Shown here piece by piece: positions 1-64,000 of a stretch of 64,000 bases of DNA. The stretch is from NCBI GenBank assembly GCA_025399215.1, contig MU621127.1, forward strand, positions 31,697 through 95,696. Reading direction: 5' to 3'. This DNA is from Globomyces pollinis-pini. Its lineage: Eukaryota > Chytridiomycota > Chytridiomycetes > Rhizophydiales > Globomycetaceae. The notes below the pieces were generated by a model. The model ran no database searches and was not told the DNA's origin. It worked only from the letters and a program-made list of their open reading frames with translations. How positions within the stretch are numbered: the stretch's first letter is position 1; each line of letters begins with the position of its first letter. A program made the translations under genes and the position numbers.

Positions 1-78
1 ACCGTTAAAACTACCATTTTTTCAAACAAAATAAAACCAGAAGGCCGACACTGCACTTGAATACCATTATCATTCGTC

Positions 79-1314
79 TCAATTGTCACATTCATTCACA
101 AACTCATGTTTTTTCTTTCCAACACAACGAGATCCTCTCATATGAATAGAAAGATGATCTTTTCTTCGAAATCTCTTGCTACATCCACTACATCCATATC
201 TTCGTTCATCATTGTGAATCATGGTGTGTCGAATTAAATCGTGCTTACGAGAAAATTCATGTTCACATTCACCATACTCACATTTATATGGCTTTAATTT
301 CTGATGTGCTGCAGTTACATGTAGTTTTAAGGTATATGCTCTGGTATATGCTAACTGTTAGTGTGTCTCGTTTTGATTACCATTGTTACATCCTTCATAA
401 GTACATTTGTATAATTTTTCCCCTACTTGTTGTCGTTTAACAGGGATTGGGTTCTTAGTTTCAGAAGTTGCATCTGGCACGGGCAGTTTCTCTTGTTCAG
501 GTTGTTGATCTACTGGACTTGGGCTCCACTGTATTGGTGGTAAATCGGTAACAGATAAGTGGTGCAGTGATTGCATGGGATAACTTGGAGCTAAGAATTG
601 ACTATATAATGGCGAAGGGTGTGTTTTAGGGTAAGCTGTGTGCATTGGATAACATGGTGGTGATGGTTGATATTGTGAATAAGGAGGCGATGGTTGTGAT
701 TGACAATCTATTGGACCAAACATTTGACTCAATTCAGAATTTGAATATTGACTCGGTGAATTGAAGTTGGATAATTCTGATCTATTGGTATGTGGCAATG
801 AACTAGCGGAATCTGGTACCGTTATAGTAACAGTATCAGAAAAGAAAAAGGTATTGTTCATATCTTCAACCAAAAATGCCTCATTATAGTCTTCTACGTT
901 TCCTTCATCTAAAACATCACCCAAAACATCGTCTAATGATTCATTGTGGAATTTGGAATTGGCGTATAAACTGAAATTGATGCTATTGTTTGATGATTGA
1001 GGTTGATAAGGCTCTCCAGTTGAAAATGCAGAGACAGAATAAGAAGGAGAAGCATGATATGGATTTGCAGAATAGATTGGATAAGAACCAGCAGGACTTG
1101 CGCTATAAGACGCAGCAGGCGAGATTGCATATGGATAAGCAGGGGTAGAATGTGTTGAACATGGGGATATGGGGAACGAATGTTTTGGAGATAACAAGTA
1201 AGTATACGCTGGAGACTGTAAGTATTTATGTGATGGTAAGGATGGCTTTGGTTTGGTTTCCTGCGTTAATTTCGTGTCCAAATCCAAGGGTGGAGTAGAG
1301 AGTGACTGGCACAT
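79..1314 (-). CDS. Crz1-like C2H2 zinc-finger transcription factor, paralog A
   Basis: Nuclear DNA-binding regulator with a long Ser/Pro/Tyr-rich N-terminal half and three C-terminal C2H2 fingers. Finger 1 is split by a 30-nt intron at 351-380 just after its second cysteine. The fingers carry YTRAYTLKLH, FSRKHDLIRH and FRRKDHLSIH, and the last ends H-x4-C rather than with a second His, as in the Crz1 group. I chose the ATG at 1314 (MCQSLSTPPLD) because the paralog at 5234-6458 begins MSHLFPTPPLD; an upstream in-frame ATG at 1389 is possible. An acidic block before the fingers (DDVLGDVLDEGN, then FLVEDMNNTFFFSD and VTIT) is shared with two other genes here. The family resemblance to Crz1 is by finger layout; the target genes are unknown. 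Confidence in a C2H2 factor is high, in Crz1 orthology low. Confidence 0.85.
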
Positions 1315-2531
1315 TTTGGTTGACCAATGACTTTGTCTTTGCCTTGTTTTTATAAGGCTTGACGTGGCTGTCAAGGCCGGATGAAACAACGGTCCGAGCT
1401 TTGGTGATTGACATTACCTTCAAACGGTGAATATTCAAAAATTGAACCTTTGTTATCACCTTCAGTCCAGGTAATTTGGTAAAGCTATAGAAAATGGCAA
1501 TGTCTATCAAATACGGAAGTTTTGGTTCTCGGGTTCTAAAAATAACGGAATTATAGTCCATTCAACACTTGGTACCCCCCCAAAAAAAAATTCAGATCCC
1601 AGTGTTTCATTACGAAACATTCAAAGGGGTTTATCCTTCACTCTGCACTAATGATCAGTTTCATCCTTAGGCACTGCATAATCAATTTGCATTATGTAAT
1701 CAAACCGAATGAAACTCTGTACTATTCAATATTTGGATACTTTATACTCCAAACTTGTGTCCCTAACTGGACGTAAATCAAAACAGTGGTATTTAATAAA
1801 CACAAGCATTTCGCTTGGAAGGTTCATAACGATTTTGGTTAGCGTTTCATTACTAAGTGATTTACTAAGTATATGATTGTCTAAATCGGAGGAGGATTGA
1901 AACACATACATAGTGAAAAAGGGTTGGACATAATGTAGTGAAAAAGGCTTAAAGCAGACTCAATTCGAAGTTTCATACAATACAACTGTTCCAGGTACTT
2001 TATTCATTGTGAAACACCGAAGTTGGAGTATCCTCATTTGAAAGAATTTGCAAAATAATGAATGGAGTAAATTCAATCTGACATTTCAAATATGGTAATT
2101 AATTTTTCAATACATTGCTGTGTGGTATTGTGTATTGGTAAGGCCAAAAATCTGCCATGCCTCCACGTGGTTAGTTCATTCAGGTTCCGGTTTTTTTTGA
2201 TTGAAAGGCAATGTTCAATCAAAACTCGATGCAGCAAAGAGGCTCTATTTCATTAGAGTTGAAGTATTTCGCTCGAGCCTGGCCCCGGGCGATTTTAATT
2301 TATCGATTACAATACGATTGTTTATTATTCTAAAAACTTGTTTCTCATTGGATCTAAATATAAACAACTTGGCAGTAACTAGGATTCAATAGAATGGCGT
2401 CAAGTGTTTAAAAGCGAATTCTTTTTGAGGGCGTGATTTGAATCCAAATTGTCACACAAATACGACTCAAGCCAAAAAGGTTGGCAATACTACTTTTATC
2501 TTTTAATATTACAGATGAATATTTAGTTTAT
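1315..2531. other. Intergenic region, no supported gene
   Basis: About 1.2 kb between the start of the zinc-finger gene and the end of the FGD-type gene, unusually long for this window. Short open frames exist on the minus strand (1726-1911 and 1226-1561), but neither resembles a protein family and neither shows a convincing splice partner. It probably holds the promoter of the zinc-finger gene. I see no RNA gene or repeat. Confidence 0.5.
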
Positions 2532-4883
2532 TTAACTTGGATAGTAGCTCCAGCCTCCTCCCTCTGGGTTGACAATGACTTGGCGTGGATCAACATCTAA
2601 GAAATGAATACATACATCACTTACTTAATGTACAAGGATCACAAAGAGTTCGGTTGGACTGTTTAGAAAGACATGATTTACAGATTTGTCGATGACAATT
2701 TTTACAGTCGTGCTAAAAAAGAATAAATGGATTCAAACTTACTTTTCCGTTCAGGAGTGAAAAAGACTCCAAACAGAGCCCACATTTTGAGGTTTCAAAC
2801 TAAACAATTAAATAAAAAATGAAAACCTTGGATGAAGATAGATGAATAGTGTTTTTGAAATTTCCTCCAATTTCAACACTATCATCCATACTAGAAGAAG
2901 AAGCACGGGACAGGCCACCAGAATCCATTGAAAATCTACCCCATAAACCAGAAGTTCGCTTGTCTCGTATGGTTGGCTGGGAATATTCAAATGAGCTGGA
3001 ATTGCGCCGATCCGTTGGGCTGTCAAGGAAGTCAATAGACGGTGGGATATGTACTCTAAACCTACGCTCCTCTATCAATGAGGGCAAACATGTATCACAC
3101 ACTCGAGACTTTTTCTCTCCATCCTTGTTTGGAATAAAAAAAGAGTTTCTTGAACAACCATGACATGCAACAATACCGCAAGATCGACAATGATGCCGTC
3201 TGATAAAAAAGGAAAACTTTTTGAAGCAGACCAAACAGTTCAAAGCATGTTTATCGGGCATCTTAAGGTCAAAACTTAGTATATCTTTACCCAAACTGGC
3301 GCATCAAACTCTACAGACGGCGATGTTGAAGGCAGAATGTCCCGTTGAATAGTATCGTGAGCTAACCACCAATCAGAGATAGCACCCTGAATAGCAGACA
3401 TCCACTCAACTTTTAGTTCTAGTGTATCTGTGTAAACGGCAAAAGACTTTTCTCTACTAACAATCTGAAACACATATTGAGTTGACACTATGTATTAATT
3501 TCATCCAGTTACAATCAGAAGAAGGGGAATCTACTAGTCTGCAATTCTCCAAAGGTATCAGTCGATGGAAATGAAAATGATCTTCCAATAGACTGGGGCT
3601 ACCATAAATAATAATATCTGAAAACAGAAACAATTCACGAGGTTGATCCGCTCTTCGACAAATCTAAAGGTAAGTGAATTAATAAATTTTACTTTCTTTA
3701 CTCCACCTCTCTTTATAAACTTTCGACCAGGCTGCAGCAAATTCTACAGTGAGAAATCAAATTCATTATACCTCTTTTAATCCAATCAAGGATTTTTGGA
3801 TATCAACCATCTTCAACATCATCTCATGTTCTCGAATGGTTTCGTTAACATACGTAGCAACTACGCATTAGCAACTTACAAACAAACCTTCTGATACCAT
3901 AGCAATAGCCTTTTTCAAATTCTCATAATCAGCATGATCGACAGGTGTATGTTTGAATAAATCCTCCAGTAACATTTTATATCTATCGTCAAGAACGCAA
4001 AACATACCGTGGAATTCTTTGAACAGGCATAATTAAGAAAGCTTGAAGAACTAGATTATGGCTTTCAGGATGATGTTGATTTTTCTTTAGAAACTTTGCA
4101 AATTCTGGATTTTTCGTATTTAAATCAGATACCAAGGACATTGAATTGTTGAACTTTGTAACGTATAAGGAATAGATCTTCAAATATGGGATCTATTCAA
4201 AATGGAATTAACAAAAAGAAATGAACAAATACCAAATTCAAGAAAATGTCACCAGTTTGATCTAAACCTTGATTCCAATGAATAATCCGATCTTGCAATT
4301 GATTTCGAAGTTCTTGGTTGGTTGCTAAAATGCCTTCATGAGAATAAAAGATATCATGGATGACTTTTCTAGGGATAATCTCATTTGGGGTATCTGATAA
4401 TTTCAATAACGGTTCAATATAATGATTTTTCAAAAACAGTAGATCCGAAACATATCTAATTTCACTATCAACGATTTCATTCATGATTTTCCTTCTTTTG
4501 TTTATTTGGTTCTGTTGTTGGTCTAGCAATAGATTACGGTGTGTTTGATCGTAAATTGCTTCAGAACTAGTAGATGAGAAGATTGAATTTGTATTTGAAT
4601 TGAAACTGGCGATTGAGAATCGATGAGAAGATGGAATTTGAGTTGGTGAATACAATTCATGAATTTCGTCGTCTTCTTCATCCTCAACCGTTGCTTTTGT
4701 TTTTATAAATAGTTTCCTCTTCGGTGGTAAAGTACCTTGTTGGTGTACAAGATCATCCTGATTATCATCCAATTCTTCTTGAATTGTTTCCTCTGAAGTG
4801 AATTGATTTGCAGAGAGTGAATTCGAAGGTTTCTTCAGAGATTCATTATTCAGATCCACTAACCCACAGGAAACAGATTCCAT
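2532..4883 (-). CDS. FGD-type RhoGEF-PH-FYVE protein with a second FYVE-like zinc module
   Basis: Predicted exchange factor for Rho/Cdc42-class GTPases acting at phosphoinositide-rich membranes and actin. After an acidic low-complexity N-terminus, the DH domain starts near 4500 (NEIVDSEIRYVSDL) and includes MPVQRIPRYKMLLEDL across a short intron. A PH domain follows (LLQPGRKFIKRGG, ending FAVYTDTLELKVEWMSAI), then the FYVE finger after APVW with the signature RRHHCRSCG and paired cysteines up to RVCDTC. Beyond a Ser-rich stretch, a further exon set encodes CGLC, then HDCKNCHRQICKSC and LCDPC, which looks like a second, degenerate FYVE-type zinc finger. The protein ends GGGWSYYPS. At least ten introns of 24-40 nt interrupt it. 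The order DH-PH-FYVE is that of FGD proteins; the GTPase partner is inference. Confidence 0.85.
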
Positions 4884-5233
4884 AAAGAAAGTAAAGAATT
4901 AGTGATGTTTTGTTTATGGCAATGTGATGTCACATCTGACATCTCTAAAAGACATTGCATTGACATGCCAAAAAATAAAAATGGAAGTTGATTTAATAGG
5001 ATTCTGGTTCTCTTAAACTGTTTATTCTTATGATCCAATAAATGGTGGGATGACCATTTGGTCCCCTTTTGTTTTTGGTCAACAATCCATCAGGAATGTA
5101 ATTGGTTACACAAATTCACCAAAACAGTATATTCGATCTCCCCTTTACATTTCATTTCATTTAAATTATCAAAAATATATTAAGTACATCTTCCAATAGT
5201 CATTTACGAACACAGGACTATCAAATGTCAAAT
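4884..5233. other. Intergenic region
   Basis: About 350 bp of AT-rich DNA between the start of the FGD-type gene and the stop of zinc-finger paralog B, both on the minus strand. It must hold the promoter of the former and the 3' end of the latter. No open frame, repeat or RNA gene recognised. Confidence 0.5.
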
Positions 5234-6458
5234 TTAGAGTGACTTCATCGAAGGACAACGGGCTCCTTTAATATGTATGGTGAGATGATCCTTTCTTCGG
5301 AACTTCTTGGAACAACCACCACATTGAAACTTACGTTCATTGGTATGCACCTTAGTGTGTCGAATTAAATCGTGCTTTCTTGCAAACTTCAATGTACAGT
5401 TTCCGTGCTCGCATGCGAACGGTTTCAACTGTTCATGTGTTGATGTTATGTGTAATTTTAAGGTATATGCTCTTGTGTAAGCTACATAATTAGTATTTCA
5501 AAATCGGCTTACCGTTGTTACAACCACTATGTGGGCATTTGTGGATCTTTTCACAATCTGGTTGGACGGATTCAGTATCCAATGATTCAGTAGGCGATAA
5601 GTTCATTTCAAGATATGGAGGTGATGATATCACTTGCGAATATGTGGATGTTGACAGTATTTGAGCGTATGAAGGAGACGGTTGGATTTGACCATATGAA
5701 GGGGATGGTTGAATTTGGATGTATGATGGAGATGGTTGAATCTGGTTGAATGATGGAGATGGCTGGATCTGATTGAATGATGGTGAAGGCTGTATCTGAG
5801 TGTATGATGGAGAAGGTTGGATTTGTGCATATGAGGGGGATTGTTGTATTTGAGAATGCATTTGACTAAAAGCCGAAGAGTCCATCTTAAAATTGGGAGA
5901 AACTTGCCCCTGAGATTTGAAAGGTGCCAAGAAATTGGGTGATTCTGGTGTCTTGGTAGATGACGAAGGGCTTTTGGAATCAACTTCAGTTGAAATGGTG
6001 ACATTATCAGAGAAGAAAAGGGTATTATTCATATCATTAACCAAGAACGCTTCATTAAAATCTTCAGCGTTGCCTTCATCTAGTACATCACCAAGAATAT
6101 CATCCAAAGAATCATATTGAAACTTGGAATTGCTATACAAACTGAAATTCACATTATTTCTTTCATTTGGGAGTGAGAGGGATGATTGAGTTGGTTCATT
6201 AGGGGTCATTGAGACAGAGTATGAGGGAGAGGCTGCATATGAATTTGCAGGTGAAATTGCATAAGAGGTAGCAGGGGATATTCCATAAGCATTTGGACAT
6301 CCCAAGAAAGAATTTGCAGGAGATACCAAGTACGAATATGCAGGAGACTTCAAGTAAGCAGCAGGTTGTCTAAAAGTGTTTTTCTGATACACGTTTTGTG
6401 GATCATTTGATAAATTCAAAGTTGAATCTAAGGGAGGAGTAGGAAACAAATGGGACAT
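5234..6458 (-). CDS. Crz1-like C2H2 zinc-finger transcription factor, paralog B
   Basis: Close paralog of the gene at 79-1314, in the same orientation. The N-terminal half carries SP-rich repeats (SPAYSYLVSPANSF, SYAISPANSYAASPSYSVS) and a 9-residue tandem repeat QIQPSPSY(x), followed in the gene order by the shared acidic block (DDILGDVLDEGN, FLVNDMNNTLFFSD, VTIST). One intron at 5482-5512 (31 nt) splits finger 1 at the same codon as in paralog A. The three fingers are YTRAYTLKLH, FARKHDLIRH and FRRKDHLTIH, the last ending with Cys. Start chosen at ATG 6458 (MSHLFPTPPLD) by agreement with paralog A; an ATG at 6500 is an alternative. Probably a DNA-binding regulator; targets unknown. Confidence 0.85.
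5674..5855 (-). repeat. 27-bp coding tandem repeat (QIQPSPSYx)
   Basis: Six full 27-nt units (5674-5835) plus a partial one lie inside zinc-finger paralog B and encode the nonapeptide QIQPSPSY plus one variable residue. Units differ by several bases each, so the array is not brand new. The period and frame keep the reading frame intact. The repeat is absent from paralog A, which has PSPPYSQYQPSPP-like sequence in the same place. Confidence 0.9.
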
Positions 6459-7001
6459 TAGGTACTTGGGATAGAAACCTTTGGTTTTAAATAGAAACAA
6501 ATCCAGGCTTTTGTGCTTTCAATTCGTGAAACATTCCATTGATTATGAAACTACTTTTGCAAGGGAACTTTCTTTAGGATCGCCCAATTACGAGGCTCAC
6601 AAGGGACCTTCGGGTTGTTCAGCCGTGAGTAACTTACCATCTGTAGAGCTATGGGTCGGTGGTTGACCTATGGTCTAACCCTGATGGTTCGATTTGTATT
6701 GATTAGTATCCTCTCACTTTGTCCATCTATTTCCATCCAACTCTGAAACCGAATTTTTTGGTTTGGTCCCAGTGCAAGTTGACTTGGAACCCTCCAAAAA
6801 AACATATTTACCTATTCCAAATCCGAGTTCCTATTCTTTAATCTTCATCCATAAATACTAAAGCTGTAAGTTGCAATTCTTTATTGTTTGATAGCTTTAC
6901 AAAATAGACTAATTTATAAACTCACATGTAAGTTTGAAACAGTAAGTATGACTGAATAAAAAGATCGTTTATTTTAAATAAGAAGGGAATAGGAAGAAAA
7001 A
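6459..7001. other. Intergenic region
   Basis: Upstream region of zinc-finger paralog B and downstream region of the small secreted peptide gene, both minus strand. Short open frames here are not supported by any family resemblance. No RNA gene or repeat recognised. Confidence 0.5.
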
Positions 7002-7154
7002 TCAACGCCAAAAGTAATTTAAAACTCCTTCAGGTTGTTCGATAAATATGTCTTCACTTTGACTGGTAATTAAAGGTGGATCTTCTTCAATGGGAGCACC
7101 ATAAACTACTGGCAAAGAAACAATCAATAACAAGATTTTGGAAAGAAAATTCAT
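7002..7154 (-). CDS. Small secreted peptide precursor, unrecognised
   Basis: Fifty-residue open frame from the ATG at 7154. It begins MNFLSKILLLIVSLPVVYG, a textbook signal peptide with a likely cut near YGA, and leaves an acidic peptide of about 30 residues ending GVLNYFWR. No cysteine follows the signal, so a disulfide-rich toxin or defensin fold is unlikely. A longer start at 7184 would spoil the signal peptide. I recognise no family. It could be a secreted peptide signal, a small cell-wall protein or a chance frame; the strong signal peptide argues for a real gene. Confidence 0.5.
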   Translation of the reverse strand: MNFLSKILLLIVSLPVVYGAPIEEDPPLITSQSEDIFIEQPEGVLNYFWR

Positions 7155-7303
7155 TGAAGAGTTGTAAAGTTTGAGAAAATACAAATGACAAATCTAATAG
7201 TTTAATTTCCGATAAAATCTCCGACAAAACATGACTAATTATCACAATTTTCAGAGTTTAAATGATAGAAATAGGGAGGATTATATTGAACCGATTATAT
7301 AGT

Positions 7304-10300
7304 CTATTGTGAATCATCACTAACACTTCCTTCATCAGACTCGCTAACACTTCCTTGCTCACTAGAATCTATCTGGGTTGTTTTCTGAGGTTTGGTAGAT
7401 GTAGCAGTAAAATAATTGATGGGTTGTCGAGTTGTATGATTCGTAGCCATCACGTTTGGTGATTGAATTACATGGACAGGGCTTTGGTACCCGATCAAAG
7501 GTGCAACGGGTTGTTGCATTATAGGGGTATTACTGTACGTAATGGGCTGCATTTGAACTGTTTGAAATGAAGTCTGACGTTGTTCTTGTTGCATTTGCAT
7601 TTGTTGGGCATATGATAAAGGACGTTTTTGAGTTGCAGGTGGTGTGGATTGGATTTGAAAATTTCTCAACATTTGTTGTTGCTGTTGTTGCTGATGTAAC
7701 AACATTTGTTGAGCCATTGCACTATTTTGTCTGGTTGCTTGAGCACTCTGACGAATTTGCAGTTTCTGTTGTTGGTTCATTTGTTGTACTAAATATGGGT
7801 TTCTTTGATTCATCAACTGCTGTTGATATGTTCCAGGTGTATACTGATGAGAATGTGATGCATCCACTAGTTCTCCTAATGGTATATCTGTATCATCAGA
7901 CTCAGAACCATCAGAGTGTGTCGATTCAGTCTTTTCTGATACTGAACCACCAGAGTTTGAGGTAGTATCGGATACAGATCCAACCGAGGATTTTACTTTA
8001 CCAGACTTTGTAGACCTACTAGCAGAAGAAGTTGCAGACGTTCCTGATTCAGAAGCAGCATAGTTAGTTTTTATTGGTTTGGCCTTTACTTTCTTTGCCA
8101 ATTGCGTAAGCGGTATATCTTCATCTTCACTATCAGAAAGTGTTGATTTGGTCGCCTTTGATCCACTTGTAACACTATCGGTTCCACTACTCTCATCTGC
8201 CGATTGTTCATCTGATTCTGATCCACTACTGGATTCGGAAGAGGAAGATGTAGCATACGATTCTGACTGTGATTCGCTAGCACTAGAAGCTTCCTTTTTG
8301 TTACGAACAAAGATATCGGTGGATGCTGCCGAACTGCCTGGTTTTTTCCATTGCAAGTTTGGAATAGCATAAGGATTATGAGCTTGCAAGAGATGGGCCA
8401 TTGGTGAATTGGGTCCTGTAGGAGTGCCGAGCATTGGGTTTCTGATTGGTCGATCATCTTCGTCATCTATCCCTGCTTGCGCCATTAAAAGACTTATGTT
8501 GGAGGCCATGGTATGCATCATTTGAATCACCATCGGATTGGATTGTTCAGATGGGTTCTTTAGCAGGTATATTAATTGCTCCAACATTGGGTATAGTTGC
8601 GCTAACATTTGATTGGTACCTCGATCATCATCCGAATGAAACACACCTGTTTTCTTAAAGTTTTCCATCTCTTTTCGACGTTTATCTAACTGCCCTAGTA
8701 AACCACCTTTGAGTGTTGGCTTATTTTTGTTGGGGTCGACTTCACCTAATAATGGACCAGCTCTGCCGCTGACAGACCCTTCGTAATAAGATCCATCCCG
8801 CTTGTTTTGAAGCTATAATGTTATTACTCGGTCGAAGTTTCAACATACCAGTAAATTCACCTCTGGCTTATTATTGGTAACAATACCTACCAAAGGACCT
8901 GCAATTGGTTGTTTAGGCGGTTGAATGAGCGATTGACGGCCAAGCAAAGAATTGTCCTAAAGATTACACTTTGGAATTTTACCAATATCAACTCAGGTTT
9001 AGGCGCAATGCCAATATACGACTGTCGATTACCAGGAACCAAAGACGCACGATTGGGGCCAAGAATTGAAGACCTAATACCACCATTTTCCAGTTGCGAT
9101 TGTTGTCCAAGCAAAGAATTCTCCTAAATATTAAAACATCAAAAATTTACCAGTAGCAGTGTTTCTCTTTTGTTTGAAATACCAGTAACAAGAGGACCTT
9201 GAGGCTCTTCAAATAATAATGGTGGTTGGGAGATCTCGCTAAGCCGTTTCTGGTCTATTGGTGTACTTGAACCAACCAACAACGAATTTCGTGGTGCATC
9301 GCCACTGACTAACAATGAATTCCTGTATGCCAGGCCATCTTCTACTTGAGAAATACTGCTTAATCGTTTATCGGCAGCAGAAGGTGGTGGAAGTTGTGAA
9401 TGATACTTTCGCGCTAATTTCGCTTGTTCCTTCTCTTGAATTTGAGCAATAAGAGAATGTTTTCCGTAAACTTGAAAATCTTCCTTTTCTTCCTTCTTTT
9501 CCACTTCTTTTCCAATTCCAAGACTTAACTGTTGTTGATACTACCGGTTAATTGCAAAGTAAATACCCCAATTCCAGGTGCTTCTTTTTCTGAAGTTTCA
9601 GATTCATCTTCACTTAAACTGCCCTCATCTGATCGTTCTTCTTCAGAAACACTTCCCTCTCCATCGCTGCTACTGCTTTCGGCCACAGGTGGTTCCGGGG
9701 CCTCTTCTTTATCAGGAGATGTTATTACAGTCTCAGGAATAGGAACTGGTTTTACCATTCCTGCTGCACCAACCATACTCGCCAATATTGGACCTAGCCA
9801 AGGTGTCACATTTGCCATAGCCTCAACCAACACTGATGGGTGAGGTTTGCCAGTTTGAACATTATTATCTGATAATACTTCTAAAACAGTTTCAGTCCAT
9901 TCCCGTAGTTGAGATATTTTGAATAGAATTTCATTTCGATCACATACTCCTCGTTCCCATTCACCAGTAGCAATGGATTGACACCAATGACGTAGTTTAT
10001 CTTGTGTGGAAAAAGAAACTTTCTGTGCTAAATAATGACTATATAAGGAAGTAGTTTCTTGTTGTGAACAGTTGGGCATTGCCACACCACCAATCTCACC
10101 TAGGGATAGATATAACTGTGTTGGCCATGTCACATGTACAAGTTGCGTTGGGGCATCAACTTCAGGTCGAGGTGGGATCTTGGTCATTTCCTTGATTTCT
10201 TCTTCACACTGTGGTCCCAAAAAATCAATCCCGAATGAAATCAGGGTGACAGTGATCCATCGAATCGCTTCCATGGTAGAAGGGGCAATAATAAGTAATT

Positions 10301-12520
10301 CTAATGGTGCAGGTCTACTGTCACTTCCTTCAATTAACCGAGTTAAATCGAATAGATTTGTCACATTTGGTAATCCTTTTGCAAAGTTTATAAAACTCCT
10401 TTTGGCAGGAGGGATCGACTGTGGATCAACTTTAGAGGGAGGTAAAGCAAATGAACCCTGCAATTTAGCCATCGTTACTTGATCCCTTTCAACCAACTCT
10501 GAAGTATCCGGCCAAATTGCAGATATTGTCTTTACATCTTCAAAAATAAACAAAGGCTCTTTGGATTTCTTCATGGCAGCCTTTGATTCGTAGAATAACA
10601 TAGTTCCACGTTTCGATGCATCCACCACCTTTTCTTTTTTCTTTCTAAAGAACTTTTTGGAAATCCCACTTGACGCATATGCCTCCTCTCCAACTTTGGA
10701 TGTAACAACAACATGGTATTCTTGCCAAACATTTGAATATGGTTGACGTATTTGTAATGGACCCTCATAACGGACGTCCCCTCTATATAAATGAGATGTA
10801 AATGGTTTGACATCAAAATCATCCCAGGTTCTGATTTTAGTAGGTTGTTTCATAAGTCGATACGTGAATAGGGTATTTAACTTGGCAAGTTCAAATATGG
10901 AGAGTCGTATAGCCGCTACCCAATGATTCACCTGGATCATTGAGGCAGCTGATAGTAAGTACAAGTTAGAACAAGCCGAAGTAAATGCGAAATGACAAGA
11001 GTAAGGAATTGGTGGTGGTGGTATTCCTAGGGTAAACTTTTAAATGATACCTGGAAACGAAACTTTTTGGAAATCTTGATCAAATAATTCCACTTTTGCT
11101 TCTGCGATATTGATATACAATGGCTCGGGTTGATAAGACTTGATTGCAGCCATCAACTCTAAAGGCGGATCCAACTCGTTTTTAATGAATTGGTCAGTAG
11201 ATAAATCAGCTGTATATGGAAATGATGCTAATTCTTCAGGTACTCTCCATAGATGTAAAACGGGTCCCCATAGTTCCATCCACCATTTAGACCAAAAACT
11301 ATCACTGGCAATAATTTCTTGTGGAGTCTTGTTGAATAGGGTGGTACCATTGGCTCCTAATGCATTCAATTTATAAACAAATCCACAATGGTAGAATTTG
11401 TTTCGATGGGTAGTAATTAAAGAATTGACCTGTGATATCTCTGGTGGTCCATTAAAGGAAACTACTAATGGAACTTCAGCCTGTTCAACTTCTGGTTCAA
11501 CGATGGGTGTCTCTTGTTGTTGTGATTGAATTTGAGCAAGCTGTTGCTGTGCTACAGCTAAATGTTCATCAGTTTCAATTTTTTGATATTGTCCTTGTTG
11601 GTCCAGGTAATGTGTGAGTGGTGTGGTGGCCAAAAGAACATTTTGGTGGTCTATATATTGCTTTTGTGCAAGTATAAGGTGTTCTTCTGTAGTTATATCT
11701 TGGTAAGCTCCATTTTCATCAACATAATGAGTCAATTGGACTTGCTGTGACGCTTGTTGTTGCAAGGTGGCTTGATGTTCAGCAAGTTGTTTCTGTGCCA
11801 ATAAGAATTGCTCTTCTGTTTGAATTTCTTGATATTCACCGTTTTCATTTACAAAATGAGTTAGTTGCTGTAATTCTAAAGATTGTGGACGTTGAGCGGT
11901 TTGATTGGCGAGAAATTCCTGTTGTATTTGAATGGCTCGCTGTTGTTCAGATACTTGCTGCTGCATAGCAATTTGTTGTTCGGGTACTTGTTGTTGAATA
12001 GCATTTTGTTGTTCAATATATTTAATATATTTTTGTTGTTCTGTAACTTGTTGTTGAGCTAATATTAAATGCTCATCAGTGGTAATTTCTTGTGGATTTC
12101 CATTTTCATCAAGGTAATGTGTTAATCTTGTCGGATCCAAAATAAACTGGTTTGATGGTAGTGTTAATGTAGGTTGGGTGGAATTTTGAGTTTCTTGAAT
12201 TGAAAGTGGAGTCTGATTTTCATGAGAGTCATTTCCAGTCCTTGGAATAGGTTCTGAATCCGTTCCAATATTTAAATCCGTTGATTTAGTAGTTAATAAA
12301 TTGTTTTGAGTTGGTTCTTGAGTTGCTGAAATGATGAGATTAGTTTTTATAGTACCAGGTTGAGATTCCAATTGATTTGATGATATATTATTTTGTTCTT
12401 CTGATATATCGGAATGGTCAGATGAAGATTCAGTTCCTATCAGAGTTAAAAGGTGTCATATTAAAGGTAAATGAATCATGGTATAAGGATAACAAAGGGC
12501 CAGTTACCTGATGAAGACAT
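7304..12520 (-). CDS. Large PH-domain protein of the fungal Caf120/Skg3 type
   Basis: About 1,660 residues. The start is ATG 12520 (MSSSG), joined across a 70-nt intron to the main exon. The N-terminal third is Gln-rich and holds four copies of a 26-residue motif (consensus LTHYVDENGxYQxIxTEEHL). A PH-like region follows (KFYHCGFVYKLNALG; WWMELWGPVLHLWR; then AASMIQVNHWVAAIRLSIFE), then a second conserved block with LYRGDVRYEGPLQIR, and a low-complexity tail rich in Ser, Asp, Glu and Gln ending VSDDSQ. The PH plus downstream WVAAIRLS block is what I associate with fungal Caf120/Skg3 proteins (Ccr4-Not associated or growth-site proteins in yeast); assignment is by memory of motifs. Introns are tiny, one only 24 nt (11027-11050). 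Confidence 0.7.
8935..9131 (-). repeat. Duplicated exon start with NSLLG motif in the Caf120-like gene
   Basis: Two successive exons begin with almost the same sequence just after an identical-looking acceptor: one encodes ENSLLGQQS (near 9100-9123) and the next DNSLLGRQS (near 8935-8957), about 166 bp apart, each preceded by a short intron ending TTTAG. Related NSLLV motifs occur upstream near 9270-9330. This looks like tandem duplication of an intron-plus-exon unit inside the gene. Confidence 0.7.
11540..12125 (-). repeat. Four-copy 26-residue protein repeat (LTHYVDENG...EEHLILAQ)
   Basis: Within the N-terminal part of the Caf120-like protein, four copies of a motif starting LTHY or LTHF, then (V/L)(D/N)(E/Q)(N/Q)G, then YQ(E/D/K)I, then T(E/D)EHL and LAQ(K/Q)Q occur, separated by Gln-rich linkers of variable length. 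The conservation of Tyr, Gly, Glu-His-Leu and Ala-Gln between copies is well above that of the linkers, so it behaves as a structural module. I do not recognise it as a named domain. Confidence 0.8.
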
Positions 12521-12857
12521 ATGAATTGAATTATTTTTTGCAAAGGCTTTCGCGTAAAGGGAACAAAAGGCACTTGATAGTAATCTGTTATAAAAGATTA
12601 TCATCAAAGTATCCAAGATTTTATTCATTGGATTGAAGTAACAAGTACCTTAAATCATACCTGTTTTTATACTCGTTAATATGCTACAAGACACACATTT
12701 CATATGCTACAAGACACTTATTTCATATGCTACAAGATACTCATACTATCCTATATACTCATTTAATATCCTATACGATGATGTGTGAATGGCTGCATTC
12801 TATCACTCAGCCTCATTCTCTCCATTCCGAATTTGGTGGGTTTCTTCTTCTCTAAAA
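12521..12857. promoter_or_regulatory. Divergent promoter region with a 23-bp tandem repeat
   Basis: This 337-bp gap separates the divergently transcribed Caf120-like gene and the chitin synthase, so both promoters must lie here or overlap it. It contains a 23-bp direct repeat in nearly three copies (12681-12703, 12704-12726, 12727-12749), each starting ATGCTACAAGA. Two copies are nearly identical. No known factor site is claimed. The region is otherwise AT-rich with no open frame except the upstream extension of the chitin synthase frame. Confidence 0.5.
12681..12749. repeat. 23-bp direct repeat, about 2.7 copies
   Basis: Copies start at 12681, 12704 and 12727 with ATGCTACAAG(A) and share the core through CAT, the third diverging at its end. 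Located 110-180 bp upstream of the chitin synthase start. Confidence 0.85.
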
Positions 12858-15800
12858 ATGGAAGATTCTCAAGACTCGAATTCCTTATTCGGTTCTTTAA
12901 GACGTCCTACGTTATTCAGATCATCAGAACGTCAAAAAGATAATGTAGGGAGACGTCCAACTTTATTCAGTCCATTCACAGACTCAAGGAAAAGAAATGG
13001 AACTCTATCAAGACCGGAAAGAAGAACTACTATCAAAAATCCAAATATGTTCCAGAAACCACCAGAAAAACCAAGTGTCTGGGTACTGTTTTCTTGGGCA
13101 GTGACATGTTGTCTCCCATCTTTTATTTTAAAGTGCTGTATATCTAAACCACAACAACAAGCTTGGAGAGAAAAAATCGCATTATGCTTCATTGCAGCAC
13201 TATTTATGGCCTTCACTGTCTTCTTCCTAGTATACTTTGAAAAGGCTCTTTGTCCTCCAGATTTAGAGTTAAACATCCCATTAAACGTATTTGGTAAAAG
13301 ACTTACTCTTGTTAATTGTGATAGGTGGTGTTGTGATTTTTGGTAAAATGTACCATGTCTCCAAAATGATCCCACCTTACAACACTTTATTTGAAGGAAC
13401 AGATTCAGATCTTGCTAATGCTGGAACTGACGTCAGTCAAGCATTCAAAACAGCTGATATCACTACCTGCCAAAGTTCTCAAGCTTCAAAATTTCAGTTT
13501 TCAAAAACAAAACATATTTGTGAACCAGATGATTGTTTGAATTTGGAGGATTTGAAAAGAAATTACAATTTAGTAGAATTCACCAATTATCAAGTCATTT
13601 CTTTGGTATCAACCTTATAGTTAACTGTAGACTGGTTCAAACAAATCTTTAACTGTCAATTCGTATCCTTCATTTGATTGGAAAGATATTCGTGAACGCA
13701 ATCTTGTGGCATATGGAAATACTGGTATTGGATTGTTAATATTAACATATATAGTGTTGAATTTCGAACCTTACTTGTTACAGAATCCCAACCCAATCCC
13801 AAATGATGCCGCAGATGCCTTGATTAGAAAATCTCGTACAATGACCGATATCACTTTGTTGCTCTCAAGCAGTAAAGAAGTTCAAGGAGACGCAAGGGAT
13901 TGTTTAGTAAACAAGTTTTATGCTGGGCAGTTAACACATCAAACTGTTGGATGTATCCTTTCACAGATCATTATATGGGTGGTTTCTTTTATAATATTAG
14001 GTATCACTTTTTCAAAGTTTTTCATGGCCATTGCCTTTGACTGGTTTGTCGCTACCAGGTTATGCAAGGAACCCAGAGCCAACACGATAAGTAACAAATA
14101 CGCAACCATCGCTTCAGCGCGGCCTATTTTACATGACAATGATGTACAGGCTCCTGCCGCATTGAGACCTAGTCCATATGCTACCGATTATGACTTGTAC
14201 ACAGTACTTTTGGTCACTTGTTACTCAGAAGGATACGCTTCTATCAAAGGAACAATTGATTCATTAGCAGTAACTCACTATGATGATCAAAAGAAACTTT
14301 TGTTTGTGATTGCAGATGGAATTGTCAAAGGATCTGGAAATGAAAAGTCAACTCCTGATATATTGCTCGATATGATGGAATTCGATACTCGTTTCTCTAA
14401 AAACCCACACCCTCAATCTTATATTGCAGTTGCAACTGGATCTAAACAACACAATATGGCCAAAGTTTACGCTGGATACTATAAAATTGATGGACGTCGA
14501 GTTCCAATGATCTTGATTGTCAAATGTGGTACACCAGAAGAAATGAACCATGATGCAGAAGGAAATATTATTGGAAAGCCTGGAAATCGAGGAAAACGAG
14601 ATTCACAATTAATTTTAATGCGGTTTTTTTCAAGAGTTACTCAAGGAGATTATATGTTCCCATTAGAATATGATATATTCCGTAAAATCCATCATATCAC
14701 TGGAGTGACGCCTGATTTCTTTGAAGCAGTGTTGATGGTTGATGCTGATACTCAAGTTGAACGACCTTCTTTACGATATTTAATCAACACTCTTCAAAAT
14801 AACCATAAAATCATCGGACTTTGTGGTGAGACACAGATCACAAACAAATCCCAATCATGGGTAACGATGATTCAAGTTTTTGAATACTTCATCTCCCATC
14901 AATTGGGTAAAGCGTTTGAATCCTTGTTTGGAGGTGTTACTTGTCTACCCGGATGTTTCTGTATGTGGAGAATCAAATCCATTGATAGTGAAGGGAATTC
15001 AACACCCATTTTAGGAAATCCAGATATTGTTGAACAATACTCTACAAATGAAGTTTTTACTCTCCACCAAAAGAATTTGTTGTTACTTGGTGAAGATCGA
15101 TTTTTGACTACCAGTATGTTGAAACAATTTCCAAAACGAAAAACAGTTTATGTTTCCAAAGCGATTTGTTATACTGTTGTACCTGATGATTTCCGAACTC
15201 TTTTATCACAACGTCGTCGTTGGATCAATTCGACCATTCATAATCTCATGGAATTGGTTTTTGTTAGTAATCTTTGTGGAACCTTTTGTTTCTCAATGCA
15301 GGTAATTTTTAATCAATTTATTTTAGTTTCTGGTATTGATGGATTTAATCTCGACTGCTGTTTTGCCAGCTGGTTTACTTGCAACATATTATTTATTGTA
15401 TAATATTGCCATTGATCCTCCTTCGGCTTCTGACATAACTGCGTATATGATGGCTGTTACCATGATTGTTGTTATTTTCTTGCCTGCATTCTTGGTATTG
15501 TTTACAGGTCGAAAATTATCAAACATCTTTTGGATGGTTATTTATTTGATTGCATTACCAATTTGGCAATTTGTTCTTCCACTGTATGCATTTTGGAATT
15601 TTGATGACTTTTCATGGGGTGAAACTCGAAAGGTAGCAGGTGAAAAGGAGAGTCGTGATGGTCATGGTGGAGATGATGGGACTTTTGACAATTCTGTAGT
15701 TCCATTACGTCGATGGGAAGACTATGAAGCTAATTGGAGAAAGAATCGGTTATCTGCTCAGATTCCAGGGACCAAAGCATATAATGCTATTACATCTAAA

Positions 15801-15890
15801 CGTGGTGAAGGTAGTAGTCATCAACAAGGCAGTATTTCACATCGAGTTAAAACCAATCCACGTATTGTTGCCATTCAACATGATCGTTAG
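12858..15890 (+). CDS. Class IV-type chitin synthase
   Basis: Membrane glycosyltransferase making chitin from UDP-GlcNAc for the cell wall. The ATG at 12858 ([12 protein letters not shown]) is preferred over the in-frame ATG at 12789. N-terminal transmembrane segments ([31 protein letters not shown]) are followed by a cytochrome-b5-like region ([11 protein letters not shown], then [16 protein letters not shown] and VLNFEPYLL), then the GT2 catalytic core: [34 protein letters not shown] (Q-x-x-EY), LLGEDRFLT (EDR) and QRRRW, then C-terminal transmembrane helices ([16 protein letters not shown]). About 960 residues. Four tiny introns at 13294-13324, 13606-13630, 13725-13754 and 15302-15326 restore conserved family sequence. 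All catalytic motifs are present, so it should be active. No myosin motor domain, which argues for the Chs3/class IV group rather than class V. Confidence 0.95.
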
Positions 15891-16064
15891 TTTATATCAC
15901 CATAGCAATAAATTAAAATGTTCTTTAATCATTTCCTTCATTATTCTGACCTTGTTCTATCCATCCTTGATTATTCCTATTCAATTGCTACTCATCAAAC
16001 TCTTTTTCTAGTGATCAAATTCACGCGAATTTCAAATTTGAAACTTTTTTCTCAAAGAATTCCA

Positions 16065-17036
16065 ATGTCCGGACCACCAGCAACAATCTACTCTGCAGAA
16101 CAGTAATAGAATGACCATCTCAAACCAAATAGAATTGTCATTCCACCGGAATTACCCGAAATTTTAAAGAATTATGCTAAATATATCATTAAACAACAAC
16201 CTAAAGATATCATCATAGCATCTTCAGAGTAATAAATCTATCCTTTTCATGATATTATTAGGTAATTAGAAAAAGGTTGTTGAATTGATACTAGATACTT
16301 TGGTCGATTATCAACTCAAACTAAACAATTACAAGGAGGAAAATTATCCAAACAACAACTCTTGACATTTTATAAAAAAGTTATTTAAAATATGAACCTA
16401 AAAAAAACTAGTTTTCAATTTCTAAACCAAATGTCACGAAATTGGATATTCAAGAAGGTTGTGAATGGGCGGATGTACCATTACATCAAGTTGCGGATAC
16501 ATTAACGTATATACAGTTGGATTGATGTATAGTGTTGGAGATTGGACGGGTGATTCTGCACCTTGGATTAACTTTTGGGCTCTCTTATGCGCTTCCGTTG
16601 TAATTTTATATTATATCCAAATCATTTATTTTTATTCGTAGGCTGGAGTATTTTGATTGTTTTGTTGATTGTATTAGAATTTATTGGCTACGTTGTTGTT
16701 GATTATTGAATTGGTTTCGGAAGGTGGTCAAGTGAATTTAACGTTGGTCAGAACAGCTTTTGAATTTTTATCATCTAAAGATTCTGAAGTTTCTGATGAA
16801 ATTATTTCAAATATTGGAATTTCAGTATCATCTACAAATGGGTATGAAACAAAACAATGACATTGATGTTTTATAGGTCTGTAGTTTCTTCAGATGCTTT
16901 AATTGCTTCAATTACTCAAAGTTTTACAGCTAAACCTGTGGTGACAAATGAAGTGGTCGAGTCGGAAGTCACAGAGGATGTGGAAATGACAGAAGAACAA
17001 CCTGTAGTTGATGGTAATGAACCACCTACTGAATAA
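16065..17036 (+). CDS. Ropporin-1-like flagellar RIIa-domain protein (radial-spoke RSP11 type)
   Basis: Begins MSGPPATIYSAEQIVIPPEL, a close match in layout to animal ROPN1L (IPPELPDILKQF...), with the RIIa dimerisation/docking domain (LPEILKNYAKYIIKQQP, then YFGRLS). A downstream region DWTGDSAPWINFWALLC followed by LIIELVSEGGQ matches the conserved ropporin core. In animals and algae these proteins sit in the flagellar radial spoke/fibrous sheath and bind A-kinase anchors; presence here implies a motile flagellated stage. The C-terminus is acidic and probably disordered. Introns include a two-unit abutting pair at 16229-16294, and a 45-nt and a 30-nt intron flanking a possible 6-nt exon at 16642-16647. 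The exon joins give conserved sequence, so I am fairly sure. Confidence 0.85.
16229..16294 (+). other. Two abutting GT...AG intron units
   Basis: Two 33-nt units, 16229-16261 and 16262-16294, each start GTAAT and end TAG with no base between. Removing both joins TCA GA to A TAC TTT, giving SSEYFGRLS, the conserved RIIa end. See the findings on tandem introns. Confidence 0.75.
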
Positions 17037-17177
17037 TCGTATCGATGATCAACTTTTTATTACCTTAGAAATTGGAATAAACTATTGATACTGTATTAAT
17101 AGTTGATGTTATTGATATAAGAGTGTTTAGTTCGATAGATTGACTATATTAAATCATTTAAATCAATTGGTCAATAT

Positions 17178-18936
17178 TCATTCTTCTAATGAAAGTTCTT
17201 GATCTACATTATCTTCTACATCTTTTGCAAAATCAAATGTAAAAAGGCTAGTTGTTTGATTTTCCGTCATCAATTCCCAATTTGATTTCTTGGCAGATTT
17301 ATCAACACAATTGGTGAATGTATCTATATTTTTATATATCTCTGGTTTATGTTGTTTTAAACCTGATAGAAAACTTTGATACAAATTTTCTCCACAAAAT
17401 CCAGAAATTTGATCCGGTCTATAGTTTAAAATCAATTTTTTTCTTACTTTTCTTTACAAAACTTGAGAACTTGTTTTAAATTTTCTTGACCAACAAAGTT
17501 TTGTGTTAAAGCAATTCCTAGGTATATGAATTAAGATTGATAGTTACCTGGTTCTAAATTCATTACACAATGCCACCATTGATTGGGTACAAAAATAATT
17601 TCACCAGGATTACATACTGCTTCAATTGGTCTTAATTCTGGTGGTAAATTTTGAGCTTCTTGATAATAATTCTAACGATATTAGTGATTGAAACATAATT
17701 TGTTACCATGAACCATTCGGTAAGAGAAACGGGAGAAGTGACTTCACTACCGTCTGCACTGGGAAAGACACCAGGGGGAATTTGATTTGGAGGAAACATA
17801 ATCCACTTTTTTCTTCCTGTAATACAAGCATTCCATGCACTAGCTTTGATAATTTAGTAAATAATTTCAAATTCTGCATGTAAAAACAAATGTGTAGTTT
17901 GGTAACATAAAAACTTCTACGTGTAATTTGGTATAATAAAAACATCTATGTGTAATTTGGTATCATAAAAACTACTATGTGTAATTTGATATATAAATAC
18001 AAAAAAATGTATGGTGATATGACAATTATTCTTACTTGAATTTGGATCAACATGAAATGTGCTTCCGGATCGTTGAGGACCAATAATCAACCAACGATAA
18101 TCTGGACGATCCTTTCCAAGAACAGCAAATAAATCCATATCAAAATATTCAGGTACAGTAAAATCTGATTTTAATTCCCCAAAAGTACAAGATTTATCAA
18201 ACAAGTATAAAGGAGATTCTTCATTACAATTCATCATGTATTGATAATAATTTTCAAAATTGATTTGAACAGCTTCAGCTTGATATACATCAATTGATTT
18301 TAAATTGCAAAAGAAATCGAAATTCCATTTTTTCATTGCTGGCCATTTTGTTACTACATCTGTTAAAATGACAGGTTTATTTGGAATTCCATATTCTTCA
18401 ATAAATTCTTTCATACTGAGATTGGACCTACGATCAATATTGTCTGTGGTCACACCACAGAGTTCATCCAGAGGTACTGATAAACATCTCCAATGAGTAT
18501 ATAAATAATCGGAATAAAATCCTTGAGTTTTTATAATCACGTCTGGTATAAATTGATTAGGACATTTTAGAAACTTATAAGTGTTTCTCCAATTGCCTTT
18601 AAATTGAAAGTTCCCATTGTATTCTTTTATAACCAATTGTTTCCATAAATCATCATGATAAGTGAATATGTAAAAAGCTTTTGAAGTTTGAGATAGAATT
18701 GGTAATAAATTAGGATGAAATGATTCTAGACAACGAAGTAATAATTCATCACCTAGTATAGCAAATTGACCTAAACCTGATATTTTTGATGGTTTTATTC
18801 CATTATCCGAGTCCAAGAAAGAATTTCCGAATGGTTTTATACCGTAAGGATGTAAGAAAGTCGAATGCCTTAGTACTGAAGCATTATTCTTTTTTCTTGT
18901 TGAATGAATGGTTTGAAGTTTTCTTTTTTGGTTCAT
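17178..18936 (-). CDS. F-box plus JmjC-domain dioxygenase (JMJD6-like)
   Basis: Predicted Fe(II)/2-oxoglutarate dioxygenase with an N-terminal F-box-like segment (LLLRCLESFHPNLLPILSQ, then DDLWKQLVIKEY). The JmjC fold has FHVDPNST (Fe ligands His and Asp), SAWNACITGRKKWIMFPP, PGEIIFVPNQWWHCV (distal His) and NLEPGIALTQNFVG. The segment IPNKPVILTDVVTKWPAMKKW is the usual lead-in. The combination F-box plus JMJD6-class JmjC is known in plants and fungi; substrates vary and are unknown here. The tail is acidic (ends QELSLEE). One intron (17844-18035, 192 nt) is far longer than the rest and contains a minisatellite. Start at 18936 is the first ATG of the frame. Confidence 0.88.
17893..18008 (-). 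repeat. 29-bp minisatellite inside a JmjC-gene intron
   Basis: Four copies with exactly 29-nt spacing (marker TGTA at 17893, 17922, 17951 and 17980 on the + strand). On the gene strand each copy reads roughly TACCAAATTACACATAG followed two bases later by GTTTTTAT, so copies contain an intron-like GT...TAG segment of 27 nt separated by dinucleotides. The host intron is 17844-18035; its removal gives DPNST-SAWNA, so the repeat is non-coding. Confidence 0.85.
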
Positions 18937-19230
18937 TTTGATAAAAAGTAAAACAAAGAATTGGAAACTTGGACAAAGCAGTTACTTTGACTGTATTTAG
19001 TATGAATGTATGTATTGTAATTAGTATGACTGTATGGAATGTATTTAGTTTTAGTATTAGTTATAGTACTAGTTGTAGTACTAGTTGTAGTACTAGTACT
19101 AGTAGTATCCTAATATTCTTTTCATTGTAATACCTTTTACCATTGAATTTAAAAAGTATTTTCAATTGGATGAAATTGTTTTCCTTCAATTTCAAATAAA
19201 AATTTATTGGATTCATTCAAAAACTTGAAA
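18937..19230. promoter_or_regulatory. Divergent promoter region with TAGTAC-rich repeats
   Basis: Lies between the divergent JmjC and TFIP11 genes. Contains TGTATTTAGTATGA-like near-repeats (18990-19050) and a 12-bp tandem repeat, TTGTAGTACTAG, in two to three imperfect copies at about 19065-19110. Low-complexity DNA; no specific regulatory claim. Confidence 0.45.
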
Positions 19231-21887
19231 ATGTACTCAAGTGACGACGATCAAAATTATCATAATTCAAATAATCAAATTAATTCAAGTGATGATGATC
19301 ATACTACAAGGAATCAAATCAATTTCATTAAAAGTCAGTCAATTTCATCAGATTCAGATTCTTCAGATGATGAACCTACTTTTATTCCAATAAAAAGAAA
19401 CAAGGATCAAGAAGAAGAAGAATTAAATAACGATTTACAATCATTCTCAAATCGTTTCTCAAATACCAATCATATACCCAATGTAGATTTAAAGGAATCA
19501 AAAACTAATATCAAAATGAATCTAGAAAATCAAGTATTTAATCAAGTACCAATTAATACTCCTCACAATTTCCCTCAAAATAATCCAAAAATATTCTCAA
19601 AATCTTCAAAAATTTATTCAAATGATAAAGTATTCAAATCATTCATTCACTAATCAATACAGTCTAAAAAATCAAAATTCAATCCAATTGGATCTGTAAA
19701 TCAAAATCCTGTTCTACCTTCAAAAGATTTCGCTCAATTTGAAAAACATTCAAAAGGAATTGGTTCAAAATTGTTGATGAAAATGGGTTATAAACCTGGT
19801 CAAGGGTTAGGGAAAGATGGTTCTGGTATTAGTACTCCAATTGATGTAAAATTGAGACCTACAAAAATGGGATTAGGACATGGAGGGTTTGATGTAATCT
19901 AATCTTATAATTCATTATAGGAACGTACTGAAGCTGTTAAAAAGGAATATGAAGAAAAATCAGAACAACTGGAAGCTGAAAAGGTTTATTTTTTGGTTCT
20001 AATAGGATTAGTTTGGTCCAAAACAACGTTGGAAAAAGAAAGGTTAGAATACGAAAATGGACTCATGATAGGAATTAAACAAAGAAAACCTAGGTATTTA
20101 ACAGCTGATCAACTTATCATGGAAATCAATGCCCAAACAGTTCCTACACAAGCACAACCCATATCAACCAAAATTCGTGATCTAACTGGACGAGAAGAAA
20201 AAATTCTATCCAACATATCAGAATTAAATCAACCTGATGAATATGATACTACTGAACGATTCCCAGAGTTACGACACAATGTTAAAATCATTGCTGAATC
20301 CTCAAAAACTGATTTATCTCAACTAGCACGTCAAATTAAAATTGAAGAATCAAAAGTAGATCATGATACACAACTAATACAATCACTTCATCAATCCATA
20401 CAACAAGATAAACTTAATCTATCACGTCTATCCAAAGTAAAATTTAGCAAGCTAATCTGTCAGGTCAAAGAAATCTTGAATGAAACTCAACAGATTTACA
20501 AATCAAATCAAACTGAATTGTTATCAAAAGATTTGAATATTCAACGAGTATCCGATTTATTTGCACCATGTTTTAACAAACTCGTAACTGAATATCAACC
20601 GGAGTATCAACAATACCAATTAGATTACCATCTCATATCAGTTCTATCCCCTATATTCCAAAACTTGTTGCGTGAATGGGATCCATTACAACAACCACTT
20701 TATTGTATGGATTTATTGCGAAATGTATTTTGAATTTATTTGATTGTAGTGGACTGGATTATTGGCATATCATGCCCCAGAAACGCATACAGCGGAAATG
20801 ACTGCTTTTGAGACGATGTTGGCTAATATTTGGTTACCTAAGCTACGCCAATCGATAAAGTAATGGTGTTTTTATATGTTTATATCGTAGTAATGATTGG
20901 AATCCTGAACAACCAGACTCGATTATTCAACTAATTGATCAATGGGATAAATCGAAATTGTTACCACCTTGGTTGTTTCATAATATAGTGTCCCAATTGA
21001 TTATACCCAAGTTGGAGGGACGATTGGAAACTTGGGATTTCAAGGATGGTTATCATATCCATACATGGCTGTTTCCATGGTTGCCGATTTTGGGGGAACG
21101 TATGGATGATTTATGGGTGACGACTCGACAACTATTACAATCGTATTTAACCAAGAATTGGACTCCTGATGATCCAATCGGACTCAAGATTGTATCCTGT
21201 TGGGCGGATGTAATTATTTTTGTAAGATAACGTTAGGTATTTGGAGAGTATGAATTACAATTATTACTTACTCGATCAATCTTACCAAAATTGATTGAAC
21301 ATTTACAAACAAATTTTAAGATTAACCCCGCATCACAAGATCTTCAACCATTATTAGATACCTTTCAATGGTCTGAAATCATTCCAACACATTTATTTTC
21401 ACATTTAATTGAAACTCAATTTTTTGAACCATGGAAACAAATTTTATGGACTTGGATTACATCACCACAATCCAATTTAGATGAAATTACACAATGGTAT
21501 CAAAGTTGGAAACAAATCTTTATCAATTATAAATTACAAAATCTAACATCTGTTAAAGATGGATTCCGAATTGGATTAGATATGATGAATCAAGGTATGA
21601 CCAATCCAACACAATTTATTCCATCCACCACACAACCTACAATAACCAAACCTATCCAGGCTACCATTGGCGACATGACCTTTAAAGATCTTGTTGAAAC
21701 CCTTTGTGGAGAACATGATGTTGAATTTGTACCATTATTGAAACGTCATGAGAATGGTAAGGAATTGTATCGAATTGGGAAATTAAATGTTTATATCGAT
21801 GATGGATTGTTGTTTGTACAAACTAAAGGTTCGTATCGGTTCATGTCGATTGATGATGCTATTGATCTTGCCAAACAATCTCTTTGA
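19231..21887 (+). CDS. TFIP11/Ntr1-type G-patch spliceosome disassembly factor
   Basis: Predicted partner of the Prp43/DHX15 helicase in releasing intron lariats. Acidic N-terminus (MYSSDDDQNYHNSN) from the ATG at 19231, then a G-patch (KGIGSKLLMKMGYKPGQGLG, then GLGHGGF), then KFGPKQRWKKKGIKQRKPRY built from three exons, then the GC-rich-domain-like helical region (LLREWDPLQQP; LPPWLFHNIVSQLIIPKLEG; HIHTWLFPWLPILG; EHDVEFVPLLKRHENGKELY) typical of TFIP11 C-termini. Introns of 27-33 nt, for example 28 nt after AEK and 29 nt after WKKK. It recycles spliceosomes, which is fitting in a genome so dense in introns; that link is only contextual. Confidence 0.9.
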
Positions 21888-22051
21888 CATTTGTAGACTT
21901 TTTTTTTATATAAATCTAAAATATATAAAAAATCATCACCTGCACTTTACATTTACTCATTTTAAAAACAAACAAAATTAATGAATGATGTATATCGTTA
22001 ATTTTAGAAATATATTAATCTGATACATCAACACCATCCTAAAAAACTATA
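21888..22051. other. Convergent 3' region
   Basis: AT-rich gap of 164 bp between the stops of TFIP11 (+) and APC8 (-); presumably both 3' UTRs. No feature recognised. Confidence 0.4.
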
Positions 22052-24197
22052 TTAATAATGATAATATACGATATGATTCCAAAGATAACCCGAATAAAGT
22101 TCCACTTCTTTCAACATTCCCAAACCTTTATAATAATCCACCAAAAATGAATACGCATCATTCAACTTTTCACCATTAGACTATAAGATTAAAAAATTGA
22201 TTGGTCATTGGGTTACCAAATGTAGATTTTGGAAATGTTCATTGATATATTTCAAATAAAGTTTAGAGATGGTGATATTGAATTTAGTGTTTTTTAAATT
22301 GAGGTAAAGTTCAGCACATTTTGCATAATCAATAATGAGTATGATATCACAATTGATGGCACGATGTAAACATTTGATGGCTTGATGGATATTGTTTGTG
22401 GATTCATATGATGATGATAATGCTCCCCACATACGTGCATCATTTGGTCTAGTAGGTTAATTGATCAATATCAACCTAATGGCTGTTGCTTTTTGGTAAT
22501 AGTAAATGGAATAATTGTATAGTTGTAGGATATCATATGCTTGACCTAATCCAAACCTATAATAATCAAAATGTTTTGGTATCTTTTTACCATGCTCTAT
22601 AATCTTTTGGATTGATTTCTAAAGGTTAAAAAAAAATTGAATGAATATGTACCGGTTGCTCTTCGATAGACTTCTATAGCTGCTTTTGGATTATGTGTTT
22701 CTATATATTCATGACCAAGTAAAATCCATGCTGATGAGTAAGATTGATCTAATTTGATGGCTTTTGAGAAACTATCAATTGCTTTTTGATGATCATCCTT
22801 TGAACTATAATAATTGCCTTTGATTTTTAAATATCGTAATTGTACCTAATCATTAAAATATTGAATCTAATCAGTTGTACCTTTTTATAAAAATATGGTA
22901 AATGAAAAAAATACCTAATGAATAAATGAAAAAAGGTTTTGTTGAATCACCTATACAAACACAAGATTCAGGTCTGAATGGATTCCAAGAACTTATATGA
23001 TGAGCCAAATCACATAATTTATCAAGTTGTTTACGTACATACAAAACATTTGAATAGACATCCATAGATTCCATCAAAAAAGGATCTATTTCATTAATAT
23101 GATCAAAAAGTAATTCAGATTGTTCAAAATCTATTAATCATTAAAAAAAGAAGCGTATTACCTAAATGATTTAGCGATAATATTCAAACCTCCAATGTTA
23201 TGATATAAAATAGCACGTTGAATTTGACAAAATCTATTATTGGGTGCTAACGTATTTTGCATTTCAATGATTGGTTCCACAGCTTCCAATCCTTGATAGA
23301 GGTCATTTAAGGTTTTGATTTCAAAAGCTTGTTTTACAAATGAAGCTGGTAATTGTACTATGATTTCATTATACTAGGGAATGAGTTGGTAAATTGATTT
23401 ACCTTAACATTATGAATTTTAAATGGATTACCTCATTCGTTAGGTTTTTTGAATGGATTACCTGGCAACTGTTAGTTTGATTTCAGTACCTATGCAATTT
23501 AAGATATGAGTATATTACCTAAACAAATTTAGACATAAACACATTACCTAAAGATTAAGAAAAGATAAACAAAACCATTTCCATAGTTTCAATCAAAGAA
23601 TTCAATTCCAACCAAGCAGACCAATTCCAAGGATATTTATTTATCGATTGAATCAAAGCTTGTTTTGCATCATCCAAACGATCTACCAATTTACAAACCA
23701 CACCATATCTATGTAGTTTTTTAGGTGAATTAAAATTACAAGTATAGGATAAAACTATCAGGATGATTATTGTGAATATAATTTTCTAATGAATCTAATA
23801 ATTCTTTATAAAGACCAATTGAATGATTAGCTTTATAAAATTAAGATAAAGATTGAATACATTTTTTTGACAAGTCATGAATGATTGTATTTGAATGAAT
23901 GGCCAAGAAGGAAGCATAAAATGCCAAGAATATTGATTTTGTATCTGTTTGATTTCTTAGAGTATGAGTACATCTTTTGAATTCTTTAAGATCAAATAAT
24001 GATTTTGCGTAAAGGAATAGCGTATGATTATAAGATTTCATTGAATTATTTTGATTTGTTGGAATCGAATCTTTGGTATCCGAAAGACAAGATTGAGCAT
24101 TGGTTGATTGTGAATGAATGATATAATCCATTAACCAATGACTTGCAAATATTAATCCTCTATCGTTTAGATCGTTGATATAATCCAATGTGGACAT
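22052..24197 (-). CDS. cdc23: Anaphase-promoting complex subunit 8 (Cdc23), TPR protein
   Basis: Structural TPR subunit of the APC/C ubiquitin ligase. N-terminus MSTLDYINDLNDRGLIFASHW matches Apc8 (ERGL...SAKW). Reconstructed exons give SFILYLYGVVCKLVDRLDDA, WNWSAWLEL, AILYHNIGDFEQSELLFDHI, MDVYSNVLYVRKQ, RPESCVCIGNYYSSKDDHQ, DYRAWFGLGQAYDIL and RPNDARMWGALSS, each the family's hallmark. An apparent stop near 23838 lies inside a 30-nt intron (GTATTCAATC...AAAG), so the gene is not broken. It contains three multi-unit intron arrays (23374-23575, 23131-23189, 22818-22950), the densest set in the window. Start is the ATG at 24197. The C-terminus is short compared with animal Cdc23. Confidence 0.9.
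22818..22950 (-). other. Four abutting GT...AG intron units in APC8
   Basis: Reading along the gene, units are 22950-22915 (36 nt), 22914-22881 (34), 22880-22846 (35) and 22845-22818 (28). Every unit starts GT and ends AG, and each begins at the base after the previous one ends. The last two both start GTACAA. Removal joins ATA G to GC AAT TAT TAT, giving VCIGNYYS, the conserved Apc8 motif. Confidence 0.8.
23131..23189 (-). other. Two abutting GT...AG intron units in APC8
   Basis: Units of 28 nt (23189-23162) and 31 nt (23161-23131). Removing only the second leaves a stop (TTT AGA TTT TGA). Removing both gives YHNIGDFEQSELLF, matching Apc8. Confidence 0.8.
23374..23575 (-). other. Seven abutting GT...AG intron units in APC8
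   Basis: Along the gene: 23575-23548 (28 nt), 23547-23519 (29), 23518-23490 (29), 23489-23462 (28), 23461-23432 (30), 23431-23403 (29), 23402-23374 (29). Boundaries are exact AG|GT with no intervening base; six begin GTA and the first begins GTT. Units 2 and 3 align well with each other, and units 5 and 6 share GTAATCCATT. Removal of all 202 nt joins GAA ATG to TAT AAT GAA in frame within a helical TPR protein. Confidence 0.85.
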
Positions 24198-24357
24198 TTT
24201 TAGGTAAAAAACACTTTTCTTAACTACTAGTTGAATAGTATCTAATTGGTAGGTAAAAGTAACTAATTGGTAGATGAAATGCTAGTTGAATAGTAACCAG
24301 ATTCAAGTACTCGCAACTCAAAATGAAATCAAAAGGAATGCAAAAGAAACAAAATGA

Positions 24358-24878
24358 TTATTTTGAGATACCAATGACACCACAACAAACACGAGCACCA
24401 GCATTACCAGTAGTTTTTGATAATTCATGAGTGGTTAAACCAAGATCATCAGCATCACCATGACAAACAACAGTACGACCAATAACGGAATGAGGTCCAA
24501 TGAGTTTTACTTGAGCATCTGACATGACGACTTTTACGGTCCCATCAGCTTGAGCTACGACATTACCCAAGTCTCCAGCATGACGAATTGCAGCATCTGG
24601 AGCACCATGGGTGAGACCATTTGGATTGTAGTGACCCCCAGCAGATACACAACCATTAGTGTTATCACCGAATTCACTTTTATGATTAGTAAATAATTAA
24701 TTGATACTGAATGTGGAAACCGTGGTTACCAGGAGTGAGACCTTGTAAAGAGATGGTGATAGTAGTTGGATCTGATTCCACCTTTTTATTAGTATTCAAG
24801 TTCTTACTGATTGTTCGAAAGAGACTGTTCCAGATACATTTGAATCACCTTTTAAAACACAAACAGCTTTTACCATCT
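24358..24878 (-). CDS. sod1: Cu/Zn superoxide dismutase
   Basis: Converts superoxide to peroxide and oxygen in the cytosol. ATG at 24878 ([16 protein letters not shown]). Exons read VSFEQS, then [18 protein letters not shown] (metal-binding His pair), [10 protein letters not shown], then [24 protein letters not shown] and [20 protein letters not shown] C-terminus ([16 protein letters not shown]). Cys and His ligands expected for copper and zinc are present. Introns of 26 and 31 nt. No signal or transit peptide, so cytosolic. Length of about 154 residues is normal for the family. Confidence 0.95.
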
Positions 24879-25038
24879 TGAAAATAAAATTGAAAATTTC
24901 AACTTTCTTTTTTATCCGCATCAAAAGTGGCTCATTCTGATCATGCAAAACTAACTTTAAAAAATGTAAAGTTTAATTAAAGTTTAAAGTAAGTCAATTA
25001 CTCATCATGAATCATTTGTAAATAATGCCTTTTATTCC

Positions 25039-25992
25039 TTACATTCGGAATTTACCCCGTGATGATCGATTAAGTAAAATCTCAGATCGACTAGCTTTAC
25101 GAAGTATACCTTCTCTTTCCCTTATAAATACTCCCCCTTCTGTTTCGCGTATCATAAATGCTACCTTATCAAATATAAAATGAATTTACCATGTTTCCCT
25201 CCTACTACTACATCCTTTCCTATAGTTTCTTCTTCACTATCTGCTATCTCCCCCTCAAAAGCTTTCTTGGCTTTTTCATTCAATCGTATCTCAACATTAA
25301 CATGTGGTTCTAATTTCATCAACATGGCTGCATCCTATTCATTTAATCTTTAAAAATTAAACTTCTGCTGTTAATGTCTCTTCTTCTTCTAATAATTGAA
25401 CAAAAGGATTCATAGTCTTGATAGTATTCTCTCGCATTGGTTCTTGTTGTATCGGATTCTTTCGCATTTCATTATATCGAATCGTTATTGGATTCAATAA
25501 TTTCTCCATTCCTGATACAAGATTTTCTTGAATTTCCTTATTCTAATCATTAATAACATTTGATATTAACTTGTTCAAGATGTTTCTTTTGTAATGATTT
25601 TAATTTAAGAATGGCTTGAACTCGAATAATTGATATACCAAATACTTCAGCAAGTGCAAATGGAGACCATTTGGCAGGATCACTTTCATACAAGTTGAAG
25701 ATATCCATTCTTTAAGATTAATCAACTATTTGATTTTACCTAAAGTTAATATAATATTACAATACCTTCAGAGTTAATAAATGAATAAATACCTAGTTTT
25801 ATCAGATAAAGGGAATTGGATTTTATAAAAAGGATTATGAATAAAAGGGATATTTTTATCACTTGAGTACACTGGTTTGTTTGCCAAGTAATCGGTGACT
25901 TGTACATTAGTCTTATTAGCTCTTGTTCTTAAATATCGAACTCCATTCATGTTGATTCCTTTGCTGATTCCGATCAAATGTCTATTCATCAT
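25039..25992 (-). CDS. Putative mitochondrial ribosomal small-subunit protein, mS45/Bot1 type
   Basis: The N-terminus MMNRHLIGISKGINMNGVRY is basic and hydroxylated like a mitochondrial targeting peptide. A conserved core, IPFIHNPFYKIQFPLSDKTR then ESDPAKWSPFALAEVFGISI and RVQAILKLKSLQKKHLEQ, resembles the fungal Bot1/Mrps35 family (eukaryotic mitochondrial regulator domain), where 'NP.Y.P..PLSD' precedes a helix-turn region. The rest is charged and ends SSRGKFRM. Between the two core pieces lies a three-unit intron array (25710-25792). The family call is from remembered motifs and is moderate; that it is a real, spliced, probably mitochondrial protein is firmer. Confidence 0.6.
25710..25792 (-). 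other. Three abutting GT...AG intron units
   Basis: Units 25792-25766 (27 nt), 25765-25740 (26) and 25739-25710 (30), all starting GTA and ending AAG or TAG. Removal joins ACT AG to A ATG GAT, giving SDKTRMDIFNLYESDP. Confidence 0.75.
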
Positions 25993-26116
25993 TCACTTTC
26001 GAAAAAAAAAATTTGATTGGATTACCTTCACTTTACTACATACAAAACGATTTGCATCGCTATCAAATCTATACTATACTTTCACTATTTTATACTAATC
26101 AAATAATCAAATTGAA

Positions 26117-28282
26117 ATGTCGGATAGTATCTCTGATCGAATTGTTGCTACTTACCTCGCTAAAAGAGGTAACTCTCTAATTCTTATCATAGGATTCAAA
26201 TCATCCGAAAATATATTCAAACAAGAATCAAGATTAAAGGATAATATCTTGGATCAATTAGATGAAAATTCAATTTCAAATTATGTTCTATTCTATAATG
26301 AAGATGAAGCAAATAATCCAAAATCTTACGATACTTCCTATCAAAAACTACTCAAATGGGTAGACGATTCCATTGATATCTATAAACTGGAATTAAGACG
26401 GATCTTATTCCCTGTATTCGTACACGCTTACCTAGACTTGGTCTCCAAATCATTACGTGATCATGGTATACACTCTCAATTTCACACATAGCATCCCAAT
26501 TCTATGAACAACATCATACGGATCACTTGGAAGATCATCCTACACAGATTCAACGACTCAAGGGGGTCACTGATCCTATTCATATGGCCGAAAATGAACT
26601 GGTGGTGAATTTTCGTAATAACAAATATGGAGTTCGAATGTCCAAATATTCTTTTGAATTACTTTTATGTTTTCTACAAGATAACAAATTCATGTTGATT
26701 TTAAGATTAATGAATCAATATATCACCATTCAAGGTATTGTCGTTCATCACTATGTTTAAAATTCATTATACAACCAATTTGATGATCATGATTTAATAT
26801 ATTGTAGCATCATCGGATAAACCTGGACAAGCAGTGGAGGAAGCTGGAAGTGCTGGAACAGGACTTATTGGTACAGACTCTTCCTTATCGGTGTTTAATC
26901 AGCAACCCGTTCAATTGGGTAAACTCCCAATTGATTCAACTTTCTATGGGGATATTGAACGCGCTTTGGGAATTCAAGTAAGTAAAGCAACTCTCTACCA
27001 TGGATTTTAAAACATATGATTTATTGATTTTGATTGTTGATGTTTGTAGATACATTCGGATTCAGCTTTGTTGTTGGAAGATGTACAAAAGATATTGTCA
27101 TCCACGGCTGATGGAGATGCACCTCAACCAGATGGTGTTCCATTACCACCCAAAAACTTGACTGATCTGAACTCTGAACTGGCCACCTTACGTGATATCC
27201 GAGAACGTGTGAATTTATCCAGTACTACGTTACCATCCATTTGTTGTTATACCTTTCACAATACCGGAGATTTGTAACGAGTTGGTTTTGTTGATGTATA
27301 GAATCAATTGTTTGAAGGCTTCATCGAATGCTGAATATTTGGCTGCTGGGTTGGCGGATTCGTTTGTCAAATTGTGGAGTGTAACGGCTACGAAACCAGA
27401 TGTACCAGGTAATGAAGTAGTGTGTTGATGTTGTAGCTCCACCGCCTATAAATCTGATTGGTCATTCAGGGCCTGTTTATGGTCTTGATTTTAGTTCCGA
27501 TGGAAATTATCTTGTATCAAGTTCAGAAGATAAAACAGGTAATTTTGAATATGAATTCATTCTAGTTCGATTATGGTCATTAGCTACCAAGACTAATGTT
27601 GTGTGCTATAAAGGTCATAATTATCCAGTCTTTGATGTTGCTTTTGCTCAACAAGGATTTTACTTTGCTACTGCTTCTGTAGATAAAACAGCTCGATTGT
27701 GGTCATGTGATCATCTCTTTCCCCTACGATTATTTGTTGGACATTTATCAGATGTGGATGTAAGTTTGCTGAATATTCAACCGTAGCACGTTAAATTCCA
27801 CCCTAACTGTAATTATTTGTTGACAGGGTCTAGTGATCATACATGTCGATTATGGGATATTCAAAAAGGGACTTGTGTCAGGATATTTCCTAAACATAAT
27901 GGAGCTGTTACCGCTATGGCTATATCACCTAATGGACGCTTGATGGCCTCTGCAGGTACTCTGCCATTTACTAAACCTAGGTGCTGATCATGTCATTCGA
28001 TTATGGGATTTAGGTCAAGGTACCCTGATCAAAACCATGGTAGGTCATGAATCTCAAATCACCTCCTTGGATTTTTCCAAAAATGGGGCCTTATTAGCAT
28101 CCAGTAGTGATGATGATACTGTCCGAATTTGGGATGTATTAAAAACAGAATCTACCGTTGATTTAACTAAAGTTCTTGGGTATGAATGTATACAATCGTA
28201 TCCTACTAAACATACACCTGTTTATTCTGTTTCATTTACCAATCGAAATGTTCTTGTTGCTTTAGGAGTGTTTCAAAAGTAA
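26117..28282 (+). CDS. taf5: TFIID subunit TAF5 (WD40)
   Basis: Scaffold subunit of TFIID (and often SAGA) in RNA polymerase II initiation. Starts MSDSISDRIVATYLAKRG, a LisH-like helix. The NTD2 domain follows: YQKLLKWVDDSIDIYKLELR, then PVFVHAYLDLVSKSL, ASQFYEQHHTDHL, and FRNNKYGVRMSKYSFELLL. A linker precedes LPSICCYTFHNTGD, which marks the start of the WD40 repeats (INCLKASSNAEYLAAGLADS, NLIGHSGPVYGLDFS, YKGHNYPVFDVAF, FVGHLSDVD, MVGHESQITSLDFS). It ends FTNRNVLVALGVFQK, the expected TAF5 terminus. About ten short introns; two of about 70 nt contain no internal AG|GT and so are not arrays. Confidence 0.92.
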
Positions 28283-28529
28283 TATAATACCTACATCTTG
28301 TTATATTATTGATCTTGTTGTATTTAGATAATGATGTGGTTTATGAGGAATACTTGTGTGGTTCTGCTGAACGATTAGCCAACTCATCAGACTTGGGATG
28401 CTAATTTTATTCATTCATTGTTTGATTTTACAATTGATTCATTCAAAAAAAGTTGAACCAGTGCTTGACATTTACTTTATTTCTCACCAGTTTCTGATGT
28501 CACTCCAAGCGTGTTTTTTTACTTGACAG
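28283..28529. other. Intergenic region
   Basis: 247 bp between TAF5 and the F-box/LRR gene, same strand. Holds the TAF5 3' end and the next promoter. No feature recognised. Confidence 0.4.
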
Positions 28530-30321
28530 ATGCGTTCCAATCGACAACGTAAAACAATGTCAATGCAAATCAATCCAAGTAACTATGATAACCAACAGTA
28601 AGTTCATCAACAAATTCATCACGATTTTTTTTAATAGTTTAGAATTGAATTCAATTCATGATGATTTACCATTGATAATACCAAGATCTTTATCTAGTAC
28701 ATCATTAGATTATCAGTATAAAAGAAGGTCCATGTCAAATATACCTGATTATCCTATACCCAAAACAAAATCGATGATGATGGATTGTAATGGATATACC
28801 ATCAAAGAATTTCCAATTCATCTCTTACAACGTATCCTATCATTCACAGATACATTTACCATCAAAAATACCTATTTGAATAAACATTGGACACGAGTTA
28901 TGAATACCATGTTGTACAAACAACCCATTATTATTGCAACCAAGACATTTTATATGTTGATGAATACATTGATGAATGGGAGTTTATATCCATACCATGA
29001 ATATATCCAATCGTTATGTATAGACACAGTACATGCAGATACGATACTAATAGGAGATTTAGACCTCATTTTCAAGAAGTTAACTCAATTACATCAAATT
29101 TATTTATCAGGTCATACGATAACGAATCGATTGTTACAAAGTCTTGGGGATACTATACCCAAATTGACACATATTTCATTAACCGAATGTATCATTACCG
29201 ATCAAATCTTTTTAGAATTCATCATGTGCTGTTCATCACTAAAATGTATTGAATTAATCAATAGTGGAGTGTCATCCATCACCATCATGAATATCATTAA
29301 ATTATGTAAAAATATTGATGATTTATATATTGATGGTATTCAATCTAATCAATATCCATCCATTACTTTTTCAAATCAAAATTTCAATTGTCCATTAACC
29401 AAATTATCGATTTTAAATTCATCATTAAATGATTTACATTATAGATTTATATTTTGGAATTGTTGTAAGATGATGAAGATTTCATTGATGAATTTATCAA
29501 TAGATGATGATATCATTTTATACATGATCAAATATTGTCAACCATTAAATCATTTTACGATCACAAATTGTGATTGTATTACTGATATATCATTATTATC
29601 TATTGGACATCATTCAAAATCACTTGAATATCTTTATTTAAATCAATTACAAAATATCACTTTATATGGTATACAACAAATGTGTATTCATATTCATAAA
29701 TTGAAAAAATTGGTATTGGATTGTAATCAATTTTTAGATACTTGGTTAACTCTTTATCATATCGAACCTATTTTTTTAGGATTTGATATTGTAGTACGAG
29801 ATGATGATATTAAGCTATTGGGTCAACATTCAAATGGAAATTTTGATTTTAAATTACCTATTGTACGTAATGTTGCTACTCAAACTGAACAAATGGATCC
29901 AATAGATACAAAACCTAATCTAGTTGAAAAAACTTCATTGTCATTAGTGGATCATGATGTGATAATATCATCAATGGATAGGTTAGATGAATATAATGGA
30001 CATCGAATGCGTCGTCATACAACAGATTCTACAAATTTTTCAATCAATATTCCTAAAGCATCATTTTCACGATTACCTAGACCAAAAAGTTCACATTCAA
30101 TTCAACAAAATTCTCAAAGGTCTTTGGCTCATATGAAAGAACCTTTGATTGTTCAAAAGCCAGAATCTTTGAAGGTTTCTGTAAAAGTTAATGATACCAT
30201 TGTTAATCGACCTACTAAGTTACGTTTACCATCGGCATTACCATCATTTGTTAAAGAAAGTGAACATGTTAGTTTAGGTACAAAGTCTGGTCGTGTTCGA
30301 GTCTATCGTAAATTCCAATAA
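28530..30321 (+). CDS. F-box/leucine-rich repeat protein
   Basis: Likely substrate adaptor of an SCF ubiquitin ligase. I place the start at ATG 28530 (MRSNRQRKTMSMQ), joined by a 40-nt intron ending near 28636 to HLELNSIHDDLPLIIP; the open frame alone would suggest a false start inside the intron. The F-box is EFPIHLLQRILSFTDTFTIK with LNKHWTRVM. About ten degenerate LRRs follow (LTQLHQIYLSG; IPKLTHISLTEC; SLKCIELINSG; KSLEYLYLNQL; HKLKKLVLDCN). A basic, Ser-rich tail ends VRVYRKFQ. Substrate unknown. The gene is otherwise intronless, unusual here. Confidence 0.8.
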
Positions 30322-30863
30322 AAGCATGTCTTTGTTTGCATTATAGTCATCATCTTTTCAAGTATCCAATCCACATATCTTTATTTACAGTTTGGTTATA
30401 CTCTTTTGAAGTATTCTTCAATCGCGACATAATGAAAAAGATTAGTCACACCCCTTTCAACTCAACTACTTATCATTCATAAAATATTGATATCCACACG
30501 ATTGCCGTTTTCTATATGGCCACATGTATTGAAAATACAGCAGTTCCGGTTCAATATCTCGGTGGCATAGACGAATGTTTCACGAGGTTGAAGGTGTTGC
30601 TAATCCTTTATGTCAATCAGAATTTAATATTGATACCATCCATGATTTTAGAATTTCATTTCATAATGGAAATCATTGTTGTGATCAATCAGAATGATCT
30701 TTGTTTTATGAATGGATGAATAAGCTTTTTTAGTCCACCGTGATTCAACGTTAGGTTGCACTAAAACCAACCGTTTGAAGTCCTTCAAGTCTCAGCCTAT
30801 ATACTCAAAGACTATCTAAATTATATAAAGGCATGAAATCACCTTCATTATTATTGTTTAATA
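30322..30863. other. Intergenic region
   Basis: About 540 bp upstream of zinc-finger paralog C. A short plus-strand frame (30516-30719) has no family resemblance. No repeat or RNA gene recognised. Confidence 0.45.
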
Positions 30864-31709
30864 ATGTATCCATCTGGAAGTCCATTTTCAGAGTCTATGA
30901 ATCTCAAGACTCCATCACCATCAAGTTCAATTCCAATGAATAGCTTTCAAAACAATCATTGGTTATCCCATCATTCCAGTCATATCTGCTCACCATTATC
31001 AAGTTATGTTTTCCCACCCTTTAATCTACAATTATCACCTACGTATAACACGATCCATACTCCTGCTTCAGAACCTACTCCAATTACATCTTTTTATACA
31101 TTCCCAAATGAAAGTATGTCAGATACTCACAGTTTGTACAATAATCGTAATCAACCTTATGAATCCGTCACAGATATTCTTGATGATTTACTACCGGACA
31201 AAGATTCACCAGATAAAGATTCAATAGATTCGATTGATGATTTCAATGATCTGAATGATAAATTTATTGGGGATGATATGAAAGATACAGTGTTCTTCTC
31301 AGATAAAGTAACAATTACAACATTACATGATAAAGTCATTCCAACCTATCAACCACTATCATTACCAAGTCCAATTCCTTTTAAACCACTTCATTCTCCT
31401 TCTGTTGAACTTATTTTCTCCAATTCAAATTTATCCCATCAATGTCCATATCCAGAATGTTCCAAGATATATACTCGAGCATATACATTAAAATTACACA
31501 TTTCTGCATCTCATCATCATTTAAAACCCTTTGAATGTACTCATAATGGATGTGAACAAAAGTTTGCAAGAAAGCATGATTTAATTCGACATTGTAAAAC
31601 ACACTTGAATGAACGATTATTTGAATGTCAAGATTGTAACCGAAAATTTCGAAGAAAAGATCATTTGATGATGCATATCCGTGGTTCGAGGTGTAAACGA
31701 AGATGCTGA
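30864..31709 (+). CDS. Crz1-like C2H2 zinc-finger transcription factor, paralog C
   Basis: 281-residue relative of the factors at 79-1314 and 5234-6458, here with no intron: the finger-1 codon interrupted in both paralogs is continuous (CSKIYTRAYTLKLH). Fingers 2 and 3 are FARKHDLIRHCKTH and FRRKDHLMMHIRGSRC. It retains the shared acidic block in weaker form (VTDILDDLLPDKDS, then DDMKDTVFFSDKVTITT). The N-terminus is Ser/Pro rich but lacks the SPANSY repeats. Predicted nuclear regulator, targets unknown. Loss of the intron suggests retroposition or precise intron loss after duplication. Confidence 0.85.
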   Translation: MYPSGSPFSESMNLKTPSPSSSIPMNSFQNNHWLSHHSSHICSPLSSYVFPPFNLQLSPTYNTIHTPASEPTPITSFYTFPNESMSDTHSLYNNRNQPYESVTDILDDLLPDKDSPDKDSIDSIDDFNDLNDKFIGDDMKDTVFFSDKVTITTLHDKVIPTYQPLSLPSPIPFKPLHSPSVELIFSNSNLSHQCPYPECSKIYTRAYTLKLHISASHHHLKPFECTHNGCEQKFARKHDLIRHCKTHLNERLFECQDCNRKFRRKDHLMMHIRGSRCKRRC

Positions 31710-32157
31710 TGAATGTAAATTGAACTTTTTAACTGTAATACGAAATTATCATTGTAATATATAATCAATTGTACTAAAAATGAAATTGAAATCAAATGGT
31801 AGATGAGATATGATTGGTCTTTGAACACATTCCCTCGTATAAGGTATTCATCACCGTTGTTCTCGAGAAAAGTGAGACACAGTGGAATCCAATCAAATAC
31901 TCACCAATTGATGTAGATGCGTGTACGATCGTCATAGTTGATTATTGTACATATATGGTTATCATTTTTAGGTGATTCAAAGTTTCTGATTTGCAAGAAC
32001 ACCTTCCACCTATTCAATAACTGGCGGTTTGAGCCGATTGATCTAGCGAATATATAGATTAGAATGTGACGAAAACTAGTAAATCAACGTAAAATGAAAA
32101 TCCAAATGATACTTGTTGCTTGTCCTGACAATTGTTACAATAGATATATTACGAGAA
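31710..32157. other. Convergent 3' region
   Basis: Between the stops of paralog C (+) and CRIPT (-). AT-rich, without open frames or repeats that I can support. Confidence 0.4.
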
Positions 32158-32519
32158 CTATTTGGTAGATTGTTTGTATTTAGTAACGTCCAGTATTGAT
32201 ATTCCACACATACTACATATCTAGACCATCAAGTTAATGAAATATAAAATACCCCTTTTTTATAAGAACAATTTTGGCAATAGTTCATTCCCTTCTGGTG
32301 TAACTTCTTTTTACATAATCTACATGGCTTTTCGTCTAGTCATTTAGTACTAACAAACATACAAGGAGCGAATTTGTTTTTGTTTTTGCTTGATAACAAC
32401 TTGTTTTCATTCAACTTTCTACCAGCTGATCCAACTGCTGAGCTTCTCGATCCTTCTTTCCAAGTATCTGGTGTTATTAAGGCCGAATCCTGCTTCTTTT
32501 CGCACTTTTGACAAACCAT
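32158..32519 (-). CDS. cript: CRIPT (cysteine-rich PDZ-binding protein homolog)
   Basis: Small zinc-binding protein conserved across eukaryotes and reported as a component of human minor-spliceosome complexes. The ATG at 32519 opens MVCQKCEKKQDSALITPDTW, then GRKLNENKLLSSKNKNKFAP. Two introns (27 and 32 nt) lead to YEKPCRLCKKKLHQ, MNYCQNCSYKKG and ICSMCGISILDVTKYKQSTK. The four CxxC pairs and the TPDTW and GRKLNENK blocks are diagnostic. It is about 100 residues, the family length. Each exon is short, so the gene is easily missed by frame-based searches. Whether this organism has U12 introns cannot be told from this window. Confidence 0.92.
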
Positions 32520-32680
32520 TCAATCTTTAGTAGTGTGATGTAAAATTCAATAGTAAAGTTTTTTTACAACTCAACTCTCACCGTTGTTAAATAGCCAGAA
32601 CACAAATGAAATGTGCAATGGTGTATAATTTTAATTTATTAGTACCAAGCTATTCTACCATTCGTTGTGCCAACTTTGGC

Positions 32681-34897
32681 CTACTCATAGAGTCCCAGAC
32701 GTTTCCAACTAGCTTTCAAGATCAAGTCTAGGAGTTCATGATAATCTAAACCATCCAGTTTGGCCATGTATGCTAATTTACCATCCCAACACCATCCAGG
32801 ATTAGGATTTACTTCCAGCAGCTTAATTTCCCCTTTTGAATCACTACGGAAATCAAACCTAGCGTAATCACGACAACCAAACCGTTCCCATAGTTGTATA
32901 CAATGCTTTTGTAATTGAAGCTCGGTTTTATCATCCAAGTGGGCTTTTTCAAACTTGACATCGCTCCAATAAGGAGACTTTGGATCCCACTTTGATTCAA
33001 AACCTAAAATTGGTGGTAATTGTTTTGAAATGATGCCTGTAAAATCAACTTTTAATGTTGGTAGGAAATGGAACCCAGCTTCTACATTTCCTATCATTCC
33101 TACACCATATTCGATTCCTTCCAAATACTCTTGGATAAGAATATCATATATTTCAAGTTCTCGTAATTCTTGAACATACAACGTCAGCTCTTTAGGGTTT
33201 TTAACAACAGATCGTACAGTTATTCCAAGAGAGTTGTCACCTTTGATTGGTTTTACGAATACAGGGTACTCCAAATTGCCTTCACATAACCCAATTAATT
33301 CTTTTAGCTGAGATTCGGGATTTGCTTGTGAATTACCTAAAAATGTAACTTCTTTTGGTGTAGGAATCCCAATGGCACTTGCAGATCGATTAACTAACCC
33401 TTTGTCATAGCAAAATGCGAGACAGTTTGGGCCAGCACCAGAATAAGGAATATCAAGCATTTCCAGCAAAGCTGGCAAATGCAATTCTTTTAATGCATCA
33501 TTATTCCATCCTTCGTCACACAGATTGAAAACGTAGGCAGGGTTTCTGCGCACAAGAGATTCAACTAAGGTATCATGACAATCCAGTACATCAATCCACT
33601 CTGCATCATAGTTTTTTCTAATGCCTTCTATGAGTTTATTTCGTGTCAACAAATCTTCGTCGTTCCAAGTATTGTTCAATTTCCCTACACATGGCTTTCT
33701 GGTATCCCCCATCAATATCGATATCTTTGGAATCAACGAAGTCAATTTTGGTGCTGCAGAAAGTTGAAGGTCGGTTTTTCTATTCAAATCAGGTTTTACA
33801 GCAGTGATTATCATTCGGTTTTCCATCATTCCAAGGTCTTCATTTCGTTTAGATAGAGTTTGGGTCAAAGTTAATGAGCCAGATTCACCCGAAGGTGGAA
33901 TCACGACTGAAAAGCCTGCTTCTCTCATCAACTTGTTCAAATCATTTCTTGAATAAAGTCTTTCTTGATAGAATTGATCTCTGACAACACCATCACCAGT
34001 CATGGTAACAATCTCTCGTGAATTTAACCTTGCTTTATCTTTGCTCAGTTGTCTTTCCCTGCAGACAAAAGTGGAATCATCTATCCATTCCCAACTACGT
34101 TCTGCAAAATTTTCACGCATATAGTCACCATCAGTTAAATCAATAACAACACGTCCATTCGGTAAGAGTACTCGAAATATTTCACGTAAAACTGCTCTAT
34201 CTTGATCATCATTTGAAAAATATCCAAAAGAATTCCCAAGCAATAAAATCAAATCAAAAGTTGCATCTGGGTAAGGAATCTGTCTACAGTCACCAACGGT
34301 AAAGCAAGTTTGCTTGGTTACTTTCTGTTCAACAGCTCTTTCCTATTTGATTCAGACAAGAAGAAAAGTTACTTTAGCTAGTGAAATCAAATAAGATGAC
34401 TGGTCATGACCATACATCCTTAACTGAGAATACTCATGCACCAAATGGAGTGAATGACGACCTTGGCCACAACATAGGTCTAGAACTTTAACGTGACCAT
34501 CACCTATTTTACTATAAGTATAGAAGTGCCTACCTGAAGCTGTTTCAGTTTCATCTTGCGGTTGGCACCCTTTCAATAATATATTTTGAATATCAGGATC
34601 GGAAGTTAATTCTATTAATTCTGCCTTGGTGATATCAGCGTCTTCCACCACATCACCATCCGTTTTCAGATACATATCATCTGAAAACACCGTTTTCCAC
34701 CATTGCTCGGGAATCATTTCTTCCAAGTTTTGGACTCTTCCATAGCAATTTGGAGCTTTTTTCTGATTTAAGGATTCTTTCTTCTTTCCTGTTGTAGCAC
34801 TAGCCAGGGTTTTAGATGAGTCAATCACAGATTCAAAATCATCTGGATCTACTAAATCCTTGATGTTATTTGCATTTAAAGAAATAGCTAAAGACAT
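32681..34897 (-). CDS. Methyltransferase fused to a D-Ala-D-Ala ligase-like ATP-grasp enzyme
   Basis: Two enzymes in one chain of about 730 residues. Residues 130-330 are a class I SAM methyltransferase: VLDLCCGQGRHSLHLVHEY (motif I), DLILLLGNSFGYF, EIFRVLLPNGRVVIDLTDGD. From about residue 400 there is an ATP-grasp ligase: ISILMGDTRKP, YVFNLCDEGWNNDALKELH, IPYSGAGPNCLAFCYDKGL, YPVFVKPIKGDNSLGIT, LIQEYLEGIEYGVGMIG, DYARFDFRSD and LLEVNPNPGWCWDGKLA (metal and ATP ligands). A 30-nt intron lies at about 34349-34378. Bacterial Ddl joins D-alanines, but homologs elsewhere join other amino acids or peptides; the product here is unknown. It is divergent from Lys2. A bacterial origin is plausible but untested. 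Confidence 0.85.
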
Positions 34898-35309
34898 TCT
34901 GTAATATAGTATGGTCTAGTCAATAAATAGAAAAAAGTTCCTTTAGTATAAATATGCGTGAATCGCGTCACCAAAAACTCCGTCAAAAAAATTATTTAAC
35001 AGAGAATGAAATTTGATTTACTTTTAACATTTTTCTTTACGTTCATTGATAATAAATTAGAGAGTATCTGAGTACTTGCATTTCGTGCACCAGAAACTGA
35101 GCATGTCTCAAACCTATAATTCCAAATACATAGTCATTTCAATACTACCAAGTCATCCTTTCTCACATAAAATCCAATCATTCATTCATTTCCCACATTT
35201 CAGTGATAATCAGTAGAGATGAAAAACTGAAGTCTGATGATCTTCGTTCCATGTGGCGTTCCACCATATAAATATATCAACACTCATCCACCAACTTCAA
35301 CTATTGGAA
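34898..35309. promoter_or_regulatory. Divergent promoter region of the methyltransferase-ligase and Lys2
   Basis: 412 bp between divergent starts (34897 and 35310). Must carry both promoters. No Gcn4-type site is convincing and no repeat is seen. Confidence 0.4.
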
Positions 35310-38300
35310 ATGACTGCACAATCAACCGCGTCTTTGGATCAACTAGCAAATAATTGGATGAAACGATTAGATTCTTTAACAGATTTGGTATTGCCAACTG
35401 ATTATCCTCGCCCAATTCCTGCAAGAATTGTTGAAGCAGAACACACCTTAGATATCTCAGAGGAAGCATCCATGGCCATTTTATCTTTATCAATGGCTAT
35501 CAAGAGAAACAAGAAAAATACTTCACCGTTTACGATCATGTTGGCTGCATTTTGCACGCTACTACAACGATATACAGGAGAACAAGATATAACTGTGGGA
35601 TCTACCTCTTCCTCAACAAATCCTTTAGTGTTGAGGATGAACATTTCAAACACGGATAATATTAAACAAGTGATCGAGACTGTATTGGAGGTAATAATAT
35701 CAATTTAACAGCTAGTCTGAAAGATTGGCATTAGAAGAAGAAATCCCATTTGATTTATTATTGAAAAAAATGAACTCACCAGAAGATTCGGAAGACCCAT
35801 CTTTAAAACAATCTCTATTTAAAGTTAGGTTCCTGAATTTGACGGATGCAGAACCAAATTCAGCTCTATCAACAACTACTTCTTCCAGCTGCGATATGAC
35901 TATATTTATTAGTCAATCTCCTACTCTGAGACGATTGCTACCTATCCAAATCAAAGTGGTTTACAATTCTGTTTTGTTTTCGTCTGTTCGTATTCAAAAC
36001 ATGCTTGAGCAACTTGAAGCCGTTCTTATAACTGGATCTGAAGACTTTAGCTTGCCTATAGGTAAAATGTCCATTTTGGCAAACAATGCTGAATTACCTA
36101 ATCCTACTGGGGATTTACACTGGGATAACTTCGAAGGCGCAATAACGGACATTTTCAATAGAAACGCTCAATCGCATCCAGAAAAACTGTGTGTTATAGA
36201 GAGTGATGATGTGGGAGAGGCGCGCACCTTTACATACCAACAAATTAATGAAGCTTCAAACGTGCTAGCTCATTCTTTAATTGAGAATGGAATTAAACGC
36301 GAAGATGTTGTTGTACTTTACTCTTATCGAGGTGTTGATCTAGTGGTTGCTGTAATGGGGGTCTTGAAAGCAGGTGCCACATTTAGTGTTATTGGTAATG
36401 TTAAACAGAACTAATCGTAAGATCCGGCATATCCTCCTGAAAGGCAGTGTATTTATCTTCAGGTGTCGAAACCTCAAGGATTGGTTGTATTAAAAAAGGC
36501 CGGGGTTTTGTCTCCCACTGTGCGAGCCTATATTGAAGAAAATTTAGCAATAGTTTGCGAAATTCCAATGCTGGAGATTCATAATGATGGCACTGTAGAA
36601 GGTGGGAAAGACAGTAATGGGGTAGACTTACTAAGTCGTTTCCAAACCAAAGGACAGATTTTCCCAGGTATTAAATTGGGCCCCGATAGTATTGGTACTC
36701 TTTCATTCACAAGTGGAAGTACCGGCATTCCGAAGGGTGTACGAGGTCGTCATCATTCTCTGACACATTTCTATCCGTGGATGTCACAGGAATTCAATTT
36801 AACTGATAAGGAAAAATTCACTATGCTCAGTGGGATTGCACATGATCCAATTCAACGAGATATATTCACCCCATTATATTTAGGAGGTAATTAGTTTCTC
36901 GTTCAATAGAAATAGCTCAAATATGTATCCCAACTGCTGAAGACATTGGTATTCCGGGTCAACTTGCTGAATGGATGGCTAAACAGGAGATTACCGTTAC
37001 TCATTTAACACCAGCTATGGGGCAATTACTATCAGCAAATGCTACAAAGTTAATTCCATCTTTAAGACATGCCTTTTTTGTTGGAGATGTATTGACTAAA
37101 CGGGATGTACTTAGGCTTCAACATCTTGCGTCTAATACACATGTTATTAATATGTATGGGACCACTGAGACTCAACGAGCCGTTTCATACTTGAAAATTC
37201 CACCAATCTCTGTGAATCCTGGTTATCTAACTGAACAAAAAGATATCATGCCAGCTGGAAAAGGAATGAAAAATGTTCAATTGCTAGTGGTTAATGAACA
37301 TGGATTATTAGCGGGTGTTGGAGAATTAGGTGAAATCTATGTCCGAAGTGGTGGGTTAGCAGAAGGATACTTGAGTCTACCTGAAGTCACGGCAGAAAAG
37401 TTCTTACCAAATCCATTCGTTGAAAGTGCTATCTCTACAGATACAAAGAACATACCTTTTTACCTAGGGGCACGTGATAGAATGTATCGTACCGGAGATT
37501 TAGGTAGATATCGACCAGACGGATATGTTGAATGCACAGGTAAACGGTGATAACCTCTAATTTTTAGGCCGTGCTGACGACCAAGTGAAGATCAGAGGAT
37601 TTAGAATTGAATTGAAAGAAATTGATACCCATTTAAGTCAATATCCGGAAATACGTGAGAATGTGACATTGGTTCGTCGTGATAAAGATGAAGAAAAAAC
37701 TTTGGTCAGTTACTTTGTTCCATTAGCGAAAAGTTTGGATGATGTAAATGCATTTATCTTGGATGTTCGTAATTATTTAAAACAGAAATTACCAACTTAT
37801 GCTATTCCTTCAGGTAATATTATTCAATATGTTTATATCCAGTATTTGTTCCATTGAAGCGTATGCCTTTGACACCTAATGGAAAAATTGATAAGAATGC
37901 ATTGCCATTTCCAGATACCGCATTGGCAGCAGCTGTTGCTACTGTTGAACAAGGAACCCTCACTCCTTTACAAAACTCTCTTCGAGACATTTGGGCTGGG
38001 CTATTAAAGATGCCGGCATCAAATATTTCCTCCACTTCAAACTTTTTTGATCTAGGAGGTCATTCAATCCGTAACTTTGATTTTACATTAACATCTAGTT
38101 GCCACTCGCCTTGTTTTTGAAATCCGCAAACAGTTAGCTCCAGAAACTCCATTGGGTATGGTTTATAGATCCCCGGTTTTGGTTGATATGGCAACTGATG
38201 TTGACCATATGAGAGGCGGTGATTTGAACATGACCAACACTGCCAACATGACTGCTACACAAGAGGCTGCAATCCAAGCAGAGGATATGGAAGAAGACGT

Positions 38301-39672
38301 TTTTGACTATGCCTCTCAGTTGGATTCAATTGATGATTCAAGCATACAAGCCGGTCATCTACCAGCGCCAGATTATGCAAAGATTTTCCAAGGTAGAACT
38401 GGGCCTACTCTCTTTGTTACCGGTGTTACTGGATTTTTGGGTGCTTTTATTTTAGCAAGTGCTTTGAAAAAGTTTCCAAATTCCACTATATATTGTTTGG
38501 TACGAGCTGCAGATGAAAATCAGGGGCTAAAGAGGATTGTTGACAATTGTGCAAGACATTTAGTGTGGGAAAAGTCATTTGAAGGACATGTTATTGCATT
38601 ATGTGGTGATCTCTCTGCGTCACAATTTGGGTTGAGTGCAGAGAAATGGACTCTGATGCTAGAGACTGTAGATGTTATTATTCATAATGGTGCATTGGTA
38701 AGTTTAACCGACAATTTATATTTCTAGGTGCATTGGGTCTACCCATATCAAAAACTACAGGGTGCTAATGTCAATGGTACTCTAACCGCCTTAACACTGG
38801 CCACAACGCATCATTTGAAACCACTTCATTTTGTGTCATCCACATCTGTGCTCGATACTGCACATTACGCAAATAAGCTGGTCTTGAACACGAGTGTGTA
38901 TGAATCTGACGATTTGCAAGGCAGTCGTACTGGACTAAGAAGCGGGTATGGTCAAACTAAGTGGGTGGCAGAACAATTGATCTTCCGTGCTCGGACTAGA
39001 GGAGTTCCTGCCACAATTATTCGACCAGGTTATATTGTGGGAGACTCTGCAAGAGGAGGTAGCATTTTGTTTGGCTTACATTATAGTTACAAATACTGAT
39101 GATTTTATATGGAGATTAGTAAAAGGATGTATCCAGTTAGGTCAGATTCCAAGAATTTCCAACGTTATCAACATGTGTAATGTTGACTATGTGGCAGACT
39201 GTGTTGTTGAAGTTGCTTCAAACCAATCTAGTTTAAAACTAGGAGTTTTCCACACTTGGAATTCACAAAGGTATCTTTAAAAAACGGTTTAACATTTAGT
39301 TTCAAATTTGATGATCTGTTCTCTACGTTAACAACAAATTATAAAGCCCAATCTACAGAATATATCCATTGGAGGACGTCACTCTTGGAATTTACATTAT
39401 CATCTGCCGATCATGCCTTATTCCCATTGCTGCATTTTGTATTGGATGATTTACCAACTTCAACTAAAAATCCTGATTTGGACGATAGCAATACTCGACA
39501 AATACTTGCCAGAACTAAAGTACGTTGTGCTGATATGAAAGAGTTGATGCCAATATATCTTGGATACTTGTGTCATGTTGGATTCTTGGATGCACCAGAA
39601 GAAGGTAAATTCCCCAGTCTGCCGAGCTGGAATGAAGCATCCAAGGAAATGGTCTCTCGTAGTGGAGTCTAA
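35310..39672 (+). CDS. lys2: L-2-aminoadipate reductase (Lys2)
   Basis: Reduces alpha-aminoadipate to its semialdehyde in fungal lysine synthesis. NRPS-like order: a short N-terminal region, an adenylation domain ([74 protein letters not shown]), a carrier domain (FFDLGGHSI, the Ser taking phosphopantetheine, with an intron just after it) and a thioester reductase ([42 protein letters not shown]). Length about 1,370 residues, as in yeast (1,392). Start at ATG 35310 ([12 protein letters not shown]). Nine or so introns of 25-30 nt, all single units. A separate Sfp-type transferase is needed to activate it. The downstream lysine gene AASS is 2.4 kb away. Confidence 0.96.
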
Positions 39673-39771
39673 TTGTATATTTATATCTCTTAATATAACT
39701 ATTGAGTCAAATAAGAATGAAATTTCGTCACATTTTGTGACTTGTTCAAGTTGAGAAAACTTACCATTAAA

Positions 39772-40845
39772 ATGGAATCCAAACAACGAGCAGATAAGGC
39801 ATGCGAAAACACCACTTCGTTTTTTGGACTTCTCGGATCAGAACCGAATTATATATTAGCCGCTGATGAATATACTAAAGGTATTTTTAAAGAGTATGAA
39901 CTGAATTAGCTGGAAATTCATTTCGAGGTTCAAAGGCATACGGACAAGCAGTTGAATGCTTTATTAAAGCTGGAGAATGCCATCAGAAATTAGATTCCTT
40001 TTTTCTAGCTGCGAAATGTAAATTCATTACATATGTATTCATTAACCACTAGCTTATGAAACTGCTGCATTAGTATTAGAGAAAAATATGGATCAATTTG
40101 AAAGAGCATCTTCAATTTATAAAAAAGCTAGTATGTTTTATGTTCCTGGAGGATCACCAGATAAAGCTGGTGAGATTCTAGAGAAATCTGCAAAGTAAGT
40201 CGATTTGTTTTTGATGGTTAAAGAGTTATGGAATCAGTGGATGCAATTAAAGCAGCAGATATTTATGTTGAAGCTTGTCAGCTGTATGTGAATGAAGATC
40301 GGTTTAGATTTGGTGTTGATACGTTCAAAAGAGCATTGACTTTTTGTCTTCGAAGCAGACAGTTTGATTTTTTAAATTACTGAACTTTCTAGAATTGAAT
40401 ATTCTAAAATTATTTCTGATAAATTGGAAGATGGATTTTTTTCGATTCAAAACATCTCTTCGTTCCAAAGACAAGTATTATCATCCGTGATTATCAATTT
40501 GTCAGTGATGAACGAGAAGGCAGCATTAGAAAAATGGAATCAAGGCTGTTCCAAGTACGTTAAAACCTACCTCTAACATAAAGAGTACCTCAATTATCGG
40601 AGAGTAATGAAGGACAAGCGATACTCACTCTCTTACAAGCTTTTGAAACTTGTAGTAAGGAATTGTTGGATTCAGTTTTGAAAATGGGAGAAGTTCAATA
40701 TTTAGATGTTGAAGTTGCCAAACTTGCCAGAGGTTTGACATTACCAGCTACACCCCAAAATGTCCAGAGTGCACCAGATCAACTTGATGGCTTTCATTCA
40801 CATGCTGATCTTCAAGAAGAGATTGAAGAGGAAGGATATTTATAA
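39772..40845 (+). CDS. Gamma-SNAP-type NSF attachment protein
   Basis: Adaptor that recruits NSF to SNARE complexes in membrane fusion. MESKQRADKACENTTSFFG, then AADEYTKAGNSFRGSKAYGQ, KAGECHQKLDSFFLAAKSYE, FERASSIYKKASMFYV and GEILEKSAKVMESVDAIKAA: the TPR-like helical SNAP array. The gamma subtype is favoured by the acidic C-terminus and by ASMFYVPGGSPDKAGEILEK. It ends QEEIEEEGYL. Five or six introns of 29-36 nt, each single. Confidence 0.85.
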
Positions 40846-40910
40846 GACTAAATTACATTTACTTCCAAGTTTTGCAACTATAGTTCATTCTAGGTGAACA
40901 TTTACATTTT

Positions 40911-41135
40911 NNNNNNNNNNNNNNNNNNNNNNNNNNNNNNNNNNNNNNNNNNNNNNNNNNNNNNNNNNNNNNNNNNNNNNNNNNNNNNNNNNNNNNNNNN
41001 NNNNNNNNNNNNNNNNNNNNNNNNNNNNNNNNNNNNNNNNNNNNNNNNNNNNNNNNNNNNNNNNNNNNNNNNNNNNNNNNNNNNNNNNNNNNNNNNNNNN
41101 NNNNNNNNNNNNNNNNNNNNNNNNNNNNNNNNNNN
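40911..41135. other. Assembly gap (225 N)
   Basis: A run of N between gamma-SNAP and cytochrome b5. The true length is unknown and sequence on either side may not be exactly adjacent. Confidence 0.99.
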
Positions 41136-41231
41136 CCTTATTCGTTAGTTCAACCAATCCGTGAGCGGGAAAGCGGGCCGGTTTACCCAATCTGATCATT
41201 TTTTTCAAGTTTCGGTTTTCCCAAATTTATA

Positions 41232-41816
41232 ATGACTAAAGTATTTACTGCAAAACAAGTGGAAGAACACAGTCTTCGAAATGATTGTTACATGGTGATT
41301 GAAGGAAAGGTATATGATGTCACAAAATTCTTGGAAGATGTAAGTTATGAATTAATATGAACAACTAGCATCCCGGTGGTGAAGAAGTCATGATCGAATT
41401 GGCAGGTACAATCCATTATTATTAAGTTTAGGTAACTGGTAATTGAATTCATCAATAGGTCGTGATGCTACTGATGCTTTTGATGAAATTGGACGTAGGA
41501 AAGTTATTGATTAAACTTTATAGGTATAATAATTTAAAATCCAATACTAAACCATAGATTCTGATGATGCAAGGGAATTATTGAAGGAAATGCTCGTTGG
41601 TGAATTGGATTCTGTATAAAGACCATTGGTACTAATAAATAGAAACCACAAGCGAAAGCAGCACCAGTGCCTAAGACCAAAGCACCAGTAACAGGAGTTG
41701 CACAGTCATCACCGTAAGTGGAAACACGATTAACGAGTAGAAATGTACTTTTATATGCGATTGTACCAATTGCCATTGCTTTAGGAATTACTTTTTACAG
41801 ATATCATTTCCAATAA
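41232..41816 (+). CDS. Cytochrome b5, tail-anchored
   Basis: Heme electron carrier of the ER or outer mitochondrial membrane. ATG 41232 opens MTKVFTAKQVEEHSLRNDCY, then VIEGKVYDVTKFLEDHPGGE (first heme His), then AGRDATDAFDEIGHSDDARE (second heme His), a Lys/Ala/Pro linker (KPQAKAAPVPKTKAPV) and a C-terminal anchor VLLYAIVPIAIALGITFYRY. The second heme His codon is rebuilt across a two-unit intron array, and another two-unit array lies just before it (41406-41458 and 41495-41557). In a 200-odd-nt stretch more than half is intron. Partners would be desaturases or hydroxylases, unknown here. Confidence 0.93.
41406..41458 (+). other. Two abutting GT...AG intron units in cytochrome b5
   Basis: Units 41406-41431 (26 nt) and 41432-41458 (27 nt), both starting GTA and ending TAG. 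Removal joins GCA G to GT CGT GAT GCT, giving ELAGRDATDAF, the conserved b5 core. Confidence 0.8.
41495..41557 (+). other. Two abutting GT...AG intron units in cytochrome b5
   Basis: Units 41495-41523 (29 nt) and 41524-41557 (34 nt). Removal joins GGA C to AT TCT GAT, creating the heme-ligand His in DEIGHSDDARELL. Confidence 0.8.
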
Positions 41817-42038
41817 AGTCCTCCAATTAGTTTTACTATCTGTGCATATGAATTTGACAATCAAGCTGGTCGTAGAGCATCAAAAATTAACACTCATCCT
41901 TCATTACTCCATACTGAATTGGATTATCACCTCAGTTTTTTTTTCAGTAGGCTTTGAGTGAGTATTGGGCGTTCTCTACCCCTTAAATGAGAGAGACTCG
42001 TGACATACGTCCCTCCTTTTCTTTCCTTCTAATTATTC
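41817..42038. other. Intergenic region
   Basis: 222 bp between cytochrome b5 and AASS, same strand. It holds the cytochrome b5 3' end and the AASS promoter. No feature recognised. Confidence 0.4.
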
Positions 42039-45000
42039 ATGCTACGACTCCGAAGATACTCTACTGCCAAACTGTCTATTGGAATCAGACAAGAAGCTAA
42101 AAACAGATGGGAACGCCGGGTACCTTTGGTCCCAGATCAGGTTGAACGCTTAGTCAAAGAACTGGGTATGTTCTGGTCTCTCACTTTCAATCATAGGTTT
42201 GCTTTTGTTCTTTAACCTTATTTTCAGGTATCGCAAAAACCCCAGATTAACGTCTAGGTGCTACTGTATTCATTCAACCTTCAACTAAACGTGTCATCCC
42301 AGATGAAAAATACACTGCAGTATCATTATTCTATTATTTTAATATTAGGTTGGTGCTATTCTGGAAAATGATTTGTCAAAGGCAGATATAATTTTGGGAG
42401 GTATTCAGTACATTATAAATCTTACAGGATAGTCAAGGAAGTTCCTATTCCTGACCTTATCAAAGGAAAAACGTAGTTTTCGTTTGGAATTCTAATATTA
42501 GATATATGTACTTTTCACATACACACAAAGGTCAGCATTATAATATGCCAATGTTAAAATCTGTGCTGGACAAGGTATAATTAACATGCTTATTCTAAGG
42601 ATATTCGTCTTATTGATTATGAATTGCTAAAGGATAAAGATGGAAGGAGATTGGTACAATTTAGTAAATTTGCAGGATATGCTGGTAAACCATTATATCT
42701 TTTTATACCCCAGGAATGATTGATGGATTACATGCATTGGGTCACAGATTACTTGCTTTAGGTCATGGAAACCCTTTTTTGGTATTATTTAAGTCTAACG
42801 ATAGGCTATTGGTATGTCATACATGTATCGCTGCGTAGCTGATGCTCGATTGGATGTTACCAGAACTGGGCAAGTCATCATGGATGATGGTTTGCCTAAA
42901 TCTCTTGGCCCAATGATCTTTGTGATTGTTGGTGATGGAAACGTGTCCAGAGTAAGCCTATAACTTCTAAATATAGGGTGCACTTCATGTATTTAAATGT
43001 TTACCACATCAATGGGTCCGTCCAGAAGAATTGGAAGCGCTTTCGAAATCAAAGGATTTTGACAACCACAAAGTTTACCTTTGTCAGGTTACTGCCAAAG
43101 ATTGTAAACTACAAATTTGATTGACTGTTAGTTATTGTTGATAAAAATGGAAATTATGATGAAAGCGATTATTTTACCAAACCAGAGAAATATTCCTCAG
43201 TATTTCATAAAAAGGTAGGCTATTATCTGCCATAACAATTTAGATTGCCCCATATGCCCGTCTGATTTTGAATGGTATATTCTGGACAAAGCAATATCCT
43301 CGTTTAATGACGATTGAACAGTCCAAACAACTAGCTATGGAGAAAAAACTCAATCTGTTAACTCTCGCCGATGTTTCATGTGACATTAATGTATGGCTTT
43401 TATAATGTAACAACAGGGTTCATTTGAGTTTATGGGACAATCTTCTACAATTGATGACCCATTCTTTATGTATGATCCAATCAAAAACGAAACTCATTCA
43501 AAGTAATTAGTAATACTACTTATCGTTTTAGCTTGGAAGGGAATGGAATTCAAATTATGTCCATTGACAACCTACCGACCGAAATGCCTTTGGAAGCTAG
43601 TGAATTTTTCAGTGAATCTCTTTATCCTGTTGTTGCAGAAATGGTTAAAGGAAACTTTGACCATCCAGTTGTAAAAGGTGCAACTATCACAAACGATTCA
43701 GGAAAGTTGGAATCTCAACACGCTCATTTGGAAACGGTTATTGAGCGAACATTAGCATCACAGTACAATAATTACTTTTGCTAATAATCGTTAGGGATGC
43801 AACAGTGCAGGGTTCTAGAAAAATTCTATTGCTAGGATCTGGCTTTGTAGCTAAACCTCTGGTTGATTATCTCTTGCGCAATCCAGGATACTCTGTCACC
43901 ATTGGTAATGGAATGGAAATTTAACATATTAGCTAGCAATATGAAAGAAGAGGCATTAAATCTTTCACAAAACAGACCAAGAGCACCAGTTGTACCTTTG
44001 GATGTGTCCAACAAAGAATCTCTAGGTTCTCTTGTGTCTTCTCATGATATTGTGGTCAGGTATATATATCAGTGATTAACATTACAAATAGTTTTGTCCC
44101 TGCTACAATGCACCCAATTGTTGCAGAAGAGTGTTTAAAGTATAACAAAAATTTAGTTACTGCAAGTTATATTTCTCCTGCTATGAAAGCATTGGATAAT
44201 AGGTAATCCATATGATAAAAAATTGACTGCAATATAGAGCGAAAGCAGCAGGCCTAACTTTAATGAACGAAATTGGTCTTGACCCTGGTATTGATCATTT
44301 GACTGCTTGTCAAATGTTTGATCATGTCAAATCAAATAATGGAATCATAACTTCGTTCGTTTCTTGGTGTGGTGGTCTTCCAGCTCCTGAAGTATCGAAT
44401 AACCCTCTTGGATATAAGTTCAGTTGGAGTCCAAAGGGAGTTTTATTGGCTGGATTAAACTCTGCCAAATTCAAGCGAGATGGAAAGGTGCATTGGATGA
44501 ATATTCTAATTGTTAGTTTATTGAAATTCCTGGCGAACAGTTACTTGCAAGTGCCATTGATGTGCCGATTTTCAAAGGATATTCATTTGAAGGGTTACCA
44601 AATCGTGATTCCAATGCTTATATTGATATTTATAAATTGGATAACAACCATCTAGAAACTATGTTTCGGGGAACTCTTCGTTATAAAGGCTATTCAGAGC
44701 TGATGTATATGTTTTCTCAATTGGGCTGCCTCAGCACTACCGTGAACAACCAATTAAAGAGCGGTATTTCTTGGGTTTGTGTGCCTTTAAGCTGAACTAT
44801 TAGGGTGATTTGATGGCTTCTATGGTGGGCAAAAATATTCATTTGGGCTTAACTGAGAAATTGGGTGGCAATTTTAATCAGAACCAAATTGCTAGACTTT
44901 CTTCAGCCATCAGTTGGTTGGAAATGGATGCTAAGGATCGGGAAGTGCATCCTTCTGAATCCGTTCTAGATGCATTTTGTGCGCTCTTGCAAGAAAAACT

Positions 45001-45326
45001 CGTTTATGGAAAAGATGAACGTGATATGGTAGCAATGCACCATGAGTTCGGTATCAAGTGGGATAATGGTAAAACAGAGACCAGACATTCGACTATGATT
45101 GCTTATGGTGATCCGACCTCCTATTCTGCTATGGCCAAGACTGTTGGATATCCAGCTGCTATTGCTACACAAATGATATTGGAAGGTAAGAGTATTGCTC
45201 ATTAAATGGATAGGCCACATCAAGGAGAAAGGTGTTATCGCACCAATGTCATCCGCGATTTATGAACCTATGATTGAAAAGTTGGATCGTGAAGGAATCA
45301 GCTTTGTCGAATCAATCGAAAAGTAA
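42039..45326 (+). CDS. Bifunctional lysine-ketoglutarate reductase/saccharopine dehydrogenase (AASS type)
   Basis: The ATG at 42039 opens a basic, Arg-rich likely mitochondrial leader ([20 protein letters not shown]). The LKR half: [94 protein letters not shown], then [19 protein letters not shown] and a conserved linker ([19 protein letters not shown]). The SDH half: [19 protein letters not shown] (dinucleotide motif), [52 protein letters not shown] and [20 protein letters not shown]. Domain order and length (about 905) match animal AASS. Yeasts use separate Lys9 and Lys1; here one fused protein could serve either direction of the pathway. About 18 introns, one a three-unit array (42166-42257) and one of only 23 nt (42782-42804). 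Confidence 0.94.
42166..42257 (+). other. Three abutting GT...AG intron units in AASS
   Basis: Units 42166-42196 (31 nt), 42197-42227 (31) and 42228-42257 (30), starting GTA, GTT and GTA and ending TAG, CAG and TAG. Removal joins CTG G to GT GCT ACT, giving [13 protein letters not shown], which aligns with AASS without a gap. Confidence 0.8.
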
Positions 45327-45397
45327 TCATAACAAATAAATAATGTTGTGAATAACTACAACTCCTCTCTGTTTGTATCTGTATTTGAGTGAATTTA

Positions 45398-46210
45398 TTA
45401 ATCAATAACCAAATTTGATGATTCTTGCAGATACTTCTCTGCTTCGATGTAACTGGGTAGACCACCGATATCTAACCTTCCTACAATTGGTAAAGTATAT
45501 ACAGGAACTTGATGTATAAGCCATTCAATCCATCTTCCAGCTGCATCGATTTCTTTTAATTCACAATCTGCACCTTTTGCTTGTAAAAAAACTGGCAGCG
45601 TACGGAGTGCGTCTGGAGATAAATAGTAAAAACATGGGCATCCCAGCCTGGAAGGTGTGTCATTGGGGGACGGTTTCTCTAAGAATCCAACCACTCGATT
45701 CAAGTCATTCTCTAAACTAGTTTCTAATATCCCGGATTTTAAGCATTCTTCATCGGATACTTTATAATTCAACACAACAGAACCTGGAATTGTGGAGCAA
45801 GTTTGTATAAATCGATCAATATTAAATTGTTTTATCAACGTATCCCCAGCAATTACAATAAGGTGTTCATTTTGCAACGAAAAATGAGAGACTGCATTGG
45901 ACAAATCCTTAACCGATCCAAGCCTATTATCGTTTGTTGTCGAGTTATTCTTCAAGATATTGTTGATAGGAAAGTTTACACTTTTAGCCCACTCAACAAA
46001 CAATGGGTAATGAGTTGAATTACAAACAATAAATTGCCTTGAAGTGGAGAACTTCGAATACCAATGTTGCAGCAGTGGTATTCCTAGTAGAGGGATCAAT
46101 GCTTTTGGCGTGCCAATCAAGTGAGAGTATGTAGAGTTTTTTAGATCTCGCTCCAATCGGGTACCATATCCCGCAGCCAAGTATAAAACATTTACTGTAG
46201 TGGTGTTCAT
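45398..46210 (-). CDS. Sugar-1-phosphate nucleotidyltransferase-like protein
   Basis: 270 residues, no introns. Starts MNTTTVNVLYLAAGYGTRL, the nucleotide-binding signature of NTP-transferases (LAAGxGTRL), followed by GTPKALIPLLGIPLLQHW, the usual PKxLxPxxGxPL block, then HLIVIAGDTLI (metal-binding Asp) and VVGFLEKPSPNDTPS. Such enzymes make NDP-sugars from sugar-1-phosphates; the substrate is not evident. No hexapeptide-repeat acyltransferase tail, so simpler than GlmU or yeast GDP-mannose pyrophosphorylase. Its lack of introns in an intron-dense region, and its short bacterial-like form, make recent transfer a possibility. Starts 62 bp from the divergent ABC transporter. Confidence 0.8.
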   Translation of the reverse strand: MNTTTVNVLYLAAGYGTRLERDLKNSTYSHLIGTPKALIPLLGIPLLQHWYSKFSTSRQFIVCNSTHYPLFVEWAKSVNFPINNILKNNSTTNDNRLGSVKDLSNAVSHFSLQNEHLIVIAGDTLIKQFNIDRFIQTCSTIPGSVVLNYKVSDEECLKSGILETSLENDLNRVVGFLEKPSPNDTPSRLGCPCFYYLSPDALRTLPVFLQAKGADCELKEIDAAGRWIEWLIHQVPVYTLPIVGRLDIGGLPSYIEAEKYLQESSNLVID

Positions 46211-46272
46211 TTATAGGTGAGCGTCTAATGGGTAAAAAACTGAAAGCAATATTTATTTTCTACACCAGGATA

Positions 46273-49200
46273 ATGGATGAAGAAACTGACAGTAACGAAG
46301 ATTCAAAATTGAAACGATCGGTGTCGAACTCCAACTCGGATACTCCAAGTAGCAATGAAAGTATGTCTAGTGTTGATTCCAATGGGAGTTATATTGAAAT
46401 GGAAGAAACTGGAGTTCAGCAGCAAGAAACAACTATCAGAAGAAAGAAGAAAAAGATAAAGCTCAATCTATCTCCATCGAATTCCTTTTCTCAATTCTTC
46501 TTTCTATGGATTTTTAAAATCGTTAAAATATGTTACTCTATACCTGATATAAGGAGTATTAACTTCATCTTAGCTGCATCAGAGAGCGCTAAAGAAACTG
46601 GAGATAAACTGGAAAAAGAGTGGAATAACAGGAATCCAGAGTAATTATTGGGTGTTGACTTTAGAAAACCATCATTGTTTTGGGCACTGTTTAGGGCATT
46701 TGGCAAATCGTTTGTGCCATTAGGAATTTGGAAGTTATTATGGGCATCATTTACTTGGATTGGTACTTATTTTTGTTTCCGAATGCTATTGGTCTACAAA
46801 GAATCGTTAAAAACTGACAAACCTGAACCAGCTCTTTATGGCCATCTCTATGCAGGAGGAATATTTTTATGTTCTTTCTTTGGATCCCTTTGCTTTCATC
46901 ATTTAACAAGTCAAGCAACCAGAATTGGGATTCAGGTACAAATATATTTTATTGAACTACTCAGTGTAGAGCGGCTCTGATGGTATTGATTTACCGAAAA
47001 TCATTGAAGCTGAGTTATGTGAAAGGTGGTGTGGTAACTATTTCTCAAACTAAGAGCATTCATAGGGTGATATTGTAAACTTGATATCAGTTGAGTGTAA
47101 TCGTATTGCAGAAGCTATTGTGCATTTGCATTATCTTTGGTCTGCTGCAGTTGAATGCCTCTGTATGAAGTTCATTTAATAACTTTTAGTGCTTTTAGGT
47201 TTGGCATACACTGATATTGGTTATTCAGCATTTGCACCATTTACATTGGTCATTTTATTGCTCTTTCCATTACAGTTTGTATTAGCGGTGAATGCATCTT
47301 CAGCAGCCTGTATTGTGACTGGGTTAATTACAAAAAGAGTTCATTTAATGTCAGAAATTTTAACGGCTATAAAGCTAATTAAATTTTTTACGTGGGAAGA
47401 TTATTATAGAGGTAAGGTGAAGTCGATGAGAAAGTTGGAAATGGATCAATCGAAACGTGAATTGATTTTCAAAATTGCCAGTTTCGCAATCGTATTCACC
47501 ACACCAGCTATTTTGATATGTGTATCTATTTCGGTTTATCATTATTTGGGCAATATTTTGACACCAAGTATTGCGTTTTCATTATTGTTTTTACTTAATA
47601 CTTTACGTTATCCATTACTCTTCTTACCCAACGCTGAGAGGAATATAAATGGTAAGTTTTTTTAAACTAATAGATAGGCGCCCAACAGGCTTTGACAAAA
47701 CTACAGGATTTCTTTTTACTTCCTGAGATAGACGGCCCAACCGAGACTTGTAGCACGTTAGAACCGAACATACTGATGAAATTTGTATGTTACGCATTTC
47801 ATTTCATTCTAGGAATCCGCTGATTTTGTATGGGATGGGGATTTGGATCACCCTCATATTATAAACTTGTCAATTACTTTGCTCCGGGATCAAGTTATTG
47901 CTATCGTGGGAGATGTGGGTTCAGGAAAATCACTGTTAGCTGCCATTATGGGTCAGTTGAAAAGAACCAATGGAACAATTAAGTCCAATGGGTAAATATT
48001 TCATTCATTTATGATTAGTGCGGTTTGTGGATATGTCCCAGAGGAGCCTTGGTTTATTAACGCAACATTAAGAGATAATATTATGTTTGGTTTAGATCCT
48101 GACGAGAAACGCTATTCTGATGCCATTCGAATCTCAGGATTGACCAGGGATATAATGCTATTGTCAAATGGTGATGACACTTATATAAATGATCTAAACC
48201 TATCTCCAAGTCAAAAGCAACGAATATCACTTGCAAGGTGTATATATTTGAACCCAGACATTATCTTGATGGAGGATTGTCTAAGGTATAGTTTTTATCT
48301 CTAAGAAACAGTGATTTCGATCATACTCAGTCAAAACAACTTTTTAAAGAGTGTATAAAAAACCAGTTATCCAAAAATCGCTGTATTATTATGCTCACAC
48401 AGCAAAAGCAATTTCTGTCAGACTTTGACCATATTCTGGTTTTAAAAGGTGGAAAAGGTATTTGCAGATTTGCACTAATGCAAAGTGGTTGAACAAGGTA
48501 GCTACGTTGATTTAAAAGCAAAAAATGTGAACTTCTCTGCATGGGTAACTGACATGGTTCAATTAGAAGATGACCCTACTGGACTTTTTGATAATAGTAT
48601 ATATTTAGATATCTAATCATACGTATAGCAACTGAGATCAAACTGGACCCTTCCACTTCAACAACTTCCCCTACTCCCATTAGTCCATTGAAGCCCGTTT
48701 CAAACAATTTTTGCCATCTTCAGATTCGAAAGCGAACCTCAAAGCCTCGTAGTTCTCCATTGGCGTCCGCTAAACCTATCAATGCAAATGCGGATACTAC
48801 AAACTCGACTATCAGGCAACTAATGGAGTTGAATTCGAGCTCAATGCAAACTTCGCAATTAAATGAACATACAATATCAAAAATGATTGAAAGATCTCAG
48901 AATTCAATTTTAACTGGAAATTCAATGAGGCCCCCGGCTAACTTTGCAAATCAAGATGTTGTTTCTAGAACCATCGAAGCTAATCACTTGACGGTACATT
49001 CACTGCATGATTTTGATGTTGGCACACTTGAACCTGGAAATTCAGACGCCAATTCATCTCCATATATACAATTTCTTCGTGAAAAGCCTGGTCTTGTACT
49101 TAGTGTATTCTTTCTTGCGATTTTCCTGTTAGCCCATGGATTTCGCTTCTTTAGCGGTACTCTTTAGTTGACTAAAGTTAGATGTTTGGCTCAAACACTT

Positions 49201-51352
49201 GGTGGATGAGCTCCCTAATGGTTTTAACGTTAATCTAATGGTTCAATGGATTTTAACAGGTATTATCGCCTTTTCAATCTTGATTCGGGGAGTCGGATTT
49301 TCGTATATGATTTTGAGGAAAGCAGCTGTATGGCATACAAAGATATTAGAGGTATTTTTGGCGTAGTCTCAATATTTCATAGTCGGTATTACGAGCTCCT
49401 ATGTCGTTCTTTGATGTTACACCACTGGGCCATATTCTTTCTTTCTTTGCTAGGCACTTGTATTCCATCGATGAAACCTTGCCTGATACTGCACTTCAAG
49501 TGTTAACATTTCTTCCGCTAGTATTGGGAACTATCGTGATGGCCTGTGCATATATTCCCTGGCTATGGGTAACCGTTCCTATATATTTGGTTGGCTGGTT
49601 TTTAATTATTGTTGCATGTGTGTCAGTGCAAAATCTATTTCTTCAGCTAGAGAGTAACTTCCCTTAAATTAACTTAAGCCAACAACAAATCACCTATGTT
49701 TGCCCATTTATCCACTACTTTAGAAGGACTTTTTTCAATCAGATTATACCATGCCGAATCCAGATTTGATTACTTCAATCGGACTTTAATTGATGCGGAT
49801 CATAAAGCCTTGTATTCTTTATTACTAGGTGAGTGTCTTTTTTTTGCTTAATTGAAAGTGAAAACATTAACCTCTGTATGTCTTGATTCTGTGTCTTCTT
49901 TCTTTATCTACGTAACTGCATTGTTTTGCGTATTATTCCCGGTTTCAGCTTCTGATACAGGTATCGCCATTACGAATATTCTTCAACTTTTGTTGTTTGT
50001 ACCTTGGTTGGTGAAGTAATCATTCAAATGTATTAAAAATAGAATGTTCTTTGAAATGCACGGGTCGATGACAAGTGTTTCGTCATTAATTTATTTTGGT
50101 GATCATGTGCCAAGGGAGGTATATCATTCCTCTTGCTCAACTTTAGACTCGTTCAAAGAATGTTATAGTACCACCAAAGGAATGGCCTACAGATGGCCAG
50201 GTAAAGATACGGTATTTTCAAACTATAGATTGTATTCAAAGATGTCACGTCAAAGTACCACAGATACGGTGTATCAGTATTAAAAGGTGTAACATTTCAC
50301 ATTGAACCGCGAGAGAAAATTGCTATTTTAGGACGATCAGGTAACGATAAAGCTTTTTATTGATTTTGATAGGTTCTGGAAAATCAACAATTTTAAGTAA
50401 GGGGTACTTATATACTGATGTATAGTGTCTATTTTAAGGATTATTGAGCCTTCTGAAGGACATATGTTCATTGATGGTGTCGATTTGTCCTCCATATCCT
50501 TGAAAAGTCTTCGATCTCGAATTGCTATCATTCCGCAGGAACCTGTTATGCTCACTGGAACAATACGCACTAATTTGGGTAAATTAGTTTTTCTAACTTT
50601 TCAGACCCATTCGGCATATCCACAGATGAAGAGATTTGGGATGCACTCAAAATGGTGCATTTGGCAGATAAAATTGAAGAAATGCCAAATAAATTAGAAA
50701 CTGCTATTGCTGGTATTTGACTTTTTATTTAAATATAGAAAACGGCCGAAAATTTAACATTCCAGAAAGGCAGTTATTTTGCATTGCTCGTGCAGTGTTG
50801 ATCAGAACAAAGATAATTATATATGATGGTATATATCAATGATTAATTTTAGAACCATCTGTCATTGTGGATCGAGATACAGAAAGACTTATTCAACAAG
50901 TAATGACAGAAAACTTTGCAGACTGTACAGTAATTGTTTTGGCCACCAGATTCAGAGTTATTGTCCAAATGGACCGAGTAATGGTGATGAAACATGGACA
51001 AATAGTTGAATTTGATACACCTCTCGCATTGTTAGACAATCCAAAATCAAAGTTCTCTTTAATGCTTTCACAAACAGGTAATTAAATCAACTAATTAGAA
51101 GGTGACGTGGATCCAAACCATTTAAGACAGCTGGCACTCAAGAAATTAGCGAGAAGCTCCTCAAAAAGTTTAGATTCTCTTGAACCAAAGTCTTCATCAA
51201 GATCTAACAGTGTTCTACCAGGAAATATTCCATATCACCTAGGAGAGTTATTTGTTCAGCCCACAGGATCATCTCCTAGTTCTACCAAAAGCGATCTGTA
51301 TGGTTCAACAATCGTTCTTATTGACAAATCGAACAATCCAGGTGATGAATAA
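46273..51352 (+). CDS. Full-length ABC transporter, ABCC/MRP subfamily
   Basis: About 1,500 residues with two membrane domains and two nucleotide-binding domains. The ATG at 46273 (MDEETDSNEDSKLKR) is preferred; an ATG at 46228 is upstream. TMD1 has CRAALMVLIYRKSLKLS, a typical ABCC loop. NBD1: AIVGDVGSGKSLLAAIMGQL (Walker A), YVPEEPWFINATLRDNI (Q-loop with Glu in place of Gln), NLSPSQKQRISLARCIYLNP (signature degenerate LSPSQ) and ILMEDCLSDFD (Walker B-like). TMD2: FFDVTPLGHILSFFARHL. NBD2: AILGRSGSGKSTILSILRII, RIAIIPQEPVMLTGTIRTNL, then ENGRKFNIPERQLFCIARAV (signature lost) and IIYDEPSVIVDRDTE. Both signature motifs deviate, so ATP hydrolysis may be asymmetric or weak. About 21 single tiny introns, one of 21 or 24 nt at 51078. 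Substrate unknown. Confidence 0.9.
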
Positions 51353-51466
51353 CCTGTAATATAGTATTTAAACAATCAAGTTCTGTGATTTAACCAATTA
51401 ATTTTTTGTTTATTATTCCCTTGTATTATTATAGGTAGGTGGTACATTGAATGGATATGGAAAATT

Positions 51467-51869
51467 TTAACATGCCAAGTGATACTGGGAACTCTTTGAC
51501 CTAAACAGTAAATATCCGATTCCAATTCCATTTATAACAGATAGTATAACAAATCCATTTAATGTCATCAAAAGTAACATCAACAGAAAGTTGTTGACGT
51601 ATTCAAAAACATATCCCACTGTCTTCAACAACCGGTCAACAAAACTATCACTGAATTGATTTGAGTTGTAGAGAATTTCCATTGAAAAACGGAAATATTC
51701 ATAGCTTAATGTCAATGCAATCAAGCAAATATACCTTATTGAGTAGATAAGAACAAATATGCAAAATATGAGTAAGCTTCCATAACTGTTGGTTGAAATA
51801 ATCAAAAAGGAAACATCTAAAGTGATTAATTAATCATAAATCGCTACTTGATTCCCAATTTAAAAGCAT
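51467..51869 (-). CDS. CTR-family copper transporter
   Basis: Small trimeric Cu(I) importer. From the ATG at 51869 a short exon (MLLNWES) joins by a 31-nt intron to NVSFLIISTNSYGSLLIF, TM1, then SYEYFRFS. After a loop comes YVNNFLLMLLLMTLNGF, containing the diagnostic MxxxM motif in TM2, and INGIGIGYLLF, the GxxxG motif of TM3. It ends SQYHLAC, close to the C-terminal His/Cys expected. About 124 residues. The Met-rich extracellular N-terminus of plasma-membrane Ctr1 is missing, which suggests a vacuolar (Ctr2-like) or non-canonical member. Convergent with the ABC transporter. Confidence 0.85.
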
Positions 51870-52047
51870 GGCATTCATGCTTGCTTTATAGGAAGAAACA
51901 AATTATTTCGCTTTGGGTTCAACAAATGAAACGGCTCGATTCAAAAGACGTTTCTTGGAATTCAGAAGAATGCGATTCATGAATGGTTGTAAAATCATAT
52001 GAATTTCATTCAATGAAATCTCTTCACAAATAATCGCGTACATAAGG
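51870..52047. promoter_or_regulatory. Divergent promoter region of the copper transporter and coiled-coil gene
   Basis: 178 bp between divergent starts. No copper-response or other known element recognised. Confidence 0.35.
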
Positions 52048-53384
52048 ATGACAGTGTTTGGTGATTTAGCATTGGAAATACAGAATTATAAGGACAGTTG
52101 TAATCTTTAACTTTTAAACTAGTTTAGCAGGTGAAAATCCATTTAGTAGTGCGTTAAATGAAGACTTTGGGCAATTAAAATCACAAGAGTATGAACGTGT
52201 TGATACAGATATTGTTTTAGATTCCATTGCACCAGGAACCAAGGAAAGCAAAGCTCCATATAATAGTTGCACTGACATCAATACTTTCTCAGAAGCTGTT
52301 CAATCCGATGCTAGTAGTATTGCTGAAGACAATTTGATTGAAAGTATTGACAATCTTCATGTCCAAAATATTCAACAAAGTAAACCTGACAAAAGTAAAG
52401 GAAACTCCAATAAGAGAACTTTAACAGCAGCTGATGTTGAAAGGTCAATGAAAGCGTTGGGTGTGAAACTGGCAACACTAAAGCAAATTGCCCAACCAAC
52501 ATGCTTTGACACTAGCACTCCAGAATTTTCTGATGAATTATCAGATTTTAGAAACATCAAGAAATTGCATTATAATCTAACTATGATGATTGATGATTAT
52601 GATGAAGTTGCAGATTGCTTTAATTGGTTAAACGAAGAGAAACTTCATAGATACTATGAAAAGAGTCTTCAGAGAGCATTACATCGACAAAAAAAGGATC
52701 TAACAGAGCATTATGAGTCGGTAAATGGTATCATGGGTAACTTTAGAAAATGAAGCATGATGCTTGTAACGAACTTATAGACAAACAGCAAGAGCAACTA
52801 TGCGCATTCATCAATGACAATCAGCGGTTAGAATTAGAAAATAAGAAGGTGATTTATCGAAAATACCTGATAGATGTAGCTATTGTTAGAGAACCAAAAT
52901 TTGAGAATCTTTAAGTCGAATGCAATAGATGAGCAAAAACTACTACTGATTAAGGTATCGAAACAGAAATTCAAGATTCAAAAACTGATGAAATCAGAAT
53001 CAGAGGCAAAGGACTCATCAAGCAGTGACAGTGAAGTAGAATTGAAGTAAGTTTAAGTCTGATTCTAACTTAATTAGTCCAATAAATGATACCAAAACTA
53101 TTGCATTCAACAGGAAAGTCAAATCATATAGTAATCCTGAAGAAGATGCGATATTCATTAAGCGTTTAATCCCCAACAAATGTAAACCTCAAAAAGTTAG
53201 ATACCAGAACACCGTTCCAAATGATACATCAAGAAAGAGAGATCCTGGTATAGACAGAAAAGAATCAAAAATCGTCCCTTGGGGTCAATCAATCAACCGA
53301 TTTAGCGATAGAAGGCAGAAATCATTGAAAAGTACAAATGATACTTCCATATTTAAGAATGTTGAAGTGATAAAGCTTGAATAA
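52048..53384 (+). CDS. Unrecognised coiled-coil protein
   Basis: About 370-residue protein rebuilt from six exons. ATG 52048 opens MTVFGDLALEIQNYKD; a 31-nt intron joins GENPFSSALNEDFGQ. The middle is charged and helical (TLTAADVERSMKALGVKLAT; IKKLHYNLTMMIDDYDEVAD; KLHRYYEKSLQRALHRQKKD; CNELIDKQQEQLCAFI; LLLIKVSKQKFKIQKLM), predicting coiled coil. The C-terminus is basic (YSNPEEDAIFIKRL; IVPWGQSINRFSDRRQK; ends NVEVIKLE). No enzyme motif, signal or membrane segment. It could be a cytoskeletal, centriolar or kinetochore component, but I do not recognise it. Exon joins were chosen by frame, so details are uncertain. Confidence 0.65.
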
Positions 53385-53433
53385 ATGGCCAACGTTCAAA
53401 GATAAATAATCTGATGCTGCATTATATTAATTT

Positions 53434-55557
53434 TTAAAGAATTTTGAACATTTCTGACGAAGTTCTTGGCATTCGTATTTCTATATCTTGATCAAGTTTA
53501 TGAAATTGTGAAATATCTAACACATATGAGGCCCCGCGTTTTCTCAAGCGAATAAATCGATACACCAAAAATATTAGCAGAGTGATGCCAAATATGACAA
53601 CTAGAGATTCCCATGGTAAAGATTCCGACATATTGTGAGTGCTCTTCTTCGGTATTGTTGAAGAGGAATATAGAATCATGACACCCATTGTCCATGAAAC
53701 AGAAAAGTTACTATAATTGTCTATCGATTCTAATAGATTCCCATTTGATCCAGTTTTTGGCAATCCCAAACCTTCATGAAGTACATTCATTAAATAACTA
53801 GCTTTGAAGCATTGCCTTTGAAGTCGCGAAAAGTTATCGACATTTTTGTAATATCCATTGGAATATCTGAGCAAAATATTATCCCACGATGTACCACAGT
53901 AGTTTTCGGTTGCTTGGTGTAACTTTTCATATTCATATCCACCAGCTAAATCAAAAACTTCATAAGTCGTATACCAGAATTCACTAACAGCCAAAAACTG
54001 ATGATTACGAAAATCTTCTATAGGGGCATGTACACCATTGAAAAGGCAGGGGGTATCTGGACATTTTAACTCCTTGTTCAAAAGAGGCGTTATCATTTTG
54101 TAACATTGATTGAAGGAACCAGTTCCGGTAAGTTGATACTGTCTTTCTATCGCCGTTGAATTAACTTGAAGTCCTTTTGGGGTGCATGGATCTAAAAGTG
54201 TGTATTGTTTATCAGTTTCAGGTTGTTTAGTAGGTTGACTATACTCTGAATAATAATCATCAATTGAGATTGTTTTGGTTGGCAATCCATTAGCAACAGT
54301 GGAATAGATGTTATTGCGTTTTTGACTAGAATCATGTCCACTGCTTTGAACTGAGCCTGCCAGCAAAAGTTTTTCATAGCGTGACCTGGCTTGATTGGAA
54401 CCGAAGCCCTAAAGGGTAAGAAGACTTACTTATTTACCAAAAATGAAGACACAAAGGTACTATGTACAGATTCGGATCCATCTGTATAACGAAGCGTTAA
54501 AGACTTAAGATCATCGCTATGTTGCTTGGCCATTGACTTGGTGGGCTCAAACTAAATGTAAATGAATGGAAACATTACCGCTATTTGAGCTGAAGCTCCA
54601 CCCATATCTAAAAATCCATATGATCTTCCCCTTGTAAAATCCAATTTTGTCTTCAAATAATTGACTGTCAACCAACCAAGAATTCTATTTAATTGAGTTC
54701 ATGTCATATTATACCCTTCTAATTCTCCTGATATGATTCTGAAATTCCTTTCACATGAGGATATGTAAAAATCCGACGACTGCGACACAAAATTGCAAGC
54801 ATTCTGTAAAATTTGATTTGCTGCTTTTTCTTGTACCAATCGCATTCCCGCAGTAGCAAAAAGTAAAAAAGGTGTGAATTCATGTTTGTTGCTAGGAACA
54901 GCTGACTTTGCAAAATCTACCAAGTCTCGCAAATAATCTTTTACACCTGAAGGATCCTGTTCAAATGAAGACAGTCCTATCAGATAAGAAAACTAAATTT
55001 TATTCACCTGGAACTTGTTTGAATTCAAATTTGTATCCTAATGCATCCGCTTTCTCCAACTCTATGGCCGATTTTGCTGTCTTTAAAAAATTTGAATTCC
55101 ATGAATACTAGATATGAGTTACAAGCAGGACATACAATATAGACTCGTGAACCAGAACTACCTGCATCTACTACAACACCATATTGTCGATTTTCATCCC
55201 AGTTACTGATAGCTTCAATTTTTTGATTTGATATGTCTATAAATGGTATTTTTAAGTTCAATAATTCAGAGTCAAAGTCCAGATCCAGTTCTGTTGTATT
55301 AGGTGAAATGGAGTTGTGTGCGTTCACCAATGCCCAAGATGAATAAAAGAACAGCATCATGAAAGCAGTGAAAGAAACAATCCAGAATTGATTAACTACA
55401 TCGATGAATTATAAGGTTGCAACAAATTACAAGAGCATTTAGCCTTCGTGTTGGAATTTATATCAGTTGGTAAAGTGGAATACTGCTGCCTCTCAGTCAG
55501 TCTATTTGGTCCTGGAGAGAAGCTTCCTGAATTAACACGTCGAATGGTCGCTGTCAT
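53434..55557 (-). CDS. GDA1/CD39-family apyrase with two membrane segments
   Basis: Nucleoside tri/diphosphatase of the secretory pathway or cell surface. From ATG 55557 a cytoplasmic tail (MTATIRRVNSGSFSPG) joins by a 35-nt intron to a transmembrane segment (FWIVSFTAFMMLFFYSSWAL). The apyrase conserved regions follow: VVVDAGSSGSRVYI (ACR1), LLFATAGMRLV (ACR2), SGELEGILGWLTVNYL (ACR3) and FLDMGGASAQIAFEP (ACR4). A second transmembrane helix lies at the C-terminus (LVVIFGITLLIFLVYRFI) with a basic tail ending EMFKIL. Topology with N- and C-terminal anchors is that of ENTPD1-3 and yeast Ynd1 types. All catalytic regions are intact. Introns of 27-35 nt. Confidence 0.92.
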
Positions 55558-55650
55558 AAGGTTCTTGTGTAAAGCAGTGTTAGTGTAAAGGTAAAATTTA
55601 TCAAAAAAATAAAGCAATTGAATTTGGCAATAAACGAAAACACACTCGAC

Positions 55651-55896
55651 TCAATTGGTCATTTTATACGAAGTTCGGGCATCAAGGAATCTCTTGAAAT
55701 AACCTAAAATCATATCATCGACCCCACAGATTCTCACAGGTTGCTTATTCACTACCGCAATTTCGCATGATAAAAAATCGACTTTGCTGGAATATATATA
55801 CTCTATATATATATATATATAGACTGTATAAATCTTTTGACTTACTCCCACTGCTTGAGGTGCGTGTAGTAATATATCCTCCTTTTCAGAATTCAT
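55651..55896 (-). CDS. Possible small protein crossing a TA microsatellite
   Basis: 81-residue open frame starting MNSEKEDILLHAPQAVG and ending LDARTSYKMTN. A (TA)n tract at 55791-55821 is read as alternating Tyr-Ile. A GTAAGT donor follows GVG-like codons, but no acceptor downstream restores the second half in frame, so either it is unspliced or not a gene. I do not recognise a family. Placed here because the frame spans most of the gap between the apyrase and the choline-transporter-like gene. Confidence 0.3.
   Translation of the reverse strand: MNSEKEDILLHAPQAVGVSQKIYTVYIYIYIEYIYSSKVDFLSCEIAVVNKQPVRICGVDDMILGYFKRFLDARTSYKMTN
55791..55821. repeat. TA dinucleotide microsatellite
   Basis: Two (TA)n runs separated by a short CTC, about 31 bp in total. 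Confidence 0.9.
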
Positions 55897-56157
55897 ATTG
55901 AAGTCCCTTCTATATAGGTACTTATTTTACAAGAGAATGAATATATATGTTTTTAGCTTGATTTTTTTTTTGACAGTCTAAATACACTTGAATGCTTTTA
56001 CATTAAATGCTTCAAAATAAACATTTCACTTAGGGGAGTAACATTTGTAATATGGTTTTATATAATCTGATGGTTACTATTTTTTTATCTCATCGATGTC
56101 AAGTTTAAAATCACGTCACTCTTTTCCAGTCGCGTAAAATCTTCTTTTCAGATTCAA

Positions 56158-58298
56158 ATGGGGTCGCCTGAAGATTCGTCAAAAAAGTTTGGATTGGTGA
56201 AGCGTAGAGTTTGTAGAGATGTCATATTCCTTTTACTGTTCATCATATATTGGGTTGCAATGATAATTGTCGCTGCCACTGCCATTGGAAATGGTGATTT
56301 AAAACGTAAGTAACTCAACGCGATTTAATCAATAGAATTAACGTAAAGAAATCAATTATCTTAATGCATAGCGTGCCGAAAGATAGCTTAGGTAACTTTT
56401 GTGGTGACGAAAATGCCAAACTGAATGGAAGTTATGCAAATCAAACTTCACAACCATACCTTTATTATCTTGATCCATTCCAGGCCGGCCAACCAAATGC
56501 AAGCTCTATTTGCATCTCGTCTTGCCCAAATACAACCGAATTGTTATTGAGCTCACCACAAAAAATGCCTTGTGTCTATGGAATTGTAGCAGATATCCTC
56601 ACAGCAAGAGACTTGATCGACACTCAAAAATGCTCTCCATACATTTATTCCTCTGCACCAGTGTTGAACAGATGTGTACCGATTGCTAGTATCCCTGAAG
56701 AGATGGTGAATGAGACAATTTCTATTGGAAACACAAAGATAAGTCTTTCAGAAATTCTATCATCAGGTAAAAGTACAGTTATGCAAGTGGTAGCAGACTT
56801 CAAAGAGACCTGGAAAGTGTTTGCCGCCGCAGCTGGAACAGCAATAATCTTATCATTCGTTTGGTTGTTTATTGCACAGTACATTATAGGATTGTTTGTT
56901 TGGCTTAGCATTACATTGGTAAATCTCATCGGAATCGCTTGTTCTGTACTACTCTACTTTTATTGGCAGTCGCGCCTTACCTCATTTAAGACAGGTACTG
57001 GTGCCAGCGGGGTCGCATCTTTAAACATCCCGGGTATAGGGAGCGTCAATCAAACTATTCCGTTCTTAGATACGAAGACACCTGCAAAAGAACAAGAAGT
57101 AACTGTAGCAATGGTGATATTCATTGTATTCGCTGTCGTTGCTAGTTTAATACTTCTGATTACAATTGCTATGATCAAACGAATTCGTATGGCCATACAA
57201 ATTATCAATGAAGCAGCATTAGCTTTTAGAAAGCTACCAGGTGTTAGTAAGCATTTCAATTACTAATTTCTTTCTTTATTATAGTTTTTATGCCTATCTT
57301 CTTTTCTTTAGTGCATTTGGCACTTTTTGCCTACTTCATTATCGTTGGGCTTTTCTTATTGACACCTGTCAAACCACCAGTAATTCAGATTGCAAGTCTT
57401 AAATGGGTGGATCCTAATCTAAGCACATATATGATGTGGTTTCATCTAGCTGGCTTCATATGGACCTTCTTTACTCTGGTTGGTCTTTCTCAGGTTACCG
57501 TTGCAGGGGCGGTAGGAGAATGGTAATTTCTGCTATTCTTAGTTATTAGGTACTGGCAAGTGGATAAAAGTACTAAATTGCGCTTGCCTGTTTTAAGATC
57601 ATTTGGCCGTGCTGTTTTTTATCATCTTGGTTCTATCGTATTAGGTGCATTTCTTATAACGATTGTGGAAATCATTCGAATTCTTTTATATCAATTGCAA
57701 CGGCAGGTCAGCAGATCCAAAAGCGAATATCTAAAGTACTTGGTGGCCTGTGCTCAATGCTGTATGAAAGTAGTAGAAATGGTGATGAAATTTATCAACA
57801 GAAATGCGTATGTATATATTGCTATATCTGGACAAGCTTTCTTCAAGTCTGCAGGTGCTGCAACTGCATTGCTATTGAAAAATGCTGCAAAAACATTTGC
57901 TGTATCCTACGTAGGTGATGTAGCCTTATTAATGGCTAAACTTGTTGTGGTTGGAATTAACACTCTTGCCGCCTACTTTTTTCTGATGTACAATACCAGC
58001 ATATTTCCGCTGGCAATTAGTTCTCCTTCGATCACCATTGGGATTGTCGCTTTTGAAACGTTTTTGGTGGCCAGCTTTTTCTTTAGCAATTATTCAATTG
58101 CAATTGACACTATATTTTTATCCGTATTAGAAGATTTAGATAAGAATGACGGGTCCCAACAACGACCATACTTTATGTCTGACAGCATGAAAAAGATATT
58201 GAATAGAAAGGTAAATTAGTTTCATCTTTTAACAATTCTAGAACGATAAACCAAAGGCTGGAGCAGCAACCCCAACCTCTCCACTTGAAATCAAATAA
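56158..58298 (+). CDS. Choline transporter-like protein (CTL/SLC44 family)
   Basis: Polytopic membrane protein. ATG 56158 gives MGSPEDSSKKFGLVKRRVCR, then TM1 DVIFLLLFIIYWVAMIIVAA and AIGNGDLK, the invariant CTL start. Next, PKDSLGNFCG (the CTL 'D.xGN.CG' motif), a Cys/Asn-rich extracellular loop, and further TMs (AAAAGTAIILSFVWLFIAQY; MVIFIVFAVVASLILLITIA; IFFSLVHLALFAYFIIVGLF). The second half has AVFYHLGSIVLGAFLITIVE and RNAYVYIAISGQAFFKSAG, strongly conserved in CTLs. It ends SPLEIK. Transport of choline or ethanolamine is known for some relatives only. Two tiny introns flank a 7-nt microexon (56336-56342) that is required to keep the frame. Confidence 0.92.
56336..56342 (+). other. Predicted 7-nt microexon
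   Basis: Introns 56306-56335 (30 nt, GTAAGT...ATAG) and 56343-56371 (29 nt, GTAAAG...ATAG) leave a 7-nt exon, AATTAAC. With it the frame reads K-Q-L-T-V-P-K-D-S-L-G-N. Treating the whole 66 nt as one intron gives a stop within seven codons. Confidence 0.7.
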
Positions 58299-58376
58299 AC
58301 AAGTACTTTTTTTGTGTATTTTCCGTCCAAAATAAACCTATTTTGCTATCATTGTGTATATTATTAAACATTTCTG

Positions 58377-60730
58377 TCATGCTAATGGCTTTGATTCATC
58401 AAAAACCCAGGTGGCTAAAGTCTTGTCTTCTGAGCAACTTAGAAACAATGATTGTTTAGCATTCCATATCATGCTATATACCAAACCTGAGTGATGCCGT
58501 AGTCTCTGTAATACTTCTCCTTTCTCTCGATCCCAAACATACACAATACCATCCTGGATTTAGATGAAGCACTTACCTCAGAGCCACCTACAATTAAAGA
58601 ATCACCGGCGAATGATGATCGAATAAAGTTTTTCGATGTATTTTGATGTCCTTTGAATTTTCGGATTGGACGAAGCTATAATATAAACAAGTAAATGCTT
58701 ACCATTCGAACGTCCCATAGTCGGTTGGAGTTGTCCTTTGAACTACTTAACAGATAATATCCATCTGAACTGATTTCAACACTTGTGACTTCCCCAAGAT
58801 GGGAAGAGATAGTTTTGATACAGAGTCCTGATACAATGTCCCAAAATTTGATTGTACTGTCTTTCGAACCTGATATAATTAAATTTCCCAAAGGACTAAA
58901 AATAGCTTTTGATATCGACAAAGAATGACCTGAAAATGTTTTCAGAATTTTCTCTCGTTCTATATCGTACAACCTCACTACCCTATCGTAACCACCACTC
59001 GCCAAATGATCCTAATAACCTTTAATGCGATTAAAAAAATACTCCCCCTGGATGATACTTGACTGAATAGACATCACCACTATGACCTACCAGTGTACTT
59101 ACACATGGATTTAGTGAATTCTGTACATTCCAAATCTACCATTCAGATATAACAACTCCTAAACCTTAATTGTGGAGTCCCCTGATCCACTTGCAGCAAA
59201 CTTTCCATCACTTTTGGATGTCAAATCCCAAATTCTTGAGGCATGACCTAAAATATAAGAAAGAACCAGTACCATTCAAAGTGTTAATATGGCGTCCTGT
59301 TTCAGTGTCCCAAACCATGCAAGTATTGTCACTAATACGTTGGTCGCTCTTTCACTTACCTAGACCCAGAAATGATAAAATTCCCCTCTGAACCAAGAAA
59401 CTCTGCGCATTTCACATTTGCTTGATGTCCGTGAAAAATAGTTTTTGTCGCATTTGGAACAATTAAAGCTGAAAAGTCTCGCAGTAGCCTACAATGTCAA
59501 TAACAGTTAAGAGTACGTTGATATTTTAGGAGTAACGCTTGGGTGATATCGAGAACATTGTATCTGATATGCAACGGCTTGTCTCAGAAGCGTCATTAAT
59601 CTATAAGGGGGGACAAACACAGATCCTAAAGAATAGTAATGAATGAAAAATCATGGAATACCTAGTCTCAAAAACCATCAGGATTACCTAAAACAATCAA
59701 TCACACAATAGACAAGCATAAATGTGAATTAGTTTGAATTCATCACAAGAAAGTGAGTGGTTTTCAGCTGACCAAATTTACCTTCACGATCGGCAATATC
59801 AAAATCTATCATGTTTTGAAACATTTCAACCAGTTTTTCTCTAGGATAATTCAGGATAGATGATAAACATACCTGGAAGATGGAATACCTTCCCAATTTT
59901 TAAATGATGGTACATCTTGCACAGACTTTGCAGTCAGAAGATAACACAAATCTCGGAATTCTGTTGGTGTCCTCTGCAGGTGTTCCAAAGGTTTTAACCT
60001 TTTATTTAGGTGAGTGAAAGCCTAAATCATTAGCATATCAATTTCATCTCTAAACTTTTTGTATTTCATGATGGTCAATATATTCCAGATACTGTTGTTC
60101 ATATGCGGCATATAAGAAGGACTTATGGTTTCTCATACTTGTATTAATTAGTACATATAAAAGATACAATGGACGAGAACAAAGTCGATCTACATCTGCC
60201 CAATCACCCTCTAAAATACTCATTTAATTTCATGATGGCTAACCTAAAATTGCCTTTTTCATTCGTTTGATTTCTGCTTGTTGTTCCAGTCGTTCAAACG
60301 TTTTCATATTCGCCTCATCCATAACTACAAAATGGTTAGCTTTAAGACATCGTACTGGTCATAGTTGCTGCATAATAACCTTCATCGCTAAGGTATTGAA
60401 TGATCACCCTCAAGATGTCCTAAGACATGTAAAGATAATTATGAACAAACCTAGGCATAAATAAAATAGTCCGTCTTTTCGTACATCTTTAATCTTGTTA
60501 TCATTTGTATTTAATAGATCCTCATTTGGTTTGATTTTGAAATCCCAGTTCTGCTGTAGCTGATTGTTGATCGCAGATTGAATGACTGGATTATTGAGCA
60601 ACGATGATAATTCATCACTGTCATCCTTTAGCTGTGATTGCTCGTTTGAACTCTCGAATGAAGAATTCATGTTTTGGATAAACTGAGATTTGCAAATATT
60701 TATCATCCTGAATTCGATTTCTTTTACCAT
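58377..60730 (-). CDS. LisH-CTLH-WD40 repeat protein (WDR26/WDR47-like)
   Basis: Predicted scaffold. From ATG 60730 (MVKEIEFRMIN) an acidic segment leads, across a two-unit intron array, to a LisH-type helix (DILRVIIQYLSDEGYYAATM) and CTLH-like helices (EGDWADVDRLCSRPL; FLYAAYEQQYLEYIDHHEIQ; TPTEFRDLCYLLTAKSVQD; VPSFKNWEGIPSSREKLVE). VPPYRLMTLLRQAVAYQ matches the linker of WDR26-type proteins. Seven WD repeats follow (FHGHQANVKCAEF; FSGHSLSISKAIF; SSHLGEVTSVEIS; RHHSGLVYSMIW), ending SEDKTLATWVFDESKPLA. WDR26 is a GID/CTLH ubiquitin-ligase subunit; WDR47 is a microtubule-linked protein; I cannot choose between them. A three-unit array lies at 59626-59781 and a 23-nt intron at 58554-58576. Confidence 0.8.
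59626..59781 (-). other. Three abutting GT...AG intron units
   Basis: Along the gene: 59781-59688 (94 nt), 59687-59662 (26 nt) and 59661-59626 (36 nt), with exact AG|GT joins. Removal gives ADREG-SVFVPPYRLM, in frame and conserved. The first unit is much longer than usual and may itself be compound. Confidence 0.7.
60420..60484 (-). other. Two abutting GT...AG intron units
   Basis: Units 60484-60451 (34 nt) and 60450-60420 (31 nt). Using only the second as an intron leaves a stop soon after; removing both gives KIKD-DILRVIIQYL. Confidence 0.75.
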
Positions 60731-61271
60731 CTTTGACACAACTTAAAAATGTTGGTTACAAGAGTTGGTTTATTAAGCCATTGATGTTTGTAGAATTGTG
60801 TTGATTTGTGAATAGGTGAGAGTTTAGGATATTAGAAATTGGATGGAAATCTTATTCAAGAAATACTATTAATAAACAGATGTTAGATGTAAGAGCGTAA
60901 ATTAGTGTACTATTTCTAGATATTCATTCAATTATTGAAGATCATCGCGTCATGGTTGTTGAGTTTCCAATAGTACGTGCAACAAGTACAACTTTAAACG
61001 ATTTAGTTCAAGTATAGATGACACAGGCAATGAATTACAATGCAAATGACCAGAAATGTACCATGCAAATGTACGATTTGACTGCTCACGTTATAAAGCA
61101 GTGTATTGAATTGTACTCATAAAATACTTTCAATTCGAACAACAAACCAAGCAGTTCATTGACCACATTACATTTCATTTACCCACCAAACGGCCTTCTG
61201 ATGAAATTTTACTTCATCTTTTTTACTCATCTTTTTTGGGTTTCACTCAGTTAAATTTATAATTTATCAGA
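60731..61271. promoter_or_regulatory. Divergent promoter region
   Basis: 541 bp between the divergent WD40 and adenylosuccinate synthetase genes. AT-rich. No open frame, RNA gene or repeat that I can support. Confidence 0.4.
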
Positions 61272-62845
61272 ATGTCAGTCACTGTGGTCCTAGGGTCTCA
61301 ATGGGGAGATGAAGGGAAAGGAAAGTTGGTAGATGTACTGGCAGATAAGGTGGATTTATGTTGTCGATGTCAGGTATCCAATAGATTGTAACGTTAGGGT
61401 GGAAATAACGCCGGACATACCATTGTTGTTAATGGAACAAAATTTGATTTCCATCTTCTTCCGTCAGGATTAATTAACCCAGAGTGTATTTCTGTCATTG
61501 GTAATGGGGTGGTGATTCACCTACCTTCATTTTTCAAAGAGGTTGAGAACACTGTAAACAAAGGTATATTTCCAAATACTAATGGGAATTATCAGGTATC
61601 TCAGTAGCAGGTCGCCTGTTTGTTTCGTCTAGAGCACATTTGGTGTTAGATGTTCATCAACTAATTGATGGAATTAAAGAAGGTGAATTGGCCGTAGGTG
61701 GACAAGACTTGGGTACCACACGCAAAGGCATTGGTCCAACTTATTCTTCAAAAGCATCGCGAAGTGGTCTAAGAGTTCATCATTTGTACAATTTCCCAGA
61801 ATTTGAAGAAAAGTTCAGAAAAATCATTGCGAACAAGAAGAAGCGCTATGGGAACTTTGATTATGATATTGAAGGTGAACTACAAAACTATAAGGTACAG
61901 AGCATTTCTTTTTTCTCATTTTGTTATAGGAATTGGCTCTTAAACTCAAGCCCTACGTTATTGACAGTATTAAATATGTCTATGACGCACTTAATTCCGG
62001 AAAGCATGTCTTGGTAGAAGGTGCCAACGCGCTAATGTTGGACATTGATTTTGGTTCGGAGTAATGAAGTTAACATATCGCTAGGTACATATCCGTTCGT
62101 AACATCATCAAACACGGGCGTGGGTGGTGTTTCAACTGGTCTAGGAATCCCTCCTCGCAAAATTACGAAAGTGTTAGGAGTTGTAAAAGCATACACCACT
62201 CGAGTTGGGGCTGGACCGTTTCCTACTGAACAACTAAATGTACTCTATCATCTTTTGATTATTTTTAGGCTGTTGGTGAACAATTACAAACTGTTGGACA
62301 AGAGTGGGGAACTACCACAGGTAGAAAACGTCGTTGTGGGTGGTTAGATACAGTTGTGTTAAAATATTCTCATATGATCAATGATTATACGAGGTACCTC
62401 TCTCCATTTTAACATTAGCATCAACTTAACCAAATTGGATGTCCTTGATGGTTTGGATGAGATTAAGATTGGCTTCGCTTATAAGATTGGTGATGATTAT
62501 CTGGATTCTTTCCCTGGTTAATTTTTTTTTGTTGCTAAAAATCAAGCGGATCTAAATACTTTAGCTAATGTTACAGTTGAGTATGAAACTCTGCCTGGTT
62601 GGAAGACTGATATTTCGAAATGGTATTTCGTTTTTTCTTTGTATTTACGTTAGTCGCACTTTCGATTCTTTGCCTCTGAATGCTAAAAAGTACATTGAAA
62701 GAATTGAAGACTTAGTTGGGGTTCGAGGTTGTTGATTGGATACTAATGAACAGTGGAATGGATTGGTGTCGGTCCTGGTCGAGATGCTATGATCCACAGA
62801 CAAAATGAGGAAAAGGTTTCGATTGCATCAGTTGAGAGTTCGTAA
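61272..62845 (+). CDS. Adenylosuccinate synthetase
   Basis: Joins IMP and aspartate using GTP in AMP synthesis. ATG 61272: [20 protein letters not shown] (GTP-binding loop and catalytic Asp), [17 protein letters not shown] (catalytic His), [50 protein letters not shown] and [15 protein letters not shown]. It ends [12 protein letters not shown] plus a short tail, [14 protein letters not shown]. Ten introns of 24-31 nt, all single. Every catalytic block is intact after splicing. Known fungal and other eukaryotic forms have the same order and size (about 430 residues). Confidence 0.96.
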
Positions 62846-64000
62846 TAAATTTTGACTGTGTTGGATACGTTTGTTAAGACTGAAAACCAAGTAACTGACA
62901 GGTGTAAACCGGGTTGAAGTAAGTTGGAACCCATACCTAGTAACACCAATGTTTCAACGATGTGGGTATTGTAGTATACTAACTTTTAATTCAAAACCAA
63001 CTCAATAAAAATATTAAAGTCAACTACAGACTTCCTCGACTATTCACTATATTACTTCGATTTCCGATTGGAAAGGTATGTCCAGAAGTGGTCATCTTTC
63101 ATTTTCTGGGGCATTATATCATCCATCCATATTAACCAATAGCAGTTAATTGATGTTAGTGAGAACAGAATATGATATGTTTTATGGTGTCCATAACTTC
63201 TATAATATTAAAATTACAGTGTGCAGAGTTGGTCAGATTGGTAACCATCGAAACTAGTTTGATAAGCCAATCTGAGAGCATCAAACATCCGTGTAACAAT
63301 ACACCTTCCAATTGCATGAAGGACACAAGCTCACTTACCCATTTGATTAGGAAAGTTTTCCAACTTGAGTTGACTTGATAGAAGTTAGCTTCAGTTTACA
63401 TAGTTCTTATACAACTTGATTAAAAAACGTAATCCTAATTATCAAACAAAATGGGTTGTACAACAACGATTCACTCAACTCCCGATTCTGTCATAAAATA
63501 GTTTTCATCTCAGTTCCAATTCTATTCTGTGTAACTTCACTTGTTTTAAATAGTTCTTATTCAATTAATTTCTTGAGCTCTATTTTTTTACATCATTTGA
63601 AATACGGTATTCACTTTAATATTTTTAAAGATTGCTTCTGAGCAATGCAAACGTACAAAATGGTGCTGAAAATCCACCAGTATTAAATTGCTAGTTGTAC
63701 ATGTGGTTAAATGTTCCTTCTGTATGGCCGGATTTCTTAGAAATCTCCATCAATCTACACGTTACACTTTCTACTTGAAAACAATAGTTTTTAGTTCTAT
63801 GCTGCTGTACTACTTTCCTTGTGTTGAATCGTGACTCACTATTGTTGAAGTGTTCAAAAAAATATCTTATAGTGGAAAGAATTTTCTTTATCAATAAATA
63901 TAAGAAAAAGTTAACGTACTACCGATAAAACTGAACGAACTAGCTAGCTTCGCTAAGGCTATTTTTTTTAATAGTGATCCTCAACTTCACATTTTTCTTT
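62846..64000. other. Terminal 1.15 kb, no supported gene
   Basis: AT-rich DNA with short open frames on both strands (for example 63172-63378 and 63691-63894) that resemble no family and lack convincing splice partners. No tRNA or rRNA fold, no repeat. A gene continuing beyond the window edge cannot be excluded. Confidence 0.5.

Follow-up and report, generated by a model that had tools for sequence, protein, structure and literature searches.

In recursive splicing, as described for Drosophila and human genes, an acceptor and a donor are juxtaposed as AG|GT, the site has the appearance of an exon of zero nucleotides, and a donor is regenerated when the preceding segment is removed. Drosophila ratchet points occur predominantly in long introns and, according to excerpts of the report, only appear to be zero-nucleotide exons, requiring a cryptic exon (PMC8605326). 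Fungal stwintrons are defined, in excerpts of another report (PMC8469720), by an internal intron which interrupts the donor, branch point or acceptor of an outer intron; together they make up a single intervening sequence, whose removal presumably takes consecutive U2-type reactions. Passages on human UBC describe a tandem array of dual-specific AG|GT sites which bound coding ubiquitin monomers and give rise to variable products (PMC10809524). Repeat expansion is reported to multiply introns in CNN00420 of Cryptococcus (PMC2395259), and for an RdRp gene of potato, tandem genomic duplication is reported as the source of intron gain (PMC4974935). Both cases concern single genes, and zero-exon joins are not mentioned in the excerpts of these two reports.

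The DNA considered here, a 64-kb window (the whole stretch that was analysed) from a chytrid of the Rhizophydiales (Chytridiomycota), contains a noncoding block which divides exhaustively into seven intron-sized units. Like ratchet points, its six internal joins all are juxtaposed AG|GT, as are 54 of the 56 joins left unspecified in a genome-wide search. Removal of a unit would, as at ratchet points, regenerate a donor. Unlike the Drosophila class, the arrays are not located in long introns, their totals being 59–365 nt in nine tabulated arrays, and they comprise up to 12 complete minimal introns of about 29 nt. Since each unit is a complete minimal intron, removal would proceed by intron definition, probably without a cryptic exon, for which the next acceptor, within about 29 nt, leaves little room. 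As with stwintrons, successive U2-type reactions would presumably remove a single intervening sequence. In contrast to stwintrons as characterized in the excerpts, the units stand side by side and no splicing element is interrupted; all seven have contiguous GT and AG ends. The chytrid arrays share with UBC a tandem series of AG|GT sites which can act as donor and as acceptor. They differ from the UBC array in being noncoding, intron-sized and uniformly absent from the deposited protein P0001, and six of the seven unit lengths are not multiples of 3. Tandem duplication is common to the chytrid arrays and the Cryptococcus and potato genes; however, what is repeated here is the bare intron, and the arrays are widespread in one genome.

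No description of such arrays was found in the open-access literature among the matches listed, and the words "chytrid", "Globomyces" and "tandem" do not occur in the main text of an introner paper (PMC9860276). The arrays offer a natural, repeated system in which to ask how introns multiply, namely through tandem duplication of the intron itself with graded divergence between copies. They also bear on whether a cryptic exon is needed for the processing of zero-nucleotide exons, and on what determines the range of sizes suited to intron definition. They suggest that an intron can lengthen through the copying of entire introns and be taken out one piece at a time.

The seven-unit block of the APC8 gene

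A preliminary description of this DNA, made from the sequence alone, had proposed that the block consists of seven complete GT...AG introns joined head to tail without intervening exons. Read on the minus strand from 23575 to 23374, the block indeed leaves a remainder of zero, with the unit lengths given in Table 1 and AG|GT at every internal join. When the 202 nt were shuffled 20,000 times with preservation of dinucleotides and with the GT and AG ends fixed, not one of the shuffles contained six or more AGGT, and none could be tiled into units of 21–38 nt. The preliminary description had estimated about 0.6 chance occurrences of AGGT; the mean over the shuffles was 1.02. Regular spacing of AGGT, which the preliminary description had likewise emphasized, is genuine at the block, but insufficient as a sole indicator: the window comprises eight chains of at least three AGGT spaced by 22–40 nt, which, judged from the gene model and by eye, correspond to three arrays, one possible array (42166–42257), and four cases in coding sequence or ordinary introns.

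Table 1. Positions, composition and support of the APC8 gene model, the units of its longest array, and further intron arrays
Feature	Position	Strand	Composition	Flanks, signals or likeness	Support
APC8 (CDC23) gene model	22052..24197	-	nine intron positions, of which three hold arrays		human CDC23 (4ui9_C), P0001
Seven-unit array in APC8	23374..23575	-	202 nt	...LIETMEM / YNEIIVQ...	tiling, shuffles, exon join
Unit 1 of this array	23548..23575	-	28 nt	GTTTTG...TTAG; YTRAY 8 nt from 3' end	
Unit 2	23519..23547	-	29 nt	similar to unit 3	
Unit 3	23490..23518	-	29 nt	similar to unit 2	
Unit 4	23462..23489	-	28 nt	YTRAY 11 nt from 3' end	
Unit 5	23432..23461	-	30 nt	similar to unit 6; YTRAY 9 nt from 3' end	
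Unit 6	23403..23431	-	29 nt	similar to unit 5	
Unit 7	23374..23402	-	29 nt		tiling
Two-unit array in APC8	23131..23189	-	28+31 nt (59 nt)	HNIG / DFEQSE	gap-free to human CDC23
Four-unit array in APC8	22818..22950	-	36+34+35+28 nt (133 nt)	CVCIG / NYYSSK	gap-free to human CDC23
Three-unit array near start of neighbouring gene	25710..25792	-	27+26+30 nt		ab initio only
Twelve-unit array, SNF1/SIK/MARK-type kinase			365 nt	NMNVKIT / DFGLSNF (before DFG motif)	homologue 8r4o_A
Ten-unit array, PHYHD1-like gene			285 nt		homologue 2opw_A, E 3.7e-50
Nine-unit array, pantothenate kinase gene (two further arrays)	L031		247 nt		homologue 6uj5_A
Five-unit array, SAMHD1-like gene			142 nt		homologue 5yhw_A
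Six-unit array	L023		27-nt units		

Splicing of the gene model yields a protein of 519 residues, which aligns with human CDC23/APC8 (4ui9_C) with an E value of 8e-79. As claimed beforehand, the exons flanking the seven-unit block join in frame, and the spliced protein matches the human one without an extra block at this place; the human chain shows a two-residue gap within three residues past the join. A protein search with the model retrieved P0001, a hypothetical protein of Globomyces pollinis-pini (BC833DRAFT_523616, 428 residues), with 100% identity over 82% of the query. P0001 omits all three arrays of the gene, and its joins are identical to those of our model. The first unit (36 nt) of the four-unit array is open in frame, and the DNA alone would also allow three units plus an exon of 12 codons; those 36 nt are omitted from P0001.

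The similarity reported earlier between units 2 and 3 and between units 5 and 6 is real, albeit modest: 0.9% and 0.2%, respectively, of random intron pairs score as high. Two of the six adjoining pairs of the block are recognizably alike, and Tandem Repeats Finder reports a repeat with a period of 30 and 2.5 copies at 23390–23463, around units 5 and 6. The strict branch motif YTRAY is present in three of the seven units (1, 4 and 5), compared to 57.5% of called introns.

The three-unit array of the neighbouring gene in Table 1 belongs to an ab initio gene model (24358–25950) which probably fuses two genes. A further three-unit array (31+31+30 nt), only a possible one, at 42166–42257 on the plus strand, was called only under a flat length prior; the gene whose predicted start lies downstream of it is presumably saccharopine-pathway-like. 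Elsewhere in the window, the predicted proteins of 79–1314 (-), 5490–6458 (-) and 30864–31709 (+) share a similar layout; those of 79–1314 and 30864–31709 have zinc-finger-like stretches at their C-termini, and the prediction at 5490–6458 ends early.

Ordinary introns and the genome-wide occurrence of arrays

A purpose-written ab initio gene finder was run on the window and on 200 kb of the contigs C1–C3 (264 kb in total), with a length prior favouring short introns in the main run. Among the 411 introns called, 393 measured 21–38 nt (mean 28.6 nt; 15 of them are array units split by the finder), so the units of the block have the size of ordinary introns, as the preliminary description had stated. 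Interior exons of length 0 were called nine times, and there was one of 1–12 nt. No call fell between 39 and 70 nt; this gap is weak evidence, because the length prior of the model disfavours such introns, and planted introns of 39–73 nt were recovered exactly in 78 of 195 cases. By our arithmetic, introns of 39–70 nt are bounded at roughly 2% of all introns. Under a flat length prior, 360 introns were called, including 19 of 39–70 nt, of which four tile and 15 do not; we think that most of the latter arose when short introns were merged with exons which the finder had missed, and this run, which seems to swallow short exons, was left out of the counts. The main run gave 18 calls longer than 38 nt. 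Two are pieces of arrays, seven of the other 16 were examined individually, and the rest are probably gene fusions or runs over N. In genomes with introns as tiny as these, annotation may enter as one long intron what is an array of many.

Some introns of this fungus are long and yet have no internal joins. A 113-nt intron in CSN3 (C3:23690-23802, plus strand) and a septin intron of about 75 nt, the latter with a small alignment gap at its join, do not tile and are supported by homology. Coding flanks make two further joinless introns probable: one of 179 nt (C3:43726-43904, plus strand), in a gene which we take to be choline-kinase-like, and one of 286 nt (L020 6920-7205, equivalent to C3:46920-47205, plus strand), in a presumably DIL-domain-like gene. 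The 286-nt intron is made up of a 32-nt unit in five to six copies, several of which contain the donor-like GTATTCAT, and has no AG|GT, indicating that the growth of a repeat within an intron need not produce complete introns. A strict upper limit to intron length, which the empty range of 39–70 nt might have suggested, is ruled out by these four introns; the spliceosome of this fungus probably removes longer introns as well. Both the 113-nt and the 179-nt intron start with GTATGTTC, and they possibly form a class of their own, distinguished by a stronger donor.

A genome-wide excess of spaced AGGT had been set beforehand as a check on the proposal, and such an excess was found. With the pattern AGGTA-N18..32-AGGTA-N18..32-AGGTA, tightened so that both the second and the third join had to read TAG|GTA, the genome gave 123 matches, compared to six for the reversed pattern. 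The loose form of the pattern, with a spacing of 23–37 nt, gave 308 matches versus 115 reversed. When the spacing was widened to 45–59 nt, the genome gave 42 matches versus 94 reversed, which shows that the reversed pattern is the commoner one by chance; by eye, about two thirds of the 42 represent every second join of intron-sized arrays. The histogram of AGGT pair distances in the 264 kb rises at 28–33 nt, a feature which does not distinguish arrays from ordinary introns lying between an exon that ends in AG and one that starts with GT.

The 100 matches listed of the 123 resolve into 64 arrays on 54 contigs. Arrays of two to twelve units occur in many genes of this fungus. For nine arrays that were tabulated, the totals are 59–365 nt and the units measure 23–36 nt. 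With merged pieces included, we read eight arrays in the 264 kb and a possible ninth (C1:24679-24736, which can be read with a 5-nt exon or as a split into 32+26 nt); scaled to 18.5 Mb, the eight correspond very roughly to 560, i.e., several hundred, arrays in the genome. In all five genes compared with solved homologues (APC8, the PHYHD1-like and SAMHD1-like genes, the SNF1/SIK/MARK-type kinase and the pantothenate kinase), the match continues across the exon join, and no insertion is seen where the array lies. The tiling, the exon joins and the genome-wide excess together back the initial reading of the block as an array of whole introns. The pantothenate kinase gene contains three arrays (nine, at least six and at least four units), as APC8 contains three, and arrays may cluster in certain genes.

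Internal joins and splicing signals

To assess the joins in positions on which the search had no influence, we collected arrays with one stretch of 51–69 nt left free between two joins; this pattern had 56 matches in the genome and six when reversed. In 54 of the 56, matches which overlap within arrays so that the effective sample is smaller, the free stretch contained an intact AG|GT dividing it into two units of 24–40 nt (mean 29.5 nt); shuffling gave 3.7%. The two exceptions look unrelated to arrays by eye. The neighbouring positions of these 54 joins are close to the consensus: position -3 is T in 46, A in six, C in two and G in none (called introns: T 81%, G 0%), and position +3 is A in 47, T in six, G in one and C in none (called introns: A 90%, C 0%). 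At a divergence of 15%, about 27% of unconstrained AG|GT joins are expected to be lost.

Splicing signals within the units were evaluated in a set of 162 distinct units (mean 29.3 nt, standard deviation 2.2 nt) from the 100 listed strict matches, on 54 contigs. As the strict pattern demands GTA and TAG and a unit length of 26–34 nt, ends and lengths of this set are not independent evidence; accordingly, the agreement of unit lengths with those of other introns of 26–34 nt (Kolmogorov-Smirnov test, p 0.46) carries little weight. The branch motif YTRAY, located 5–18 nt from the 3' end, occurs in 58.0% of the units and 57.5% of the 393 called introns, as compared to 24–27% of shuffled sequences; for chance GTA...TAG segments, of which 898 were scored, the figure is 23.8%. 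As a class, the units thus combine GT...AG ends, which the pattern requires in these 162, with a branch motif, as U2-type introns do. Donor scores over positions +4 to +8 were 0.00 for array units, 0.30 for other introns and -0.38 for chance segments; upstream of the acceptor, the scores were 0.63, 1.04 (p 0.001 for units versus other introns) and -1.23, respectively. At both sites, array units thus clearly outscore chance segments but fall short of other introns.

Removal and origin of the arrays

We consider it likely that the block consists of seven complete spliceosomal introns in tandem, which have been multiplied in part by tandem duplication and are each removed separately; for piecemeal removal, the intact internal joins and the complete signals of the units provide indirect support. 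Each unit would be spliced out on its own, through intron definition. Whichever donor and acceptor are paired first, what remains would be a complete array of fewer units or else the finished exon join, so that the mRNA would not depend on the order of removal or on the pairing of sites. If a unit lost its donor or acceptor, it would fuse with the adjacent one, giving an intron of about 58 nt. This spliceosome perhaps handles such a length badly, in which case joins would be kept; we regard this explanation of their upkeep as weak. Extended to the whole genome, the model would describe modular introns of 2–12 minimal units, born by exact duplication and consumed in any order, with an optimum of about 29 nt and poor processing of about 58 nt; towards this wider version we lean only slightly.

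As to the origin of the units, 27 of the 100 adjoining pairs are recognizable duplicates, exceeding the 99th percentile of between-array similarity, with a mean divergence of 15% substitutions. At locus L022, units 2 and 3 are identical, a likeness extends over units 2–6, and unit 8 is similar to unit 1. Part of the arrays thus seems to have been made by local duplication, in tandem, of entire units. The preliminary idea of growth by copying whole introns agrees with these 27 pairs, but does not extend in recognizable form to the other 73, which may either have diverged further or never have been copies. If slippage or unequal exchange duplicated an entire intron with AG on both sides, AG|GT would be formed at the new join, and the exonic AG before the donor together with the terminal AG of the intron would provide a natural slippage register.

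Several other explanations have to be weighed. A chance division of AT-rich noncoding sequence might be invoked, as AGGT is short, about one copy is expected in 202 nt, and chains of three or four occur by chance in the window; however, it is refuted by the outcome of the shuffles (none of 20,000) and by the 123 genome matches against six for the reversed pattern, and we reject it, its probability being practically nil. That the arrays are artefacts of assembly or repeats is hardly more credible. The assembly does consist of 459 contigs with some runs of N, but the listed arrays are spread over 54 contigs, the units differ from one another in many of the displayed arrays, and the flanking exons encode continuous conserved proteins in five of five genes. 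A more serious, albeit unlikely, alternative is one-step removal, in which the first donor is spliced directly to the last acceptor, with the internal units as passive leftovers of duplication. Joinless introns of 75–286 nt exist, the one of 286 nt holds a tandem repeat without joins, and the deposited protein P0001 fits one-step removal equally well; since non-tiling introns occur, size alone does not force piecemeal removal. Passive leftovers, however, would be expected to lose about 27% of their joins at the divergence of the duplicates, whereas the unspecified joins are intact in 54 of 56 cases and have near-consensus neighbours. The joins are moreover intact although 73 of 100 adjoining pairs are not recognizably alike, and the branch motif is about as frequent in the units as in other introns (58.0% versus 57.5%). 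It is thus the upkeep of joins and signals, and not a size limit, that favours piecemeal removal.

A further alternative concerns the origin only and would leave splicing unit by unit unchanged: unrelated introns might have been inserted repeatedly at AG|GT joins, by reverse splicing or in an introner-like manner. The lack of recognizable similarity in 73 of 100 adjoining pairs, and in all but two of the six pairs in the longest APC8 array, is in line with this proposal, which we nevertheless find rather doubtful. Where likeness is recognizable, it is local and occurs in runs, as in units 2–6 at L022 and among the units at L023, and a dispersed intron family was not found in the part tested: the best of 12,795 between-contig pairs of the 162 units from 54 contigs scored 11, compared to 10 for shuffled units, and among called introns none of 72,010 pairs reached a score of 14. 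With between-contig extremes no better than those of shuffled sequence, introners or another dispersed intron family were rejected as a source within the 162 units tested.

The gene harbouring the six-unit array at L023 is, judging from its motif, presumably a short-chain dehydrogenase gene. Within the stretch L023 674-850, the first 8 nt of this array, GTAAAAGA, are identical to the start of the following exon, as if the array had begun as a tandem duplication of coding sequence.
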